Positions 1 through 64,000 of a DNA stretch of 64,000 nucleotides are shown one piece after another. The DNA is from Pseudanabaena sp. lw0831 (GTDB taxonomy: Bacteria > Cyanobacteriota > Cyanobacteriia > Pseudanabaenales > Pseudanabaenaceae). The stretch is from positions 1 through 64,000 of the forward strand of contig NZ_BBJB01000114.1 of NCBI RefSeq assembly GCF_016584665.1, given 5' to 3'. Under the pieces are notes generated by a model. The model was not told the origin of the DNA, did no database searches, and was given only the letters and a program-made list of their open reading frames with translations. The position numbers and the translations under genes were made by a program. The first letter of the stretch is position 1, and every line of letters starts with the position of its first letter.

Positions 1-36
1 AGCGCCGCAACTCTCTTTTAGGTTTTGTCTTTTTTC

Positions 37-143
37 CTACAGCAATTTGCTTTCAACGCCGCCACAAATAAGAATATAAAACCCATTGCAGGACTTAGCC
101 CTGCGACCCTTCTTGTGGAAGGTTTGATCGAACACTGCTGTAA
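37..143. repeat. Decayed copy of CTTACAGC-ended repeat (family B)
   Basis: The left end CTACAGCAATTTGCTTTCAA resembles TTACAGCGCTTTGCGCTCAA of the copy at 17162-17269. The right end, from TTCTTGTGG through TTTGATCG to GCTGTAA, matches that copy almost base for base. The length is about 107 bp against 108 bp. The central palindrome is lost. No gene is visible from 1 to 345. Confidence 0.6.
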
Positions 144-345
144 AACTATATAGGTGAGATCTTTGTGGACGAAACATATAGCTTTCAGACAAACGTTAAT
201 TCGGTAATTTAACGATTTAATAGGATCATGGGTGGTCGGGCACTAAAACCAATGAACCTTAACGCCAAAAGGCTTGCAGTATAAGTGCGAGATCTCAAAT
301 GGGTTCTATAAACGTATTGAAAATAAATGGTGCACATATACAATG

Positions 346-382
346 AATAAAAAAGCTCCCCTTTCGGGGAGCTTTTTTATTG
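346..382. terminator. psbA terminator hairpin
   Basis: Stem AAAAAAGCTCCCC and its complement close on a four-base loop, with A-run and T-run on the two sides, so it can end transcription from either strand. It lies 20 bases past the psbA stop codon. Confidence 0.9.
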
Positions 383-402
383 GTTTAGACCATCGATAGG
401 AA

Positions 403-1485
403 TTAACCGTTGATAGCAGGAGCAGCCATAGCTACAGGAGCTACATCAACAGCAGCCAAATCGAGAGGGAAGTTGTGAGCATTGCGCTCGTGCATTACTT
501 CCATACCCAAGTTTGCGCGGTTGATTACGTCAGCCCAAGATGGTACGACACGACCTTGGCTATCAGAAATCGATTGGTTGAAGTTGAAACCGTTCAAGTT
601 AAATGCCATGGTGCTTACACCCAAAGATGTAAACCAAATGCCGACTACTGGCCATAGAGCCAAGAAGAAGTGCAAGGAACGGCTGTTGTTGAAAGATGCG
701 TATTGGAAGATCAAGCGACCGAAGTAGCCGTGGGCTGCAACGATGTTGTAGGTTTCTTCTTCTTGTCCGAATTTGTAACCAGCATTTTGGCTTTCGTTTT
801 CGGTTGTTTCACGAATCAAGCTGGAAGTTACGAGTGAACCGTGCATGGCACTGAACAATGAACCACCGAACACACCTGCTACTCCCAACATGTGGAAAGG
901 ATGCATCAAGATATTGTGTTCTGCTTGGAATACGATCATGAAGTTGAAAGTACCAGAGATACCCAAAGGCATACCGTCAGAGAATGAACCTTGTCCGATT
1001 GGGTAGATCAAGAATACTGCGGTTGCTGCTGCAACGGGTGCAGAATAAGCAACTGCGATCCAAGGACGCATACCGAGGCGGTAGGAAAGTTCCCATTCAC
1101 GTCCCATGTAGCAGAATATGCCGATGAGGAAGTGGAATACTACCAATTGGTAAGGGCCACCGTTATATAGCCATTCGTCAAGGCTGTCTGCTTCCCAAAT
1201 GGGGTAAAAGTGCAAGCCAATCGCGTTCGAGGAAGGAACAACTGCGCCAGAGATCATGTTGTTACCGAAGAACAAGCTGCCTGCAACTGGTTCGCGGATT
1301 CCGTCAATGTCAACTGGAGGAGCGCCTACGAAGGCGATTACGAAACAAATTGTGGCTGATAGTAAGCAAGGGATCATGATTACGCCGAACCAACCCACAT
1401 AGAGGCGGTTTTCGGTGCTAGTGATCCAGTTGCAGAACTGATCCCACAGTGAAGCGCTTTCGCGTCTTTGTACTGCTGTTGTCAT
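403..1485 (-). CDS. psbA: Photosystem II reaction-centre protein D1
   Basis: D1 is the thylakoid-membrane core subunit of photosystem II that binds P680, pheophytin, the quinone QB and most ligands of the Mn4CaO5 cluster. The 360 residues are the usual length. Visible key residues are Tyr161, Asp170, His190, His198, His215, Ser264, His272, His332, Glu333, His337, Asp342 and Ala344, the processing point before a 16-residue tail. Glu130 marks the form usually tied to high light. Gly80, Phe158 and Thr286 argue against the microaerobic D1' type. The ATG follows AAAAGGA. With its own promoter and terminator the gene appears monocistronic. Confidence 0.98.
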
Positions 1486-1527
1486 AATTGCAAATAATCC
1501 TTTTGGGAATGAATTAAGATGAAAAAA

Positions 1528-1555
1528 TTTATATGTAAGCTTTCGCTTATGTAAA
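1528..1555 (-). promoter_or_regulatory. psbA promoter
   Basis: On the minus strand TTTACA (1550-1555) and TATAAA (1528-1533) are 16 bp apart, a good sigma-70 type promoter 43 bp upstream of the ATG. The spacer holds the small inverted repeat TAAGC-GAAA-GCTTA. A second TTTACATT motif lies further upstream (about 1575-1585). Confidence 0.7.
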
Positions 1556-1642
1556 TAGATTAGTGGAAGTATTGAGTAATGTAAATACTTAAATCTTAAA
1601 TCTATCTATAGATAAATGCGAGCGCTGACAAGCCCTAAGTGG

Positions 1643-2539
1643 TTAGAAATGCCCGATCATCTTAACTTCGGTTTCCAGTACCACACCATAGCGATCGCTG
1701 ATTACAGTTTTAATGTGTTGGATGAGACTGCAAATATCACTAGCTTTTGCATGACCCAGATTGACGATGAAGTTGGCATGTAGCTCTGAGACTTGAGCAT
1801 TGCCGATTTGATAGCCCTTCAAGCCTGCGTCTTGAATTAGTTTTGCAGCAAATTGAGGCAAAGGATTACGAAAAACACTGCCGCAGTTGGGCAAGTGATA
1901 GGGCTGTGTAGTATGTCTTACTTTAAGTTTTGCCTCAGTATCCGCAGCGATCGCTTCTGGATTGCCCCCAGTCTGAAACTTAAAAGTTGCACCTGTAACT
2001 AGGTTTGATGATTCTTGAAGAGACGAGGTTCGATAGCTGAAATTCAGGTCTTGAGGATAGATTAGATGAGTTTGGCCAGCTAGGGTTACAGTCTGCACTG
2101 AAGCAACACAATCAGCCGCACAGCCACCCTGTGCTCCAGCATTCATTACAACCAATCCACCTACAGTCCCTGGAATACCAACCGCCCATTCAAAGCCAGA
2201 CCAACCATGGCTAGCGATTTGCATTGCTAAACGAGCCACAGGTTCGCCTGCGGCGGCGGTGACTTGTCCAGATTGTTCGTCAAACTCAATGCTACGTAGA
2301 TGTCTTGTGCAAATAACTAAACCTGCTAAGCCTTGATCACTGATTAAGAGATTGCTACCTGCACCAATGATTGTGATTGGTAAATAGCGATCTCTTGCCC
2401 ATGCAAGACTTTCGCCTAGCTCTGTGGATGAGCGAGGCGAAATGAAGTACTCAGCCAAACCACCAACTCGCATCGAAGTTAGCCCTGCAAGAGACACATT
2501 TGAGCGAATTGGGTTTTGGATTTGAAGATCGAGTGACAT
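1643..2539 (-). CDS. murB: UDP-N-acetylenolpyruvoylglucosamine reductase
   Basis: MurB is the cytoplasmic FAD enzyme that reduces enolpyruvyl-UDP-GlcNAc to UDP-MurNAc in peptidoglycan precursor synthesis. Seen from the MSLDL start (298 aa): a TSMRVGG start of the FAD domain, the FAD motif GAGSNLLISD, GIPGTVGG with NAGAQGG, the catalytic region CGSVFRNP, and a C-terminal ETEV segment with the expected acid. An in-frame ATG 60 bp further upstream (2599) lies inside the intergenic palindrome, so the start at 2539 is preferred. It follows murC on the same strand, separated by 68 bp that hold the hairpin, so the pair may be one operon with attenuation. Confidence 0.93.
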   Translation of the reverse strand: MSLDLQIQNPIRSNVSLAGLTSMRVGGLAEYFISPRSSTELGESLAWARDRYLPITIIGAGSNLLISDQGLAGLVICTRHLRSIEFDEQSGQVTAAAGEPVARLAMQIASHGWSGFEWAVGIPGTVGGLVVMNAGAQGGCAADCVASVQTVTLAGQTHLIYPQDLNFSYRTSSLQESSNLVTGATFKFQTGGNPEAIAADTEAKLKVRHTTQPYHLPNCGSVFRNPLPQFAAKLIQDAGLKGYQIGNAQVSELHANFIVNLGHAKASDICSLIQHIKTVISDRYGVVLETEVKMIGHF

Positions 2540-2565
2540 TGGATTAATTAATTCAATCAAGAAGA

Positions 2566-2606
2566 AATTTTTTTGTGGCAAGGCGAAGCATTGCCACAAA
2601 AAAATT
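2566..2606. repeat. Inverted repeat between murC and murB
   Basis: 16-bp perfect arms (2566-2581 and 2591-2606) with the loop GGCGAAGCA. It begins two bases after the murC stop codon and could attenuate murB transcription. Confidence 0.85.
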
Positions 2607-2607
2607 G

Positions 2608-3978
2608 TTAAGTGGTTAATTCTTGGATGGTTGGTGCGATCGCCTGATTGAGATTGCCCGCACCGAGAAATACAGCTAGATCCCCAGACTGCAAATTTTT
2701 CACTAAGAATGATTGGACATCTTTGAGGGTTGGCAAATAATGCACTTGATCTTGTACCGAGGCGATCGCTTCAGAAACTTGCAAGCCTGTAATCTTGCCA
2801 TCATTGAGTTCACTGGCTGCGTAGATATCGGTGACAATCACCATGTCGGCATCGGTAAAGGAATGACTAAATTCTGATAAGAATCTATGGGTGCGACTGT
2901 AGCGGTGTGGCTGAAAAATCGCGACTACACGACTAGTCGTATTTTGTTGTCTTGCCGAAGCAAGGGTCGCGATAATTTCGCTAGGATGATGGGCATAGTC
3001 ATCAACAAAAGTAATCCCGTTCTGCACGCCTTTAATCTCAAAGCGGCGGCTAGCACCAACAAAATCAGGTAAAGCATCGGCGATCGCTTGCCACTCAACA
3101 CCAACATAACGTGCTACTGCGATCGCAGCAAGAACATTGCTGAGATTATGTTTACCTAGCAAGCCTACTGAAATTCGACCTAAAGTTTTGCCACGTTCGA
3201 TGACTAACGCTTGTGTATCTGAAGGAGTGTAATTCACTTCCGACACCATATAGTCTGCGGTCGGTTCGTTCAAACTATAGGTAATATCAGAGTGAATAAA
3301 CTCCTTCACTGTTGGACAATCAATGCAGCCAACTACAATTTCACAACGTTTTGCAAAAGTCTGGAAGATTTCAACTACCTGTTCAAGGTTGTGATAGTGA
3401 TCAGGGTGGTCTAGCTCAATATTGGTAATAATGCCAATATGCGATAAGAATTTCACTAAAGTGCCATCGGACTCATCGGCTTCAGCAACTAGATATTTGC
3501 CTTGCCCCAAACGCGCATTTCCCTGCCAAGCGCTTACTTCACCGCCAATGATAATACTGGGGTCGAGTCCTGCTTTGAGCAATAAAAAGCCGACTAAGCT
3601 ACTAGTTGTTGTTTTGCCGTGAGTACCAGCAACCGAGATCGCCTGAAATTGTTCGATCAATGCTGCTAATAAATCCGAACGATGCAAAATTGGTAAGCCG
3701 TTTGCCAGAGCTACCTGAAACTCAGGGTTTTGTTGATTGATAGCTGTAGAACATACAACCTGAGGTGCATTTTCTAGATTGATGTTGTCTGCATGATGCC
3801 CTTGAAAAATATTTACACCCAGAGTCTGTAGTTTTTGAGTGATGGGATTTCTACTAAGATCCGAGCCAGATACCGTAAATCCTTGCTTAGCTAAAATATA
3901 GGCGATCGCAGACATCCCGATCCCGCCAATACCCACAAAATGAAACGGTCTACCGCTGAAATCAACTGGATTCAGCAT
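2608..3978 (-). CDS. murC: UDP-N-acetylmuramate--L-alanine ligase
   Basis: MurC is the cytoplasmic ATP-dependent ligase that adds L-alanine to UDP-MurNAc, the first step of stem-peptide synthesis. The 456 residues are typical. In order: N-terminal UDP-binding Rossmann motif GIGGIGMSAIA, ATP-binding P-loop AGTHGKTTT, central ligase domain with DHPDHY, hinge DDYAHHPSE, and C-terminal FQPHRYSRT, all Mur ligase hallmarks. It is the first gene of the murC-murB pair; the MurC product pathway is directly downstream of MurB, so the neighbourhood is consistent. Confidence 0.97.
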   Translation of the reverse strand: MLNPVDFSGRPFHFVGIGGIGMSAIAYILAKQGFTVSGSDLSRNPITQKLQTLGVNIFQGHHADNINLENAPQVVCSTAINQQNPEFQVALANGLPILHRSDLLAALIEQFQAISVAGTHGKTTTSSLVGFLLLKAGLDPSIIIGGEVSAWQGNARLGQGKYLVAEADESDGTLVKFLSHIGIITNIELDHPDHYHNLEQVVEIFQTFAKRCEIVVGCIDCPTVKEFIHSDITYSLNEPTADYMVSEVNYTPSDTQALVIERGKTLGRISVGLLGKHNLSNVLAAIAVARYVGVEWQAIADALPDFVGASRRFEIKGVQNGITFVDDYAHHPSEIIATLASARQQNTTSRVVAIFQPHRYSRTHRFLSEFSHSFTDADMVIVTDIYAASELNDGKITGLQVSEAIASVQDQVHYLPTLKDVQSFLVKNLQSGDLAVFLGAGNLNQAIAPTIQELTT

Positions 3979-4020
3979 TTATACTTCTTACCTACCAAAT
4001 AACGAGCCTAATAATAACAG

Positions 4021-4053
4021 ATCAAAAGGTGACGCAAAGCAACACCTTTTGAT
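4021..4053. terminator. Hairpin downstream of the Crp-type regulator
   Basis: Arms ATCAAAAGGTG (4021-4031) and CACCTTTTGAT (4043-4053) with loop ACGCAAAGCAA. The right arm abuts the stop codon of the regulator gene. Confidence 0.8.
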
Positions 4054-4746
4054 TTAAACCATCAAAGATTCTAAGCCTTCAGGGTTGAGTATGCACAGCA
4101 CATCGCGATCGGGAATACGCTGAATTAAATTTTTACGTTCTAATTTGCCCAATACACGAGTGACTGTCTCTCTTGCTAACCCACTTAGACTACTAAGCTC
4201 ACGATGGGGTAAATTAGGAATTTCTAGACCACCACTGACTTTTGTCCCTTGTCCTTCGGCTAGAAAAAGCAGGACATCGGCAACACGAGAAGTACTATCA
4301 GCCTCCCGTAAGCGTAAACGTCGATTAACTTGACGTAAGCGCTTTGCCATTAGTCTTGCCAAATGGATACCTGCGATTGGCTCTGTTTCAAGCAGATGGA
4401 CAAAATCTGAAGCTGGGAGACTACCTATAGTTGTCGGCGTAAGTGTAATTACGTCGGTCGATCTGGGTACTTGATCAAGTGGAGCCATTTCTCCAAACAT
4501 CTCGCCAAAGCCTAGGATATTTAGGGTGATTTCTTTGCCATCGAGGTTATAGGTGCGAATTTTTGCCCAGCCTTCCAAGATGAAGTAAACTGAGTTGCCC
4601 CAATCATTTTCTAACAAAATCACTTGATCGGCTGGATGGCTGCGCGTGACCATATGGGCTGTTGCCCTAATTACGGCTTCATCAGGTAACCCCACAAAAA
4701 ATGGGGCAGACATAATTTTTTGCTGAAGATCAGTTCCATCCCGCAT
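4054..4746 (-). CDS. Crp/Fnr-family transcriptional regulator
   Basis: Cytoplasmic DNA-binding regulator of 230 aa. Residues about 20-120 form a cyclic-nucleotide-binding fold with the phosphate-binding cassette signature FGEMAPLDQVPRST (Glu86, Arg95, Ser96), so the ligand residues expected in cNMP binders are present. A long helix about 122-150 links to a winged helix-turn-helix (about 181-208, LSSLSGLARETVTRVLGKL). It is not NtcA: the sequence lacks the NtcA-specific N-terminus and wing. A cAMP-type regulator is possible; targets cannot be read from the sequence. It could also start at Met12. It sits alone upstream of murC, separated by a hairpin. Confidence 0.88.
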   Translation of the reverse strand: MRDGTDLQQKIMSAPFFVGLPDEAVIRATAHMVTRSHPADQVILLENDWGNSVYFILEGWAKIRTYNLDGKEITLNILGFGEMFGEMAPLDQVPRSTDVITLTPTTIGSLPASDFVHLLETEPIAGIHLARLMAKRLRQVNRRLRLREADSTSRVADVLLFLAEGQGTKVSGGLEIPNLPHRELSSLSGLARETVTRVLGKLERKNLIQRIPDRDVLCILNPEGLESLMV

Positions 4747-4886
4747 AGTGGCTGCTCGTATTTCTTAAAGATTTTGTTGTAAGTAATCACTCTATCCGAG
4801 TTTGTGGCGATAGGTATTACCATCAGCACAATGACTTAGTTATTTTAGAACCCAAACCTACAGCGATTTACAATTTAAGAAACCCC

Positions 4887-4956
4887 AAAATTGGTTTTGA
4901 TGAAAGTCCGCCATCGGCGGACTTTCATCAAAACCAATTTTTATAATGAGAATTGC
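4887..4956. repeat. Long palindrome joined to a family A end
   Basis: 26-bp perfect arms (4887-4912, 4916-4941) with loop ATC. The outer arm AAAATTGGTT/AACCAATTTT and the following ATAATGAGAATTGC match the right half of the family A elements at 24000 and 60644. The left end is decayed (CAGCGATTTACAATTTA near 4861). Confidence 0.8.
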
Positions 4957-4970
4957 AATGTTTAGCTGGC

Positions 4971-5462
4971 TTAATTTGCATTTCCAAGTAATTTATGTAG
5001 CCTTGATGCCAAAGATTTAATAATTCCGTTGGGATAAGAGTCTTCGTTAGGAACGATCGAGGCTTCAATATCAGCTACAACGTCTGGAGGCAAATCTAAA
5101 ATTCTGACTAGCCTTTGATAAGCTGCGGCTTCATCAAGATTGATCATTGGTTCATCTGGACTGCGTCGACTAGCTTGGATCACTTGATAGCCAAGTCTGA
5201 GAGTCATTTTGCGATCTTCAACACTTTTGATGTTTGGGACAACTTCTTCAAGAGGAATATTTTGCCCTAGGTAATCTTTAAGACGAGTTTTTAGATCGCT
5301 ACGCTCTTTTTCAGTTTTGGCGAATAACATTGCAAATTCATCAAGCATCAGCCGAATTTCATCAGGCTCAAGCTTGCCATCAGCCCAAGCCATTGCTGCT
5401 ACTGCACGAAGCATATCCATCTGACGAGGACTAATCGGAGGGGGGAGTTCTTGATGTGTCAT
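4971..5462 (-). CDS. TerB-like domain protein
   Basis: 163 aa from the ATG at 5462, chosen because AAGGG lies just upstream; a longer reading has no ribosome site. The middle region is an all-helical TerB-type domain with the acidic helix AMAWADGKLEPDEIRLML and, about 80 residues later, a second acidic helix near INLDEAAAYQRLVRIL. TerB proteins were named in tellurite resistance clusters, but this single-domain type is widespread in cyanobacteria and its function is not known. No signal peptide or membrane segment is visible. No tellurite genes are nearby, so a resistance role should not be assumed. Confidence 0.7.
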   Translation of the reverse strand: MTHQELPPPISPRQMDMLRAVAAMAWADGKLEPDEIRLMLDEFAMLFAKTEKERSDLKTRLKDYLGQNIPLEEVVPNIKSVEDRKMTLRLGYQVIQASRRSPDEPMINLDEAAAYQRLVRILDLPPDVVADIEASIVPNEDSYPNGIIKSLASRLHKLLGNAN

Positions 5463-5548
5463 AGATTTACCCTTAGCCAAGTTTATTTGCCAAATATGCA
5501 CAAATCATAGGCTAGATTCCGTGAAAATATTCCTTACTTTATTAATGT

Positions 5549-6073
5549 TTATAGCTTACTTAGCTTTTGCTTAAGTAGATCGACATTTACAGCGCTTAAG
5601 TCAATTTGAATTTCTAAGCGTTGGGTTTCGTCACGAAATAGTAATACAGCATCACCATTGGGTTGGATCACGCTACCAAACTGCGGATCGGTAACTTGAA
5701 TCTTTTGGTAGATGATCTTAGGAAGGGTAATGCGGATTTGATAGCTTCGCCCTGACGATGGAAGAATGTCTAGCTGTTGGTTAAATAGATTGAGTTGGAG
5801 ATATCCGACTGAGATATTGCGTTCGTCTGGGCTATTGGGCTTATACCAATAGAGAGTTATGCCACGTAGGCTTGGTGTTTGAATCGCAAAAGTTTCGTCG
5901 AGAGCCTGTTTGTTCCAGTCGATCTCATTGCGATCGCTATTCTCGGTTAAGGGGCGTTGTTGCCAGATGATTTCTTGCCCCGCTAGGGATGTCCACCATT
6001 GGGAGATACAGGCAAGATTGGCTTCAGCATCAGGTTCGGTGCTGCCAAGTGTCCAAGTAATGGTTGAGTCCAT
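5549..6073 (-). CDS. Conserved hypothetical protein
   Basis: 174 aa, soluble, no signal peptide and no membrane segment. I do not recognise a domain. The sequence begins with a Trp-rich part (ITWTLG, CISQWWTSL) and ends in a beta-rich half with ISVGYLQLNL and YQIRITLPK strands and a hydrophilic tail. Codon use with HIP1 sites is like that of its neighbours, so it is probably a native gene. It lies upstream of the TerB-like gene on the same strand (about 86 bp), so the two may be cotranscribed. Confidence 0.6.
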   Translation of the reverse strand: MDSTITWTLGSTEPDAEANLACISQWWTSLAGQEIIWQQRPLTENSDRNEIDWNKQALDETFAIQTPSLRGITLYWYKPNSPDERNISVGYLQLNLFNQQLDILPSSGRSYQIRITLPKIIYQKIQVTDPQFGSVIQPNGDAVLLFRDETQRLEIQIDLSAVNVDLLKQKLSKL

Positions 6074-6163
6074 TATTTTTTAGTACTTGTTAGATTTACT
6101 TGTAAATTCTTTATAGCTTACTGCTTTTGAATACACTCGGAAAGTTCAGTTAGCTTATACTTG

Positions 6164-6268
6164 CTGAGACAATAAGTACCACGGCATAATTAAAAAAACA
6201 GAGCCAAGATGTGTACCGCCCGCGCAGCGGGCGGTACACATCTTGGGGTTTTATATTTAATTGTGCCA
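6164..6268. repeat. Family C repeat with 20-bp triloop hairpin
   Basis: Left flank AAGTACCACGGCATAATTAA, right flank TTTTATATTTAATTGTGCC, with a perfect hairpin between (arms 6204-6223 and 6227-6246, loop GCA). The inner part, from TGTACCGCCCGC to its complement, is identical to the copy at 50199-50241, and the three arm differences are matched on both sides. Confidence 0.85.
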
Positions 6269-6304
6269 ATCATATTCAGATACGTTTGAGGAGATCTAAG
6301 ATAA

Positions 6305-6484
6305 ATGTTTGGAATTGGCTGGCCAGAGGTAATTGTGATTTCGCTTGTGGGTGTGGCAATTTTTGGGGCAAAGCGAATCCCTGAAATTGGTCGAAGTGTG
6401 GGACAGGCGTTACGTGGGTTTCAAGATGAAGTAAAGAGCAATGGTGAGATTCCTGATGAATCAGGATCTCAAGATAAAAACTAG
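6305..6484 (+). CDS. tatA: Sec-independent protein translocase subunit TatA
   Basis: 59-aa protein of the twin-arginine translocase, which moves folded proteins across thylakoid or plasma membrane. The sequence opens with MFGIGWPEVIVI, one membrane helix (about residues 5-20), the hinge FGAKRIPEIG, the amphipathic helix GRSVGQALRGFQDEVK, and a short acidic tail ending QDKN. Length and order match TatA. The hinge commonly reads FGPK in cyanobacteria; here the proline is alanine. A GAGGAG site lies 12 bases before the ATG. The TAG stop is part of a palindrome shared with the convergent tsaE gene. No tatC is nearby. Confidence 0.92.
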   Translation: MFGIGWPEVIVISLVGVAIFGAKRIPEIGRSVGQALRGFQDEVKSNGEIPDESGSQDKN

Positions 6485-6519
6485 TAATTTTCAGCGCATA
6501 CGGCGCTGAAAATTACTAG
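6481..6519. terminator. Shared bidirectional hairpin for tatA and tsaE
   Basis: 17-bp perfect arms with loop ATACG. The outer CTAG of each arm supplies the stop codon TAG of the gene on that side: tatA at 6482-6484 and tsaE at 6516-6518. Confidence 0.9.
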
Positions 6520-7067
6520 TTCTTGTACTGTCTAAGCATCTCAACATGAGATGAACCTTGAGCTATTAGTTGAATTAAGCGTTCTTCAGGTAAATCAACT
6601 AGAAGTTCTTCGTCTTTGTCTGGAGCTAGTTCAAAATTTGGGGATTGTTTATAAGACGATCGCATTGGTACTGAGAGATTAATCTTGAGATGGTTTGGCG
6701 GGATGTTAAGCAGTTTACTTGCCCACTCGATCGCCACTACGCCGAGAGGAAAATCTCTACCGCGCCAATATTCTTCTAAATGTAAGCTGGGGACTTGAGA
6801 TGGCTCTAGGCGATAAAGATCGATGTGATAAAGTGGCAAGCGACCTTCAGTGTATTCATCAATTAGCGTAAATGTTGGACTAGTAATTGTGGTGCTAATG
6901 CCGAGTGCGCTGCCAAAGGCTTGCATAAATGTGGTTTTGCCACTACCAAGATTGCCTTCGAGCAGAATAATTGTGCCTGCGGTGACAAGCTCAGCAAGTT
7001 GAGTCGCGATCGCTTGAGTAACACCAAGATTATCGGCATAAATCTCAATATTTACAGTCTCAGTCAT
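6516..7067 (-). CDS. tsaE: tRNA threonylcarbamoyladenosine biosynthesis ATPase TsaE
   Basis: TsaE is the small ATPase that works with TsaB and TsaD to make the t6A modification at position 37 of ANN-decoding tRNAs, in the cytoplasm. The 183 residues from the ATG at 7067 show the P-loop EGNLGSGKTTF, the switch region ITSPTFTLIDEY, LYHIDLYRL, and AIEWASKL. The C-terminus (about 40 aa after VPMRSS) is longer than in many TsaE proteins and acidic. A longer reading would begin with TTG inside the family C repeat and is less likely. It is divergent from moaC. Confidence 0.93.
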   Translation of the reverse strand: MTETVNIEIYADNLGVTQAIATQLAELVTAGTIILLEGNLGSGKTTFMQAFGSALGISTTITSPTFTLIDEYTEGRLPLYHIDLYRLEPSQVPSLHLEEYWRGRDFPLGVVAIEWASKLLNIPPNHLKINLSVPMRSSYKQSPNFELAPDKDEELLVDLPEERLIQLIAQGSSHVEMLRQYKN

Positions 7068-7109
7068 AATTCGGGTAAACTTTTGTAGGTACTTGTACAA
7101 AATAAATTA

Positions 7110-7160
7110 CCCAAATTTGTAAGGTTGCGCCCCGCAGGGGCGCAACCTTACAAATTTGGG
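7110..7160. repeat. 24-bp perfect triloop palindrome (family C) between divergent genes
   Basis: Arms 7110-7133 and 7137-7160 close on loop GCA. The flank AGGTACTTGTACAAAATAAA links it to family C. It lies between the starts of tsaE and moaC, so it cannot be a terminator for either. Confidence 0.88.
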
Positions 7161-7225
7161 TTTGCATTAATTTCGTAACCTTGTTTTGTTTTTATATTAT
7201 TGAGCTAATTTCGGCAAAGTTTTTT

Positions 7226-7738
7226 ATGGATACGGATATTCTTCAGTCACTCGCTCATCTTGATCAAAGTGGTAATGCTCAGATGGTGGATGTGACTCAT
7301 AAACCGCAAACGGTGAGACGGGCGATCGCTGTTTGCGAGATATCTATGAAAACAACAACATTGGATGCCATCCAAGCGGGAAATGTGCCAAAGGGAGATG
7401 TATTAGGGACAGCAAGACTAGCAGGGATTATGGCAGCGAAACAAACAGCTAACTTGATCCCCATGTGTCATCCGCTTAATCTCACTAGTGTCGATGTCAA
7501 GATTTTGCTAGACGAAAATATCCCTGGCTATCAAATTGAGGCGGAGGTCAAAACCAAATCTGAAACTGGCGTGGAAATGGAAGCCATGACCGCTGCCACG
7601 ATCGCGGCTTTAACCCTTTACGACATGGCAAAGTCCCTCGAAAAGACGATGATCATCTCGAATACAAGGCTGATCCACAAGAGTGGTGGAAAGTCAGGTG
7701 ATTTTAATGCACCTAAAGGCGAGTATTGCGATATTTAA
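7226..7738 (+). CDS. moaC: Cyclic pyranopterin monophosphate synthase
   Basis: MoaC converts the cyclic GTP product of MoaA into cyclic pyranopterin monophosphate, the second half of the first step of molybdenum cofactor synthesis. 170 aa from the ATG at 7226; an upstream TTG reading is unsupported. Family motifs seen: MVDVTHK, the long conserved block [33 protein letters not shown], and the C-terminal KSGGKSG loop with catalytic lysines. No other moa genes are adjacent. Confidence 0.96.
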
Positions 7739-7741
7739 GAT

Positions 7742-7770
7742 ATAGATGCCGCGAAAATCACAGCATCTAT
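7742..7770. terminator. Short hairpin between convergent moaC and the HMA gene
   Basis: ATAGATGC (7742-7749) pairs with GCATCTAT (7763-7770) across a 13-base loop containing CGCGAAAA. It lies between the two convergent stop codons. Confidence 0.55.
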
Positions 7771-7772
7771 TC

Positions 7773-7967
7773 TTAAGATACTTTGTGTCCTGCGATCGCT
7801 ATTAGTTCGCGAATTTTGGCTTCAGGTAATTGGCTTTCGATATCCAAAGACTTAGTTGTTACGTCGCCAGTAACTGCTGCCGATGCATCGACAGATTGGA
7901 TTGCTTTGGCAATAGTTTCAATACAACTAGCACAACCGATAGAAGGAACTGAGAGTGTTAAATTCAT
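7773..7967 (-). CDS. Heavy-metal-associated domain protein, copper chaperone-like
   Basis: 64-aa single HMA domain. The metal loop reads GCASC (Cys12, Cys15), the CxxC used for Cu(I) in Atx1-type chaperones, in a beta-alpha-beta start (LTLSVPSIGCASCIETIAKAI). Cyanobacterial Atx1 hands copper to the CtaA/PacS ATPases on the way to plastocyanin; this protein has the right size, but no copper ATPase gene is in the window. The C-terminal GHKVS is typical. Metal identity is inferred from the family. Confidence 0.85.
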   Translation of the reverse strand: MNLTLSVPSIGCASCIETIAKAIQSVDASAAVTGDVTTKSLDIESQLPEAKIRELIAIAGHKVS

Positions 7968-8000
7968 AAATAATTAATGTGAATACATAGCGATCTAAAT

Positions 8001-8028
8001 TATTATTGAGCTTTATGGCTCAATAATA
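8001..8028. repeat. 11-bp hairpin upstream of the photoreceptor kinase
   Basis: TATTATTGAGC and GCTCAATAATA with loop TTTATG, ending 31 bp before the kinase ATG and lying between divergent genes. Confidence 0.7.
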
Positions 8029-8059
8029 GCTTCGACATTTGATAAAGGATTTGGCGATT

Positions 8060-10876
8060 ATGCAAAATATCCTAGATCATATTCAATGCGGAATTTTTGT
8101 TTTGACGGTTGAAGCAAATACGCAAGTAGCAGATCTAATTGAAAATGATCAAGAATTTATGCTGCGATTTGCGATCGCAAATCTTGCGTTTGTACATCTT
8201 GTTTTTGGGGAACGTAGCAGCGATCAAACAGTTGATCTAGTTGGCTTACAGCCAAAAGAATGTTTACCCTTAGAATTTGCTCAGTTATTGAATAAGCATG
8301 TCAGTCAATGCTTGCAAACTCAACAACTTGTTGAGTTTGAAGAAACACTTGATTTGGCAACAAATCGGATACTATCGATTTCGCTATCCCTAAAGACTGA
8401 TAGTAACGATCATTCACAACAGATAGTTGGTACTTGCCAAGATGTCACTAACCGATCGCTATCAAAATCCCAATTTAAAGATTTTAATCAAAAAAAATTC
8501 AGTCATTTAGTTAGTGAAGTTTCTGATGCTTTTGTGGTGGTTGATCATGAAGGTGTGGTGCGTTATGTGAATCAATCAGCCGAAAACCTATTTGGGTGCA
8601 AATCCGAAGAGATTGTCGGTGAAACCTTTGGGCTTCCCGTGGTAGTGGGGGAAAGCACAGATATTGATATTCTCAATCGCCGAGGTAGTACCACCTCGGC
8701 AGAAATGCGCGTATCTGAAACAATCGACGAAGATCGTAGAGTTTATGTGGTTGCTTCATTGCGAGATATCTCAGAACGTAAGCGGGTGGAAGAGTCTCTC
8801 CAATTGCGTGAACGAGCGATCGCTGCAAGTTCTAATGGGATTGTGATTACCGATGCTACTCAGCCAAATAATCCGATGATTTATGTTAATCCTAGTTTCG
8901 AGCGGATTACAGGTTACAGTGCTGCGGAAGTGCTTGGTCGTGACTGTCGATTTTTGCAAGGCGGCGATCGCAATCAGATTGGGCTTTGGGAGTTACGCAA
9001 AGCAATTCAAGAAAAACGAGAATGTCATGCAGTGCTGCTCAACTATCGCAAAGATGGCACGCCATTTTGGAATGATTTGTACGTTGCACCAGTCTTTAAT
9101 GATCATGGCGAACTTACTAACTATATTGGTATTCAAACCGACATTACCGACCAAGTAAAATCAAATCAACGATTGCTCAAAAGTGAAGAGCGCTTGCGTA
9201 CTGTTTTGACATCGATCAAAGAAGGAATTACTTTTAGTGATGATTCTGGCTATTTTTCGATTTTCAATGCTGGAATGGAAAGTCTTACAGGGTATACGTT
9301 AGCGGAAGCCAATGCTAGTCAAGATTTTGCAAACTTTCTATATCCAGATCGATCTGAACATGACAAGGCTTTGCAAAGATTGCAACAGCTACATGAAACT
9401 GGTCAAGCGATGACTGTCGAGACCCGCCTTTGTCATCGTGATGGCACATTTAAAGATGTCTTAGTTTCTACAAGACTAATAGCATACAAAGGTAAACGGA
9501 TGTATTTAAGTAGTTATTATGACATTACCGAGCGTAAAAAAGTCGAGACCCAACTGCGTTATCAAAATGAAAGAGAACGTTTGTTAAATGCAATTTTACT
9601 TAAAATTCAATGTGAACTCAATCTCAATCAAATACTAGCAATTACTGTTAAAGAGGCTCAAGAACTATTACGTATTGATCGAGTGGTTATTTATCAGTTT
9701 CAACAAGATTGGAGTGGTACATTTGTTGTAGAAGCTGTTAATAATCCTGTGTTGTCAATTCTTGGGAAAACAATTGATGATGCATGTTTTAATCAGGATT
9801 ATGTACAAAAATATCAAGACAGAGCCATATCTAGTATCAATGATGTTGAACTTGCAGATTTAAGCCCTTGCCATAAAGATCTTTTACAATGTTTTCAAGT
9901 AAAGGCTAATATTGTAGTCGCTATTTCTTTTGGAGATACGTTATGGGGATTATTAATTGCCCATCAATGTATTGAACCGCGACAGTGGGAAGAATTTGAG
10001 ATCGATCTGCTGAAACAATTGGCTAATCATGTGGCGATCGCTATTCAACAAGTAAAATTATTTGAACGAGTTCAAGAGCTTAATAAAAATCTAGAGCGTC
10101 AAGTTGCCGATCGCACCCAGCAACTAGAGCAAAGCCTCAGCCAACTAGAAAGAGCCTTGCTCAGAGAGAAAGAACTCAACGAGCTAAAATCACAATTTAT
10201 TTCCAGAGCTTCCCATGAATTTCGTACGCCACTAGCAACAATCCAGACAGCAAGCGATCTGCTGCGAAACTATGGACATAAAATGTCAGACGAGAAAAAA
10301 CTAGAGAGAATTGATAAAATCCAACGTGAAGTTAAAGGAATGACTAATTTGTTGGAAGAAGTATTAATCATTGGCAAAACTGAATCTGGTAGATTTGATT
10401 TACAGCCAGAAAAAATTAATCTCGAAGATTTCTGTCTAGAAATTATCGAACAAACTAAGTTAATAGGCAATGGCAAGCATCAAGTTATATTCAAAAATAT
10501 TAATGCCCCTGCAAAGATATCAATAGATACTAAATTCTTTAGGCAAATTATTTCTAATTTATTATCAAATGCCATTAAATATTCTCCAAATACTAGTGAG
10601 GTTTATTTTGCGATTTCGCTAACTAGCGATCGCATCCCACAAATTTTATTAGAGTTTAAAGATCAGGGAATTGGCATTCCTTTAATTGATCAAGAAAAGA
10701 TTTTTGATCATTTTTATCGCGCTCAAAATGTTGGTATGATCGTAGGGACTGGATTGGGGATGGCAATTATCAAGAATTCAGTGGACATCCTTGGTGGCAC
10801 AATTCAACTTACTAGTGTTGAAAATAAAGGCACAACTGTAAAGGTGAAACTTCCTTACGCCCTTACCAGTGAATAA
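8060..10876 (+). CDS. Hybrid LOV / cyanobacteriochrome sensor histidine kinase
   Basis: Large cytoplasmic sensor kinase (938 aa from the ATG at 8060, preceded by AAAGGA; a TTG 21 bp upstream is possible). Numbered from that TTG: PAS-like 1-140; PAS 150-250; PAS/LOV 258-375 with GRDCRFLQG (Cys303), Asn335, Asn345 and Gln366, the flavin-contact pattern; PAS 380-500; GAF 512-675 with DACF (Cys583) and SPCH (Cys611-His612) followed by FQVKANIVV and LWGLLIAHQC, the signature of DXCF cyanobacteriochromes; coiled coil 676-715; HisKA with SHEFRTPL (His726); HATPase with N box NLLSNAIKYS, DQGIGI and GTGLGMAI. Blue-light sensing by flavin and bilin is inferred. The final codons S-E-stop lie inside a family D repeat. 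The partner is the next gene. Confidence 0.93.
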   Translation: MQNILDHIQCGIFVLTVEANTQVADLIENDQEFMLRFAIANLAFVHLVFGERSSDQTVDLVGLQPKECLPLEFAQLLNKHVSQCLQTQQLVEFEETLDLATNRILSISLSLKTDSNDHSQQIVGTCQDVTNRSLSKSQFKDFNQKKFSHLVSEVSDAFVVVDHEGVVRYVNQSAENLFGCKSEEIVGETFGLPVVVGESTDIDILNRRGSTTSAEMRVSETIDEDRRVYVVASLRDISERKRVEESLQLRERAIAASSNGIVITDATQPNNPMIYVNPSFERITGYSAAEVLGRDCRFLQGGDRNQIGLWELRKAIQEKRECHAVLLNYRKDGTPFWNDLYVAPVFNDHGELTNYIGIQTDITDQVKSNQRLLKSEERLRTVLTSIKEGITFSDDSGYFSIFNAGMESLTGYTLAEANASQDFANFLYPDRSEHDKALQRLQQLHETGQAMTVETRLCHRDGTFKDVLVSTRLIAYKGKRMYLSSYYDITERKKVETQLRYQNERERLLNAILLKIQCELNLNQILAITVKEAQELLRIDRVVIYQFQQDWSGTFVVEAVNNPVLSILGKTIDDACFNQDYVQKYQDRAISSINDVELADLSPCHKDLLQCFQVKANIVVAISFGDTLWGLLIAHQCIEPRQWEEFEIDLLKQLANHVAIAIQQVKLFERVQELNKNLERQVADRTQQLEQSLSQLERALLREKELNELKSQFISRASHEFRTPLATIQTASDLLRNYGHKMSDEKKLERIDKIQREVKGMTNLLEEVLIIGKTESGRFDLQPEKINLEDFCLEIIEQTKLIGNGKHQVIFKNINAPAKISIDTKFFRQIISNLLSNAIKYSPNTSEVYFAISLTSDRIPQILLEFKDQGIGIPLIDQEKIFDHFYRAQNVGMIVGTGLGMAIIKNSVDILGGTIQLTSVENKGTTVKVKLPYALTSE

Positions 10877-10918
10877 TTAGTGGTGCGCGGCGTAGCCGCG
10901 CACCACTAATTATTCACT
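10868..10918. repeat. Family D palindrome, copy 1
   Basis: 24-bp perfect arms (10868-10891, 10895-10918), loop GTA. The left arm supplies the last two codons and the stop codon of the kinase gene. Related copies lie at 12684 and 52854. Confidence 0.92.
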
Positions 10919-10940
10919 TTATAACGGAACAAACTAAATT

Positions 10941-12674
10941 ATGACAACGATTCTAGTCATCGAAGATGTAGAAGCGCTACGCGAAGAGATCATGGAGACG
11001 CTTTCATACGAAGGGTTTGATGTACTGGGCGCTGAGAATGGAGTCGTTGGTGTCCAAATAGCTAAAACCTATTTACCGAATTTGATTATTTGCGACATAG
11101 CCATGCCAGAACTGGATGGCTTCGGAACTCTAATTGCACTACGTCAAGAACCCAAAACATCAATGATCCCGTTTATATTTTTGACGGCAATGACGGAAAA
11201 AGCGGATATGCGTCAAGCCATGCAACTAGGTGCAGATGACTATCTGACTAAGCCATTTACCTCTGCGGAATTATTGGGTGCGATCGCCTCGCGGCTGCAA
11301 AAGTACAACTCAGTTAAAGATCATTACTATGATGAGATTAAAGCTGTAGGTGAAAGATTTGAATATTTATCTCATCATGATGAGTTGACGCAATTACCAA
11401 ATCGAATCCTTTTTCATGAATCATTAACCCAAGCTGTATTACACGCCAAGATTAATAACAAATCTCTAGCTTTGTTATTTCTGGATATGGACAATTTCAA
11501 TATCATTAACAACACTCTTGGTAATGATATTGGCGATCAATTGTTTATCGCGATCGCCGAGCGACTAAAGCGCTACACAGCACCATGCGATATGGTGGCT
11601 CGCATCCAAGGTGATGAATTTGCATTGTTCATTTCTGGTATCACAGATACGCTCAGCATCAAACTTGAAACCCAGAAAATTTTAGATTTGTTAAGTCGTC
11701 CTTATCATCTATATGGGCATGAGGTTTTCATTACTAGTAGTATTGGCATCACCATTTTTCCTGAAGATCATCAAGAGGTGGAAGGATTAATCAAAAATGC
11801 TGAATTAGCAATGTATTATGCCAAAACCCATAATAGGAATAGCTATAAGCTCTATAGCCCCGATCTGAATGTCCAATCTTCAGAATATATGGCGTTAGCA
11901 AACAGCCTCCACCGCGCCATCGATCGCAATGAGATTCGGGTTTTTTATCAGCCTTTAGTCAATCTTAAATCAGGTAAAATAGTCGGGGCTGAAGCGCTTG
12001 CCAGATGGCAACATCCTGACTTAGGGCTGATTATGCCGAGCAAATTTATCCCCGTTGCTGAACAAACAGGACTAATCCTGCGTTTGAGTGAGGTAATTCT
12101 ATATTCGGTCTGTGACCAAATGCGATCGTGGCGAGAGTCTGGCATAAATTATGGATTTATTGCCGTCAATCTATCTGGTCAGCATTTTCGTCCAGACACT
12201 AATCTGATTGAATTTGTTAGAAAGATTTTACAAGAAACTAATACAGAGCCAGACCATTTAGAACTCGAACTTACTGAAGGTATCATTATGCAAAATGCCG
12301 AATATACGATTCAGGTGCTATCACAATTGCAGGAAATAGGCGTAAAAGTAGCGATCGATGATTTTGGTACAGGCTATTCGTCTTTAAGCTACCTTAAGCA
12401 TTTCCCAGTCAATATACTTAAGATCGATCGCTGTTTTATCCAAGACATTACGACCGATCGCCATGATGCGACGATCTCCCTAGCTATCATCGATCTTGCC
12501 CATAGTTTGTCATTGAAAGTTATTGCTGAAGGTGTTGAGACTGCTGAGCAGATGCAATTTTTAAAAGAGCATGGCTGCGATCAGTTTCAAGGCTATTTAT
12601 TTAGTCCCCCATTACCTGCTCAAGAATTTGAACAAATGTTGATTGATGATACTCCCTTCCCACCGAAAGAATAG
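10941..12674 (+). CDS. Response regulator with GGDEF and EAL domains
   Basis: 577-aa cytoplasmic output protein of c-di-GMP signalling. REC domain 1-120 with Asp52, Thr82 and Lys104; GGDEF domain about 145-305, whose active motif is QGDEF (223-227), so cyclase activity is doubtful; EAL domain about 320-565 with EALARW, the ELTEG glutamate, DDFGTGYSSLSYL, KIDRCF and AEGVET, all intact, which favours phosphodiesterase activity. It is 64 bp downstream of the photoreceptor kinase and separated only by a family D palindrome, so it is the likely phosphorylation target. The net effect would be light control of c-di-GMP level (inference). Confidence 0.93.
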   Translation: MTTILVIEDVEALREEIMETLSYEGFDVLGAENGVVGVQIAKTYLPNLIICDIAMPELDGFGTLIALRQEPKTSMIPFIFLTAMTEKADMRQAMQLGADDYLTKPFTSAELLGAIASRLQKYNSVKDHYYDEIKAVGERFEYLSHHDELTQLPNRILFHESLTQAVLHAKINNKSLALLFLDMDNFNIINNTLGNDIGDQLFIAIAERLKRYTAPCDMVARIQGDEFALFISGITDTLSIKLETQKILDLLSRPYHLYGHEVFITSSIGITIFPEDHQEVEGLIKNAELAMYYAKTHNRNSYKLYSPDLNVQSSEYMALANSLHRAIDRNEIRVFYQPLVNLKSGKIVGAEALARWQHPDLGLIMPSKFIPVAEQTGLILRLSEVILYSVCDQMRSWRESGINYGFIAVNLSGQHFRPDTNLIEFVRKILQETNTEPDHLELELTEGIIMQNAEYTIQVLSQLQEIGVKVAIDDFGTGYSSLSYLKHFPVNILKIDRCFIQDITTDRHDATISLAIIDLAHSLSLKVIAEGVETAEQMQFLKEHGCDQFQGYLFSPPLPAQEFEQMLIDDTPFPPKE

Positions 12675-12683
12675 ACGTTGTAA

Positions 12684-12734
12684 AGTGAAGAATTAGTGGT
12701 GCGAGGCTTCGCCTCGCACCACTAATTCTTCACT
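12684..12734. repeat. Family D palindrome, copy 2
   Basis: 24-bp perfect arms (12684-12707, 12711-12734), loop TTC. Compared with copy 1 two arm positions have changed, each with the matching change on the opposite arm. Confidence 0.92.
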
Positions 12735-12849
12735 GGGAAAGGAGTAAATGCTCATAAAAGAGAAAATAGCCCTACTCAGCCTCTTCTCTTTTCTGGGTTG
12801 CGCTAGTCATTGCTATAAAATCTTATCAAGTCCTTATAAACCATACTTC

Positions 12850-13920
12850 ATGAGTAAATCTAAACGCGCCTTAATCACAGGTATCACAGGTCAAGATGGA
12901 TCTTATCTATCGGAACTACTACTAGCAAAAGGGTATGAAGTGCATGGCATCATTCGACGCACTTCGACCATCAATACCGATCGCCTAGATCATATGTATC
13001 AAGATCCGCACCTGCCAGAGACCAAGTTATTTCTGCACTACGGCGATTTGACCGATGGCACTACTTTAGGACGTATTTTAGAAGCAGTTCGACCTCATGA
13101 AGTGTTTAATCTTGGCGCTCAGTCTCATGTGCGCGTTAGTTTTGACTCACCAGAATATACAGTTGACGCAGTGGGCATGGGAACATTGCGACTGTTAGAA
13201 GCATTGCGAGATTACCATCAACGCAACGATCGCGAAATTCGTTTCTATCAAGCAGGCTCATCGGAGATGTATGGATTGGTTCAAGCAGTACCCCAAAATG
13301 AAGATACGCCCTTTTATCCGCGAAGTCCCTATGCTTGTGCCAAAGTCTATGCCCATTGGCAAACGATTAATTACCGTGAGTCCTATGGACTATTTGCTTG
13401 TAATGGCATTTTATTTAACCATGAGTCACCGCGCCGAGGCGAAACCTTTGTCACAAGGAAAATCACCAGAGCGATCGCCCGCATTGTTGCTAATCAGCAG
13501 AAAAAACTGTACTTAGGAAATCTGGATTCCAAAAGAGACTGGGGCTATGCCAAAGACTATGTTGAGGCTATGTGGTTAATGTTGCAGCAGGAAAAGCCTG
13601 ATGATTATGTGATTTCCACAGGTGAAACCCATTCAGTAAGAGAATTTCTGGAAGCAGCTTTTGCTTACGTTAATCTCAAATGGGACGACTATGTAGAGAT
13701 CGATCCGCGTTATTTCCGTCCTGCTGAAGTTGATTTGTTATTGGGCGACTGTTCTAAGGCTAAACAAAAGCTGGGTTGGGAGCCGAAAGTTACCTTCAAG
13801 GCTTTGGTGGAGCTAATGGTGGATGCAGATTTAGAAGCATTGGGCTTACCTAATCCTAAAGGCACACATTCTCAAGATATTGCCACATTGCGAAATACTG
13901 GACAGGCTTCGACTTGGTAA
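12850..13920 (+). CDS. gmd: GDP-mannose 4,6-dehydratase
   Basis: Gmd converts GDP-D-mannose to GDP-4-keto-6-deoxymannose, the precursor of GDP-L-fucose and related sugars for surface polysaccharides. From [10 protein letters not shown] the length is 356 aa, as usual. NADP motif GITGQDGSY, the [13 protein letters not shown] block, HYGDLTDG, catalytic Tyr-x-x-x-Lys in [10 protein letters not shown], and [18 protein letters not shown] are seen. A much better ribosome site (GGAAAGGAG) precedes an in-frame ATG at 12748, which would add 34 mostly hydrophobic residues; homology favours 12850. The next gene is the natural partner. Confidence 0.93.
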
Positions 13921-13951
13921 CTTAAAAGCCATGCAAAGCATGGCTTTTAAG
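13921..13951. terminator. gmd hairpin
   Basis: 14-bp perfect arms (CTTAAAAGCCATGC and its complement), loop AAA, starting at the base after the gmd stop codon. Confidence 0.88.
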
Positions 13952-13998
13952 TTGCCAGTTTGGATTTTAGATTGCTTGGACTTTTATTGAGGAGTTTT

Positions 13999-14955
13999 AT
14001 GTTGGAAAATCGTTCAAAATTACAATTCAAAGATCAAAAGATTCTTGTGACTGGGGGGGCAGGCTTTTTAGGTAAGCAAGTAATTGCGCAACTAATCGCC
14101 GCAGGAGCTAGCCCAGATTTAATCACCGTCCCTAGATCAAAAGAGCATGATTTGCGATCGCTTGATATCTGTGAAAAAGTTGTACAGGGGCAGGATTTGA
14201 TTATCCATCTTGCCGCTCATGTTGGTGGTATTGGACTTAATCGCGAAAAACCAGCCGAACTTTTTTATGACAACCTGATGATGGGTGTGCAATTAATTCA
14301 TGCCGCCTATCAGGCAAATGTTCAAAAATTTGTCTGTGTTGGCACAATTTGTGCGTATCCTAACTTTACGCCTGTACCATTTAAAGAAACCGATCTGTGG
14401 AATGGTTATCCTGAGGTTACTAATGCTCCCTATGGTGTTGCTAAAAAAGCTTTACTAGTGCAGCTACAGTCTTATCGTCAGCAATATGGTTTTAATGGCA
14501 TTTACCTACTGCCTGTTAATCTCTATGGGCCAGAAGATAACTTCGATCCTCGTAGCTCCCATGTAATTCCTGCGCTAATCCGTAAAGTTTATGAAGCTCA
14601 GCAAAGCGGCGATCGCACTATTTCTGTATGGGGAGATGGTACTCCGACCAGAGAGTTTTTATATTCCGAAGATGCTGCGAGGGGAATAGTTATGGCATCC
14701 GAGGCTTATAACGAGTCTGAGCCAATAAATATTGGTACTGGCTTGGAAATTTCCATCAAAGATTTGATCCATTTAATTTGTGAATTAATGGGATATGATG
14801 GCGAAATTGTCTGGGAAACTGACAAGCCTAATGGGCAGCCGCGCCGTTGCCTTGATGTAGAAAGGGCTAAGCAAGCCTTTGGTTTCACAGCACAGGTGGA
14901 TTTTCGCGAAGGTTTAAATAAGACGATCGCTTGGTATCGTCAACAAGCGAAATAA
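13999..14955 (+). CDS. GDP-L-fucose synthase-type epimerase/reductase
   Basis: SDR-family enzyme of 318 aa that epimerises and reduces the Gmd product to GDP-L-fucose (fcl/wcaG family). It shows the NADP motif [27 protein letters not shown], catalytic [18 protein letters not shown] and the C-terminal NGQPRR region. The ATG at 13999 follows TTGAGGAG. It lies directly behind gmd, which supports the assignment. A related cyanobacterial SDR with another nucleotide-sugar substrate cannot be excluded. Confidence 0.88.
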
Positions 14956-14994
14956 AAGCAGAGTTTCCGGACGAAGTGCGGAAACTCTGCTTTT
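14954..14994. terminator. Hairpin after the fucose synthase gene
   Basis: 16-bp perfect arms (14954-14969, 14979-14994), loop GACGAAGTG, with A-run and T-run ends. The left arm overlaps the TAA stop codon. Confidence 0.88.
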
Positions 14995-15055
14995 GTGATT
15001 GTGGTGCGGTAAAGCCGCGCTACAAAAAATTGGTTCTTAAGTTTCACACTCGAAC

Positions 15056-15943
15056 TTATCGCAATTTTAGCAAAATATCATTAACTACTTCTGGCACTTC
15101 ATCCTGTGGGCAATGTCCCGCGTTCGGAATATCAATAAATTCCTTGACACAGGTAAACTTTGTAAAAGACTTGCGTCCCAATTCGATTGGCTCCCAAGGA
15201 TCGTGATCGCCCCACAACACGATCGCATCACATGGCAAAATCGCTAAGAGATCCTCTGGTCTTGGTCCCTGAGAGTAGCGAACAAAAGCCATAAATACAT
15301 CTACTGCATTCGGATTTTGGGCGGGCTTAATTAATATGTCAACTAATTCATCGGTCACAGCTTCTTTATGAAAATAAGCTTGCGAAAGAATTTGCTTGAC
15401 CGATCGCGGATTTCGTACTTGATCAAAAAATAGTTTTGCGATCGCGCGATTACCCAAAATATTTTGGACAGTCTTTACGCCAACACGCTTCAACCAAGGC
15501 ATATTCAATTGATTTTGCTCTTGTAATAATCGCAATGAACAATTAATTAATACTGTTTTTGTGATCAACTCAGGCGCATATATCGCCGCCTGCATTGCTA
15601 CCACAGCACCGATCGAATTGCCAACTAATATGGCGCGATCGCCTACCACCTCGCGCACAAAATCAGCAACCTGTTGCCCCCAAGTCTCAAACGTATAAGC
15701 AAGTTCACTGGGTTTAGGTTGCGCCGAAGAACCGAAACCAATTAAATCGATCGCATAAACTCTAAACTCTTGGGCAAGAACAGGGACATTCTTGCGCCAA
15801 TGCCCCACCGAAGCCCCAAAGCCATGGATCAGAACAATTGCAGGCTTATCTAGATTTTTATCTAATCCTTCAGCGCAATAGCCAATCTCATAATCGCTCC
15901 ATGTCCAGAAGCGATCGGCAAACTTACGATATTCAAAAACCAT
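15056..15943 (-). CDS. Alpha/beta-fold hydrolase
   Basis: 295-aa soluble hydrolase. The fold is shown by HGFGASVGHWRKNV (oxyanion region), YAIDLIGFG, nucleophile elbow GNSIGA (Ser109), acid loop LWGDHDPW and catalytic histidine in AGHCPQDE. Such proteins in cyanobacteria and plastids include esterases and pheophytinase-like enzymes; the substrate is unknown. A paralogue of the same length is at 57229-58116 and shares HGFGAS-x-x-HWRKN and the AGHCP-x-DE end. Confidence 0.88.
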   Translation of the reverse strand: MVFEYRKFADRFWTWSDYEIGYCAEGLDKNLDKPAIVLIHGFGASVGHWRKNVPVLAQEFRVYAIDLIGFGSSAQPKPSELAYTFETWGQQVADFVREVVGDRAILVGNSIGAVVAMQAAIYAPELITKTVLINCSLRLLQEQNQLNMPWLKRVGVKTVQNILGNRAIAKLFFDQVRNPRSVKQILSQAYFHKEAVTDELVDILIKPAQNPNAVDVFMAFVRYSQGPRPEDLLAILPCDAIVLWGDHDPWEPIELGRKSFTKFTCVKEFIDIPNAGHCPQDEVPEVVNDILLKLR

Positions 15944-15999
15944 TGAGATAACTTAATTTTAGAACTCAAAGATAAGAAGATGCACATAATTAATTACAT

Positions 16000-16051
16000 A
16001 CCCAAACCCTTAAAGTTCCGCCCCGCGGGGCGGAACTTTAAGGGTTTGGGT
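16000..16051. repeat. 52-bp perfect palindrome (family C flanks)
   Basis: The two 26-base halves (16000-16025, 16026-16051) are perfect complements with no spacer; the centre is CCCCGCGGGG. Flanks GCACATAATTAATTA and TAATTTATTTTGCACAAG tie it to family C. It lies in the 328-bp region between divergent genes upstream of cpcG, where no gene is visible. Confidence 0.9.
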
Positions 16052-16271
16052 AATTTATTTTGCACAAGGACTTAGATCGTACGAAGAGCCAAATATCTGT
16101 CGCAAAGGTAAACTTATATTAAGCAAGTAGAACTAGCTAATTTCGCCTATCCTATCATTGACAAGAGGTTAGCCTCTCGTAATTATATTTAGCTTATTTA
16201 GCCCCGAACTCATTGTATGTTTGGGAATAGGTATTTTTATAACTTTTCGATAATATTTTGGAGATTTAAAC

Positions 16272-17021
16272 GTGGCTCTTCCTTTATTAAATTACGCTCC
16301 AGCATCGCAAAATTCTCGCGTTGCTGGCTTTACAGTAGGTAGTGACAACACACCTCGCATTTATAACACTGCAAACTTACTCTCTAGTGGTGATCTAGGC
16401 GAACTGATTGAAGCTGCCTATCGTCAAATTTTCTTCCATGCTTTTACCTCTGATCGCGAAGTTGCTCTAGAATCGCAATTGCGTTCTGGCAATATATCAG
16501 TCAGACAATTTGTGCGTGGACTAGTACTCTCTAACACCTATAGAAGCAGTTTTTATGACAAAAACAGCAACTATCGCTTTGTAGAACAAACTGTGCAGCG
16601 CGTCCTGGGTCGTGATGTTTATAGCGAAAAAGAAAAAATTGCTTGGTCGATCGTAGTTGCGACTAAAGGCATTGAAGGTTTCATTGATGCGCTGCTCAAC
16701 AGCGATGAATATCTTGAAGCATTCGGCGATGACATCCTTCCTTACCAACGTCGTCGTGTCCTACCTAGCCAAAGAATTGGCGAAGTGCCTTTCAACCTCA
16801 AGTCTCCTCGCTATGATGCTTACCATCGCGCAAAGTTGGGCTTCCCTCAACTCATTTGGCAAAATACTGTCCGCAGCTATGCAGCTACCGACAGAACACC
16901 AAAAACTGGCGATCCAGCTTTGTTCTTGAATATGGCTCGCGGCATTAGTGCAGCTCCTGTTAACTCAACCCCAGTATCTGCGCAAAACCTCGATTACGAA
17001 CGTCTAGTTCCTCGTCGCTAA
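16272..17021 (+). CDS. cpcG: Phycobilisome rod-core linker polypeptide
   Basis: CpcG attaches phycocyanin rods to the allophycocyanin core of the phycobilisome on the cytoplasmic face of the thylakoid. 249 aa. It starts [10 protein letters not shown] as is usual for CpcG, and the Pfam linker domain (about 30-180) includes [44 protein letters not shown] and the [13 protein letters not shown] block. The start codon is GTG with GGAG 8 bases before it. The tail after about residue 200 is the variable core-binding part. A bilin lyase gene lies downstream. Confidence 0.95.
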
Positions 17022-17071
17022 ATCGCAACTCAAAGAGCAAGGTACAAAAAACGTTGCTCTTTAAAACTCAG

Positions 17072-17106
17072 AAAACAAAGGGGGCGCAATGCGCCCCCTT
17101 TGTTTT
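17072..17106. terminator. cpcG terminator hairpin
   Basis: 16-bp perfect arms (AAAACAAAGGGGGCGC and complement), loop AAT, 50 bp after the cpcG stop codon. Confidence 0.9.
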
Positions 17107-17161
17107 GACTACAAATTACTATAAAATTTGTGTCACAGCTAACTAACGTTTGTTCGTCCCT

Positions 17162-17269
17162 CTTACAGCGCTTTGCGCTCAAACCCGAACCAAGAATTTT
17201 TTTAAAGTGTTACGAAGCAACACTTTAAAAAAAATTCTTGTGGTTCGTTTGATCGGGAATTGCTGTAAG
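17162..17269. repeat. Family B repeat, most complete copy
   Basis: 108 bp bounded by CTTACAGC and GCTGTAAG. The inner near-palindrome (about 17192-17239) has A/T-rich arms starting AAGAATTTTTTT and the loop ACGAAGC; between end and arm lies GCTTTGCGCTC on the left and TTTGATCGGG on the right. It fills the gap between cpcG and the lyase gene. Confidence 0.8.
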
Positions 17270-17303
17270 TCTTGCCATTTTTTAGGTTGTTTATTTTTCA
17301 CTA

Positions 17304-17825
17304 ATGGATATTCATCAATTTCTCGAACTCTTTGTCGGTCGCTGGCGATCGCAACGCAGCGATCACCAATTTAGTAAGGGAAATGGTAGTGATGCTCGTG
17401 CTGTGATTGAGATTACCGCTTTAAATCTGGACGATCCAGATTTGGTTGCAATTTGCCAAAAGCATGATATTCATCCTCATACCGCGATCCATCCGATCAA
17501 GATGTCGTGGGAGGAAGAATCTCTAAGCAGTAATAAGCCCAAGGGTCACGCTCTAATCGTACCTGTGCCTAATAATCTGAATTCACCACAGAAAGGTTTG
17601 ATTTTGACCAAACAAGGTAAAGGTATTTATGAACTTGGTGCAGACGAAGCTCTGACAATTCAGACGATTACTGCACAAAATGTGATTGAAGAGCGGATTT
17701 GGTATGGAAATCCTAACTTAAGATTTCGAGTAGCAACTTTGTTACGAGGAAATATAGTTAGCGATCGCCATGTCCAATCGTCCAAATTTTATTCGGAAAT
17801 TCGCAGTATTCCCCAAAAGTCATAA
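17304..17825 (+). CDS. CpcS/CpeS-family phycobiliprotein lyase
   Basis: 173-aa soluble protein of the lipocalin-like CpcS/CpeS family, which attaches phycocyanobilin or phycoerythrobilin to cysteine 82/84 of phycobiliproteins. Seen: FVGRWRSQRSDHQF near the N-terminus, the central VPVPNN strand, and ERIWYGNPNLRFRV, a family hallmark. Neighbourhood (cpcG upstream) fits. Whether it is CpcS, CpcU or CpeS cannot be decided from one sequence. The stop codon TAA is inside the following palindrome. Confidence 0.85.
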   Translation: MDIHQFLELFVGRWRSQRSDHQFSKGNGSDARAVIEITALNLDDPDLVAICQKHDIHPHTAIHPIKMSWEEESLSSNKPKGHALIVPVPNNLNSPQKGLILTKQGKGIYELGADEALTIQTITAQNVIEERIWYGNPNLRFRVATLLRGNIVSDRHVQSSKFYSEIRSIPQKS

Positions 17826-17859
17826 AAAAGAGACGACGCGTCGCGTCGTCTCTTTTTTA
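17823..17859. terminator. Palindrome at the end of the lyase gene
   Basis: 18-bp arms (17823-17840, 17842-17859) around a single central base, with A-run and T-run ends. The left arm begins with the stop codon TAA of the lyase gene; the right arm carries the stop codon of the small ORF on the other strand. Confidence 0.88.
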
Positions 17860-17958
17860 CGGTAAGAAATGTGATATTAAAGTCCATACTTCTAAGCCGA
17901 TAAAACCTGCTAAAAAGATAAAAATCGCAATATTTAAACCAGCTTTAATTTTTTCCAT
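17857..17958 (-). CDS. Possible 33-aa single-span membrane peptide
   Basis: Reading from the ATG at 17958 gives 33 residues, MEKIKAGLN followed by a strongly hydrophobic stretch (about 9-29, with IFIFLAGFIGLEVW) and ending SHFLP. This looks like one of the small thylakoid membrane peptides in size and shape, but it matches none that I recall (PetG, L, M, N; PsbJ, K, L, M, T, X, 30; PsaI, J, M, X). No clear ribosome site. It is bounded by palindromes on both sides, so it is a distinct unit; a chance reading frame is possible. Confidence 0.4.
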   Translation of the reverse strand: MEKIKAGLNIAIFIFLAGFIGLEVWTLISHFLP

Positions 17959-17982
17959 ATTATTTTGGGTATTAGGCTCTGT

Positions 17983-18031
17983 AAATAGATTAAGATGGGC
18001 GGCGCTAAGCGCCGCCCATCTTAATCTATTT
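17983..18031. repeat. 24-bp perfect palindrome
   Basis: Arms 17983-18006 and 18008-18031 around a single base (centre GGCGCTAAGCGCC). It lies between the small minus-strand ORF and the SPOR-like gene, i.e. in a divergent region. Confidence 0.88.
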
Positions 18032-18158
18032 AAGAGTGTCATATTTTGATGAATTAGGTGCTTAAATAAACCAAATAATTTTGACTAGAAAAATCATCAC
18101 TTTATCTAGTTGAGTTAAACTTAACCGTTATTACATTCAAGTGTGAGGATGTACTGCT

Positions 18159-19274
18159 GTGAATTGGGTCAAAAGGTTTATTATTCTCGGATCTGTAGCG
18201 ATCTCATCTTTGATGATTGCTCAATCTGCCTCGGCACGCTTTGTGATTTTTGTTGCAGGTAATGATGCAGCAACGTTACAAAGGGTTCGCAATGTCTCTC
18301 CAACTGCTTTTGCAACAAAGATCAACGATCAACCTGTAATTCAAGCAGGTACATTTAACTCTGAGACTAGCGCTGATAGTTTAGCGATCTCTCTGCAACA
18401 GTCTGGACTGTCAGCCCAAAAATATTTTCGAGCTTCGGGCGGCAAGGAAACTAATGTCCAAGTTCCTTTCTCAGAAGCGACCACCTCTTCAGTAAATTCT
18501 TCAGTGGTCGCTTTACCTAACCCGCAACAGGTTGTCATTCAATCAAGCCAAACTCCTCAACCAGTTAGCTTTCAGGTAGATTCTCAGCCTCAGGTTTTTA
18601 GCTCAGCGCCTCAACAAGCGATCTCCTATAACCAGAACCAATATCAGCAGATCACCACAAATACTGTCGTTCCTCAGGTACAAACTCAGCAGGTACTCGT
18701 ACCACGTTGGCAACAGGTACTCGTACCAGAAACACGGCAAGTTGTTACCCAGACAGTTGTACCTCAAACTCAAATAGTCCAAACTGGCTATACACAGCAA
18801 GCAACAGGTTATGTGCAGCCAGCAACTACTACTTATGTCCAACCAGTACAAGCGACAGGCTACACACAAACAACAGGTTATGTGCAACCGCAGACAGGGT
18901 TTATACCTACAACATCAACAACATTAGCCCCAACAACCTTCGACAACTCGACAGCCACTAGCTTCGCATTGCCGCCTCAGTCAACCAATACTGCTTACAG
19001 CTCTAGCTCATATACCAATACTGCAACTAACGAGCCACAGTTACCACAAGCCACGCAGAATTCTAATTTTCGCTATGTTGCTGCCATACCAGCAGCTGCA
19101 AGCAATCAGTTTTTGCTGTCACGAGTGCGTCAATATGTTCCTAATGCCTTTTTGACAAACTCTGGACGTGGTACTTATATTCATGCAGGTGCTTATCAAA
19201 GTCGCGATTCAGCTGAAGCTGTATCTCGCTATTTGCGATCGCAAGGCGTTGACTCACGAGTTCTTTACTTCTAA
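18159..19274 (+). CDS. Secreted protein with two SPOR-like domains and a Q/T/P-rich linker
   Basis: 371 aa. Signal peptide 1-26 (hydrophobic, cut likely after ASA). A first domain (about 27-95, RFVIFVAGNDAATLQRVR then IQAGTFNSETSADSLAISLQ) and a last domain (about 305-371, RYVAAIPAA then IHAGAYQSRDSAEAVSRYLR) are alike and follow the SPOR pattern, which binds denuded peptidoglycan. Between them lies a low-complexity linker with imperfect repeats of TGYTQ and TGYVQP. Start is GTG with GAGGAT before it. The stop is 2 bp from potB, so it is cotranscribed with the transporter genes, an unexpected pairing. Confidence 0.75.
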   Translation: MNWVKRFIILGSVAISSLMIAQSASARFVIFVAGNDAATLQRVRNVSPTAFATKINDQPVIQAGTFNSETSADSLAISLQQSGLSAQKYFRASGGKETNVQVPFSEATTSSVNSSVVALPNPQQVVIQSSQTPQPVSFQVDSQPQVFSSAPQQAISYNQNQYQQITTNTVVPQVQTQQVLVPRWQQVLVPETRQVVTQTVVPQTQIVQTGYTQQATGYVQPATTTYVQPVQATGYTQTTGYVQPQTGFIPTTSTTLAPTTFDNSTATSFALPPQSTNTAYSSSSYTNTATNEPQLPQATQNSNFRYVAAIPAAASNQFLLSRVRQYVPNAFLTNSGRGTYIHAGAYQSRDSAEAVSRYLRSQGVDSRVLYF

Positions 19275-19276
19275 AT

Positions 19277-20182
19277 ATGCCTGTGAATAGCACTTCAGAT
19301 ATTCCCCCTAACCCCACCGCAAAATCAGTTCGGCGACCCAAGTGGCTAGAGCCTTTAGCTTTGCTGTTCCCAAGTGGCTTTTGGCTGATCTCATTTTTGA
19401 TTGTTCCAACAGTTTTTATTTTAATTCAGAGCCTTGTCCCCCTTGGGAAAACTGAGTTTGGGCTAGACAACTACCAGAGAGTATTTGAGTACGTTGGTGG
19501 TAACTTTATCTATCTAGTTGTCGTGTGGCGATCGCTGCTTTATGCAGTTATCACTACAGGATTTTGTTTGATCTTGGGCTTTCCTGTAGCCTACTGGCTA
19601 GCCGTGATTGCTCCCAAGCGTTGGCGCAATATTTTGCTGCTTCTATTTGTCTTGCCTCTATGGACTTCATCACTATTGAGATCCTATGCATGGATTACAA
19701 TTTTGCGACCGACTGGGGTTCTAAACACTTTTCTTAATTTCATTGGACTATCAGGGATCAATGTATTGAATAAAGCTGAGGGCGTGATCATCGGCATGAT
19801 TTACACTTATTTGCCCTATATGGTTTTAGTTCTATATACTTCGCTAGAACGCCTTGATCTGCGTCTACTTGAGGCAGCAGCCGATCTTGGCGCTAATGCT
19901 AAACAAACTTTTTGGCAGGTTACGGTTCCGCAAGTTTCCTCAGGGATTATCGCGGGAGCCTCACTAGTATCGATCAGTAGTTTTAGCGATTACATCAACC
20001 CACAACTATTAGGTGGCCCTGGTAGCCGTACGATCGCATCAATTATTGAGTTGCAATTTTTGGGCGCAAGTAGCAACCGAGGTTTTGGCTCGGCGCTAAG
20101 TATGGTGCTCATTTTGGCAGTAACAATTGTGATTGCTTTGCTAATTAAATATGGCGATCGCAGGGTGGTAAGTGATGGCTAA
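19277..20182 (+). CDS. potB: ABC transporter permease, spermidine/putrescine type (PotB-like)
   Basis: 301-aa inner-membrane permease with six predicted spans. The ABC-ATPase contact loop EAAADLGANAKQTFWQVTVPQ (split across about 195-215) and the start PLALLFPSGFWLISFLIVP are typical of PotB. It starts 2 bp after the SPOR-like gene and overlaps potC. No potA ATPase or potD binding protein is in the window, so they must be elsewhere. Substrate is inferred from the family only; thiamine or iron permeases of this superfamily are less similar. Confidence 0.85.
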   Translation: MPVNSTSDIPPNPTAKSVRRPKWLEPLALLFPSGFWLISFLIVPTVFILIQSLVPLGKTEFGLDNYQRVFEYVGGNFIYLVVVWRSLLYAVITTGFCLILGFPVAYWLAVIAPKRWRNILLLLFVLPLWTSSLLRSYAWITILRPTGVLNTFLNFIGLSGINVLNKAEGVIIGMIYTYLPYMVLVLYTSLERLDLRLLEAAADLGANAKQTFWQVTVPQVSSGIIAGASLVSISSFSDYINPQLLGGPGSRTIASIIELQFLGASSNRGFGSALSMVLILAVTIVIALLIKYGDRRVVSDG

Positions 20183-20975
20183 TCAAATCAATGTGCCAAC
20201 TGTTAAGCGCTGGCAAACTTGGTATACGGTGCTTGCATTCTTTTACATGTACTTACCGATCGCCGTTCTGACACTTTTTAGCTTCAACAGATCACCATCC
20301 CCATCAAAATGGACTGGGTTCACTTGGGAGTGGTATGCCAAGTTTCTCCAGAACCCAATCCTACTAGCAGCTCTAAAAAACAGTCTCAGTGTTGCCCTAA
20401 CGGCGGTATCAGTCTCCGCTATATTAGGCACGCTCACAGCAGTCGGATTAGCTCGATATTATTTTCCTGGCAAGAGCTTATATCGTGGCGCTACCTATTT
20501 ACCTTTGATCGTCCCTGACATTGCGATCGCTGTGGCAACCCTCGTATTTTTTGCGGCAATTAAACTGCCTCTTAGCCTTGTCACGATTGTGATTGCCCAT
20601 ATCGTTTTTTGCTTAGCTTATGTAGCCGTAGTTGTTTCTAGTCGTCTTGCCACGATCGATCCCCAACTCGAAGAAGCTGCGCTTGATCTGGGTGCTACGC
20701 CTGTTCAAGCTTTTTTGCGCGTATTGTTGCCACAGCTTTTACCCGGGATTTTGTCAGGCTGTCTTCTCGCATTCATTCTCAGTATGGATGACTTTGTAAT
20801 TGCGTACTTTACCGCAGGCGTTGGCTCAACCACGTTACCGATCGCCATTTTCTCGTCACTGCGAAGTGGCGGCGTTACCCCCGAATTAAATGCTCTCAGT
20901 GTTTTGCTAATTATTGGTTCCGCCTCTATGGCTGCGATCGCAGAAGCAATCAGAAGTTGGGGTAATCATGATTAG
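20175..20975 (+). CDS. potC: ABC transporter permease, spermidine/putrescine type (PotC-like)
   Basis: 266-aa permease partner of PotB. Features: N-terminal YLPIAVLTLFSFN, the KWTGFTWEWYAKF segment typical of PotC, and the coupling loop EEAALDLGATPVQAF followed by VLLPQLLPG. The ATG at 20175 overlaps the end of potB by 8 bp, which indicates translational coupling. The 206 bp after it (20976-21181) hold no recognisable feature. Confidence 0.85.
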   Translation: MANQINVPTVKRWQTWYTVLAFFYMYLPIAVLTLFSFNRSPSPSKWTGFTWEWYAKFLQNPILLAALKNSLSVALTAVSVSAILGTLTAVGLARYYFPGKSLYRGATYLPLIVPDIAIAVATLVFFAAIKLPLSLVTIVIAHIVFCLAYVAVVVSSRLATIDPQLEEAALDLGATPVQAFLRVLLPQLLPGILSGCLLAFILSMDDFVIAYFTAGVGSTTLPIAIFSSLRSGGVTPELNALSVLLIIGSASMAAIAEAIRSWGNHD

Positions 20976-21181
20976 GACTAGATAGAAATGGCAAATAATT
21001 AATTTCAATCAAGCTTAAATAGCATCTAGATTTGTCCGTTGAAATTGACATCAAAAATTTGGAAATTGTGATATTTTTTTGAAAAGCTTTATCAAAAATT
21101 AATTGGTTTTGCAAACATAGGTTAAAAACGTGTGGTATATTACATCTGGCAAAGCTAAGCAAAGCTACAGAATGACTCCCC

Positions 21182-21625
21182 ATGAGTGAGAAGCCTTTAA
21201 AGCTGCGAATCTCAATTCCACCCGTTGAGGGAATCGAGGACATTCCCATCGCAGCAGTCGAAGTACTCGCTACAAAAATGGGGTTTGATCCTGATGCTGT
21301 GCAAGATATCGTACAAGCTCTTACGGAAGCTTTAGTTAATGCGGTTCTTTACAGTACATCTGATCTTGACGTAGAAGTTGTAGTTTTCGCGGCACATAAC
21401 AGCCTAATTGTAGAAGTCCATGATCGTGGATCAGGTTTTGATATCGATAGTGTACCGCCGCCTGATTTTGATTTGATATCCGAGATTGGTGTCAAAAATG
21501 GAGGTTTTGGTATACATATGATCAAAGCACTGGTTGATAAGGTCGAGATCGAATCTACCAATCAAGGTACAACAGTCCGTATGAGTAAGTTCCTGTCTAT
21601 CCCCAAACCCATTCTCCAATCATGA
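21182..21625 (+). CDS. RsbW/SpoIIAB-like anti-sigma or switch kinase
   Basis: 147-aa GHKL-type ATPase of the serine-kinase/anti-sigma class. N box TEALVNAVLYS, G1 box HDRGSGFD and G2 box GGFGIHMIKAL with GTTVRM at the end are present, so ATP binding is likely. Proteins of this class bind a sigma factor or an STAS partner and may phosphorylate the latter. It overlaps the next gene by 4 bp (ATGA), so the two products are made together and probably interact. No sigma factor gene is nearby. Confidence 0.88.
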   Translation: MSEKPLKLRISIPPVEGIEDIPIAAVEVLATKMGFDPDAVQDIVQALTEALVNAVLYSTSDLDVEVVVFAAHNSLIVEVHDRGSGFDIDSVPPPDFDLISEIGVKNGGFGIHMIKALVDKVEIESTNQGTTVRMSKFLSIPKPILQS

Positions 21626-21972
21626 CTCATTCCTCATTTTTACAAGATGAACTCAAGATCGTCGAACAGATTGATGGCGATCAAGTTATTCTCAAACTGA
21701 ATGGTGCTTTGAGTGTAACCACGGTTCCATATTTCAGACAAGCCGTGCAACCATTTATTGACCGCAAATTATCAGCGATCGTGTTGGATTTTGAAGGAGT
21801 GACCAAAATCGTCAGTAGAGGCGTAGGTGCAGCAATTGATATGGCAGTGCAAGCCAAGAAGCAAGGTGGTAAGTTACGCCTAGAGAATGTCGGCAAATAT
21901 GGTCGTTCTTTATATATTCAAGGTGTACATTTAGTAGCCGAAGTGCCTGAACTAGAAGGTTTTGAACCATAA
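21622..21972 (+). CDS. STAS-domain protein (anti-sigma antagonist-like)
   Basis: 116-aa STAS domain, cytoplasmic. The family's phosphorylation loop, IDSSGLG in the best-studied members, reads IVSRGVG here, so the serine normally phosphorylated is an arginine. Either this partner is not regulated by phosphorylation, or it works in another way. Translation is coupled to the RsbW-like kinase (start inside its last codons). The stop codon is shared with the following palindrome. Confidence 0.88.
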   Translation: MTHSSFLQDELKIVEQIDGDQVILKLNGALSVTTVPYFRQAVQPFIDRKLSAIVLDFEGVTKIVSRGVGAAIDMAVQAKKQGGKLRLENVGKYGRSLYIQGVHLVAEVPELEGFEP

Positions 21973-22025
21973 AAACCAATAGACAAAAAACGGCGCTTCG
22001 CGCCGTTTTTTGTCTATTGGTTTTT
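21971..22025. terminator. 26-bp perfect triloop palindrome
   Basis: Arms 21971-21996 and 22000-22025, loop TTC, A-run at one end and T-run at the other. It begins inside the STAS stop codon and ends 17 bp before the dnaE-C start, so it separates the two transcription units. Confidence 0.92.
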
Positions 22026-22042
22026 TGTTTTGGGAAATAGAA

Positions 22043-23422
22043 ATGAAAATCCTTAGCCGCAAATCGTTAGGTGTCCAAGCTGTCTTCGACATTGGCTTAG
22101 AGCGCGATCATAATTTTTTATTAGATAAAGGCTATATAGCTTCAAATTGCTTTAATAAGTCCCATAGCGTCGCCTATGGATATGTAACTTATCAAACAGC
22201 ATATCTTAAAGCGAATTATCCCGTTGAATATATGGCGGCTCTTTTGACTTCGGTCAGTGGTGACCAAGATAAGGTACAGCGATATATTGCAAACTGCCGC
22301 AGTATGGGTATCCCTGTTGTTCCACCTGATGTAAATAGCTCAGGTGAAGACTTTACGCCCCGTGGACATCAAATTCTATTTGGCTTAGCCGCGATTAAGA
22401 ATCTTGGTGCAGGACCGATCTCTGCAATTCTACAGGCACGTCAAGAGGGGGCTTTTATATCATTGGCGGATTTATGTAGTCGTCTTGATTCGCGATCGCT
22501 AAACAAAAAAGCATTAGAAGCATTAATTCAAACTGGCGCATTAGATTTACTAGAGCCAAATCGCCATCAGTTAATGAATGATCTTGAGATCACGATGGAA
22601 TGGGCTTCGCGACGCGCTAAGGAGCATGCATCAGGGCAAGGTAATATCTTCGATTTCTTTGGTGAAAGTAGTAATACAAAAACTTTTGATACTGCCCCAA
22701 CTACATCCCGCGTTCAAGACTACTCTTCTCAAGACAAACTTCGCCTAGAAAAAGAACTGTTAGGTTTTTATATTTCCGATCATCCGCTTAGTGTGGTCAG
22801 TCGTTCAGCAAAATTAATGGCTCCGATTAATCTCTGTGATATCCCCGAATCTTTAGAGACAAAGGTAGTAACCGCGATCGCGCTAATTCTGGAAATTAAA
22901 GAAGTCGTCACGAAAAAAGGCGATCGCATGGCAATTTTGCAGCTCGAAGATTTAACAGGCAGTACTGAAGCCGTTGTTTTCCCAAAAACCTTTGATAAGG
23001 TTAAGCATCTAATGGAAAAGGACAAACGCCTAATGGTATGGGGAAAAATTGATCGCCGCGACGAGCAAACGCAATTAATTATTGATGATATGCAGCCGAT
23101 TGAGTCAGTGCGAATGGTACGGGTCGAACTCACTCGCGAGCAAGCAAGAGATCGGCAGGTTTTGGAACAACTCAAAAAAGCTTTAAATCCTAACCCCAGT
23201 TATAGCAGCAATACCAATAATGGCAACTCTAGCTATGGCAAATCCAATTATGGTAGAAATGAACCTGATACTTCTAATAAAATCCCTGTAATTGCGGCGA
23301 TTGAGTATATGCCGAAGTTAGTTCGCTTAGGCAATCAGTTCTGGGTGCAAGATGAAGAAACTGCCGTTAAAGCTTTACTGCAAGCAGGATTCAAAGCAAC
23401 TTACGACGCGCTAGTTACTTAA
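22043..23422 (+). CDS. dnaE: DNA polymerase III alpha subunit, C-terminal half with split C-intein
   Basis: 459-aa precursor. Residues 1-35 (MKILSRKSLG to YIASN) are the C-terminal half of the cyanobacterial split DnaE intein, with the FDIGL and DHNFLL motifs and the terminal Asn. The next residues CFNKSH start the C-extein. Trans-splicing to DnaE-N, coded elsewhere, restores the replicative polymerase. The extein has a helix-hairpin-helix region (AAIKNLGAGPI), a sub-domain ending near residue 220, an OB fold (about 270-350) and an Asn/Ser-rich linker (PNPSYSSNTNNGNSS) before a conserved tail. The ATG at 22043 is chosen because the intein starts there. Confidence 0.96.
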   Translation: MKILSRKSLGVQAVFDIGLERDHNFLLDKGYIASNCFNKSHSVAYGYVTYQTAYLKANYPVEYMAALLTSVSGDQDKVQRYIANCRSMGIPVVPPDVNSSGEDFTPRGHQILFGLAAIKNLGAGPISAILQARQEGAFISLADLCSRLDSRSLNKKALEALIQTGALDLLEPNRHQLMNDLEITMEWASRRAKEHASGQGNIFDFFGESSNTKTFDTAPTTSRVQDYSSQDKLRLEKELLGFYISDHPLSVVSRSAKLMAPINLCDIPESLETKVVTAIALILEIKEVVTKKGDRMAILQLEDLTGSTEAVVFPKTFDKVKHLMEKDKRLMVWGKIDRRDEQTQLIIDDMQPIESVRMVRVELTREQARDRQVLEQLKKALNPNPSYSSNTNNGNSSYGKSNYGRNEPDTSNKIPVIAAIEYMPKLVRLGNQFWVQDEETAVKALLQAGFKATYDALVT

Positions 23423-23458
23423 AAGAAGAGAGAGTCGCAAAAAGCCTCTCTTCTTTTA
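23420..23458. terminator. dnaE-C / trmL convergent terminator
   Basis: 13-bp arms TAAAAGAAGAGAG and complement with a 13-base loop containing TCGCAAAAAGC. It overlaps the dnaE stop codon and lies just after the trmL stop on the other strand. Confidence 0.85.
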
Positions 23459-23461
23459 TAT

Positions 23462-23908
23462 TTATATTCCTAATTGCCGCCTGGCTTCAAATAAGCCAAG
23501 AGCCGCACTCACCGATAGATTAAGACTACGAACTTTAGGGTGTTCCATAGGAATCTGGACAGATGGATTGTTGGCAATGATCTCTTCGGGCAATCCGCTT
23601 GATTCACTGCCAAATAGGAGCCAGTCACCATCTTGGTATTGAAATTCTCGGAAGCTTTGTGAACCACGCGCACTAAAGCAAATCCATCGTCCTCCTTTTG
23701 AGACTTCGCGCAAAGATTCAATATTGGGATGTACAGTTACGTTCACATATTCCCAATAGTCTATACCTGCGCGTTTAAGTTGGCGATCGCTAATTTCAAA
23801 GCCTAAAGGCTCTACCAGATGCAAATGTGTGTTCGTTGCCGCACAGGTACGAGCGATGTTGCCAGTATTAGGTGGGATTTCAGGATAGATGAGAGCGACT
23901 TGTAGCAT
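23462..23908 (-). CDS. trmL: tRNA (cytidine/uridine-2'-O-)-methyltransferase
   Basis: SPOUT-family methyltransferase that modifies the wobble ribose of tRNA-Leu. 148 aa, the normal length. Motifs: YPEIPPNTGNIARTCAAT at the N-terminus, LVEPLGF, LLFGSESSGLP and the knot segment IPMEHPKVRSLNLSVSAAL. The protein is small enough to be catalytic domain only. A tRNA-Leu gene with anticodon CAA, one of the expected substrates, lies 0.7 kb away, probably by chance. Confidence 0.95.
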   Translation of the reverse strand: MLQVALIYPEIPPNTGNIARTCAATNTHLHLVEPLGFEISDRQLKRAGIDYWEYVNVTVHPNIESLREVSKGGRWICFSARGSQSFREFQYQDGDWLLFGSESSGLPEEIIANNPSVQIPMEHPKVRSLNLSVSAALGLFEARRQLGI

Positions 23909-23918
23909 TGACTATGGA

Positions 23919-23994
23919 TATATTTAAAGACTGCGTTGTTAGCACAGTCTTTAAATATAAAAGAATTGCGGCACTTCATGCCGTAATTCTTTTT
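23919..23994. repeat. Two adjacent hairpins upstream of trmL
   Basis: First, 15-bp arms 23919-23933 and 23945-23959 (TATATTTAAAGACTG and complement). Second, arms with one G-T wobble around GCGGCA-CTTCA-TGCCG (about 23960-23994). They directly precede the family A element at 24000. Confidence 0.75.
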
Positions 23995-23999
23995 ATTAC

Positions 24000-24044
24000 C
24001 AGCATTTCTCATTATCAAAATCGGTTGCATAATGAGAATTGCTG
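24000..24044. repeat. Family A element, short form (45 bp)
   Basis: CAGCATTTCTCATTAT and ATAATGAGAATTGCTG are terminal inverted repeats (one mismatch) around CAAAATCGGTTGC. The same ends bound the 131-bp element at 60644-60774, where the centre is expanded into two palindromes. Confidence 0.85.
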
Positions 24045-24049
24045 TTTTA

Positions 24050-24445
24050 TTACACTTTAGCTCGCTCTTCAATGTCTTCTAGGGTTTGTAGAACTAGACG
24101 CTTGGCTTGGAGTTTCCAGCCCCATTTTTGCAAGGCGATCGCAGCCCCTGTACCAACAATTGTGGCAATAAAATCTAAGGGTTGCTCCATCGATATCCCT
24201 AAAAGTAACCCCAGTCCAGCGATACCCCAAAAAGGTAAAGAGACAGTCTGACGATTTTTTTCTACTATTTTGCTAATGTCGTCGGTTGGCATTGCTGCGA
24301 CTAACTCAGATTTTGCTTGTTTTTGTTCGGCTTTGTTGAGAGATAGACCGATTTTTTGGCGAAGTTTTTCGATTTTGCGAGCATTGGTGCTGTATTGCAC
24401 TAACTCATCTTCCGCCAACATGATTAAACGCTCTAACTTTGCCAT
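24050..24445 (-). CDS. Conserved membrane protein of unknown function
   Basis: 131 aa. The N-terminal half is charged and helical (MAKLERLIMLAEDELVQYS, then a Lys/Glu-rich coiled segment to about residue 65). Two short hydrophobic stretches follow (about 70-85, PFWGIAGLGLLLGI, and about 90-106, FIATIVGTGAAIAL), ending in a basic tail. No domain recognised. The stop lies 6 bp from the family A element. It is alone on this strand, facing the tRNA gene. Confidence 0.6.
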   Translation of the reverse strand: MAKLERLIMLAEDELVQYSTNARKIEKLRQKIGLSLNKAEQKQAKSELVAAMPTDDISKIVEKNRQTVSLPFWGIAGLGLLLGISMEQPLDFIATIVGTGAAIALQKWGWKLQAKRLVLQTLEDIEERAKV

Positions 24446-24577
24446 TGATAAATATATCGAGATAATTAAATGAGATGTACTTCACAGAGTGTCTCAATCT
24501 AAGCATCATAGCGATCGCGATCGCAATTACCAAAAGGATAGAGGTCGGGCGATCACCACAAAAACATCAAAAAATAT

Positions 24578-24608
24578 TTGACAAGATGCACCATTCTTGT
24601 TGTAGAAT
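24578..24608 (+). promoter_or_regulatory. Probable tRNA-Leu promoter
   Basis: TTGACA at 24578-24583 and TAGAAT at 24603-24608, preceded by TG; the spacing of 19 bp is long. It ends 16 bp before the tRNA. Confidence 0.55.
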
Positions 24609-24624
24609 ATAAGTCTTGAAAAAA

Positions 24625-24706
24625 GGGCGAGTGGCGGAATTGGTAGACGCATCAGACTCAAAATCTGACGACTTCGGTCATGAGAGTTCGATTCTCTCTT
24701 TGCCCA
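24625..24706 (+). tRNA. tRNA-Leu (anticodon CAA)
   Basis: 82-nt class II tRNA. Acceptor GGGCGAG pairs with TTTGCCC (two G-T pairs); D arm with AATTGGTAGAC; anticodon stem TCAGA/TCTGA around CTCAAAA, anticodon CAA for codon TTG; long variable arm CGACTTCGGTCA; T arm GAGAG-TTCGATT-CTCTC. The discriminator base is A. CCA is not encoded. Confidence 0.96.
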
Positions 24707-24712
24707 TAAAAT

Positions 24713-24747
24713 AAAAAAGAGTTCTCATTTTGTGAGAACTCTTTTTT
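24713..24747. terminator. tRNA-Leu terminator
   Basis: 15-bp perfect arms (AAAAAAGAGTTCTCA and complement) with a five-base loop and a T-run, 7 bases after the tRNA. It also overlaps the stop codon of the convergent HdrB-like gene. Confidence 0.92.
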
Positions 24748-25642
24748 ATATGGAAATTTTTTGTAAGACTGAACTCGTGGAAACAATGTGGTGATCTAAG
24801 CCAAGTACTTTGGGTTCGATGCCGATCGCTAATCCTATCAATTGTGGTAAGTGCAAAATCGGGATGCCAAGTTTTTGCCCAATTACGCTTTCAACTTCAG
24901 GTTGGCGCGAATCGAGATTGAGATGACAAAGAGGGCATGGCGTGACAATACAATCTGCTCCTGCGGCGATCGCGGCGGTCAAATGTCGTCCTGCCATCGA
25001 GAAAGATTCTTTGGGCGCATAGCTGGAAATCGGCCAGCCGCAGCATTGCACGCGACCTTCGTAATAGACAGGAGTTGCACCAACAGTACGAAAGATATTT
25101 TCTAGAGATTCGGGCTTGAAGGGATCATCGAAGCGAGTAACTGTTTGCGATCGCAACAGGTAACAGCCATAGAAGGCAGCACATTTAAGATTAGCTAATG
25201 ATCGAGTTACTTTAGTTGCGAGCTTTTCTAAACCATAGTCGCGGATTAGAACCCAGAGTAAATGCAAAACCTCGGTAGAACCTTGGAAATCATGTCCTTG
25301 TGTATTCAGGAGCGCATTTACTTCGTCTTTGCGAGTGGTGTCTGAGCTTTTGAGTTTATCGTTGACGCGACCGAGTACACCCTGACAGGTGCTACATTGC
25401 GTCATCACGGTGAGATTTAATTCTTCGGCAAGAGAAATATTACGGGCATTGATTACATCCTCCATCAGTTCGTCGGTTTCCTTGAATGTGCCAGAACCAC
25501 AGCAGGTTGCCTTATGCAATTCAACGAGTTCAATTCCTAAGGCTTGTGCGATCGCGGTTGTTGATGCATGTAGCTCTTTGCAAGCACCTTTGGCAACGCA
25601 TCCTGAATAATAAGCGTATTTCAATGCTTTAGTTTCTGTCAT
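24746..25642 (-). CDS. HdrB-like cysteine-rich CCG-domain protein
   Basis: 298-aa protein of the heterodisulfide reductase subunit B family, with two CCG domains that hold non-cubane iron-sulfur clusters. Cysteine sets: YYSGCVAKGACKE, then TCCGSG and CSTCQG; second domain YGCYLL, QCCGWP and CPLCHLNLD. In methanogens HdrB reduces CoM-S-S-CoB; cyanobacteria have no such substrate, and related proteins serve in membrane dehydrogenase complexes, for example with succinate dehydrogenase or glycolate oxidase. No partner subunit is adjacent, so the role stays open. rpe lies upstream on the same strand. Confidence 0.88.
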   Translation of the reverse strand: MTETKALKYAYYSGCVAKGACKELHASTTAIAQALGIELVELHKATCCGSGTFKETDELMEDVINARNISLAEELNLTVMTQCSTCQGVLGRVNDKLKSSDTTRKDEVNALLNTQGHDFQGSTEVLHLLWVLIRDYGLEKLATKVTRSLANLKCAAFYGCYLLRSQTVTRFDDPFKPESLENIFRTVGATPVYYEGRVQCCGWPISSYAPKESFSMAGRHLTAAIAAGADCIVTPCPLCHLNLDSRQPEVESVIGQKLGIPILHLPQLIGLAIGIEPKVLGLDHHIVSTSSVLQKISI

Positions 25643-25684
25643 TTCTCTTGATCACAAAATCTTTCCCTTGTGCTTTCAATTATA

Positions 25685-25798
25685 GGTAAGTAGCTATGCA
25701 CAATTAAACATAAAACCGCAAAAGATATAATGCCCGCTGCGCGGGCATTATATCTTTTGCGGTTTAAGGCGGCTCTTTGCGCCGCCTCTCTTTTTTAT
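25685..25798. repeat. Family C repeat plus terminator-like hairpin
   Basis: The flank AAGTAGCTATGCACAATTAA leads into 25-bp perfect arms (25713-25737, 25741-25765), loop TGC. Directly after it GGCGGC-TCTTTGC-GCCGCC with a T-run (25768-25798) forms a second hairpin near the rpe stop codon. Confidence 0.88.
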
Positions 25799-25801
25799 TA
25801 G

Positions 25802-26491
25802 TTAGGCAGTGACAAGCTCAGGACGCTTGCTGTTGCGAATACCTTTGATTGCTTCAGCATAGTCAGGAGCATTAAATACTGCCGAACCAGCCACGATCGC
25901 ATTAGCACCAGCTTCCAAAACTTGCCAAGTGTTATTCGCCTTCAGACCACCATCAACTTCGATCCAAGGATCGAGTCCGCGATCGTCACACATTTGACGC
26001 AACTTGGCGATTTTAGGAATTACGTTAGGAATAAAGCTTTGACCACCAAAGCCAGGGTTCACACTCATGATCAAAACCAAATCGCAAAGATCGAGAACAT
26101 ACTCAATAAAGCTTAAGGGAGTCGAAGGATTGAGGGAAACGCCAGCAAGTTTACCGAGTTCCTTGATTTGGCAAAGATTGCGATGTAAGTGAGGGCAAGC
26201 GGTATGCTCTGCATGAACGGTGATGATATCTGCACCAGCCTTTGCAAAGTCAGCCACATATCTTTCTGGCTCAGTAATCATCAAATGCACATCTAAAATT
26301 TTGGTCGTCACAGGACGAATCGCGGAAACGATCAAGGGTCCAATCGTGATGTTTGGAACAAAGTGTCCATCCATAACATCAACGTGAATCCAATCTGCAC
26401 CCGCCGCATCAACTGCACGAATGTCGTCACCTAAACGGCTAAAGTCAGCAGACAAGATTGAAGGGGAAATAACTGTGGACTTTTTAGGCAT
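25802..26491 (-). CDS. rpe: Ribulose-phosphate 3-epimerase
   Basis: Rpe interconverts ribulose-5-phosphate and xylulose-5-phosphate in the Calvin-Benson cycle and the pentose phosphate pathway. 229-aa TIM barrel with [10 protein letters not shown] at the start, [31 protein letters not shown] and EVDGGLK, which include the metal-binding His and Asp residues. Length and spacing are standard. Confidence 0.97.
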
Positions 26492-26597
26492 ATGATTTAC
26501 GGGGGCTTAGCTTTATAAAGATCTGAAAAACAGCAGATAAAAGTAGTTTTAACTACAGTCTTACCTTAATTATTAATTAAATTTAGCAGTTTTGATC

Positions 26598-26662
26598 AAT
26601 TAAAACCCAAAAATGATGATTCGCCCGCGAAGCGGGCGAATCATCATTTTTGGGTTTTAATT
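26598..26662. terminator. 31-bp perfect triloop palindrome after pit
   Basis: Arms 26598-26628 and 26632-26662, loop GAA, outer ends AATTAAAACCC and complement. It ends 4 bp from the pit stop codon and lies between pit and rpe on the minus strand. Confidence 0.92.
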
Positions 26663-26666
26663 TTTA

Positions 26667-28136
26667 TTAAGCCAAGGTATTTGAAAACTGATGAACTGCA
26701 AATAGACTAATAGTATATGTCCCAAATCCAAGCAGAATACAAACTGGTAATGTTAACAACCAAGCTAGTAGCAAGTTTTTTAAAGTATCGCTCTGTACAC
26801 CAGACCGATTGGCTACCATCGATCCAGCAATACCCGATGAAAGTATATGGGTGGTACTAACGGGCAATCCGAAATAATCGGCTGTAACGATTGTGGTCAT
26901 GGTGATTAACTCCGCGATCGCACCTTGAGCATAGTTAAGAGGCTCTTTACCAATTTTTTCACCAACAGTAATGACAACGCGCTTCCATCCAATCATTGTT
27001 CCTGAGCCAAGCGCAAGCGCAATTGTAATCTTCACCCAAAAGGGAATGAATTTGGTAGTTTTATCTAATTGATTTCGATAGTCAATTAGTAAAGATTGCT
27101 GATCAAGATTAGCTAATTTTTGTTGATTTTCTAATTTAGTAATAGTATTAGCCACAAGGTAAATATCAGTTCTAATTTGATTGCGATCGCTCTCGGCTAT
27201 ATCCATAAAATCACTACTTATTGATAAAATCTTGCCTATTAACTGACTTTCAGAAGCGAGCGATCGCCAAATATTTTCATCTAATTGCCCTTGCGGTTTT
27301 AAGAAATTAGTAAGCTCACTTTGACTATTCGCAAACAATTGATTGTGAATCGAATTTCCACGGATCTGTGATTCTAAAACTGGAATAGCCGCTTGTGATG
27401 TAGCAACTAATTGCGCGATCGCTTGAGGACTAGTATGCATATTTAAAGAGAAAATACTTGGCAATAAAATCACTAAAACCAGCATCATTAAGCCCATTCC
27501 TTTCTGTCCATCATTAGAGCCATGGGCAAAGCTGACACCCGTACAGGTCAAAATTAACATTGCCCTAATCCCCAAAGATGGAGCTTCTTCTGTTGGCGCA
27601 GTATAGAGATTTTCTTGCTTAATCAGAAATTTGGCGATTATAAATAATATTGCGGCTCCACAAAATCCGATCAATGGTGAAATCAATAGAGAAATTAGCA
27701 CTTCCTGCATTTTTATCCAATTTACGCCATCCCACCAATTATTTTCTGTGGATAAGACAGAATTAGCTAAACCTATTCCCAAAATTGAGCCAATTAAGGA
27801 GTGTGTACTCGATATGGGTAATCCCAAATACCAAGTTCCTAAATTCCAAATGATTGCCGAAGTTAATAAAGCCAAAACCATAATCAAACTTTGGCTTGAT
27901 TCTTTGCTAACAAGTAACTCTACTGGTAATAAAGCCACGATCGAGAAAGCAACTACCCCACTTGAAGTGATCACGCCCAATAAATTGCAAATTCCTGACC
28001 AGACGACTGCATAAGTAGGTTTTAAAGAATTTGTATAAATAACTGTCGCTACAGCATTAGCCGTGTCGTGAAATCCATTCACAAACTCAAAGCCGATGAC
28101 TAAGGCGATCGCGAAGCCTAAAAATAGATATTCCAT
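26667..28136 (-). CDS. Inorganic phosphate transporter, PiT family
   Basis: 489-aa low-affinity phosphate permease of the plasma membrane, driven by cation symport. The two PiT signatures are present: GFHDTANAVAT near residue 21 and SFAHGSNDGQKGMG in the middle; GLPISSTHSL and its C-terminal partner GLPVSTTHIL mark the duplicated half-repeats. A large hydrophilic loop (about residues 235-365) separates the halves, with Gln/Asn-rich sequence. The high-affinity pst operon is 25 kb away in the same window. No Pho box is seen here. Confidence 0.93.
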   Translation of the reverse strand: MEYLFLGFAIALVIGFEFVNGFHDTANAVATVIYTNSLKPTYAVVWSGICNLLGVITSSGVVAFSIVALLPVELLVSKESSQSLIMVLALLTSAIIWNLGTWYLGLPISSTHSLIGSILGIGLANSVLSTENNWWDGVNWIKMQEVLISLLISPLIGFCGAAILFIIAKFLIKQENLYTAPTEEAPSLGIRAMLILTCTGVSFAHGSNDGQKGMGLMMLVLVILLPSIFSLNMHTSPQAIAQLVATSQAAIPVLESQIRGNSIHNQLFANSQSELTNFLKPQGQLDENIWRSLASESQLIGKILSISSDFMDIAESDRNQIRTDIYLVANTITKLENQQKLANLDQQSLLIDYRNQLDKTTKFIPFWVKITIALALGSGTMIGWKRVVITVGEKIGKEPLNYAQGAIAELITMTTIVTADYFGLPVSTTHILSSGIAGSMVANRSGVQSDTLKNLLLAWLLTLPVCILLGFGTYTISLFAVHQFSNTLA

Positions 28137-28149
28137 TTTTTTACTATTT

Positions 28150-28182
28150 TTTTAATTCCTGAGCAAAGCTCAGGAATTAAAA
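28150..28182. terminator. mreD terminator hairpin
   Basis: 15-bp perfect arms (TTTTAATTCCTGAGC and complement), loop AAA, ending next to the mreD stop codon. Confidence 0.88.
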
Positions 28183-28728
28183 TCAATCTTCTTGTTTTTC
28201 TAGCGATCGCCACCAACGGCTGAGAGGAAAGTAAATTACAGGTGACCACAAGCTACTCAAAATTGCGGAACTAAGTGCAATCCGTTGTTGTAAAGTCCAA
28301 ACATTATCCATGCCTGCTCCCATGACAGTCAGTTGCACCGCATGTATAGTCTCGACAATTACTGCCATTCCAAACACAATTAAAGCGATCGAAATAAAGT
28401 CCTCTTGCACATATCGCTGCTTTTGCAAAAGTGAGGTAAGCCCACCAGCGATCGCTAGACCCAAAGCATGAGTTGGCGCAATAATCATGCCTGAAAAAGT
28501 CATGCCGTCCTGTATAAATCCCAGCGCGATACCCACCATCACCGACAACAATACAGGACGATTGACACTCCAAGCCACTAGCCAAATTAGCAACCAGTTA
28601 GGGGCAATTCCCATCAAAGTCATGCCTGGGAATCTGGTATACATCGATAAAATGCAAATTAGCAGTGACCCAATGGTTACCGCCCAGTTTAAAAACTTTT
28701 TTGATAAAGGAACCTTGCGCTCAAGCAT
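28183..28728 (-). CDS. mreD: Rod shape-determining protein MreD
   Basis: 181-aa polytopic membrane protein of the elongasome (from MLERKVPL; an upstream in-frame start would run into mreC). About five hydrophobic segments, with RFPGMTLMGIAPNWLLIWLV and GIALGFIQDG, the conserved core of cyanobacterial MreD. It is the last gene of mreBCD. Sequence divergence in this family is high, so the call relies partly on position. Confidence 0.88.
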   Translation of the reverse strand: MLERKVPLSKKFLNWAVTIGSLLICILSMYTRFPGMTLMGIAPNWLLIWLVAWSVNRPVLLSVMVGIALGFIQDGMTFSGMIIAPTHALGLAIAGGLTSLLQKQRYVQEDFISIALIVFGMAVIVETIHAVQLTVMGAGMDNVWTLQQRIALSSAILSSLWSPVIYFPLSRWWRSLEKQED

Positions 28729-28756
28729 TATTTTTTTGAATGGGTTATCGCCTCTC

Positions 28757-29491
28757 TTAAAAAGGATATACCTCAACGTAATCGAGTAATCCCAGAGGGG
28801 TTGAAAACTCAACAACTGCCTCAGGTGCAGGTTGCTTATCGAGATTTATAGATTTAATCCTACCAACAGGTAGATTTTCAGGAAATAGGGTACTAAATTG
28901 CGAAGTACTAACAATATCTCCTACTTTTACATCTGGATCGCGCTCAAAAAATTCTAGAGTCGCTATATTTTGGCTTTGCCCTTTGAGCATTCCACTAATG
29001 CGGCTGCGACTAATAACAACACCAACTTGACTATTAGGATCACTGATTAGCAAAATTTGACTACTATTTGGTGATACATGGGTCACCCGTCCCACTAATC
29101 CGCCTGGTGCAATCACATATGCCCCAGACTTAATGCCATCATTACTCCCCTTGCCTATTAAAATTTGATTCCACCAAGAGTCAGCACCACGACCAATTAC
29201 AGCCGCCCAAACGCCAGAACCATTAGAAGATACTTTTACCTTCAAAAGTTCTTTCATGCGCTGATTTTGTGACTCTAGCTCAGTTAGGCGATAGCGGAGT
29301 TCACGTACTTGAGCATCTTGCAATATTTCTTGCTTAGATACATTTGATTGGAAAGGGCGGCTCAGAAACTGATAAGTTTCCATAATTGCTACGCCCTGAG
29401 TTTGACGGATTAACCAAGCCAAACCAATCCCAGCCGTAACAACTACAGTCTGAAAGCGATAGCGCTCCCACCAACTACGGATTGAATCCAT
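28757..29491 (-). CDS. mreC: Rod shape-determining protein MreC
   Basis: 244-aa membrane-anchored periplasmic protein that scaffolds the cell-wall elongation complex. N-terminal cytoplasmic basic stretch, one membrane span (about 16-30), a coiled coil (about 55-85, QDAQVRELRYRLTELESQ), then beta domains with WWNQILIGKGSNDGI and APGGLVGRV, typical of MreC. 11 bp downstream of mreB. Confidence 0.95.
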   Translation of the reverse strand: MDSIRSWWERYRFQTVVVTAGIGLAWLIRQTQGVAIMETYQFLSRPFQSNVSKQEILQDAQVRELRYRLTELESQNQRMKELLKVKVSSNGSGVWAAVIGRGADSWWNQILIGKGSNDGIKSGAYVIAPGGLVGRVTHVSPNSSQILLISDPNSQVGVVISRSRISGMLKGQSQNIATLEFFERDPDVKVGDIVSTSQFSTLFPENLPVGRIKSINLDKQPAPEAVVEFSTPLGLLDYVEVYPF

Positions 29492-29502
29492 GAAAAATTT
29501 AC

Positions 29503-30528
29503 CTATAAACTTTTCAAGCGGCTGGTGAGGACTCGACCCAGATTCTTATAATCTTCTAGGACGCGACCAGCACCGATTACCACACAGTCCAAGGGGGCTG
29601 GGGCGATGTGAGTGATAATTCCTGTTTCGTGACTAATCAAGGTGTCGATACCATTCAGCATTGCTCCACCACCAGCCAACATGATGCCACGATCGATAAT
29701 ATCGGCAGCTAGTTCGGGCGGTGTGCGCTCTAGGGTACGCTTTACAGCTTCAATGATCACTGAGAGTGGTTCACTCATGCTCTCACGAATTTCTGAAGAT
29801 TTCACGGTGACCGTGCGAGGTAAGCCCGATAGTAGGTGTAAGCCTCTGACCTCCATCGAAGTCTCTTCTTTAATCGGATAAGCTGAACCAATTTTGATTT
29901 TGATTTCTTCTGAAGTCCGTTCCCCAACAACGAGGTTATGTACAGTCTTCATGTATTTCATGATTGCTTCGCTGAGCTCGTCACCTGCAACACGCACCGA
30001 CTCACTCAATACTATCCCCTGTAAACTCATCACCGCAACTTCGGTAGTACCACCACCGATGTCAATGATCATGTTACCTGTGGCTTCAGTTACAGGTAAT
30101 CCAGCCCCGATCGCCGCAGCGATCGGCTCATCAATTGGGTAAACTTCACTTGCTCCAGCGCGACGAGCTGCATCCATAACGGCACGCCATTCCACGCCTG
30201 TTACGCCACTGGGAATGCCGATCGCGATGCGAGGATTAAAAACGCCTTTTTTAACTTTCTGAATGAATGAACGTAGCATCAACTCAGCCGAGTCAAAGTC
30301 AGCAATCACTCCGTCTTTAAGGGGACGCACCGCAATGATGTCACCAGGGGTGCGACCGATCATTTTGTTAGCTTCATTTCCGACCGCATAGGCGGTCTTA
30401 TCTCGTTGATCGATCGCTACAACTGATGGCTCTTGAAGCACAATACCTTCACCAGACACATAAATAAGTGTGTTGGCAGTACCGAGATCAATGCCGATGT
30501 CTTTCGTAAAATGGCGTAATAAACCCAC
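29503..30528 (-). CDS. mreB: Cell shape-determining protein MreB
   Basis: 341-aa bacterial actin that forms filaments under the membrane and directs lateral wall synthesis. Phosphate loop 1 GIDLGTANTLIY, DIGGGTTEVAV (phosphate 2), and GGGAMLNGID (adenosine region) are intact; EPSVVAID follows the first strand. First gene of mreBCD with gaps of 11 and 28 bp. The upstream region has a 24-bp palindrome and is divergent from the SRPBCC gene. Confidence 0.98.
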   Translation of the reverse strand: MGLLRHFTKDIGIDLGTANTLIYVSGEGIVLQEPSVVAIDQRDKTAYAVGNEANKMIGRTPGDIIAVRPLKDGVIADFDSAELMLRSFIQKVKKGVFNPRIAIGIPSGVTGVEWRAVMDAARRAGASEVYPIDEPIAAAIGAGLPVTEATGNMIIDIGGGTTEVAVMSLQGIVLSESVRVAGDELSEAIMKYMKTVHNLVVGERTSEEIKIKIGSAYPIKEETSMEVRGLHLLSGLPRTVTVKSSEIRESMSEPLSVIIEAVKRTLERTPPELAADIIDRGIMLAGGGAMLNGIDTLISHETGIITHIAPAPLDCVVIGAGRVLEDYKNLGRVLTSRLKSL

Positions 30529-30633
30529 AGTAAAACTCTTCCAGTGGTCAAACTAGCTATACATTCTTAACATTTTATTACGATTGTTGTCACTTAGTCT
30601 AGTCTTTTTGCCTACTCCGAAAGTCTTGTATTT

Positions 30634-30684
30634 CCAAACCAAAGTCAAAAGCATTGCAAAGCAATGCTTTTGACTTTGGTTTGG
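30634..30684. repeat. 24-bp perfect triloop palindrome between divergent genes
   Basis: Arms 30634-30657 and 30661-30684, loop AAA. It lies between the starts of mreB and the SRPBCC gene, so it is not placed as a terminator. Confidence 0.9.
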
Positions 30685-30747
30685 AGGGAGCATTTTGTTA
30701 TGATAGTTAGGTCTGGCAAAACTTTGTAACAATTTAACGATTATCCA

Positions 30748-31194
30748 ATGAGTGATTGGCTCGAACATACCGTCCAAACTGAAGTAGCTATTCCCGTGGA
30801 ATATGCATGGTCGTTGTGGTCAGATTTACAGGCTATGCCCCGTTGGATGAAGTGGATTGACTCTGTGGTAGTCACTGCCGATCCTGAAATATCAGCATGG
30901 AAACTCGGCACAAACGGCTTAACTTTTACTTGGAAGTCACGTATTCTCAAACAAATTCCCAATCAAATTATTCAGTGGGAATCGATTGGTGGCTTGCCAA
31001 ATCGTGGGGCTGTGAGGTTTTATGGTCGCCCTAATAATATGACGATTGTGAAGTTAAGCATTGCCTATGCGATTCCTGCGATCGGGCAAATTATGGATAA
31101 TTTGTTTTTGGGGCAAGTTGTTGAGTCCACTTTGCAGGCTGATTTAGACAGATTCAGAATTTATGCCCAAGAAGATTTTGCTAAGACCAGTTAA
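30748..31194 (+). CDS. SRPBCC (START-like) family protein
   Basis: 148 aa with the helix-grip fold pattern of polyketide cyclase/START proteins: VAIPVEYAWSLWSDLQAMPRWMKWI at the N-terminus, FTWKSRI and QIIQWESIGGLPNRG strands, and a C-terminal long helix. Such proteins bind hydrophobic ligands or act as small cyclases; the ligand is unknown. The final codons A-K-T-S and the stop lie inside the left arm of the next palindrome. Confidence 0.82.
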   Translation: MSDWLEHTVQTEVAIPVEYAWSLWSDLQAMPRWMKWIDSVVVTADPEISAWKLGTNGLTFTWKSRILKQIPNQIIQWESIGGLPNRGAVRFYGRPNNMTIVKLSIAYAIPAIGQIMDNLFLGQVVESTLQADLDRFRIYAQEDFAKTS

Positions 31195-31237
31195 ATAAAA
31201 AAGAGCGCAAAGCGCTCTTTTTTATTTAACTGGTCTT
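31183..31237. terminator. 26-bp palindrome that includes the end of the SRPBCC gene
   Basis: Perfect arms 31183-31208 and 31212-31237, loop AAA. The outer nine bases of the left arm are coding, followed by the TAA stop. A smaller hairpin AGAAGC-ACTTTGC-GCTTCT follows at 31242-31260. Confidence 0.93.
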
Positions 31238-31268
31238 GTATAGAAGCACTTTGCGCTTCTTTCAATAT

Positions 31269-31730
31269 TTAAAAGATTGATCGCTGTCCTTCAGGACTGA
31301 CCCCAATAATTGTGAGTTGGCAATCTAGGACTGAGAAGCCATACTTGTCAGCAACTTTTTTACTAATCGTGAGAATCTGATCGTTTTTGAATTCAATAAC
31401 ACGGTTAGTTTTGACGCAGACTAAATGGTGGTGATGGTGAGGCTTGGGTTGATTAATTTCATAATGTTTGTGATCTTCCGTGAGTTCTAACTCACGTAAA
31501 ATCCCCATTCTTGCCATCATTTTCACAGTGCGATAAATTGTCGAAAGACTAATATTTTCACCTTGCGCTTTTAACCGTTCGTAAAGATCTTCTGCACTGA
31601 GATGTTCACCTTCAGGCAGGGTTTGAAATGTACTTAAGATCACCTCGCGCTGCGGTGTCATGCGACAACCCTTTGAATTTAGTTCAGCCTTGAGGGCCTC
31701 AGGTGAATAGGTAGGCTCCGCAGAAGTCAT
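31269..31730 (-). CDS. fur: Fur-family metalloregulator
   Basis: 153-aa ferric-uptake-regulator-type repressor. Winged-helix N-terminus with RMTPQREVIL and DLYERLK, SLSTIYRTVKMM as recognition helix, then HKHYEI, the histidine cluster PHHHHHLVC and DCQLTI. The CxxC motif that holds structural zinc in many Fur proteins is absent: the first site reads CVKT and the C-terminal one SPEG. The most similar group is Fur (iron) rather than Zur, but metal choice is not proven. It is divergent from rlmI. Confidence 0.88.
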   Translation of the reverse strand: MTSAEPTYSPEALKAELNSKGCRMTPQREVILSTFQTLPEGEHLSAEDLYERLKAQGENISLSTIYRTVKMMARMGILRELELTEDHKHYEINQPKPHHHHHLVCVKTNRVIEFKNDQILTISKKVADKYGFSVLDCQLTIIGVSPEGQRSIF

Positions 31731-31788
31731 AGCATTATCAATAACGATAGCTTCTTGAGAATAACATAAATGTCATTAGCAGAGCATC

Positions 31789-31859
31789 AATTCGCATCAA
31801 ACCCAATATTGTTGTCAGCGCCGTAGGCGCTGACAACAATATTGGGTTTGATGCGAATT
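31789..31859. repeat. 34-bp perfect triloop palindrome between divergent genes
   Basis: The longest perfect stem in the window: arms 31789-31822 and 31826-31859, loop GTA. It occupies the fur-rlmI divergent promoter region. Confidence 0.93.
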
Positions 31860-31932
31860 AGAGTGGGCATTGCCCGTCCTACTCCTTTCTATGTTATGTT
31901 TAGCACCCTATCCTACTTAGAAGTTATTAGCC

Positions 31933-33132
31933 ATGTCATCGTTGCCCCGTGCGATTATTCATCGTAAAAAAGTCGATGCGGTTCAGCGTTTCCATCCTTG
32001 GATTTTTTCGGGCGCGATCGCGAAAATGCAAGGGGAAGTCAGTGATGGTGACCTAGTAGAAGCCTATAGCGAAGATGGCAAGTTTTTAGCGATCGGCTTG
32101 TGGGGAATGGGTAGCATTGCGATTAAGGTGTTATCGTTTCAGCCTGTTGAGTCGATGCAGCAGTTGCTTCGCGATCGCCTACAGCAAGCATTTACTTTAA
32201 GAAAGCAACTAGGATTAATCGATAATCCAGAGACAAATTGCTATCGATTGATTAATTCTGAAGGGGATGGTTTAGCAGGGTTAATTATTGATGTTTATGG
32301 TGGCACGGCGGTTTTGCAATGTCATTCATTGGGAACCTATCGCTATCGTCAGGATATTGCGGAGATATTGAAAGAAATTTATGGCGATCGCTTACTTGCC
32401 GTTTACGACAAAAGCTCGGCGACGCTTTCACGCAAATCACAAACGCAGTCTCAAGATGGTTTATTGATCGGCGAGAAATCTGCTGATAGTGCCGAGGTTC
32501 TGGAATATGGACATCGTTTTATTGTTGATTGGGAAAGAGGTCAAAAAACTGGATTTTTCTTGGATCAACGTGAAAATCGACGCTTGTTTGGCAAGTATGC
32601 CACAGGTAAAAAAGTTTTAAATACTTTTTGCTATTCGGGCGGATTTTCGGTGTATGCAATGGCGGCGGGTGCGCGAGAAGTGCATTCGATCGATAGCTCT
32701 GTGAAGGCGATGGAATGGACAGATCGGAATATTGCTGCGAATTTTGATGCTGAGCGTCAGGCGACCCATACGTCTTTCGCAGGCGATGTATTTGATTTTC
32801 TGAAGCAATGCGATCAGGATTACGATGCGATCGTGCTTGATCCTCCTGCTTTTGCTAAAAGCTTGTCGGCGCGACATGCCGCGATGCAAGCCTATAAACG
32901 ATTGAATTTACAGGCATTTTCTAAATTAAAAAGCGGTGGTTTATTGTTTACATTCTCCTGTTCGCAGGTGGTGAATGTAGAGAATTTTACAGGGGCGGTG
33001 ACGGCGGCGGCGATCGAGTCAGGTCGAACGATTCAAGTTTTACATCATCTAACGCATCCTGCGGATCATCCTACGAGTATTTTTCATCCAGAAGGCGCGT
33101 ATCTTAAGGGCTTAGTTTTGAGCGTTAACTAA
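31933..33132 (+). CDS. rlmI: Class I rRNA methyltransferase, RlmI type
   Basis: 399-aa cytoplasmic SAM-dependent methyltransferase of the RlmI family (m5C in 23S rRNA). N-terminal PUA-like domain (about 1-80, KKVDAVQRFHPWIFSGAI), a middle EEHEE-type region, then the Rossmann domain with GFFLDQRENRR, LNTFCYSGGFSVYA, DSS, and the catalytic DPPAFAKS motif; FSCSQ holds the second cysteine. It overlaps the convergent Uma2 gene by four bases at the stop codons. Confidence 0.93.
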   Translation: MSSLPRAIIHRKKVDAVQRFHPWIFSGAIAKMQGEVSDGDLVEAYSEDGKFLAIGLWGMGSIAIKVLSFQPVESMQQLLRDRLQQAFTLRKQLGLIDNPETNCYRLINSEGDGLAGLIIDVYGGTAVLQCHSLGTYRYRQDIAEILKEIYGDRLLAVYDKSSATLSRKSQTQSQDGLLIGEKSADSAEVLEYGHRFIVDWERGQKTGFFLDQRENRRLFGKYATGKKVLNTFCYSGGFSVYAMAAGAREVHSIDSSVKAMEWTDRNIAANFDAERQATHTSFAGDVFDFLKQCDQDYDAIVLDPPAFAKSLSARHAAMQAYKRLNLQAFSKLKSGGLLFTFSCSQVVNVENFTGAVTAAAIESGRTIQVLHHLTHPADHPTSIFHPEGAYLKGLVLSVN

Positions 33133-33761
33133 GCAGCCATAATTTTCTCAACAGTAAGATTTAATTCTGGAAAGGTTGGCGAAACTAGGCGAACGCCGTT
33201 TTGAAACCTTGTCATTTGGTACTTACCTTCTGTATCTAAGGTAAATATGAAAACAGATGGGATCTTAGGATCGCCTAGATAGTCGCGAGAACCGATCGCT
33301 AAATAATCAACAATCCAATACTCAGGAATCCCTAAACGTTCGTATTCTGCGAGTTTATCAATGTAATCATCTTCCCAATTGGTAGACACCACCTCAACAG
33401 CAATCTGAATTGGTTCGCGAATACCTCGATGATTTTGGCGATCGCTCCGCCAAACATCTCGATTAATTACACTTACATCTGGATGTCTGCCCTGTTCTTT
33501 ACCTTTTTTATTTATGGTTAACACCGCAGCAACATCATTGACTACATAGTTTAACTGAAGTCGCTTGACCTCATCCTTGATTGCATCCATGATTAATCCC
33601 GCAACATCGTAGTGAATTCTGGTTGCTAAAATTTTTACCATTTTGCCATCCACAAGTTCATAGCGACCATCTTCAGGACATTGCTCCAAAAATTTATCAA
33701 AACTTAGATCTAGTTTTTGTTCTAGTTCTGAGCCAGATTTTGGTTGAGTGAGTGTAATCAT
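33129..33761 (-). CDS. Uma2-family (DUF820) putative endonuclease
   Basis: 210 aa from the ATG at 33761, with AGGA upstream. PD-(D/E)xK-type fold: ELVDGKMVKI, HPDVSVI as the active Asp, and the motif IAVEVVSTN with E-x-V in place of the classic E-x-K, followed by KLAEYERLGIPEYWIVD. Uma2 genes are present in many copies in cyanobacterial genomes and are thought to derive from mobile elements or restriction enzymes; function is unproven. Confidence 0.88.
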   Translation of the reverse strand: MITLTQPKSGSELEQKLDLSFDKFLEQCPEDGRYELVDGKMVKILATRIHYDVAGLIMDAIKDEVKRLQLNYVVNDVAAVLTINKKGKEQGRHPDVSVINRDVWRSDRQNHRGIREPIQIAVEVVSTNWEDDYIDKLAEYERLGIPEYWIVDYLAIGSRDYLGDPKIPSVFIFTLDTEGKYQMTRFQNGVRLVSPTFPELNLTVEKIMAA

Positions 33762-33824
33762 AGATTTCCTCAAAATGCGTAGTCTAAATTATATCAAACC
33801 CCTATCAAAGACTCCCTAGTACAA

Positions 33825-33936
33825 TTAAAGCCGCAAAGTGCGAAGCAACGCACTTTGCGGCTTTAAGGAATTACACTAAAATAATTGAACCCAAAAACAT
33901 GGCGGTGGGCTACGCCCACCGCCATGTTTTTGGGTT
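33825..33936. repeat. Two palindromes upstream of the TPR gene
   Basis: First: 18-bp perfect arms 33825-33842 and 33849-33866, loop AAGCAA. Second: 23-bp perfect arms 33888-33910 and 33914-33936, loop TAC. The region lies between divergent genes and contains AGTACAATTAAA, a family C-like flank. Confidence 0.9.
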
Positions 33937-34065
33937 TTATATGGATCATTTTTTCCTTGGAGTTCCCTTAATTGTACAAATGTCAGAAAATGTCGGAAAA
34001 CTTCTAGAGAAAATTGCTTTTATGTCGCTACAATGTGTGCACCTTTTTGGTGAGGATGTAGGGAT

Positions 34066-35094
34066 ATGTATAGAAAGCGTCAGAAAATGTCCGTTGCAAG
34101 TCTAGGAGCAACAATCTTAGCGGCAGTTGTGGGAGCGATCGTCGTGCCGATGCCAACTCAGGCCCAACAAGCAACCGTCAACCCCGCAAATCGTTCAGTT
34201 CGAGATGAAGCCGATCGCTTGCTCGATCTTGGCTATGGTCAACTCAAGGATGGCAAACATCGCGAAGCAATTAAGACTTGGCTCTATGCGATCGGTTATT
34301 ACCGCCGCGTCAATGATCAATCTGCGATTTCCTACACTTTGGCGCGGGTGAGTGATGCCTATGAAATGATGGGGGCGGCTAATGCGGCTCAAGACACGAC
34401 TCGTCAAAGAATCCGTTATGCTAATACCCTGAAGGATAATGGCGCTAAGTTAGAAAGCTCAAATAACTTAGTAAGTTTTGAGATTGCCCAAAACAAACTG
34501 GAATCAGCCGCGCAACTCAACAAAGAAACCCTTGATCTGGCTATTCAAAATGATCAAGGACTGAATACGGCGATCGCCTTGAATAACAAAGGGCTAATTG
34601 CAGGGCGCTATGGCGATCATATGGCGGCAATCAAGCTTTATTACGCATCGATCAAACAATATCCCATCCGTGAAGCGATCGGTGAAGGCTATGTCTACGT
34701 TAATAGCGGTGACAGCTTAATGGCGTTGGATAATTACAAAGCGGCGATCACAGACTATGGCATGGCTCTGACGATCGCTCGCCAATATCGCAATTATCCA
34801 CTGATGGCAGTAGCAAGTGATCGCCTGATTGCCGCTTATCTCGAAGTCCCTAACTTTTATCGGATCGAGGAATTATTGCAAAATCGATCTAGCTTGGCTT
34901 TGGTAATGGGCGATCGCGAAACAGCCGCGATCGTGCAACGATATTTGGGTGATTTGTACTTATCTTTTGGAAATCTGCCAAAATCACGCGCTGCTTACCA
35001 AGAGTCCTATGATTTTGCTGCTATGCTAGAAGATACTTCTAGCTTGCAACTGCGAGAAGCTTATTACAAATTGCAGACACTAGAAAGATTGTAA
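34066..35094 (+). CDS. Exported TPR-repeat protein
   Basis: 342 aa. Signal peptide 1-33 (basic MYRKRQK start, hydrophobic AATILAAVVGAIVV-like core, cut near QAQ). The mature part is helical throughout, with TPR-type units such as RLLDLGYGQLKDGKHREAIKTW and IALNNKGLIAGRYGDHMAAI, and a last unit near YLGDLYLSFGNLPKSRAAY. It probably binds a partner protein in periplasm or thylakoid lumen. It is followed after about 90 bp by an M16 peptidase gene on the same strand. Confidence 0.75.
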   Translation: MYRKRQKMSVASLGATILAAVVGAIVVPMPTQAQQATVNPANRSVRDEADRLLDLGYGQLKDGKHREAIKTWLYAIGYYRRVNDQSAISYTLARVSDAYEMMGAANAAQDTTRQRIRYANTLKDNGAKLESSNNLVSFEIAQNKLESAAQLNKETLDLAIQNDQGLNTAIALNNKGLIAGRYGDHMAAIKLYYASIKQYPIREAIGEGYVYVNSGDSLMALDNYKAAITDYGMALTIARQYRNYPLMAVASDRLIAAYLEVPNFYRIEELLQNRSSLALVMGDRETAAIVQRYLGDLYLSFGNLPKSRAAYQESYDFAAMLEDTSSLQLREAYYKLQTLERL

Positions 35095-35100
35095 GTTTTG

Positions 35101-35125
35101 CGAGGTGGTGCATTGCATCACCTCG
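35101..35125. repeat. 11-bp hairpin between TPR and peptidase genes
   Basis: CGAGGTGGTGC and GCATCACCTCG with loop ATT and one G-T wobble, a few bases after the TPR stop codon. Confidence 0.75.
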
Positions 35126-35181
35126 GATTGAATATAAAAGCGCTTTTTATTTTAAAATTTAGTAAAAACTTTAAATTTGCC

Positions 35182-36516
35182 ATGCCAGCGATCGTCGTTC
35201 CGCGTCGGTTAGATGTAGCTGTGACCGATCATGCTCTCAATGATCTAGCTACAAAAGCGTCTGTATCCACTGCGCCCACTCAACATATTCTCCCCAATGG
35301 GATCAAGATTATTGCCGAACAGGTTCCCGTTGATGCGGTCAACCTTAGTATTTGGGTTGATGTTGGCTCTGCTGTTGAGAGCGATGACATTAACGGTATG
35401 GCGCATTTCCTAGAACACATGGTTTTTAAAGGTAGCGAGCGCCTTGGTTTAGGAGAATTTGAACAGGCGATCGAGTCTCATGGTGGTAATACCAATGCGG
35501 CAACTAGTCAGGACTATACACATTTTTATATCAATGTTGCTCCCAAGGACTTTGCCAAGCTTGCGCCTTTGCAATTAGATATCGTGCTGAAGGCAAGTAT
35601 TCCCGATGAAGAGTTTCAGCGTGAACGGCATGTGGTGTTAGAAGAAATTCGTCGCAGTGAAGATAATCCCGATCGCCGTATTTATCGGCATATTTCCGAG
35701 TTGGTCTATGATCGGTTACCCTATCGTCGTGCGGTTCTTGGTCCCGTAGATGTGATTGAAAACGTCACTTCTGAGCAAATGCGATCGTTTCATCGCCAAT
35801 GGTATGCGCCACAAAATATGACGATCGCTGTGGTTGGCAATTTACCTGTCAGCGAGATGATCGGTGTGATTGCGGATTATTTTGAGCCGCAAAATGAAGA
35901 GAAGGCGATCGCCGATAAGCCTACACCAAAATCCTTTACACCAGAAAAGCCTTTTGAGTCTATTGTGCGGCGGGAAGTGACCGATCCTAGTCTTAAGCAA
36001 GCGCGACTGAGCATGAGTTGGCGCGTCTCCAGTTTGCGGGACTTATCGGAAACCTATCCCTTGAGTATTTTGGCGAATGTTCTCGGCAGTGGGCGTACTT
36101 CGCGGATGGTGCAGGATTTGCGAGAAAATCGACGCATTGTCGATCGCATTTCAGTGAGTAATTCGGCGATGCGTTGGCAAGGTACATTCCAAGTATTTGC
36201 CAAGTTGAACGTAGAAGATGTGGCGATCGTCGAGCAAGCAATTCGTGAACATATCCTCAAATTGCATGAAACGCCTGTCACTGATGAGGAACTAGCCAAA
36301 ATTCGTACTCAAGTCAGCAATCGTTTTATCTTTGGCAATGAATCACCGAAAGAACGCGCAGGAATTTATGGCTATTACGATCGCATTGTTGGTTCGCTAG
36401 AGCCAGCTTTAAACTATCCCGATCTCATGAAATCCATCACCAAAGAGGACATCCAAGCCGCTGTTCGCAAGTACCTCAATCCTGATGCTTACGGAATTTT
36501 GATTGTCAAACCCTAA
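35182..36516 (+). CDS. M16-family zinc metallopeptidase
   Basis: 444 aa from the ATG at 35182, with MPAIVVPRRL; a TTG further upstream lies in a hairpin. It has the inverted zinc site HFLEH (about residues 75-79) and the downstream glutamates in VVLEEIRR, so the catalytic half is intact, as are NGGNTNAATSQDYTHFY-like core features (GGNTNAATSQD). The C-terminal domain contains RTSRMVQDLRE. Related to mitochondrial processing peptidase and PqqL-type enzymes; many cyanobacteria have two adjacent M16 genes, here only one is seen. It has no signal peptide, so it is probably cytoplasmic. Confidence 0.9.
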   Translation: MPAIVVPRRLDVAVTDHALNDLATKASVSTAPTQHILPNGIKIIAEQVPVDAVNLSIWVDVGSAVESDDINGMAHFLEHMVFKGSERLGLGEFEQAIESHGGNTNAATSQDYTHFYINVAPKDFAKLAPLQLDIVLKASIPDEEFQRERHVVLEEIRRSEDNPDRRIYRHISELVYDRLPYRRAVLGPVDVIENVTSEQMRSFHRQWYAPQNMTIAVVGNLPVSEMIGVIADYFEPQNEEKAIADKPTPKSFTPEKPFESIVRREVTDPSLKQARLSMSWRVSSLRDLSETYPLSILANVLGSGRTSRMVQDLRENRRIVDRISVSNSAMRWQGTFQVFAKLNVEDVAIVEQAIREHILKLHETPVTDEELAKIRTQVSNRFIFGNESPKERAGIYGYYDRIVGSLEPALNYPDLMKSITKEDIQAAVRKYLNPDAYGILIVKP

Positions 36517-36540
36517 ATAGTAGTCGCTTTATTGAAATGC

Positions 36541-36593
36541 CACTCAAAATAACAATTTAGGAGATTTTTTCTCTGGAATTGTTATTCTGAGTG
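36541..36593. repeat. 17-bp inverted repeat upstream of rloA
   Basis: CACTCAAAATAACAATT (36541-36557) and its complement at 36577-36593, with one mismatch and a 19-base loop. It could be the M16 terminator or part of the rloA control region. Confidence 0.7.
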
Positions 36594-36641
36594 AGAATAT
36601 AAATTATACTCAACTCAAATTTTAAATTGACTGATTAAAAA

Positions 36642-38057
36642 ATGCTAATTCAATTCACCATACAAAACTTTTTGTCCTTCAGAGATGAAGTGACTTTTAG
36701 TATGGTGGCAGTTAATAACGATAATCAGCATAGTGATCACCTTGCTCCAAATGAAGCAGGAGAAGGTCGTTCTGTATTGCCAGTTGCAGCTATTTATGGA
36801 GCTAATGCCGCAGGTAAGTCAAATCTCATTAAAGCTATGAGTTTTGTGAAAACTTTAGTTGTCAAAGGCACTCGAACAAATCAATCTATTTCCTTATCTA
36901 CATTTAAGTTGGGTAATTATGATAAAGAAGCTAGTAAATTCGAGTTTATCTTTACTCATCAAGGTTCTCAATACTCCTATGGATTTAGATTAAATAAAGA
37001 ACAAATTATTGAAGAATGGCTTCACGGTATTCCCAAAGGCAAAAAAAAAGAGGTAATGTATTTTGAAAGAGTTACGTCTACTTCTTCAAAAAAAGAAACA
37101 ATCGTTGAGTTCGGTACAATACTTAAGGGAAGAAGTCCAACTAAAGGTAAAGATTCAAACCGACATCTTAATTTAAAATTTATCGCCACAGGGACAAGAC
37201 CAAATCAACTTTTTTTAACAGAAGCGATTGATCGCAGGATTGAGATTTTGATGCCAGTTTTTAACTGGTTTAAAAACGTACTCATGGTTGTATCTGCTGA
37301 ATCAAATTTTAGAAATTTAGAGGTTGGAGTGGCGGTAGATGATTCCTTTACAGATTTTCTGAGCAAGTTTCTTACTTTTGCAGGAACAGGTATTGAAGCA
37401 ATATCAACGGATATGGTTGAATTAGATTTCGATAATCATTTTCCCACCATGCCCAAAGGCTTTAGGGATAGTATTCTTGAAGAGCTAGAAGAAAATTCAG
37501 TCACAACAGTTGGGAATTCTCAAGGTGGGCGTTTTCTGTTGTTTAAAGACAAGAACGGTCAAGTTAATTTAACTCAACTGAAAACTAGTCATCGTCATGA
37601 AAATGGCGATTTGATTGATTTTTCTATGGATGAAGAATCAGAAGGTACACAACGCCTAATTAATTTGATTCCATCTCTTTATATTTTAGGAAAGGATGCA
37701 GAAAAAGTTGTATTTATTGATGAATTGGATAGACGATTGCACCCTCTTTTGTCAAGACGCTTTGTAGAATCTGCAATAAATTGTAGATCTAAGGGAAATC
37801 AACTTATTTTTACAACGCATGATACCAATTTGTTGGATTTAGACCTATTGAGACGTGATGAGATATGGTTTGTTGAAAAAAATAAAAATGGTATATCTGA
37901 TTGCTACTCGTTAGCCGAATTTAAGATTAGGCCCGATCTTAAGATTGAAAAAGGTTACTTGAATGCTCGTTTTGGAGCTATTCCTTTTTTTGGAAACCCA
38001 AAAGACTTGGGGTGGTTTGAATGTGAAGATTCTCTATCTAGCAAGGCAAATCAATAA
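36642..38057 (+). CDS. RloA-like AAA ATPase (AbiL-type defence)
   Basis: 471-aa ABC/SMC-type ATPase. It begins with IQNFLSFRDEVTFSM as OLD/RloA proteins do; Walker A GANAAGKS (53-60), signature-like SEGTQRL (333-339), Walker B VVFIDELD (356-363) and the H-loop TTHD (391-394) are present. RloA and RloB together match the AbiLi/AbiLii abortive infection pair of Lactococcus. The gene has lower HIP1 content and more A/T than its neighbours, which fits acquisition by transfer. rloB follows after 5 bp. Confidence 0.88.
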   Translation: MLIQFTIQNFLSFRDEVTFSMVAVNNDNQHSDHLAPNEAGEGRSVLPVAAIYGANAAGKSNLIKAMSFVKTLVVKGTRTNQSISLSTFKLGNYDKEASKFEFIFTHQGSQYSYGFRLNKEQIIEEWLHGIPKGKKKEVMYFERVTSTSSKKETIVEFGTILKGRSPTKGKDSNRHLNLKFIATGTRPNQLFLTEAIDRRIEILMPVFNWFKNVLMVVSAESNFRNLEVGVAVDDSFTDFLSKFLTFAGTGIEAISTDMVELDFDNHFPTMPKGFRDSILEELEENSVTTVGNSQGGRFLLFKDKNGQVNLTQLKTSHRHENGDLIDFSMDEESEGTQRLINLIPSLYILGKDAEKVVFIDELDRRLHPLLSRRFVESAINCRSKGNQLIFTTHDTNLLDLDLLRRDEIWFVEKNKNGISDCYSLAEFKIRPDLKIEKGYLNARFGAIPFFGNPKDLGWFECEDSLSSKANQ

Positions 38058-38062
38058 GAGAA

Positions 38063-38671
38063 ATGAGAAAGATAAACCGCACTAAGCTTTTAGATCGTAA
38101 ACATGATCGCAGAAGTGCAAAACTATTTGTCATAGCGACTGAAGGTAAAGATACTGAAAAACAATATTTTGAAATGTTCGGTAATCGCAAGGTGAAGGTG
38201 GAAATATTAGCTACTGGAGATGATGATAAATCTGCCCCCGAATATGTCCTAGAGCGTCTGGATAAATTCAAGGATTTATATGGCTTTAGTGAAGATGATG
38301 AGTTATGGCTGGTGCTTGATGTAGATCGCTGGGTAAAAAAGGATCAATTAATTTCCGTCTGCCCTCAAGCTAGGCAAAAAGGATATCAATTAGCTATTAG
38401 TAATCCATGCTTTGAAATTTGGCTATGCTTACACTTTGGAGATTTATTCCCTGAAGATAGGACTTGCAGACATTTTGAAATAAGACTTAGAAATATTTTA
38501 GGAAGTTACAATAAGAGTAATTTGGATGTCTTTGCATACAAACCCAATGTCAAAGATGCGATTGAGAGATCGCGAAGTCTTGACTTAAAACTAAATGAAT
38601 ACTGGACTTCACAATTAGGTACTCGTGTTTACAAATTGGTTGAGAGTATCTTGCAAAGCCTCAATGATTAG
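38063..38671 (+). CDS. RloB-like protein (AbiL-type defence)
   Basis: 202-aa RloB family protein. After a basic start the Toprim-like core shows IATEGKDTEKQYF (Glu27) and LVLDVDRW (Asp86, Asp88), then the conserved SNPCFEIWLCLHF and a C-terminal KPNVKDAIERS. The Toprim acidic residues suggest metal-dependent nuclease or similar activity (inference). The start is 5 bp after rloA, with GAGAA in between, so both belong to one operon. In phage defence RloB is taken as the effector partner of the ATPase. Confidence 0.88.
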   Translation: MRKINRTKLLDRKHDRRSAKLFVIATEGKDTEKQYFEMFGNRKVKVEILATGDDDKSAPEYVLERLDKFKDLYGFSEDDELWLVLDVDRWVKKDQLISVCPQARQKGYQLAISNPCFEIWLCLHFGDLFPEDRTCRHFEIRLRNILGSYNKSNLDVFAYKPNVKDAIERSRSLDLKLNEYWTSQLGTRVYKLVESILQSLND

Positions 38672-38775
38672 TTACAGAACGGTTAGAACCCTTGCAATGT
38701 AGGAGCGCTAGTCTTATTTAGTAAAGCGATCGCCAATATGCCAAAATTAGAACACCTAAAGATATTGATTTAGCC

Positions 38776-40776
38776 ATGCAGCAGTTACTTTACATCGAAA
38801 TCCCTACACCTCAAGTTGAAGCCGTCAAAACATGGCTCCAGTCTGAGTACCAGCCGCCTTTCGGTAAAAAATCTGTTGCTAAGCATGGCTTTATTCTCGA
38901 TCGCCAAAATCGCTCAGGTGCGATCGCGCAATTATCAGTATTTCTCTGGACATTGCAACGTACCACTTACTTAAAAGTGTTTCGCTGGTCGGATGAGGTG
39001 ATGGATGGCGAAAAAGATTTTCTCGATCATTTGACTAAGGCTGCTCGGCAAGCATTTCCTTACGAATTTAAACAGCCGCCAGCGATCGCAGCTAATCAAT
39101 CGATTTTTGAAGCATTAGCCGCAGAATATCCGCTGACGGTCAAATTCTTTCAGCGTATTCCCAATGGAGAATATGACCTCAATCGCGTCTATTGGTGGGA
39201 GAAACGCTGGCGTGAAAGTGTGAAATCACCTGAAACCCCGAAGAACGTGATCTTTACAGAAGCAAATTCTCCAAAGCAAGATTTGCAATACGATATTGTT
39301 TATTTGGGAGGGGCATTGGGGGCAATCCATGCCGCAATGCTGGCGAAATTGGGATATCGAGTTTGTCTAGTGGAACGGATTCCCTTTGGACGCATGAATC
39401 GTGAATGGAATATTTCCCGTACCGAATTTCAAAATCTGATTAACTTTGGGCTATTCACTAAAGAAGAATTTGAAAGCATGATCACGGCTGAGTATGTCGA
39501 TGGATTTAATAAATTTTTTGATAGTAACAATCCACCGCATCTCAAAGCTAAAGTTTTACATACGCCAACAGTGCTGAATATTGCGATCGATACTAATAGT
39601 TTATTAGAGATCTGTAGCAAGAAATTACATCAGTATGGAGCAGTGATTTGCGATCGCACTGAGTTCCAAAAAGTAGTTATCAGCGATAGTGGCGCAACTA
39701 TTTTTGCGAAAAATCTAGAAACGAGTGCAGAAGTAATTCTTAATTCTCGGTTAGTAATTGACGCGATGGGATCGGCTTCAGCGATCGCTCAACAGCTTAA
39801 TGCTGGACAAGCCTTTGATAGCGTCTGTCCCACTGTGGGTGCAGTTCTCGAAGGTATTGATAAGCATGTATGGGATTCCCAATATGGCGATGTTCTCTTT
39901 AGTCATGGCGATATCTCACGGGGACGACAGTTAATTTGGGAACTCTTTCCTGCGGAAAAGGATGAACTCACGATTTATCTATTCCATTATCATCAAGTGC
40001 ATCCTGAGAATGCAGGATCATTGCTAGAGATGTATGAGGATTTCTTCACAATTCTGCCTGAATATCGACGTTGTGATATGGAAAAATTGGTGTGGAAGAA
40101 GGCAACTTTCGGTTATATCACAGGACATTACAGCCTCAATGAGGATTCTAAAAAATGTGCCTTCGATCGGATTTTAGCGATCGGTGATGCGGCCTCATTG
40201 CAATCGCCACTTGTATTTACTGGTTTTGGTTCTCTTGTCCGCAACTTGCCTCGTTTGGCAACTTTATTAGATACTGCGCTAAAGCATGATTTACTCAATG
40301 CGGACGATCTCAATCAAATCAATGCCTATCAGAGTAATATTGCCGTCACATGGTTATTCTCTAAGGGGATGATGGTTCCGACGGGAATGCATTTGCCGCC
40401 TGAGCGGGTTAACTCGATGCTGAATACTTTCTTTGGGTTACTAGCTGATGAGCCACAACCAGTTAGCGATCGCTTTATTAAAGATCGCCTCAATTGGTTG
40501 ATGTTTAACCGTCTCGCGCTCATTGCCGCGTTTAAAAATCCGAAACTGATTCTCTGGATTTTGCAAATGGCTGGTACGAAAGATTTATTGAAATGGCTGT
40601 CTAGTTATGGAGCCTTTACCCGCAGTTCCCTAGCCAATGCTTTATTAGGTGGATGGCTGCCTCAGCTCATGCGAAGTTGTCAGACTTGGCTAGAACCGAA
40701 GAATCCTCGTTTGTGGCTACGCTTATTAAGTTGGAGTTATGCGCTCAATTACTCTGTTGGTAAGCCAGTAGATTAA
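38776..40776 (+). CDS. FAD-dependent oxidoreductase, CruA/CruP lycopene cyclase-like
   Basis: 666 aa. The dinucleotide-binding segment IVYLGGALGAIHAAMLAKLGY begins near residue 175 (first Gly-rich motif G-x-A-L-G-A), followed by the segment RMNREWNISRTEFQNLI, which resembles the characteristic region of CruA and CruP lycopene cyclases; ILAIGDAASLQSP is the second FAD motif. The first 170 residues are a cyanobacterial extension of unknown function. CruA makes beta- or gamma-carotene, while CruP is thought to limit oxidative damage; I cannot tell which one this is. No other carotenoid gene is adjacent. Confidence 0.72.
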   Translation: MQQLLYIEIPTPQVEAVKTWLQSEYQPPFGKKSVAKHGFILDRQNRSGAIAQLSVFLWTLQRTTYLKVFRWSDEVMDGEKDFLDHLTKAARQAFPYEFKQPPAIAANQSIFEALAAEYPLTVKFFQRIPNGEYDLNRVYWWEKRWRESVKSPETPKNVIFTEANSPKQDLQYDIVYLGGALGAIHAAMLAKLGYRVCLVERIPFGRMNREWNISRTEFQNLINFGLFTKEEFESMITAEYVDGFNKFFDSNNPPHLKAKVLHTPTVLNIAIDTNSLLEICSKKLHQYGAVICDRTEFQKVVISDSGATIFAKNLETSAEVILNSRLVIDAMGSASAIAQQLNAGQAFDSVCPTVGAVLEGIDKHVWDSQYGDVLFSHGDISRGRQLIWELFPAEKDELTIYLFHYHQVHPENAGSLLEMYEDFFTILPEYRRCDMEKLVWKKATFGYITGHYSLNEDSKKCAFDRILAIGDAASLQSPLVFTGFGSLVRNLPRLATLLDTALKHDLLNADDLNQINAYQSNIAVTWLFSKGMMVPTGMHLPPERVNSMLNTFFGLLADEPQPVSDRFIKDRLNWLMFNRLALIAAFKNPKLILWILQMAGTKDLLKWLSSYGAFTRSSLANALLGGWLPQLMRSCQTWLEPKNPRLWLRLLSWSYALNYSVGKPVD

Positions 40777-40788
40777 AATCAAACATAA

Positions 40789-40813
40789 AGAGGCGGTGCT
40801 TTGAGCCGCCTCT
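40789..40813. terminator. Hairpin after the CruA/CruP-like gene
   Basis: AGAGGCGG and CCGCCTCT with loop TGCTTTGAG, 12 bp after the stop codon. Confidence 0.75.
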
Positions 40814-40909
40814 CATGTTTTGGGTTGTTTTTTCAAAGATTGCAATAATGCTTAGCTTTTAAGAGAAACATTTATGTCATAGTTTTTTAATTACGTGAGG
40901 TAAGCAACT

Positions 40910-41776
40910 ATGAGCGGTCGCATCTTAGGGACAACTAAAATTATAGGGGTGATGGGTTTTCCTGTTAGTCATAGTCTTTCACCTGTGATGCATAACGCCG
41001 CGATCGCAGCAATGGGAATGGACTATGTGTATGTATCATTGCCGATCCCTGTGGAGCAGTTACCTACAGCGATCGCAGGTTTAAAAGCAATTCAATCAGT
41101 CCAAGGCTTTAACCTAACTATCCCCCATAAAGTTGATGTGATGCCTTTGCTTGATGAAGTCTTGCCGATCGCTAAAGCTGTTGGTGCTGTCAATACTGTT
41201 AAGCGGGTTGGAGATCGCTGGGTTGGAACAAATACCGATGTGGCAGGCTTTTTAAATCCACTCAAGCAACTTAACTGTGATTGGGAAAATATGCCCGCCT
41301 TGATCCTTGGCAGTGGTGGTGCGGCAAAGGCAGTAGTTGCAGCTTGCTTAGAGTTGGGCTGTTCTGTAATTCATGTTGTGGGACGAGATCCCAAAAAGAT
41401 GAAAAAATTTCACGGGGCAATGACTATCCAACTGCATGATTACAATCTGCGGGTACATCCTTGGACATCAATACCACATTTGCTTGAAGTTGCAGGAATT
41501 GTAATTAATGCTACGCCGATCGGGATGGCAAGCGATCCAAATACACCTATTTCTGAAGCGGAAATGAATTTATTGCCCGATCATGCGATCGCCTATGACC
41601 TGATTTATACGCCACGCCCCACTAAGTTTTTGCAAATCGCCGCAGCCAGAGGGCTGAAAGCGATCGATGGTTTGGAGATGTTAATTAATCAGGGCGCGAT
41701 CGGGCTGGAGTTTTGGTTAGATCAACCCGTTCCGATTGAGATCATGCGCCAAGCATTGCTTCAGCATTTGGCATAA
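40910..41776 (+). CDS. aroE: Shikimate dehydrogenase
   Basis: AroE reduces 3-dehydroshikimate to shikimate with NADPH in aromatic amino acid synthesis. 288 aa. Substrate motif GFPVSHSLSPVMHNAA, catalytic Lys and Asp in NLTIPHK and GTNTDVAGF, NADP loop GSGGAAKAV, and NATPIGM are all present. ATG with GAGGT 10 bases upstream. The gene stands alone between hairpins. Confidence 0.97.
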   Translation: MSGRILGTTKIIGVMGFPVSHSLSPVMHNAAIAAMGMDYVYVSLPIPVEQLPTAIAGLKAIQSVQGFNLTIPHKVDVMPLLDEVLPIAKAVGAVNTVKRVGDRWVGTNTDVAGFLNPLKQLNCDWENMPALILGSGGAAKAVVAACLELGCSVIHVVGRDPKKMKKFHGAMTIQLHDYNLRVHPWTSIPHLLEVAGIVINATPIGMASDPNTPISEAEMNLLPDHAIAYDLIYTPRPTKFLQIAAARGLKAIDGLEMLINQGAIGLEFWLDQPVPIEIMRQALLQHLA

Positions 41777-41779
41777 TCC

Positions 41780-41814
41780 TAAAACACAAAACTGCGTAGC
41801 CGTTTTGTGTTTTA
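41780..41814. terminator. aroE terminator hairpin
   Basis: TAAAACACAAAAC (41780-41792) and complement (41802-41814), loop TGCGTAGCC, just after the aroE stop codon. Confidence 0.85.
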
Positions 41815-41925
41815 ACGCATGTATCAGTTGAACAAGGATCATTCCGATCTTTCAATAGGATATTTAAAGAGGGTTTGGTCTCCAAGCCCAAGTCTCTGCA
41901 CCACGCAACATCAGTTTTAAAACCA

Positions 41926-42297
41926 TTAGTCGCTTTCTACATTAGCTTGCATGACAGTCAAGTAAGCATCTAACTCCTCGGTATTCACAAATACTTCAGA
42001 AAGCGGCACGGCTTTAACAATATCAAATACTTTTTTCACTTGAGGCGTAAGATTAGTAAAAAACACCTTGCCTTCCTTTGATTTCATCGTTTTTCTTGCC
42101 TTGGCAAAGACTCTTAATCCTGCACTGGAGACAAAGCTCAAGTTCTGGAGATCGAAAATGATCGTCTGGATATCTTGATTCAGGTTGGACTGAAGAGATT
42201 TCTCCAAATCAGAAGCAGTCAATGTATCAAGCTGTCCGTCCAAACTTAAGCACAAGGTGTCAGGATTAGAATTGTCAGTGAGGATCTGCAGAGCCAT
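41926..42297 (-). CDS. STAS-domain protein (anti-sigma antagonist type)
   Basis: 123 aa from MALQIL at 42297. A single STAS domain with the switch loop FVSSAGLRV, in which the serine usually phosphorylated is kept, unlike the two other STAS proteins in this window. VKKVFDIVKAVPLSEVF is the typical C-terminal helix. Cytoplasmic; probably acts in a partner switch with an RsbW-type kinase, but no kinase gene is next to it. The start has only a weak ribosome site. Confidence 0.88.
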   Translation of the reverse strand: MALQILTDNSNPDTLCLSLDGQLDTLTASDLEKSLQSNLNQDIQTIIFDLQNLSFVSSAGLRVFAKARKTMKSKEGKVFFTNLTPQVKKVFDIVKAVPLSEVFVNTEELDAYLTVMQANVESD

Positions 42298-42339
42298 AAA
42301 TTTTATCTTGAAATCAAGGTAGTTGTAGTTTAATACCAA

Positions 42340-42643
42340 TTTTCAAAAGTATCGTCACACTTTTAAAAGTTGCCTCTGCCCAGTTTTTACATAATTTAAT
42401 ATTCTTGGGCTATGCAAAAATCTGGTTTGGCAGTTGTAGTTTTACAAGTCACCTCCATAGGTGGCAAGAACCTTGAAAACCGCATTATTACGTTGACCTC
42501 TGGAGGTCGCTCTCTCCATAAGGGTTTCGGCTTTTATAGTTGTAGTCTTATTACGAATTTAGCAAGCTTATTGACTATGTAAAAGACCTATGGAGATCGA
42601 CCCTATTGAAAGCTTCACTTGGCAAGGCTCAAAAATGTGAAGC
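42340..42643. other. Possible CRISPR leader region
   Basis: No gene. Small palindromic or related motifs are spread over 150 bp: CACCTCCATAGGTGG (42450-42464), GACCTCTGGAGGTC (42495-42508), CTCTCCATAAGG and GACCTATGGAGATC (near 42585-42598). GTTGTAGT occurs twice. This may be the leader of the array that starts at 42644, but I cannot prove it. Confidence 0.4.
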
Positions 42644-42821
42644 CTTTCACGCCTAACACCCCGCAAGGGGACGAAAACAGTCCGCAGCTGCAAGCAGCCG
42701 AAGCCGAAGCCGCTTTCACGCCTAACACCCCGCAAGGGGACGGAAACCTTTATTATCTTTGATTCGATTAGTTGGTTTTTTCTCAGCTTTCACGCCTAAC
42801 ACCCCGCAAGGGGACGGAAAC
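42644..42821 (+). CRISPR. Mini CRISPR array, 3 repeats and 2 spacers, no cas genes
   Basis: 35-bp repeats at 42644-42678, 42713-42747 and 42787-42821. They begin CTTTCACGCC, contain the stem CCCCGCAAGGGG and end GGACGGAAAC; the first repeat has one change (ACGAAAAC). Spacers are 34 bp (42679-42712, GC-rich with GCCGAAGCCGAAGCC) and 39 bp (42748-42786, AT-rich). The repeat type resembles those of cyanobacterial I-D/III arrays. No cas gene is in the window. Confidence 0.93.
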
Positions 42822-42835
42822 GGGAGAGAAAGGTC

Positions 42836-42946
42836 GAAGAATGAAGATCGAAGAGGGAAGGAAAGGCGAAAAAATAAAGAAATTTTATGTTTCTGCAATC
42901 ATATACAATTAAACTCTTAATTTTCATTCTTCGATCTTCATTCTTC
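42836..42946. repeat. 19-bp inverted repeat in a purine/pyrimidine tract
   Basis: GAAGAATGAAGATCGAAGA (42836-42854) and its exact complement (42928-42946), 73 bp apart. The tract to about 43005 continues as polypyrimidine with degenerate copies of TCTTCGATCTTC and TCTTCCGACTT. Confidence 0.8.
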
Positions 42947-43007
42947 CGCCTTCTTTCAATTCCTTCTTCGATCTTCCGACTTTAAATCCCCCCTCTTCCG
43001 ACTTCTT

Positions 43008-44366
43008 TCATTCCCCTGCATATGGATGTAAAACTACGGCTTTGAGAATGCGATCGCCTTTCCAAAGTGGTAAGGAGAGCCATAATTTACCTTCATTAAT
43101 CCATTGTTGGCGCAGGGCAGCACTACTAAGGTTCGGATCGTTAGATTTGAGGCAAATAATATTTAAAGTTGGTTCGCATACCAGTTCTAATTCGGTCGAA
43201 TCATCAACCCATTGACGCAGATGATCGGATAGATCGAGCGATCGCTCAACTAGATAACGACAACCCGAAATTCCCAATGCTTTCAGTGCCATCCATAATT
43301 TGAGACTATCAGTCCGTCTTGTGCCCTGCAAATTGAGATTCCCAAAGTTCAGCGTTCGATCATCCATATAAGGAAGCTCTCCATCAAAGCCATCAACCAG
43401 ATGTTGCTTATTTTTAACAATCAACATCGCACAGGTTCGCGCCACCCATAGCCACTTTTGCGGATTAAACGTCATGGAGTCAGCGAGTTCGCAACCTTGA
43501 AATAGGGGTTGCAGTTTTGGGGTGAAAATACCTGCTCCACCATAGGCTGCATCAATATGAAACCAACAATCATAACGTTTAGCAATTTCTCCCACTGACT
43601 GAATCGGATCAATTGCCCCTGTTACCGTTGTGCCTGCGATCGCTGCCACAAAAAAAGGTTGTTTTCCTTCTTGAATAGATTTTTGAATAGCAGCTTCTAA
43701 TTCTTCTAAAATAATTTCGCCGCGATAGTTAGTTGGCACTCGCACTAAGTTCTCTTTGCCAATGCCGATCACATTCATTGCCTTCTCAAAGGAAGTATGC
43801 GCGGCATCAGAGACAAAAGCCACTAAGTTATTAGAATTACCCAAAGATTTGCTCTGTGGTAGTTTCCAGTTTCGCGCTAATAATAGTCCCGAAATATTGG
43901 CAAGGCTACCACCAGCAGTAAGTGTGCCAAAACAATCAGTTCCCATTCCAAAAAGATTGCCAAACCATTGCATCAATTGTGCTTCCATTTCCGTAAACAC
44001 GGGAGCAAGTTCATAACTCAGCATGTTGTTGTTAATTGCTGAAACTAGAGCATCTGCCCAGATTGTAATCGCAGTAGGAACGCTGTCCATATGACCCATA
44101 TAGCGAGGATTCTGGAAGTTAACAGTACGTGGCAAAATCTGCGATTGCACTTCTGACAACAATTCTGAAAGCTCTTGCCCTTGATCGGGAATAAGAATAT
44201 CAAAAGCAGATTCATCTTTTACAAATGGCTGATTTTGAGTGTCCAAAACTGAATCCACGATCAGATCGACGAAGGCATATCCCAACTTACGGATGTCTTC
44301 GAGATTAGAGCGATCGGGATTAAGAAAGTGTGAATCAAGGGAGAATTTTCTTGAAGAATCGGGCAT
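43008..44366 (-). CDS. PLP-dependent group II amino acid decarboxylase family protein
   Basis: 452-aa cytoplasmic enzyme of the aromatic-amino-acid/glutamate decarboxylase family. HMDSVPTAI and the active-site start NPRYMGHMD, TAGGSLAN (cofactor phosphate), SDAAHTSFEKA (ring-stacking His), HIDAAYGG, and the Schiff-base lysine in FNPQKWLWV are visible. Substrate could be tyrosine, aspartate, glutamate or another amino acid; this cannot be read from motifs alone. It stands alone on the minus strand next to the CRISPR array. Confidence 0.88.
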   Translation of the reverse strand: MPDSSRKFSLDSHFLNPDRSNLEDIRKLGYAFVDLIVDSVLDTQNQPFVKDESAFDILIPDQGQELSELLSEVQSQILPRTVNFQNPRYMGHMDSVPTAITIWADALVSAINNNMLSYELAPVFTEMEAQLMQWFGNLFGMGTDCFGTLTAGGSLANISGLLLARNWKLPQSKSLGNSNNLVAFVSDAAHTSFEKAMNVIGIGKENLVRVPTNYRGEIILEELEAAIQKSIQEGKQPFFVAAIAGTTVTGAIDPIQSVGEIAKRYDCWFHIDAAYGGAGIFTPKLQPLFQGCELADSMTFNPQKWLWVARTCAMLIVKNKQHLVDGFDGELPYMDDRTLNFGNLNLQGTRRTDSLKLWMALKALGISGCRYLVERSLDLSDHLRQWVDDSTELELVCEPTLNIICLKSNDPNLSSAALRQQWINEGKLWLSLPLWKGDRILKAVVLHPYAGE

Positions 44367-44402
44367 TGTCGCTTTTTTAATAAATAATATCCAATAAAAA
44401 TC

Positions 44403-44459
44403 AGAAATTCAAAAACTGTGGCTCACGCGCAGCGTGCGACACAGTTTTTGGGAATTCTA
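44403..44459. repeat. Degenerate palindrome upstream of the decarboxylase gene
   Basis: AAAAACTGTG and CACAGTTTTT arms, then three mismatched pairs, and CACGC-GCA-GCGTG at the tip. It resembles the other triloop palindromes but has lost perfect pairing in the middle. Confidence 0.75.
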
Positions 44460-44463
44460 ATTT

Positions 44464-46194
44464 TTAGCTATTGATGTAAGGAATGCGTGGAATTGAAGCA
44501 ATTAAAGCCTTAGTATATTCATGTCGAGGATTGGTCAACACTTCTGCGGTACTGTCCTGCTCTACAATTTTACCGCTACGCATCACAGCAATGCGATCGC
44601 AGAAAAACTGGGCAACAGCGAGATCGTGGGTAATGAAGATATAAGTTAGCTTAAATTCTTGTTTGAGATCGCGCATTAACTGCAAAACTTGGCTCTGAAT
44701 CGATGCATCAAGCATACTGACTGGCTCATCACAGATAACTAATTTAGGGTTAGTAATCAAAGCACGGGCGATCGCCACTCGTTGCAATTGACCACCCGAC
44801 AAATCCGAAGGATAACGTTCGGCTAATTGCGAATTTAGTCCCACTTTTTCGAGAATTGCATATACTTTTTCGCGGGCTGATTCCAGATCGGGGGCGAGTT
44901 TGTGAATCAGTAAAGGATCGGCGACGCTGCGAAATACGGTCATATAGGGACTAAAGCAAGCACGGGGATCTTGGAAAATCATCTGCATCTGCGATCGCAT
45001 TTGGCGAAGTTGTTCACCTTTGAGTCTAGTTAGTTCTACGCTATTAAACCGCACTGAACCGCGATCGGGTTTAATCAATTGCAGAATTGCACGTCCCGTT
45101 GTGCTTTTGCCAGAACCACTTTCGCCAATAATACCAAAAGTTTCTCCTGAGATGATTTCTAAGTCAACGCCATCAACTGCCCTGACTAACCCAATCGAAG
45201 GATCAACCAATCGCGTCAGCAGATTTCCGCCAGTGACATAATGTTTTTTGAGATGATTAACATAGAGAATTACTCTGGGTGCTGATTTTGGAGGAACCAG
45301 AGTTTTCTCAATTACCTTAACTTCTTCCCGATCTAGGTTCTCTTCTACAGGATTCTCTGAGACATGTTCGGGGATATCCCCTAGAACTTCCCGATCTTGA
45401 ACTTCAGAAATATCTTGTCTAGAAGATAATACCTCAGGATGAAAATGGAGAACAGAAGCCAGTAAGCTTTGGGTATAGGGATGTTGCGGGGAACGGAAAA
45501 TTTGTTCGACGGCTCCAGTCTCCACGATCGCACCGTTATACATGACGGCAATGCGATCGCAATATTCGGCAACCATACCAAGATCGTGGGTGACTAGCAG
45601 TAAGCCCATAGAACGGGTTTTGCGAAGTTCGGTTAGTTCCTTGAGAATATCGGTGGCAACAGTGACATCCAGACTAGTAGTTGGCTCATCCGCAATCAAT
45701 AAAACAGGATTAAGTAGTAGCGAAAGCGCGATCGCTACCCTCTGACGCATCCCACCACTAAATTCATGGGGATATTGCTTAGCTCGTGATGGATCGATAC
45801 GAACGGCTTTAAGCGCATCTTTTAGCCGTTGTTGAGCGGATTGGGCTGAGAGCTTAAGATAATGAGATGCTAATACTTCTAAACCATGTGCCTCGATGCT
45901 CATCAATGGATCGAGCCTTGTCATCGGATCTTGAAATATTAATCCAACCTTTTCGCCGCGCCATGAGCCATCTTTTTTCTCTGCGATCGCTTCGCCATCG
46001 ACACAGATTGTCCCTTCAATATTCGCATATTTGGGTAGTAGCTTAATTAGCGATCGCCCAATCGTTGATTTGCCACAGCCGCTTTCGCCGATTAAACCTA
46101 GCGCTTCACCTGCTTGTAAATGGAAAGTAACGCGATCGACCGCAGGCTCTGCATCGCCATAACGAACAGTCAAGTTTTCGACTTCAAGCAGCAT
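44464..46194 (-). CDS. ABC transporter ATP-binding protein with two fused ATPase domains (oligopeptide type)
   Basis: 576 aa from MLLEVENL. Two complete DppD/DppF-like ATPases in one chain: first with GESGCGKST, Q-loop FQDP, FSGGMRQRVAIAL and LIADEPTTSLD; second with GESGSGKSTTGR, FQDPRACF, LSGGQLQRVAIARA and VICDEPVSMLD. Each is followed by the peptide-transporter tail HPYTQSLL or HEYTKALI. An acidic, Glu/Val-rich linker (about 270-315) joins them. No permease or binding protein gene is adjacent, so its partners are elsewhere. A role in di/oligopeptide or nickel uptake is inferred from the family. Confidence 0.93.
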   Translation of the reverse strand: MLLEVENLTVRYGDAEPAVDRVTFHLQAGEALGLIGESGCGKSTIGRSLIKLLPKYANIEGTICVDGEAIAEKKDGSWRGEKVGLIFQDPMTRLDPLMSIEAHGLEVLASHYLKLSAQSAQQRLKDALKAVRIDPSRAKQYPHEFSGGMRQRVAIALSLLLNPVLLIADEPTTSLDVTVATDILKELTELRKTRSMGLLLVTHDLGMVAEYCDRIAVMYNGAIVETGAVEQIFRSPQHPYTQSLLASVLHFHPEVLSSRQDISEVQDREVLGDIPEHVSENPVEENLDREEVKVIEKTLVPPKSAPRVILYVNHLKKHYVTGGNLLTRLVDPSIGLVRAVDGVDLEIISGETFGIIGESGSGKSTTGRAILQLIKPDRGSVRFNSVELTRLKGEQLRQMRSQMQMIFQDPRACFSPYMTVFRSVADPLLIHKLAPDLESAREKVYAILEKVGLNSQLAERYPSDLSGGQLQRVAIARALITNPKLVICDEPVSMLDASIQSQVLQLMRDLKQEFKLTYIFITHDLAVAQFFCDRIAVMRSGKIVEQDSTAEVLTNPRHEYTKALIASIPRIPYINS

Positions 46195-46251
46195 GTTTTT
46201 TAAGGACTGAGTATCTAAGCATCTCAAGCTAAAATATCATGCTTCAAGACA

Positions 46252-46343
46252 CTTACAGTGCTTTGCGCTGACAGGGCAACCAAGATTTTTGTTAAAAGTG
46301 TTGTAAAGCAAGACTTTTAACAAAAATCTTCTGATCTGCTGAG
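46252..46343. repeat. Family B repeat, partly decayed
   Basis: It starts CTTACAGTGCTTTGCGCT, as in the copy at 17162. The inner palindrome arms (AAGATTTTTGTTAAAAGT and complement, one mismatch next to the loop GTAAAGC) are new sequence. The right end CTGATCTGCTGAG is weak. Confidence 0.75.
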
Positions 46344-46353
46344 TCAAAAAAAT

Positions 46354-46392
46354 AACAGAGAGTTACGGCGCAAAGTACCGCCTCTCTCTGTT
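46354..46392. terminator. cobQ terminator-like hairpin
   Basis: AACAGAGAG pairs with CTCTCTGTT across GGCGCAAAGTACCGCC. It lies just past the cobQ stop codon on the minus strand. Confidence 0.65.
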
Positions 46393-46420
46393 TCCACTAA
46401 ATTGGTAAAAGCTATACATT

Positions 46421-47902
46421 CTAGATATCGAGATAACGATGAATTGCAGTAAGGTCTAGATGTGTTTCTAGCAAGTCTGCCATATCGTTATAAAGCTTTT
46501 GTTGATGATCTTGCCAAGAGATAGTGGCTGACTGATGTTCAGGAATATTTGCCAATCTGGTTAAAGCTTGGCGCACAGCAGCCGATTCAAATAGACCGTG
46601 TAAATAACTGCCCCATACCCGATCGTATTGCATTCCTTCATCACGAAACTCGCGATCGCATTGCACTTGCAGTAAAGGTTGGATTTGCGAAGATGCACTT
46701 GCCTCAGTTAATTTGGTAACTCCCATATGAATTTCATAGGTCATCCATTTATCGATAGATTGCGAACTTTGCCAGATCGCATGTACCTGACGCACCTGTT
46801 TGGTTGCCATAAATTCGGTGCTAATTGGTAATAGTCCCAAGCCTGCCACTTCCCCTGAGGAACCAGCAACACCTTCGCGATCGCATAGATATTTTCCCAA
46901 CATCTGGTAGCCACCACAGATACCAACGATCGGAACGCCGCGATGATGTGCAGCCAGAATTGCATTTCCTAATCCTGAAGTTCTTAACCATTGCAGATCA
47001 CTGAGAGTATTTTTGCTGCCAGGGAGAATAATGATCTTTGCATTGTCTAAATCCGCAATGGTTTTCGCCCAAACGGTCTCTATGCCTAAATCTAATTGCC
47101 AAGGCTGACTATCTTGAGAATTAGATAAATATGGAAATCTAATCCATGCGATCTTTGCGCCCTGACCTTTCGCTTCTGCTTCGCTACATAAACTGTCTTC
47201 ACTCTCAGGTTGTAGATCTGCGGCATAGGGAAGAACTCCTAAATAAGGAAGATGTGGCATATGCTCGCGAAAGTGTTTTTCCGCATCACTAAACAATCGT
47301 AAATCACCACGAAATTTGTTGACAATAAAGCCTAATCCCAAATCCCTTGCAGTTTCAGGTAGAAGCTGATGCGTACCTATTATCTGAGCAAACACCCCTC
47401 CCTTCTCAATATCCCCAACCAGAATCCAACGTCCTTGCAGGTGGACGATCGGGCGTAAATTTACGAGATCGCGATGCATGAGATTTAGTTCTACAGGGCT
47501 GCCAGCACCTTCTAACAGCAAAACATCACAGCGATCGCGCCAATATTCGAGAGAGTCACGCACAGTCTCCCAGAGAGTCTCAATATGTCGATAATAATCA
47601 ATTGCCGCGATATGTTGACGGGCTTCTCCTAATAAGACCAATTGCGAAGTTCCATTTCCTGATGGCTTTAAAAGAATTGGATTCATCTCTACTATGGGAC
47701 GCATCCCACAGGCGATTGCTTGTACTGCTTGCGCTCGACCTATTTCTCCGCCTTCAAAGGTCACATAGGAATTATTCGACATATTTTGCGCTTTAAATGG
47801 AGCAACTTTTACTCCATTGCGTCTCAGCCAAGCCCCTAATGCAGTAACCATCCAGCTTTTGCCAGCATTGGATGAAGTTCCTAAAACAGATATGGCTTTC
47901 AT
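46421..47902 (-). CDS. cobQ: Cobyric acid synthase
   Basis: CobQ amidates four side chains of adenosylcobyrinic acid a,c-diamide in cobalamin (pseudocobalamin) synthesis, in the cytoplasm. 493 aa from MKAISVLGTSSN. N-terminal P-loop-like GTSSNAGKSW, APFKAQNMSNNS, then a class I glutaminase domain with nucleophile Cys in GICGGYQMLG and the catalytic His in SYLHGLFE. The divergent neighbour cbiB acts just after it in the pathway, which supports the call. Confidence 0.97.
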   Translation of the reverse strand: MKAISVLGTSSNAGKSWMVTALGAWLRRNGVKVAPFKAQNMSNNSYVTFEGGEIGRAQAVQAIACGMRPIVEMNPILLKPSGNGTSQLVLLGEARQHIAAIDYYRHIETLWETVRDSLEYWRDRCDVLLLEGAGSPVELNLMHRDLVNLRPIVHLQGRWILVGDIEKGGVFAQIIGTHQLLPETARDLGLGFIVNKFRGDLRLFSDAEKHFREHMPHLPYLGVLPYAADLQPESEDSLCSEAEAKGQGAKIAWIRFPYLSNSQDSQPWQLDLGIETVWAKTIADLDNAKIIILPGSKNTLSDLQWLRTSGLGNAILAAHHRGVPIVGICGGYQMLGKYLCDREGVAGSSGEVAGLGLLPISTEFMATKQVRQVHAIWQSSQSIDKWMTYEIHMGVTKLTEASASSQIQPLLQVQCDREFRDEGMQYDRVWGSYLHGLFESAAVRQALTRLANIPEHQSATISWQDHQQKLYNDMADLLETHLDLTAIHRYLDI

Positions 47903-47914
47903 GATGTCAATACA

Positions 47915-47959
47915 ATAAGTTAGGATAGGCGACACTTCGGGCAACCTATCCTAACTTAT
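47915..47959. repeat. 15-bp hairpin between cobQ and cbiB
   Basis: Arms 47915-47929 (ATAAGTTAGGATAGG) and 47945-47959, with a 15-base loop containing ACTTCGGG. It lies 12 bp from both gene starts in a divergent region, so it overlaps the promoter or leader zone. Confidence 0.8.
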
Positions 47960-47971
47960 CATCGAATTCTT

Positions 47972-48967
47972 GTGCTAGAGCTATCTCCTAACTTTCTGAT
48001 TTTAATCTTCGCAGCAGGTCTCGATCGCCTAATTGGCGATCCTGTCAATTGGCTGCATCCAGTGCAGGTCATGGGATGGATGATCTCACAGTTTACTAAT
48101 TTGGTACTGATCAAAGATCCTGTTTCTAGCCCTCGTATTCCTCGCTTTTCACCACTAATCATGAAAATGTTAGGGCTGATTTTAGGAACTAGCATGATTT
48201 TAGGAAGTGGAATCGGCGCTTGGTTAATCGCGATCGCTTCAGCAAAAGTCCATCCTATTTTCGCGATCGCTGTTTCCAGTATTTTATTAGCCGCCTGTTT
48301 TGCGGGACGAAGTCTCCGCAATGCTGCTGAATCCGTGCTAACTGTGTTACAAACTGGCAATATCGAAAATGCTCGCCAAGAACTAAGTCGCTATGTGGGG
48401 AGGGACACGGAAAATTTGACAGAATTAGAAATTTTACGGGCTGTTTTGGAAACCGTGACCGAAAATGCGATCGATGCTGTTACCTCGCCATTGTTTTATG
48501 CCTTGATTGGTTCACTATTGTTTGATTATGGAGGTGTTGCCCTAGCGATCGCCTACAAAGCAGCTAGCACCCTCGACTCAATGGTCGGCTATCGCGAATC
48601 ACCCTATACCGATCTTGGCTGGTTTAGCGCCAAGACCGATGATGTGCTGACTTGGTTGCCCTGTCGCTTAACGGTGATAACTCTAGCTTTAATGTCGGGG
48701 AAACCCATTTATGTTTGGCAGATTTGCGATCGCGATGCCAAGCAAGACCCTAGCCCCAATTCAGGATGGAGTGAATGTGTCTATGCGGCAATTTTGCAAG
48801 TACAGGTAGGCGGCGAAAATCGCTATCGTGGTCTTATCAAACAGAAACCTTTATTGGGAGATGCGATTGAAGCGATCGCAGCACCTAAAATTTCACAAGC
48901 TCTCAAACTAACGCGCATTTGTTTTTTAATTTGGCTTAGCCTCGTCATAGTCATAGCCAATAAATAG
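47972..48967 (+). CDS. cbiB: Adenosylcobinamide-phosphate synthase
   Basis: CbiB/CobD joins aminopropanol (phosphate) to adenosylcobyric acid in the membrane. 331 aa with several hydrophobic spans. The signature AAGLDRLIGDPVNWLHPVQVMG, the loop ENAIDAVTSPLFYALIG and the AYKAASTLDSMVGY block are present. It starts with GTG at 47972; the region between it and cobQ is short and shared. The TAG stop is inside a palindrome arm. Confidence 0.96.
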   Translation: MLELSPNFLILIFAAGLDRLIGDPVNWLHPVQVMGWMISQFTNLVLIKDPVSSPRIPRFSPLIMKMLGLILGTSMILGSGIGAWLIAIASAKVHPIFAIAVSSILLAACFAGRSLRNAAESVLTVLQTGNIENARQELSRYVGRDTENLTELEILRAVLETVTENAIDAVTSPLFYALIGSLLFDYGGVALAIAYKAASTLDSMVGYRESPYTDLGWFSAKTDDVLTWLPCRLTVITLALMSGKPIYVWQICDRDAKQDPSPNSGWSECVYAAILQVQVGGENRYRGLIKQKPLLGDAIEAIAAPKISQALKLTRICFLIWLSLVIVIANK

Positions 48968-49003
48968 TAAAAAGGGATGCTGAGCATCCCTTTTTACTAT
49001 TTA
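48961..49003. terminator. Shared convergent terminator of cbiB and the FHA gene
   Basis: 20-bp perfect arms, loop TGA. The left arm holds the TAG stop of cbiB (48965-48967) and the right arm the TAG stop of the FHA gene (48997-48999). Confidence 0.93.
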
Positions 49004-50130
49004 CTAATTTGGCGACATTCATCACCAGATATTGATTTAGTACTGCCATCGGGTAAAACCTTAACGCAGGCAATATCTGTCTTTGGAGCAAAGAAAGTAT
49101 AGGCTATAACGCCTGAAAGTAATATCAAAGAAGCAGGAATTAGCACGTTTAAAGATAGCCATTTTGGGCGTAATTTCTTCTTGATACTTGCTAGCTTTTT
49201 CTGAACTGCCAAAATATGGGGATGCTTATCTTCGAGCGATCGCTTATAAATTTTGATCGCCTGTTCATAAAGATTTTTGACCTCTTGATAGCGCTTTTGA
49301 GAATAGTACATGGCAGCTAAATCTACTAAACTAGCCGCAATTTCTGGATGCTCTACACCTAACACCTTTCTTTTGATTTCTAAAGCTTGTGAAAACAATG
49401 ATTCTGCTTTTGTATATAAAGCCTGAGAATTATAAATTGCTGATAAGTCGAGCATTGCTGAGACGGCATCAGGATGATCTTCCCCCAGAGTCTGCTTACG
49501 AATGGCGATCGCTTGTAGAAATAGTTTTTCGGTTTTATCAAATTGGTTTTGCAAATAACTGATAGCTGCTAAATCTATTAAGCAATTAGCAACAAGAGGA
49601 TGTGATTCTCCATATAAATTTTGATTTACAATTAAAATTTGCTCAAGAGAGCTTTCAGCTTCAGTATATTTACCAGACTTGCGATCTTTTTGGGCTATCT
49701 CTTGTAAACATTCAAGAAAAATAGAAACTTTGCCTTGAGCATAGGGTGGCTCAGGTTCAATTCGATAAATAGCAAGAGTATTGCTACTAAAAACAATTTC
49801 ATCTCCATGCATTAAAATCCATGAATCGCGCATTTCTCCGTTAATCAACAACCCATTTGTGCTTTTCCCTTTTTCAGGAGTGCCATCACTAAGACGAAAT
49901 AATTGTAGTAGAGGAGCAGGTACAGAAATTCCTATTAAAGTTGCGTGTTCACGTGACACTGACTGCGATCGCAAAACGATCTCGTTTTCTGGAGATCGCC
50001 CAAGTACATAGCTCTTACTAGATAGCAAGATCCGTTGCTGTCCTTCAGGATCTTTCAAAATCAGATAATGCTCGAATTGACTGCCTTCAACTACGGTCGC
50101 ATCTTGTGGAGTAATGGATCTTGGATTCAT
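48997..50130 (-). CDS. FHA-domain and TPR protein with one membrane span
   Basis: 377 aa. FHA domain about 18-125 with YVLGRSPENEIVL, SVSREHATL and STNGLLING, so the phosphothreonine-binding Arg, Ser and His are present. Tetratricopeptide repeats of the kinesin-light-chain type follow (about 150-310; DLAAISYLQNQFDKTEKLFLQAI, DHPDAV, EHPEIA). A membrane span near 325-347 (IPASLILLSGVIAYTFF) and a short Cys-containing tail follow. The N-terminus is therefore probably cytoplasmic and linked to Ser/Thr-kinase signalling (inference). Confidence 0.88.
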   Translation of the reverse strand: MNPRSITPQDATVVEGSQFEHYLILKDPEGQQRILLSSKSYVLGRSPENEIVLRSQSVSREHATLIGISVPAPLLQLFRLSDGTPEKGKSTNGLLINGEMRDSWILMHGDEIVFSSNTLAIYRIEPEPPYAQGKVSIFLECLQEIAQKDRKSGKYTEAESSLEQILIVNQNLYGESHPLVANCLIDLAAISYLQNQFDKTEKLFLQAIAIRKQTLGEDHPDAVSAMLDLSAIYNSQALYTKAESLFSQALEIKRKVLGVEHPEIAASLVDLAAMYYSQKRYQEVKNLYEQAIKIYKRSLEDKHPHILAVQKKLASIKKKLRPKWLSLNVLIPASLILLSGVIAYTFFAPKTDIACVKVLPDGSTKSISGDECRQISK

Positions 50131-50167
50131 AGTTAAGAGGGGCGATTGCTAATTACGAAGAGCGCAA

Positions 50168-50275
50168 TAAGTAGCTAGGCACAATTAAACATAAAATCCC
50201 AAAACCTGTACCGCCCGCGCAGCGGGCGGTACAGGTTTTGGTTCTAGTTTTTTAATTATGCAGAGGTACTTGGTC
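50168..50275. repeat. Family C repeat with 20-bp triloop hairpin
   Basis: The left flank ATAAGTAGCTAGGCACAATT continues AAACATAAAA; the right flank is TTTTTTAATTATGCAGAGGT then ACTT. The hairpin arms are 50199-50218 and 50222-50241 with loop GCA. A 27-base core is identical to the copy at 6204-6246. Confidence 0.88.
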
Positions 50276-50367
50276 AGAATATTCAAATACTTGAAACTTT
50301 TGACATTGATTAAAACTAACCTACCCACATCAAACTTGCAAGAAGCAATATAAGATATTTGGCTGAA

Positions 50368-50468
50368 GCAATCAGATATGAAGCAAAGCGTCACATCTGA
50401 TTGCTTCACAATCAAACCCAAAACAGTTGCGGCTGGCTTTCCCCGCCGCAACTGTTTTGGGTTTGATT
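50368..50468. repeat. Two hairpins downstream of the membrane-protein gene
   Basis: 50368-50404 has arms from GCAATCAGATATGAAGC with two mismatches around AAAGC. 50410-50433 and 50445-50468 form 24-bp perfect arms with an 11-base loop; the second is a likely terminator of the gene at 50477. Confidence 0.85.
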
Positions 50469-50476
50469 TGCCTAAT

Positions 50477-51244
50477 TTATGCGCTCTTAAAAAAACGAAT
50501 AATTTCTCGAACTTGTTCTAAAAATTGGCTGTCTGCACTCAATTGCGCGATCGCTTGTCGAGATTCACGCGCTAAGCGATCGTGATCGCGATCATTGGTA
50601 GCTCGTAAATCTTCAACATTTGCACCTAGTCGGGATAGATCTTTGCGCGTCTCATCGGCAAACTGCTCATATTTTGTCACCCACGAATAAGGATTTTCAG
50701 TACTTAGTTGCTCGTTAATTTGTCGAACTGACTCTTCCAAATTAATAAAGCGTTGCCGTAACTCCATTACGTCTTCGCGAGGATAATCAATTTGTTGTGA
50801 GATTAACCTTAATCGTTGAGCTATATATTCATAGGCACTAATTGCAGGACGTAATATGGTCAACATCAGCGCCGCGATCGCACCCACATAACCGATCGTG
50901 CCAACGCCGCTCGATGCTAAAACATATAGGGCGATCGCCGAAATTACATGTAATGCGATCGCTAATCCTAGGGATTTTTGGGCAAGCGATCGCACATAGG
51001 GTAATTGGTTCTCATCGACAGCGATGCCTTTATCCTTAGAAATTTCCGCTTGATTGAGTACAGCCTTGGACTGAAAGTAAACGTTCCAAGGCACAGTGAC
51101 GATAATGATCAGCCACACAAAAATGCTGGCTCCAATTACCCAATCAATAAAATTGCCAAAGGGTAAATCCAACCATTGCGTTAGTCCAAATCCTGCCAAA
51201 AAGATCAGTAGCAAAGCTCCAAGCCAACCAATAAAATTGCCCAT
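50477..51244 (-). CDS. Conserved membrane protein with C-terminal coiled coil
   Basis: 255 aa from MGNFIGW (AGGT upstream; ATG 27 bp earlier is possible). Spans at about 5-22, 35-55 and a pair near 90-130 (ALHVISAIALYVL, IGYVGAIAALML), then a long hydrophilic helical tail (about 135-255) with heptad-like LRQRFINLEESVRQINEQL and LARESRQAIAQL. I recognise no family. The tail suggests oligomerisation or binding to a cytoplasmic partner. Confidence 0.65.
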   Translation of the reverse strand: MGNFIGWLGALLLIFLAGFGLTQWLDLPFGNFIDWVIGASIFVWLIIIVTVPWNVYFQSKAVLNQAEISKDKGIAVDENQLPYVRSLAQKSLGLAIALHVISAIALYVLASSGVGTIGYVGAIAALMLTILRPAISAYEYIAQRLRLISQQIDYPREDVMELRQRFINLEESVRQINEQLSTENPYSWVTKYEQFADETRKDLSRLGANVEDLRATNDRDHDRLARESRQAIAQLSADSQFLEQVREIIRFFKSA

Positions 51245-51276
51245 TGGGGTTACCTGAATATATAGCTGCATCAAGT

Positions 51277-51319
51277 CAAAATAAGATAGGCGGCGCTTAG
51301 CGCCGCCTATCTTATTTTG
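51277..51319. terminator. 20-bp triloop palindrome downstream of htrA
   Basis: Perfect arms 51277-51296 and 51300-51319, loop TTA, ending 22 bp from the htrA stop codon. Confidence 0.9.
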
Positions 51320-51341
51320 GGTTTATAGAAATTGGAGCATC

Positions 51342-52577
51342 CTAATTAGGGAATTTTTGTGGGAACTGAGCAGTTTCCACACTTAACGCTACCGTCTGTC
51401 CATTGCGTTTAACTTCCATATTGATCTTGTCACCAACAGCCCGATCTTCCACTAGTTGCGTGACTTGATCGGCAGTCAAGATTTCTTTGTCGTTAAACTT
51501 GGTGATGACATCACCGCGCTTAGCACCTGCCTTTGCCGCAGGGGAATCATCCACAACTCTGGTAATTAGTACACCTTTATCTTCAGAGATTTTAATGCCA
51601 AACTCAGTGTCTTGATTGACTTGTTTCTTGACATTTGCATCAACTGTCACCATCTGAATGCCAAGATAGGCACGGCTGACTTTTCCATTCGCAATTATCT
51701 GTTTAGCAATGCGCTGAGCCGTCTCGATCGGAATTGCAAACCCTAAACCCTGTGCGCCTTGAATGATTGCAGTGTTTACACCAATGACTTCACCATTTTG
51801 ATTAAGCAAGGGGCCACCTGAGTTACCAGGATTAATCGCGGCATCAGTTTGAATGAAACTAACCCGCTTATCGACTCCAATTTGACCACTATTACGCCCG
51901 ATCGCACTGATGATTCCTGCGGTAACGGTATTGTCTAAGCCAAGAGGATTACCGATCGCGATCGCCCAGTCACCTGGTTGTAAATTTTGAGAGCTGCCGA
52001 TGCTTACGGTAGGCAAATTATCAGGCTTAACTTGTACAACAGCAATATCTGTAAGTTCATCGCTACCCAAGACCTTGCCTTCGATTTGGCGACCATCTTT
52101 GAGAATCACAGTCACTTTGTCTGCGCCACTAACGACGTGGGCATTAGTGATAATATCGCCTTCTTTGTTGATGATAAAGCCTGAACCAGTGCCGCGTTCA
52201 ACCCGTTCTTTGGGCATACGACGTAATTGATCGCCAAAAAATTGGCGAAACATGGGATCGTCTAAAAATTCTTGAGGAATTTGTTGATTACCCGCCGCGA
52301 CAGTACGCGAGGCATTGATTCTCACAACGGCTGGACCTGTGCGGTTAACTGCCTCCACAACGTAATTACGAGGGACTGAGATCGATTTAACTCTGTCGCT
52401 ATCCTGTGCGATCGCTGGTGAGATCGATGCAACTTGAGTCACAGGTGTAATTAATGTTGTATTTGGCGATCGTACTCCAGACACAACTGCCCAAGCTCCC
52501 AAGATGACACCTAACAACAACATCGAAGCATAAATCAAAGGTTGCTTGTAACGAGATTTTTTATTTGAGTCTCTCAT
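51342..52577 (-). CDS. HtrA/Deg-family serine protease
   Basis: 411-aa trypsin-like protease with one PDZ domain, from MRDSNKKSRY (GGAA upstream). N-terminal signal anchor about 12-32. Catalytic triad seen in TNAHVV (His), TDIAVV (Asp) and GNSGGP (Ser); the PDZ domain begins near YLGIQM and has AKRGDVITKFN. One of the HhoA/HhoB/HtrA group that degrades damaged proteins at the membrane or in the periplasm; which of the three cannot be decided. Divergent from pstS across 620 bp. Confidence 0.95.
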   Translation of the reverse strand: MRDSNKKSRYKQPLIYASMLLLGVILGAWAVVSGVRSPNTTLITPVTQVASISPAIAQDSDRVKSISVPRNYVVEAVNRTGPAVVRINASRTVAAGNQQIPQEFLDDPMFRQFFGDQLRRMPKERVERGTGSGFIINKEGDIITNAHVVSGADKVTVILKDGRQIEGKVLGSDELTDIAVVQVKPDNLPTVSIGSSQNLQPGDWAIAIGNPLGLDNTVTAGIISAIGRNSGQIGVDKRVSFIQTDAAINPGNSGGPLLNQNGEVIGVNTAIIQGAQGLGFAIPIETAQRIAKQIIANGKVSRAYLGIQMVTVDANVKKQVNQDTEFGIKISEDKGVLITRVVDDSPAAKAGAKRGDVITKFNDKEILTADQVTQLVEDRAVGDKINMEVKRNGQTVALSVETAQFPQKFPN

Positions 52578-52730
52578 AGCTATTTCCGCGACCAATAATA
52601 CTTAACATTCTACAAAAAATTTTTTATCGTGTTGATCTTTGACGCTAGACGGAAAACCGTCACTTAACATTTAGCCACAGTTTTAAAGAATAATGCATCA
52701 CCCATGAGAACTTATTTACTCCCTTACCAA

Positions 52731-52853
52731 CGTGATGTGCAACTATTTTTGAGCCATTGCCATGAGGTTGTTTGAGATACAGAAAATTCAAACTCCTTAT
52801 TAGTGCATTACGATGAATCAAGGCTTTCAGACTCTTAGTTGCACATCGCGTTT
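52731..52853. repeat. Inverted repeat pair, possible decayed small mobile element
   Basis: CGTGATGTGCAACT (about 52731) and AGTTGCACATCGCG (about 52837) are inverted copies with one mismatch, roughly 95 bp apart. The sequence between has no open frame or palindrome. It abuts the family D palindrome. Confidence 0.5.
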
Positions 52854-52903
52854 CCAGTGAATAATTAGTGTTGCGTGGCTTCGCAACACTAATTATTCAC
52901 TGG
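52854..52903. repeat. Family D palindrome, copy 3
   Basis: 22-bp perfect arms (52854-52875, 52882-52903) around TGGCTT. The outer CCAGTGAATAATTAGTG is identical to copy 1; one inner pair differs with its complement changed too. It is located in the htrA-pstS divergent region. Confidence 0.9.
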
Positions 52904-52991
52904 TAAGGCGGAGCTTTGCGTCGCATTTATTTGTATTTGGGTTTTATGTCCTAAGCAAAACTTGCATTGCTATATTTGGTTATAGCTTGAC

Positions 52992-53044
52992 AACAAAACA
53001 GACAAGAGAGGTGGGCTTAGCCCACCTCTCTTGTCTGTTTTGTT
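52992..53044. repeat. 25-bp perfect triloop palindrome upstream of pstS
   Basis: Arms 52992-53016 and 53020-53044, loop TTA, ending 37 bp before the Pho box. It lies between divergent genes. Confidence 0.9.
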
Positions 53045-53081
53045 AATTAATCTTGACGTAAAAACTTTTTGCCAAACTAAA

Positions 53082-53111
53082 CTTAACTGCATCTTTAACA
53101 TCCCTTAACCT
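53082..53111 (+). promoter_or_regulatory. Pho box (three tandem repeats)
   Basis: CTTAACTG, CTTTAACA and CTTAACCT are spaced by exactly three bases (11-bp period), the arrangement bound by PhoB/SphR in cyanobacteria. A weak fourth unit GTTGACGG follows in register. It lies 87 bp before the pstS start. Confidence 0.85.
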
Positions 53112-53197
53112 TTGGTTGACGGATGCAGTTTAGTATCGATCTTGTCTAGTTTAAATGCCTAGTAAACCGTAACAGATATAATCGCAGTAAGATTTCT

Positions 53198-54292
53198 ATG
53201 ATGTCTAAAAAGAGTATCAATCGCAGTGTAGTCAAGTTTGTAGCTGGTGTTACACTTGCCACAGCGCTAGCATCCTGTAGCGGTAGCACCACCCCCACAC
53301 CTGGTGCAACTAGCCCAGCAGCGACACCAACAACGGCGATGAAAGATCCCGTTAAGGAACCAGAAAAAGCACCTTCTAACTTGTCTGGTAACATCACCAT
53401 TGATGGTTCTAGTACCGTTGCCCCAATCAGCAAAGCTATTGCTGAAGACTTTGCAAAATCAAACCCTGGTGTAAAAGTTCCTGTAGGTACAAGTGGTACT
53501 GGCGGTGGATTTAAGAAATTCTGTTCTGGTGATATTGATATTGCTAATGCCTCTCGTCCTATCAAAAAGGCAGAAGCTGAAGATTGCAAGAAGAACAACG
53601 TAGAGTTTGTTGAACTACCTGTTGCTGTTGATGGTCTGACTGTAGTTGTTAACAAAGAAAACACTTGGGCAAAGTGCCTTACTGTTGCTGAACTCAACAC
53701 CATGTGGAGTCCTGATTCAGAAGGCAAAATCACAACTTGGGATCAAGTTCGCCCTGATTTCCCCAAAGAAACAATTGCCCTCTTTGGTGCAGGTGCTGAC
53801 TCTGGTACATTTGACTACTTTACCGAAGCCGTCAATAAAAAATCTAAGGTGATCCGTAAGGATTATCAACCCAGTGAAGACGACAACATCACTGTTAAGG
53901 GTGTTCAAGGTGGCAAGGGTGCAATGGGCTTCTTCGGAGTTTCTTACTATGAAGAAAATGCTAAGAAGTTGACTGCTATCGAAGTTGATGGTGGAAAGGG
54001 TTGCGTTGCGCCTACTGCTGAGAATATTAACTCTGGCAAATATTCTCCCTTGTCTCGTCCTCTGTTTATCTATGTGAGCAAGAAAGCTCTAGCACGTCCT
54101 GAAGTCAAGGCTTTTGCTGATTACTACTTTAAAGATCTTAAAGTCGTCAAAGAAGTTGGTTATGTTCCGCTGCCTAGCGACGCTGTGCCTAAGATCCTTG
54201 AGCGTTTGAGTGCTGGTAAGACAGGCTCAACCTTCATGGATGCCCCTGCTGGCGTTTCCGTAGCTGAATTGCTTGCAAAAGACTTGAAATAA
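53198..54292 (+). CDS. pstS: Phosphate ABC transporter substrate-binding lipoprotein
   Basis: 364-aa periplasmic phosphate-binding protein (PstS/SphX). Signal peptide with lipobox LASC (Cys at about 27) and a Pro/Thr-rich linker up to about 60. Phosphate ligands lie in IDGSSTVAP, GTSGTGGG and AGADSGTF, then PLSRPLFIYV. It starts with tandem ATGs (53198 and 53201). It is the first gene of pstSCAB and is controlled by the Pho box, so it should be induced by phosphate starvation. Confidence 0.97.
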   Translation: MMSKKSINRSVVKFVAGVTLATALASCSGSTTPTPGATSPAATPTTAMKDPVKEPEKAPSNLSGNITIDGSSTVAPISKAIAEDFAKSNPGVKVPVGTSGTGGGFKKFCSGDIDIANASRPIKKAEAEDCKKNNVEFVELPVAVDGLTVVVNKENTWAKCLTVAELNTMWSPDSEGKITTWDQVRPDFPKETIALFGAGADSGTFDYFTEAVNKKSKVIRKDYQPSEDDNITVKGVQGGKGAMGFFGVSYYEENAKKLTAIEVDGGKGCVAPTAENINSGKYSPLSRPLFIYVSKKALARPEVKAFADYYFKDLKVVKEVGYVPLPSDAVPKILERLSAGKTGSTFMDAPAGVSVAELLAKDLK

Positions 54293-54312
54293 TTTCAAGT
54301 TAGTTTTGAGCT

Positions 54313-54340
54313 AAGCCCTCCTATCATCTATGGGGGGCTT
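54313..54340 (+). terminator. Attenuator-like hairpin between pstS and pstC
   Basis: AAGCCCTCC pairs with GGGGGGCTT across a ten-base loop, followed by a short T-rich stretch. Partial termination here would give more PstS than permease. Confidence 0.7.
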
Positions 54341-54371
54341 TGACTTTTGATGTACTTGATGAGAAAACTTT

Positions 54372-55325
54372 ATGACAAGTCCCGTAACTCCCGAAGATCT
54401 TGACCTTTATCAACGCCGCGATCGCAATATCCGTGAAAGTGCGATCGGTTACGCGTTGCTTTTTTGTGCTTTCGTTTCTGTACTGACTACAGTTGCGATC
54501 GTTTATGTCCTTGCCTCAGAAACAGTTAGCTTTTTCGGCAAGGCAAGCATTGGCGAATTTCTATTTGGTAAGACTTTAGAAAATGGTAGCTACAGCTGTA
54601 GCTGGACACCACAGTTTGCTGAAAAGGGCTTTTGTGTTTGGCCAACAGTTAACGGCACAATCATGGTGGCGCTAATTGCTATGTTGGTAGCAACTCCTCT
54701 AGGACTAGCAACTGCTGTTTATCTGTCAGAATACGCATCACCAAAATTAAGTAAATTTTTACGTCCAGTTATTGAGTTATTAGCTGGCGTACCTACTGTT
54801 GTGTATGGATACTTTGCACTAACGGTTGTTACCCCAATTTTAAGCAAGCTTATTCCTGGACTTCAAGGATTTAATGCTCTAAGCGCAGGATTGATCATGG
54901 GCGTGATGGTTATCCCAACGATCGCATCAATCAGTACTGATGCGATGATCGCTGTACCAAGCTCCCTGAGAGAAGCTGCCTATGGGCTTGGCTCAACCAA
55001 AAAAGAAGTTGCCACTGGTATTGTTTTTCCAGCGGCTTTATCTGGTATTTGTGCTGCCATAATTTTGGGCATATCCCGCGCTGTGGGTGAGACGATGATT
55101 GTCGCGATCGCTGCTGGTCAAAGACCTGTTTTGACTCTCGATCCAAGAGAAACAGTTGGCACAATGACAGCCTATATTGCTCAAGTTGCCAAGGGTGATT
55201 CACGAGTTGGCAGTGTAGAGTACCAAGCCCTCTTTGCGGTTGGGATGACGCTATTTCTGATCACTCTTCTTCTTAACATTATCAGTAAGCAAATTAGCAA
55301 ACGTTTCCAAGAAACCTATGAGTAA
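54372..55325 (+). CDS. pstC: Phosphate ABC transporter permease PstC
   Basis: 317-aa plasma membrane permease with six spans. Key parts: [33 protein letters not shown], the ATPase contact loop [20 protein letters not shown], and [15 protein letters not shown]. It starts 79 bp after pstS. Its last 8 bp overlap pstA, which suggests coupled translation. Confidence 0.97.
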
Positions 55326-56289
55326 CGGAATCGATATATTAGAAAATATTGACGGACAACCTAGCGAATCAAAATTTGAGCCAAAGCTCGAATCTAGACA
55401 GTTTTGGGGCAAAATATTTTCCGCATTTTGTATTTTTGCAACATCTCTTGGGCTGATTGTTCTCGCATTCTTGATCTTTCAGGTAGTTAGCGACGGTTCT
55501 AGTCGCCTAAACTGGGATTTATTACAGCTGTATCCATCACGCCGTCCCTTAGAGTCTGGATACAAAGCTGCCATTCTTGGATCGATCGCAATGCTAACCT
55601 ATGTATTGCTTTTGGTGATTCCCCTTGGAGTTTGCTCGGCAATTTATTTGGAAGAATATGCCAAGAAAAACTGGTTATCTGAGTTAATTGAGCTAAATAT
55701 TTATAACTTGGCTGGTATTCCCTCGATTATTTACGGTTTATTGGGCTTAGGGCTTTTTGTTCGTGGCATTTATGGCGGTCGCGCTGTATTGGTTACAGGA
55801 ATCCTGACGATTACCTTACTAATTTTGCCGCCAGTTATTGTTATTTCTAGAGAAGCAATCCGTGCCGTTCCGCAATCAGTCCGTCAAGCCTCCTATGGAG
55901 TTGGCGCAACCAAGTGGCAAACAATTCGCCATCACGTTTTACCTAGCGCTTTACCAGGGATTTTGACTGCGGTAATTATCTCTACCTCTAGAGGTATAGG
56001 AGAGACTGCACCAATCGTTGTTCTCGGAGCTGGGACGGTTTTATTTGACCCCAAAGCTTCGCCTATCAACTTTGGAGCTTTGTTCAGTGGTAACATAGGT
56101 GGTGTATTTACCGATACATTATGGTCAAATGATAACTTCTTTTCCGTTCTCCCATACCAAATTTATGAGTGGGTTGGAGATCCGAAGCCAGAATTTCAGA
56201 CACTAGCTTCCGCAGGCATCGTCGTGCTTTTAGTCTTAGTTTTAGGCATGAACTTAGTTGCTATCTTTTTACGCAGTCGGGCTAAGTAG
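55318..56289 (+). CDS. pstA: Phosphate ABC transporter permease PstA
   Basis: 323-aa permease, partner of PstC. It has a cytoplasmic N-terminal part of about 30 residues, then six spans; [31 protein letters not shown], the coupling loop [20 protein letters not shown], and [16 protein letters not shown] are the family motifs. The ATG at 55318 is inside the last codons of pstC. Confidence 0.97.
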
Positions 56290-56334
56290 TTCAAACTATT
56301 CGCAGACTAAATTCAACAAATTTGGGGTTTTACA

Positions 56335-57150
56335 ATGAATTTAAGCAGCAATTCTTCAGAGAATCAGGCAATTTTAAAAGTAGAAGACGTTAACGTTTTC
56401 TATAGTTCCAATTCACCCGCAGTAGCTGGTGTCAACTTAGAAATCTTTAAAAATCAAATTACCGCATTTATTGGGCCTTCTGGCTGCGGTAAAAGTACGA
56501 TTTTGAGATGTTTTAATCGTCTCAATGATTTGATTGAGGGTGCAAGAGTTAAAGGATCAATCACCTTTAACGGACATAATCTTTACGATCCTAAAATCGA
56601 TCCTGTGGCAGTTCGTCGTCACATTGGGATGGTGTTTCAGCGTCCTAATCCATTTCCAAAATCAATTTACGAAAATATCGCATTTGGTCCTAGGATTAAT
56701 GGATTTAAGGGATCTAAGAATGACATGGATGACTTAGTTGAGAAGTCATTAAGATCGGCAGCAATTTGGGATGAAGTCAAAGATAAACTTAAAGAAAGCG
56801 GTTTAGCACTTTCTGGCGGTCAACAACAGCGCCTATGTATTGCTAGAGCGATCGCAGTGGAGCCACAGGTAATCTTGATGGATGAGCCATGCTCTGCACT
56901 TGATCCCATTTCAACTCTGCGGATCGAGGAGCTAATGCAAGAACTCAAGCAAAAGTTTACGTTGGTCATCGTTACGCACAACATGCAACAAGCATCAAGA
57001 TCGGCTGACATGACCGCATTTTTTAATACCGAACTTAGTGATAGCGGTAAGCGCATGGGGAAACTAGTTGAAATTGATCGCACATCAGTTATCTTCAGCA
57101 GCCCTAAGCAAGTTGCCACTGAGGAATACATTAGCGGTAGATTTGGCTAA
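56335..57150 (+). CDS. pstB: Phosphate ABC transporter ATP-binding protein PstB
   Basis: 271-aa ATPase of the high-affinity phosphate transporter. Walker [11 protein letters not shown]-loop [14 protein letters not shown], signature [14 protein letters not shown], Walker [13 protein letters not shown], and H-loop [10 protein letters not shown], plus the PstB-typical [11 protein letters not shown] and C-terminal EEYISGRFG. Last gene of pstSCAB, closed by a terminator; phoU is not present. Confidence 0.98.
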
Positions 57151-57167
57151 AGCTAAAAATCAAGATT

Positions 57168-57210
57168 AAAATAAGTAAAGGGAGCGTAAAACGCTCCCTT
57201 TACTTATTTT
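57168..57210. terminator. pst operon terminator
   Basis: 19-bp perfect arms (AAAATAAGTAAAGGGAGCG and complement), loop TAAAA, with a T-run, 18 bp after pstB. Confidence 0.92.
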
Positions 57211-57228
57211 TGTAGCTTCTAAATTTTC

Positions 57229-58116
57229 ATGGTTTTAACAAGTACTGAATCGATCGCTGGGCAATATTGGCTGTGGCGCGAACAAAAAATTTATTTTGTC
57301 AAAGCGGGAAATAATACTCAGCTTCCACCGTTGCTATTAATTCATGGGTTTGGTGCATCAACCGATCATTGGCGCAAAAATATTTCTGAACTTAGCCAAG
57401 ATTTTGAAGTATATGCGATCGACTTGTTAGGCTTTGGGCGATCGCAAAAACCTGCATGGCAATATAGTGGAAGTCTTTGGCGCGATCAGCTCCATGACTT
57501 TATTACCGAAAAAATTCAACGTCCTACCGTAATTGCTGGTAACTCCCTTGGTGGTTATTCTTCGTTATGTGTAGCCGCCGATTATCCGCAATCAGTTGCT
57601 GGCATTGTCTTACTCAATAGCGCGGGGCCATTTACAGATACCAATCCCCTTGGGGCTAAAAAAGTAAATCCAATCCAAAAAGCGATCGCGCCAACATTGC
57701 AGAAAGTTTTGCGTCAACCTTGGGCAAATCAATTATTATTCAACTTTGTCCGCCGAAAATCCCGCATTCGTAACACTTTGAAAAAGGTCTATTTAGATCA
57801 ATCTGCTATTACCGATCAATTGGTCGAAGATATTTATCGTCCATCCTGTGATGAGGGTGCTGCTCAAGTTTTTGGGTCGGTGTTTAGTACTCCTCAAGGC
57901 AAAAAAGTCGATGAGCTTTTGACAGCAATGAGTTGTCCCTTGCTCATGATTTGGGGAGAAGGCGATCCTTGGATGAATTCTCGTGCTAGGGGTGCAAAAT
58001 TTCGCGAGTTTTATCCATCACTAACAGAGCATTACATTAATGCAGGGCATTGCCCCCATGATGAAAGTCCAGAGGTAGTGAATAGACTAATTCGAGATTG
58101 GTATTTGTCTCTATAG
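57229..58116 (+). CDS. Alpha/beta-fold hydrolase
   Basis: 295 aa, soluble. HGFGASTDHWRKNI, IDLLGFGRS, nucleophile elbow GNSLGG, the LIWGEGDPW acid loop and catalytic His in AGHCPHDE form a full active site. It begins only 19 bp after the pst terminator and is probably a separate unit. It is a paralogue of the protein coded at 15056-15943, with the same length and motif order. Substrate unknown. Confidence 0.88.
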   Translation: MVLTSTESIAGQYWLWREQKIYFVKAGNNTQLPPLLLIHGFGASTDHWRKNISELSQDFEVYAIDLLGFGRSQKPAWQYSGSLWRDQLHDFITEKIQRPTVIAGNSLGGYSSLCVAADYPQSVAGIVLLNSAGPFTDTNPLGAKKVNPIQKAIAPTLQKVLRQPWANQLLFNFVRRKSRIRNTLKKVYLDQSAITDQLVEDIYRPSCDEGAAQVFGSVFSTPQGKKVDELLTAMSCPLLMIWGEGDPWMNSRARGAKFREFYPSLTEHYINAGHCPHDESPEVVNRLIRDWYLSL

Positions 58117-58117
58117 C

Positions 58118-58196
58118 CCAAGAAAATTTTTGAAAGGCTTGCTTTGCAAGCTTTTCAAAAATTTTCTTGGTTTTCGTGAAAGCGTAAGGCGCTGTA
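58118..58196. repeat. Family B-like repeat, inverted orientation
   Basis: 25-bp arms 58118-58142 and 58146-58170 (start CCAAGAAAATTTTTGAAA, one G-T wobble), loop TTT. The right side AGCGTAAGGCGCTGTA matches the family B left end on the other strand. The left end of the family is missing because the hydrolase gene ends there. Confidence 0.75.
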
Positions 58197-58229
58197 TATT
58201 GAATAAACCAATAGATTAGAAAATATACA

Positions 58230-58577
58230 ATGGCAACTTGGCAATGCATTAGCAACTGTGGCGCTTGCTGTCATCTCGACCCTACCGATCGCCCTGACCT
58301 AGCAGATTACCTCACCGACGACGAACTCCAAAAATATTTAAGTATGGTGGGTAACGATGGCTGGTGTATTAACTTCGATCGCATCAATCGTAAATGTACA
58401 ATCTACGAGCAAAGACCTCGCTTTTGTCGTGTGGAACCTGAGACTTTTTATGACATGTTTGGCATTGAGCCAGAAGAACTAGATGAGTTTGCGATCGCTT
58501 GTTGCGAAGAAAATATTGAGTCGATCTATGGAGAGCGATCGCTAGAAATATTACGTTTTGAGCAAGCAGTTAAGTAG
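58230..58577 (+). CDS. YkgJ-family cysteine cluster protein
   Basis: 115 aa. The cysteine pattern CISNCGACCHLDP, then GWCINFD, KCTIYEQRPRFCRVEP and IACCEEN is that of the YkgJ (UPF0153) family, predicted to bind zinc or an iron-sulfur cluster. Function unknown in any organism I can name. Soluble; the protein has no signal peptide. The start ATG is clear, though no strong ribosome site precedes it. Confidence 0.9.
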   Translation: MATWQCISNCGACCHLDPTDRPDLADYLTDDELQKYLSMVGNDGWCINFDRINRKCTIYEQRPRFCRVEPETFYDMFGIEPEELDEFAIACCEENIESIYGERSLEILRFEQAVK

Positions 58578-58578
58578 C

Positions 58579-58643
58579 TCACAAACCCAAAAAAGACAAA
58601 GTGCCCGCGCGTAGCGGGCACTTTGTCTTTTTTGGGTTTGTGA
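58579..58643. terminator. 30-bp perfect palindrome after the YkgJ gene
   Basis: Arms 58579-58608 and 58614-58643, loop GCGTA, outer part TCACAAACCC, one base after the stop codon. Confidence 0.93.
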
Positions 58644-58670
58644 CTCTGATCACGTACATACATACATTAG

Positions 58671-58737
58671 AGTCACATCTATCCACAGATATAAGTCACA
58701 TCTATCCATAGATACAAGTCACATCTATATCTTTGAT
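58671..58737. repeat. 23-bp tandem repeat, three units
   Basis: Units starting AGTCACATCTATCCA at 58671 and 58694 differ in only two positions (ACAGATATA against ATAGATACA); the third at 58717 keeps AGTCACATCTAT and then diverges. The spacing is about two helical turns. It lies 140-200 bp before the next gene and may bind a regulator. Confidence 0.85.
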
Positions 58738-58879
58738 TTCAGAGGAAACTTATTGTTATAGAGATAGTCCTTAAAAAGTGACGACACACCAAGTCAGGCG
58801 TGGTTGATCATCACCTGAAAGACAATTACTTCTCTAATTTCATCCTTCTCGAAATCAATATACGTCTAGTACAAAAATA

Positions 58880-59068
58880 ATGAGTAACAAGAGTGTCATC
58901 AGAAATTTAGTCAACCGTGCTCTTCTCGTCAAGCGTCTTACTCCTGAACTAGAGAACATGATTAATCATGAGCTTTCTGAGCAAGGCTACATTACCGATC
59001 ATGACTACGAAGCCCTCGAATTTCTCATGCAAGCCGTCGATCAAGGCAAAGTCAGGCAAGTAAGCTAA
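58880..59068 (+). CDS. Small conserved hypothetical protein
   Basis: 62 aa, soluble and probably all helical: MSNKSVIRNLVNRALLVKRL, then TPELENMINHELSEQGYITDHDYEALEFLMQAVDQGKV. The LxxxLxxxxITDxDYxAL spacing resembles small cyanobacterial proteins of unknown role. The long 300-bp upstream region with tandem repeats suggests it is regulated. No domain recognised. Confidence 0.65.
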   Translation: MSNKSVIRNLVNRALLVKRLTPELENMINHELSEQGYITDHDYEALEFLMQAVDQGKVRQVS

Positions 59069-59156
59069 TAATTGGCTAATGCTCGCCAATTATTTAGACT
59101 TGATTTTAATCCTAAGGATGTAGACTAGAATTGCAAAAATTTGAAGTCTTGCTTGT

Positions 59157-60641
59157 ATGGGTTATTTGACCTATTCGCAGCTACATAATAAATATCAATC
59201 GCTATCTCGTCGGATAGGTTATTCGTTGATACTTTTTGGGATAACTGCACTGATTGCGACCGCGGTGAATGCTTGCAAGTCTGAGTCTGGGATCATTCCC
59301 GTTCTACCGCAGAATCCGAATATTCAAGTATTTTTTAATCAAAATCAAGCCGCTCGATACACCGACCCATACCGTAAAATTGAGCGGCTTGGCGACAACC
59401 TTGAAAGAGTAATGATTGATAACGTCAGTAACTCTAAAGTCAGCCTTGATATTGCTGTTCAGGAATTGCGTTTACCCAATATAGCTAAAGCAATTGTCGA
59501 AGCAAAATTGCGGGGTGTAAATGTCCGACTAATTCTCGAAAATAACTATAGTCGAGCTTGGAGCGAATTTACCCCTGAGCAAGTTGAGAAACTGAATGCT
59601 CGTGATCGAGATCGCTACAAAGAATTTCAAAAGTTTGCCGATATCGATAACGACGGTCGCTTAAGTGAAGATGAATTGGATCGTCGTGATGGTTTACGGC
59701 TGATCAAAGTCACCAATGTTCCTTGGATTGACGATACTGCTGATGGCTCTAAAGGCAGCGGACTAATGCATCATAAATTTATGGTGATTGATGATCAGAT
59801 CGTTTTATTTGGTTCAGCAAATTTGACCATGAGCGATATTCATGGAGACTTTACAAAGCCTGAAACTAGAGGTAATGCTAATAATCTTGTTCGTTTAGAC
59901 AGCAAAGAACTTGCGGCGAGATTTAAGCAAGAATTTAATCTTATGTGGGGGGATGGACCAAATGGGAAACCTGACAGTTTGTTTGGCACGAAAAAACCTT
60001 CCCGTAAAATTGATTATCTCATCGTTGGTGGAGCGCAAATTCGCCTTAAGTTTTCTCCAGATTCTGAAGATACAGCAAGAGAGCAGACGAGTAATGGCCT
60101 TATCGCTACAGCGATCGCAGGAACCAAAACAAATGTTGATATGGCTCTCTTTGTCTATTCCGATCAATTCATTTCCACAATCCTTGAAGAGCGTCAACAG
60201 GGAAATGTACAGATTCGGGCGTTAGTGGAACCTCAATTTGCCTATCGTGATTACTCGTCTACTCTCGATATGTGGGGACTCCAGTCCACTCAAGATTGCA
60301 AAACAGGCAAAAGCAGTGCATGGAAACAACCAATTAAAACAGTTGGTATTCCCAATCTTGTATCTGGGGATACGTTGCATCATAAGTTTGCGATTCTTGA
60401 TCGAAATCTGATTTTGACAGGTTCACACAACTGGACAAGTGCCGCCAATCATACGAACGATGAAGTTTTAGTTGCCATTCAAAATGAGACTGTAGCAGCA
60501 CATTATCAAAGGGAATATGATCGCCTTTATCAAGATGTCACTTTGGGACCCACCGCAAAACTAGTACAAGCTACTTCCAAAAGCTGTGCTGAGCGAGTTA
60601 AGAGCAAGGCGAACCCCTTGATTGAAAATTCAGAATTTTAA
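59157..60641 (+). CDS. Phospholipase D-like protein with an EF-hand loop
   Basis: 494 aa. N-terminal hydrophobic segment 20-38 ending VNAC (Cys40), so either a signal anchor or a lipoprotein. Two HKD motifs: HHKFMVIDD with SANLTMSD (His206, Lys207, about Asp213) and HHKFAILDR with SHNWT (His409, Lys410, Asp415), as in PLD-superfamily nucleases or lipid hydrolases. Between the first strands and the first HKD lies a canonical Ca-binding EF-hand loop, DIDNDGRLSEDE (162-173). Exported and calcium-sensitive activity is inferred. A family A element begins 3 bp after the stop codon. Confidence 0.88.
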   Translation: MGYLTYSQLHNKYQSLSRRIGYSLILFGITALIATAVNACKSESGIIPVLPQNPNIQVFFNQNQAARYTDPYRKIERLGDNLERVMIDNVSNSKVSLDIAVQELRLPNIAKAIVEAKLRGVNVRLILENNYSRAWSEFTPEQVEKLNARDRDRYKEFQKFADIDNDGRLSEDELDRRDGLRLIKVTNVPWIDDTADGSKGSGLMHHKFMVIDDQIVLFGSANLTMSDIHGDFTKPETRGNANNLVRLDSKELAARFKQEFNLMWGDGPNGKPDSLFGTKKPSRKIDYLIVGGAQIRLKFSPDSEDTAREQTSNGLIATAIAGTKTNVDMALFVYSDQFISTILEERQQGNVQIRALVEPQFAYRDYSSTLDMWGLQSTQDCKTGKSSAWKQPIKTVGIPNLVSGDTLHHKFAILDRNLILTGSHNWTSAANHTNDEVLVAIQNETVAAHYQREYDRLYQDVTLGPTAKLVQATSKSCAERVKSKANPLIENSEF

Positions 60642-60643
60642 TC

Positions 60644-60774
60644 CAGCAATTCTCATTATAAAAATCGGTTTTTTGAAAGCCCGCCTACGGCGGGCTTTCA
60701 AAAAACCGATTTTGGTATTTCCAGCGCCTTTGGCGCTGGAAATACCAAAATCGGTTTCATAATGAGAATTGCTG
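60644..60774. repeat. Family A element, expanded form (131 bp)
   Basis: Perfect 16-bp terminal inverted repeats CAGCAATTCTCATTAT / ATAATGAGAATTGCTG. Inside, AAAATCGGTT occurs three times in alternating orientation, and between them lie two palindromes: arms 60661-60685 / 60689-60713 (loop TAC) and 60703-60728 / 60732-60757 (loop TTT). The two share the AACCGATTTT arm, so two alternative hairpins can form. Confidence 0.93.
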
Positions 60775-60863
60775 ATTTTAATCATTGCGATCGCATGGTG
60801 CTTAAGTTTTGTTAAGCTAGAGTGTCTGAAATTTTGTGCGCCAAAAATTGCGTTAATACAAAC

Positions 60864-62201
60864 ATGGTCAATCTGGTTCAAACCGTCAAACCCACGATCG
60901 CATTCTCTCATTTGGGTTGTGAAAAGAACCGCGTCGATACGGAACATATGCTGGGATTGCTAGTACAAGCGGGTTATCAAGTCGATAGCAACGAAGAACT
61001 TGCCGATTATGTGATCGTCAATACCTGTAGCTTTATCGAAGATGCTCGTCGTGAATCTGTACGAACATTGGTTGAACTTGCCGATATGGGCAAACGCATC
61101 GTCATCGCTGGCTGCATGGCGCAACACTTTCAGCAAGAATTGCTTGATGAAATCCCTGAAGCAGTCGCCCTAGTCGGTACTGGCGACTATCAAAAAATTG
61201 TCGATGTGATCGAACGTGCCGAAAAAGGCGAACGAGTCAAAGAAGTTACTCAAGTTCCTACCTATATCGCTGATGACACAGTACCGCGCTATCGCACTAC
61301 CAATGAAGCTGTTGCCTATGTGCGGGTTGCTGAAGGTTGTGATTATCGTTGTGCATTTTGCATCATTCCCCATTTACGCGGCGATCAGCGATCGCGATCG
61401 ATTGAGTCGATTGTGACTGAATGCGATCGCTTAGCTACCGAAGGTGTAAAAGAAATTATCTTGATTTCGCAAATCACCACCAATTATGGACTAGATATTT
61501 ACGGTCAGCCCCGCCTTGCCGAACTCTTAACCGCCCTCGGAAAAGTTGATGTCCCTTGGATCAGAATGCATTACGCCTATCCCACAGGCTTGACTCCGAA
61601 AGTCATCAATGCAATGAAGTGTACGCCTAACGTGGTTCCTTATCTGGACTTGCCATTGCAGCATTCCCATCCTGATGTGTTAAGAGCGATGAATCGTCCT
61701 TGGCAAGGGCGGATCAATGACAAGATCATGGAGCAAATCAAAGCATCGCTCCCTAACGCTATCACCCGCACAACCTTTATTGTCGGCTTCCCTAGTGAAA
61801 CTGAGGAGCAGTTTGAGCATTTACTAGAATTTGTGAAGCGCCATCAATTTGATCATGTCGGTGTATTTACGTTCTCGGCTGAAGAAGGGACACCTGCCTT
61901 TGATTTGCCTAACCAGTTGCCCGAAGAAGTCAAACAAGACCGCCGCGATCGCATCATGGCTGCTCAACAGGAAATTTCTTTCAAGAATAACCAGTTAGAG
62001 ATCGGTAAAACCGTTGATGTGTTGATCGAGCAAGAAAATCCAGACACAGGTGAACTAATTGGGCGATCGGCAAGATTTGCTCCTGATGTTGATGGTGTCG
62101 TCTATGTCCGTGATCCCCTTAGCAAAGCAACTCTCGGCTCCATGTTTTCCGTCAAAATTACCGCCGCCGATCATTACGATCTATTCGGTGAAATAGTCTA
62201 A
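60864..62201 (+). CDS. rimO: Ribosomal protein S12 methylthiotransferase RimO
   Basis: Radical-SAM enzyme that adds a methylthio group to Asp88 of ribosomal protein S12. 445 aa from [13 protein letters not shown]-terminal UPF0004 domain with cysteines in [19 protein letters not shown] and AGCMAQ (second cluster), radical-SAM motif [11 protein letters not shown], the central [13 protein letters not shown], and a C-terminal TRAM domain. In many relatives the middle reads AQDTT/SQDTT; here SQITT has Ile in place of Asp. Upstream is the family A element. Confidence 0.96.
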
Positions 62202-62203
62202 AT

Positions 62204-62280
62204 AAGTACCTATACAATAAAAGCCTAGAATCCTGCGCTGCCCTTGCAACGGGTGGCATAGGCTTCTAGGTTTAATGTGC
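62204..62280. repeat. Degenerate family C repeat
   Basis: Left AAGTACCTATACAATAAA, right TTTAATGTGCG; the central stem starts AAGCCTAGAA / TTCTAGGTTT with one wobble and then has several mismatches around GCCCTTGCAACGGGT. It is one of few copies with imperfect arms. Confidence 0.7.
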
Positions 62281-62570
62281 GAGAGTTGCTGCTTAAGGAT
62301 TACAGCCTCATTTTGGTATATCTAGCTACATAGTTTTTAGAAAACTTATATCAAGACGATAAAAATAACTTTTATATAACTTTTTAACTTCTTTTTACTA
62401 ACCTTTGTATATCTATTAATGGTTTCACAACATAGAAAAGCGTGAATAATAGAACCCAAGAAGCAAGAAACAAGTTTGCGTTGTCAAGCAATCTAGATTC
62501 CCTTCTACATCGGATGCTAGACATTAGAACCCAAAATATTACTCTCTTAAAGAAGCTAGAAGGAAGAACA

Positions 62571-62996
62571 ATGGATACAATTACTAAAGTTAATCAGCTA
62601 TCCTTCCACCAAGGTTTAAATAGCGAATCCGCTTTTACAATTAAACTTACCAACAGCAAGTTCGATAGCCTCGCAGGATCTGAACTTCTTGGTAAAGTTG
62701 AGTCTTGGGTTTCAGCTAATGTAATGATGAACAATAAAGAAGTTCCTGTTCTGATTGTTGATATGGAAAATGTAGAATTTATTGATAGTCAAGGTTTACA
62801 AAAGCTCTTAGCATGTTTAAGACTAATGCAATCCCATAAGAGTAATTTTTTACTTTGCTCTCAACAGCCTTCTGTTCGTCTTGTATTTGAGATTACAAGA
62901 ATTGATCAATTGTTTGCTGTGTTCCCTAGTGTTAGTAAATTTGTAAGTCGTTTTGATGTTCAAAATCAAGACTCTGAATATCTATTAGCTGCCTAG
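62571..62996 (+). CDS. STAS-domain protein
   Basis: 141 aa from the ATG at 62571, chosen because GAAGGAAG precedes it; an in-frame GTG at 62442 would add 43 residues without a ribosome site. STAS fold with the loop FIDSQGLQKLL, in which the usual second serine is Gln, and the helix PSVRLVFEITRIDQLF. Similar proteins in cyanobacteria are annotated as anti-sigma antagonists. No partner kinase is next to it. The 300-bp upstream region (62285-62570) has no recognisable element beyond A/T-rich sequence. Confidence 0.85.
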   Translation: MDTITKVNQLSFHQGLNSESAFTIKLTNSKFDSLAGSELLGKVESWVSANVMMNNKEVPVLIVDMENVEFIDSQGLQKLLACLRLMQSHKSNFLLCSQQPSVRLVFEITRIDQLFAVFPSVSKFVSRFDVQNQDSEYLLAA

Positions 62997-63007
62997 AATC
63001 AACCCAA

Positions 63008-63070
63008 AACCTAAAGCCCAAAAGAGAGTTGTGGCGCGAAGCGCCACAACTCTCTTTTGGGCTTTAGGTT
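63008..63070. terminator. 30-bp perfect triloop palindrome between convergent genes
   Basis: Arms 63008-63037 and 63041-63070, loop GAA. The right arm holds the TAA stop of the protoporphyrinogen oxidase gene (63064-63066). Confidence 0.93.
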
Positions 63071-64000
63071 AAAAATGCGTCAATTTTACTTGCTTCTTGT
63101 AAACTACGCTTGATGCAGTCACCTAGAGCCACACCGCCGATAAAATTGGCACTGACGTAAAGTCCTTTAGATTTCTGTAATTCGGCTTCTACAGTGGCGA
63201 TTCGTTCTAAATGTCCGATTTCGTATTGTGGGATCGCTTTATCCCATACATGAACTGCGATCGCCTTCGGTTCGACTTTCGTGTCAGACCGAAGAATTGT
63301 TTTCTTTAAATCTTGATGTACGGCGGCAATGATTTCTGATTCTGAAAGTTTGGCTAGAGCGGGATCAAGCGTGCCGCCGATAAAATTTAGTAATAGTTGC
63401 CAACCTTCAGGAGCGCGTCCTGCAAATAGACTAGATGACCAGATTGTGCCTAAAGTTCTTACTCCTTGAGTGCGGGGGATCAGATTGCCAAAGCCTTTCA
63501 TGTCATAGGCAAATTCGCTCTTAGGATAGGCAAGTACCACACAAGCAACGGTGGGATAGAAAATCTCATTCAAGGCTTGACTGGCGGCTGGCAGATAATC
63601 TTGCAGTAATTTTGCGGTGACATATGCTGGGGTCGTGAGAACAACTGATCGCGATGTCACAGTTTCTTCACCCGTGGGTGTATCGAACTTAGATATATAG
63701 ACTTCGCCTTGTTTTTCGAGCGATCGCAAAGTCCATTGTTGTTTGACGGCTGTACCTTGCTCTCTTAACTTGGTGGCGATCGCTTCAGGCAACATCTTAA
63801 TCCCTTCTCGAAACGAACCCAGTTCACCAGCTTTAACTTTAGGAAGATTTGCATCATTGAGATTTTTGGCTTTCCGTTCTTTGCTAGATAATATTGCACC
63901 TGCGACTAGCCCACCATAGGTTTCTAGACGAGCAATCTTAGAGAATGCAGCCTTGGCACTGAGTCGCTTGGGATCGCCTGCATATACACCTGAGATAAAC
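63064..64000 (-). CDS. hemG: Protoporphyrinogen oxidase (partial, runs off the window)
   Basis: C-terminal 311 residues of an oxygen-dependent, FAD-containing protoporphyrinogen IX oxidase (HemY type, often labelled hemG), which makes protoporphyrin IX for heme and chlorophyll. The frame stays open from 64000 to the internal Met at 63795 and on. Seen: GVYAGDPKRLSAKAAF, YGGLVAGAI, SVVLTTPAYV, then GIGH-like VHVWDKAIPQYEIGHL and the C-terminal FAD motif YVSANFIGGVALGDCI. The true start lies upstream of the window. Confidence 0.93.
   Translation of the reverse strand, partial: FISGVYAGDPKRLSAKAAFSKIARLETYGGLVAGAILSSKERKAKNLNDANLPKVKAGELGSFREGIKMLPEAIATKLREQGTAVKQQWTLRSLEKQGEVYISKFDTPTGEETVTSRSVVLTTPAYVTAKLLQDYLPAASQALNEIFYPTVACVVLAYPKSEFAYDMKGFGNLIPRTQGVRTLGTIWSSSLFAGRAPEGWQLLLNFIGGTLDPALAKLSESEIIAAVHQDLKKTILRSDTKVEPKAIAVHVWDKAIPQYEIGHLERIATVEAELQKSKGLYVSANFIGGVALGDCIKRSLQEASKIDAFLT

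Follow-up and report, generated by a model that had tools for sequence, protein, structure and literature searches.

A Pseudanabaena histidine kinase with predicted LOV and DXCF cyanobacteriochrome domains in one chain

The window, i.e., the whole stretch of 64,000 nucleotides from Pseudanabaena sp. lw0831 that we analyzed, encodes a sensor histidine kinase in which a LOV domain and a cyanobacteriochrome-type GAF domain, carrying the cysteines of both the DXCF and the CH motifs, lie in series in front of a single kinase module. We consider it probable that this serial LOV and bilin-GAF kinase distinguishes blue light from blue plus green light, and that it controls a c-di-GMP phosphodiesterase. 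A previous sequence-only reading of this DNA had proposed two chemically different blue-region sensors in one chain, and on the evidence of sequence and predicted fold that proposal is supported.

The gene was found where the sequence-only reading had placed it, encoding 938 amino acids from an ATG at 8060 to a stop codon that ends at 10876; the frame could also start from a TTG at 8039. The domain order is PAS-LOV-PAS-GAF-HisKA-HATPase (Table 1), and the protein has both features of a two-component histidine kinase, i.e., the phospho-acceptor H719 in HisKA and a HATPase_c domain. None of the ten Pfam families detected at an E value of 0.001 was PHY, so that there is no phytochrome PAS-GAF-PHY module, and the kinase looks cytosolic. 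The families PAS and PAS_9 each matched three stretches, and the PAS domains at around residues 150-240 and 400-490 are additional to those described previously. Among the best 80 of 590 relatives of the window, the seven closest, of which six are Pseudanabaena records and the seventh carries the label Phormidium tenue, covered nearly the whole query, with 71-90% identity in the best segment.

Table 1. Features of the kinase gene and the gene that follows it, with loci from other cyanobacteria that combine a LOV domain and a bilin-type GAF domain
Feature	Position in window, or locus	Strand	Basis
Sensor histidine kinase (PAS-LOV-PAS-bilin GAF-HisKA-HATPase)	8060..10876	+	Full-length match in 26/26 genus genomes
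PAS preceding LOV, about residues 150-240 (estimated limits)	8507..8779	+	Pfam PAS_4 153-191, Diguanyl_cycl_sensor 150-189
LOV domain, residues 249-368	8804..9163	+	Sequence matches, AlphaFold model, fold match
LOV adduct Cys, C296 in GRDCRFLQ	8945..8947	+	Cys in 26/26 orthologs
Stretch with flavin-contact N328, N338, Q359	9041..9136	+	N, N, Q in 26/26
PAS between LOV and GAF, about residues 400-490 (estimated limits)	9257..9529	+	Pfam PAS_3 403-482
Cyanobacteriochrome-type GAF, residues 504-670	9569..10069	+	Sequence, model, fold match; Pfam GAF 521-662
DACF with second Cys, C576	9779..9790	+	Cys in 24/26 orthologs
Canonical bilin-attachment site, C604-H605	9869..9874	+	Cys in 23/26 orthologs
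HisKA, residues 710-777, phospho-acceptor H719 (HEFRTP)	10187..10390	+	Pfam; HEFRTP in 26/26
HATPase_c, residues 823-933	10526..10858	+	Pfam
Response regulator REC (D52)-GGDEF (reads QGDEF)-EAL, likely partner	10941..12674	+	Pfam; next gene to kinase
Pair loci (14)	L184, L186 (without second Cys), L187, L199, L205, L223, L224, L230, L232, L233, L236, L237, L243, L249
Named pair cases (among the best 80 of 590 relatives)	Trichocoleus FACHB-40 (L016), UBA8803 (L017), MS008 (L083, probably the same record as L184), Coleofasciculus LEGE 07092 (L018), Coleofasciculus MAG (L019, second Cys lost)

The LOV domain had been recognized from the motif GRDCRFLQG and from Asn, Asn and Gln at flavin-contact positions, all of which are present, although the limits originally drawn for the LOV and GAF domains (residues 258-375 and 512-675) differ from those used here. 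The best sequence match of residues ~249-368 was PDB 7r5n (phmmer E = 1.7e-41), and MrLOV (PDB 9vf7) matched with an E value of 4.7e-37. The best of five AlphaFold models (pLDDT 88.2; the other four 67.8-71.0) superimposed on MrLOV with a TM score of 0.96 and an rmsd of 0.8, so that the nearest solved relatives are LOV domains by both sequence and fold. The suggestion that DCRFLQ is tolerated in LOV proteins was borne out by the occurrence of the same motif in the solved structures 7r5n and 7a6p (PF5-LOV, PpSB2-LOV). We considered the possibility that an Asp immediately before the LOV cysteine marks a dead LOV domain, but ruled it out: 20 of the 26 orthologs have Asp at this position and the other 6 have Asn, and Asp is also found in solved LOV domains. 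A quick tree of 45 rows placed the window PAS within the Cys-bearing LOV domains, but its support was weak and most forks were open; in the same tree the PAS outgroup had very long branches and did not fall on one side of a branch. On sequence and predicted fold, nothing places this PAS domain outside the LOV domains.

For the lifetime of a putative flavin adduct, a guide is PpSB1-LOV, in which four arginines (54, 61, 66 and 70) surround the FMN phosphate and dark recovery, which takes 2471 min, is shortened to 23 min by the R66I mutation (excerpts of PMC5314338 and PMC6047819). In alignments read by eye, the counterparts of positions 54, 61 and 70 in the window kinase are R297, R304 and R313, and that of position 66 is Leu309. 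Across the 26 genus members, position 66 is Ile in 13, Leu in 12 and Thr in 1; position 61 is Arg in 25 and Cys in 1; position 54 is Arg in 19, Lys in 5 and Gly in 2; and position 70 is Arg in 15 and His in 11. Because the phosphate-contact Arg at position 66 is replaced by Leu, and the other positions vary within the genus, our guess by analogy is that the adduct would last for minutes rather than days.

The GAF domain contains DACF and SPCH, as had been claimed, as well as the sequences FQVKANIVV and LWGLLIAHQC exactly as quoted. Its best solved match was the bilin GAF domain of PDB 6oap (phmmer E = 8.1e-38), and it also matched TePixJ (PDB 3vv4; E = 1.8e-30). The matches of the GAF domain to 6oap and of the LOV domain to 7r5n lie far outside the range of chance. 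In the alignment to TePixJ, DACF is paired with DPCF, and SPCH with TECH; the aligned stretch of 6oap reads DQYF, without the second cysteine. An AlphaFold model (pLDDT 88.3) gave TM scores of 0.91 to 6oap and 0.80 to TePixJ, so that the match to cyanobacteriochromes extends to sequence, fold and both cysteines. The Trp of WXDXXL, the motif of extended red/green cyanobacteriochromes (excerpts of PMC11284453), which would lie two residues before the Asp, was absent from all 26 orthologs, 20 of which have Ile there and the other 6 Val. A tree of 64 rows grouped the window GAF firmly only with its Pseudanabaena orthologs and with one GAF from a genome of the same family, G452 (support 98/91); TePixJ and the backbone were unresolved, leaving the window GAF without a firm place among characterized DXCF domains. 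This tree was built from GAF domains that scored above 125 bits, had few gaps and kept the canonical Cys (62 candidates, of which 60 were kept, plus four references) and left out most genus orthologs, duplicate loci and two near-copies.

The sequence-only reading had assigned the GAF domain to the blue/green type from its DXCF and CH motifs. The part of that assignment that stands is a predicted blue-absorbing dark state, whereas the color of the photoproduct is not fixed by the motif: those of two DXCF examples, TePixJ and NpF4973, lie at 530 and 600 nm, respectively (table in the review PMC4469895, seen in excerpt). This latitude, together with the expectation that both dark states absorb blue light, is consistent with another arrangement in which both domains photoconvert, with the kinase summing their inputs as an additive blue-dose or dynamic-range sensor rather than comparing blue with green. 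We regard this as possible, if on balance unlikely, because DXCF domains in general typically convert from a blue-absorbing (Pb) to a green-absorbing (Pg) product that is reversible by light (excerpts of PMC11284453).

The kinase is conserved throughout the genus, with full-length matches in all 26 genomes searched (query 1-422, E ≤ 1.8e-219) and no internal stops. In the alignment of these orthologs, the LOV cysteine, both Asn residues, the Gln and HEFRTP are invariant. Both GAF cysteines occur together in 23 of the 26, and the canonical cysteine in these is followed by His in 22 and by Tyr in one; the X position of DXCF is variable (A, S, P or E). Other variants of the GAF motifs are YPCF (G406), ESCF (G387), DECL (G398) and CY (G401). 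Two genomes, G386 and G393 (L149/L151), have lost both bilin cysteines (DSNF, NPSY), perhaps in one event, although their LOV residues, kinase histidine and partner gene are intact; judged from these residues, they represent a natural loss of bilin input. A third, G405 (82% complete), has Tyr in place of the canonical cysteine. Mean pairwise identity among the orthologs was 54% in the N-terminal 140 residues, 78% in the first PAS region, 89% in the LOV domain, 86% in the second PAS region, 80% in the GAF domain, 93% in the linker and HisKA, and 80% in the HATPase domain. On this alignment, the LOV domain is the most strongly conserved of the sensors, whereas loss of the bilin site is tolerated. 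Three orthologs lack the canonical cysteine, so that not every species depends on the GAF domain for bilin sensing.

This pattern raises the alternative that light is sensed by the LOV domain only, with the GAF domain being a structural spacer that is losing its ability to bind bilin. The invariance of the LOV cysteine compared with the canonical GAF cysteine, the higher identity of the LOV domain, the loss of both GAF cysteines in G386 and G393, and the lack of a detectable bilin reductase gene in this assembly (see below) are all consistent with it. We nevertheless consider it improbable, because the great majority of orthologs retain both cysteines even while the X residue between them and the Asp varies, with His almost always following the canonical one, and because LOV domains are coupled to intact DXCF GAF domains in other families as well.

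The opposite alternative is that the GAF domain is the light sensor and the LOV domain mainly a redox or flavin sensor, or a dimerization element. The same genome does encode LOV-like PAS domains that lack the cysteine (GQTPRILQ, GQNPRILQ), and according to one review doubt has been cast on whether some LOV proteins require the cysteine (excerpts of PMC8846402). However, the retention of the cysteine and all three flavin-contact residues in every ortholog makes this very hard to sustain. Of 11 matches to the LOV query in the genome, at least two carry a LOV-type cysteine, i.e., that in the window and that in an ORF of 1042 amino acids on contig C115.

There were 73 GAF matches in the whole genome. 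A profile applied to 40 genome stretches, which cover part of these 73, and to the window gave 31 GAF domains above 60 bits. The canonical column holds Cys in 25 of these, and the next residue is His or Tyr in 17 and Leu in 8; the second cysteine is present in 12 of the 25. In GAF domains such as those at L271:390-4043, L268:1140-3473 and L276:645-2465, EEVF or EEIF and CL replace DXCF and CH, so that the Cys is kept and the His lost; from their sequences these may form a group of GAF domains that is unusual or does not use bilin.

As to the supply of bilin, the genome contains two heme oxygenases and 16 matches to the phycobiliprotein family, eight of them above 150 bits. No ferredoxin-dependent bilin reductase was found in this draft assembly of 118 contigs, either in general or beside a cobI-like gene, the arrangement seen at L306; the family is present in 25 of the 26 genus genomes. 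As a phycobiliprotein-bearing cell should make bilins, we suspect that the missing reductase reflects a gap in the assembly.

We also looked beyond the genus for chains that combine the two sensors. A phylum-wide search covered 386 genomes, with up to four first-look candidates scored in most, and in a class-wide search at least 176 of 388 genomes had a LOV match at an E value of 1e-35. From these we took 80 loci, i.e., 79 from outside the genus among the higher-ranking matches listed in the class-wide search, after removal of several near-copies, plus one from G195 in the phylum-wide search. The LOV domain exceeded 120 bits in all 80 and retained its cysteine in 75. Fourteen of the 80, a rank-biased proportion and not a frequency, combined in one ORF a Cys-bearing LOV domain and a GAF domain above 120 bits in which His or Tyr comes after the canonical Cys; the second cysteine was also present in 13 of these. 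Some ORFs end at contig ends (e.g., L185), so that pairs may have been missed. The 14 loci span seven family codes (f1, f7, f9, f16, f25, f27 and f44), and in two of them, L224 (G072; 868 amino acids) and L249 (G127; 876 amino acids), the order is reversed, the DXCF GAF domain preceding the Cys-bearing LOV domain. On an unconstrained GAF tree, the LOV-linked label requires five changes against the other named groups, or six when all rows not from the PDB are counted. An approximately unbiased (AU) test did not reject a single clade of LOV-linked GAF domains (p = 0.056 with 21 rows; p = 0.068 with 19 rows). Because a single clade is thus retained, the results only suggest that the pairing arose more than once, mainly through the reversed order at L224 and L249.

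The gene immediately downstream of the kinase, which the sequence-only reading did not mention, encodes a response regulator with REC, GGDEF and EAL domains (Table 1). By tblastn, the beginning of its homolog lies no more than about 400 bases beyond the kinase, on the downstream side, in all 25 other genus genomes, as it does in the window, and this gene order makes it the likely partner. The REC aspartate motif, QGDEF, EALAR, ELTE, DDFG, KID and AEGVET were kept in all of 14 copies, i.e., that in the window and one from each of 13 loci (L009-L015 and L148-L153), although the ORFs at those loci were selected for DEFA, EAL and DDFG, so that the motifs were partly a condition of selection. From these motifs, we predict that the protein is a c-di-GMP phosphodiesterase under the control of phosphorylation; with QGDEF in place of GGDEF, synthetic activity appears doubtful.

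Near-perfect palindromes of 49 bp lie on both sides of the response-regulator gene, at 10869-10917 and 12685-12733. The first overlaps the stop codon of the kinase, and a fold of -43.3 kcal/mol (z = -12.2) is predicted for its RNA. Fourteen sites in the genome carry the core pattern, with matching changes in the stem, and an exact search for the core in 318 loci gave matches in four stretches only, all from this genome. After the response regulator, on the same strand at 12748-14955, are homologs of gmd and fcl, which also occur in six of the seven named relatives. Their naming as nucleotide-sugar genes is by sequence similarity, and a link to surface polysaccharide is possible.

From the domains, residues, predicted folds, conservation and gene order described above, we infer chromophore binding, colors, partner specificity and output as follows. 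Blue light would drive formation of an adduct between Cys296 and flavin in the LOV domain, which would reverse thermally. Blue light would also convert the GAF domain from a blue-absorbing dark state, with a bond between Cys576 and the bilin, to a product absorbing at longer wavelength, most likely green, and green light would then revert the GAF domain but not the LOV domain. The LOV signal would pass through the PAS domain and coiled-coil linkers to the GAF domain, which, because it adjoins the HisKA helices, could gate that signal. The LOV domain would thus act as the constant input and the GAF domain as a modulator, enabling the kinase to tell blue alone from blue plus green, and its output would be passed to the adjacent REC-GGDEF-EAL protein. 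With two types of sensor and an adjacent gene for a signaling enzyme, the cell may be able to compare blue with longer-wavelength light. A broader proposal, which we put forward tentatively, is that chains combining LOV and DXCF domains form a recurrent, undescribed class of cyanobacterial two-chromophore receptors, assembled more than once, in which the LOV domain, not being reversible by light, would record the blue dose while the green-reversible GAF domain would veto or license it; in Pseudanabaena a c-di-GMP phosphodiesterase would in this way come under a blue AND-NOT-green gate.

If the proposed mechanism is correct, two unrelated photochemistries that both absorb in the blue, one based on a flavin adduct that reverses thermally and the other on a two-Cys bilin that light can switch back, precede a single kinase that is conserved throughout the genus. 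Having two photochemistries in front of one kinase means that signal integration by serial sensors could be tested with light colors alone, and the three orthologs whose bilin sites are damaged provide natural comparisons. Light may further be an input to c-di-GMP in Pseudanabaena, and a two-color optogenetic kinase is possible.

Several known systems share parts of this design. In the LOV histidine kinases, i.e., LOV-HK (PDB 6ph2/6ph3) and the engineered SB2F1 (PDB 8a3u), the LOV domain also precedes the kinase and the folds match that of the window domain; unlike the window kinase, their chains presumably carry no bilin GAF domain. The phytochrome-LOV chimaeras, i.e., neochrome and bacterial PHY-LOV proteins, do place bilin and flavin sensors in one chain, but their bilin module is a red/far-red phytochrome and not a blue-region cyanobacteriochrome. 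The protein of PDB 6oap, which provides the best solved match to the GAF domain, we take to be PPHK, and its second input to be a receiver rather than a LOV domain; a BeF3-bound entry is listed among the fold matches. As a dual sensor histidine kinase (PDB title), it resembles the window protein in having two sensor inputs to one kinase. TePixJ has the same DXCF second cysteine and canonical CH cysteine as the window GAF, but lacks a LOV domain and is named a methyl-accepting chemotaxis protein. SesA, another DXCF cyanobacteriochrome, links blue light to c-di-GMP, but without a LOV domain and through its own GGDEF domain, whereas the window kinase has a separate REC-GGDEF-EAL protein (excerpts of PMC9090330). 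SL2 of Synechococcus elongatus, a LOV-GGDEF-EAL protein, links a LOV domain to c-di-GMP hydrolysis (excerpts of PMC8846402); it is a single chain and, unlike the window system, has neither a kinase nor a bilin domain. Bacteria that have LOV receptors often have bilin-GAF receptors as well (excerpts of the review PMC4844311). Among the best-ranked matches in the open-licence literature, i.e., outside subscription journals, we found no LOV-cyanobacteriochrome kinase, including in the available portions of PMC6798134, PMC9090330, PMC5812497, PMC8846402, PMC11284453, PMC4844311, PMC9953108, PMC7690835, PMC6047819, PMC5314338, PMC4469895 and PMC9614035. Each module of the window kinase is well known, as are kinases with two sensors; what appears to be new, on the literature covered, is the presence of a LOV domain and a DXCF cyanobacteriochrome in one kinase.
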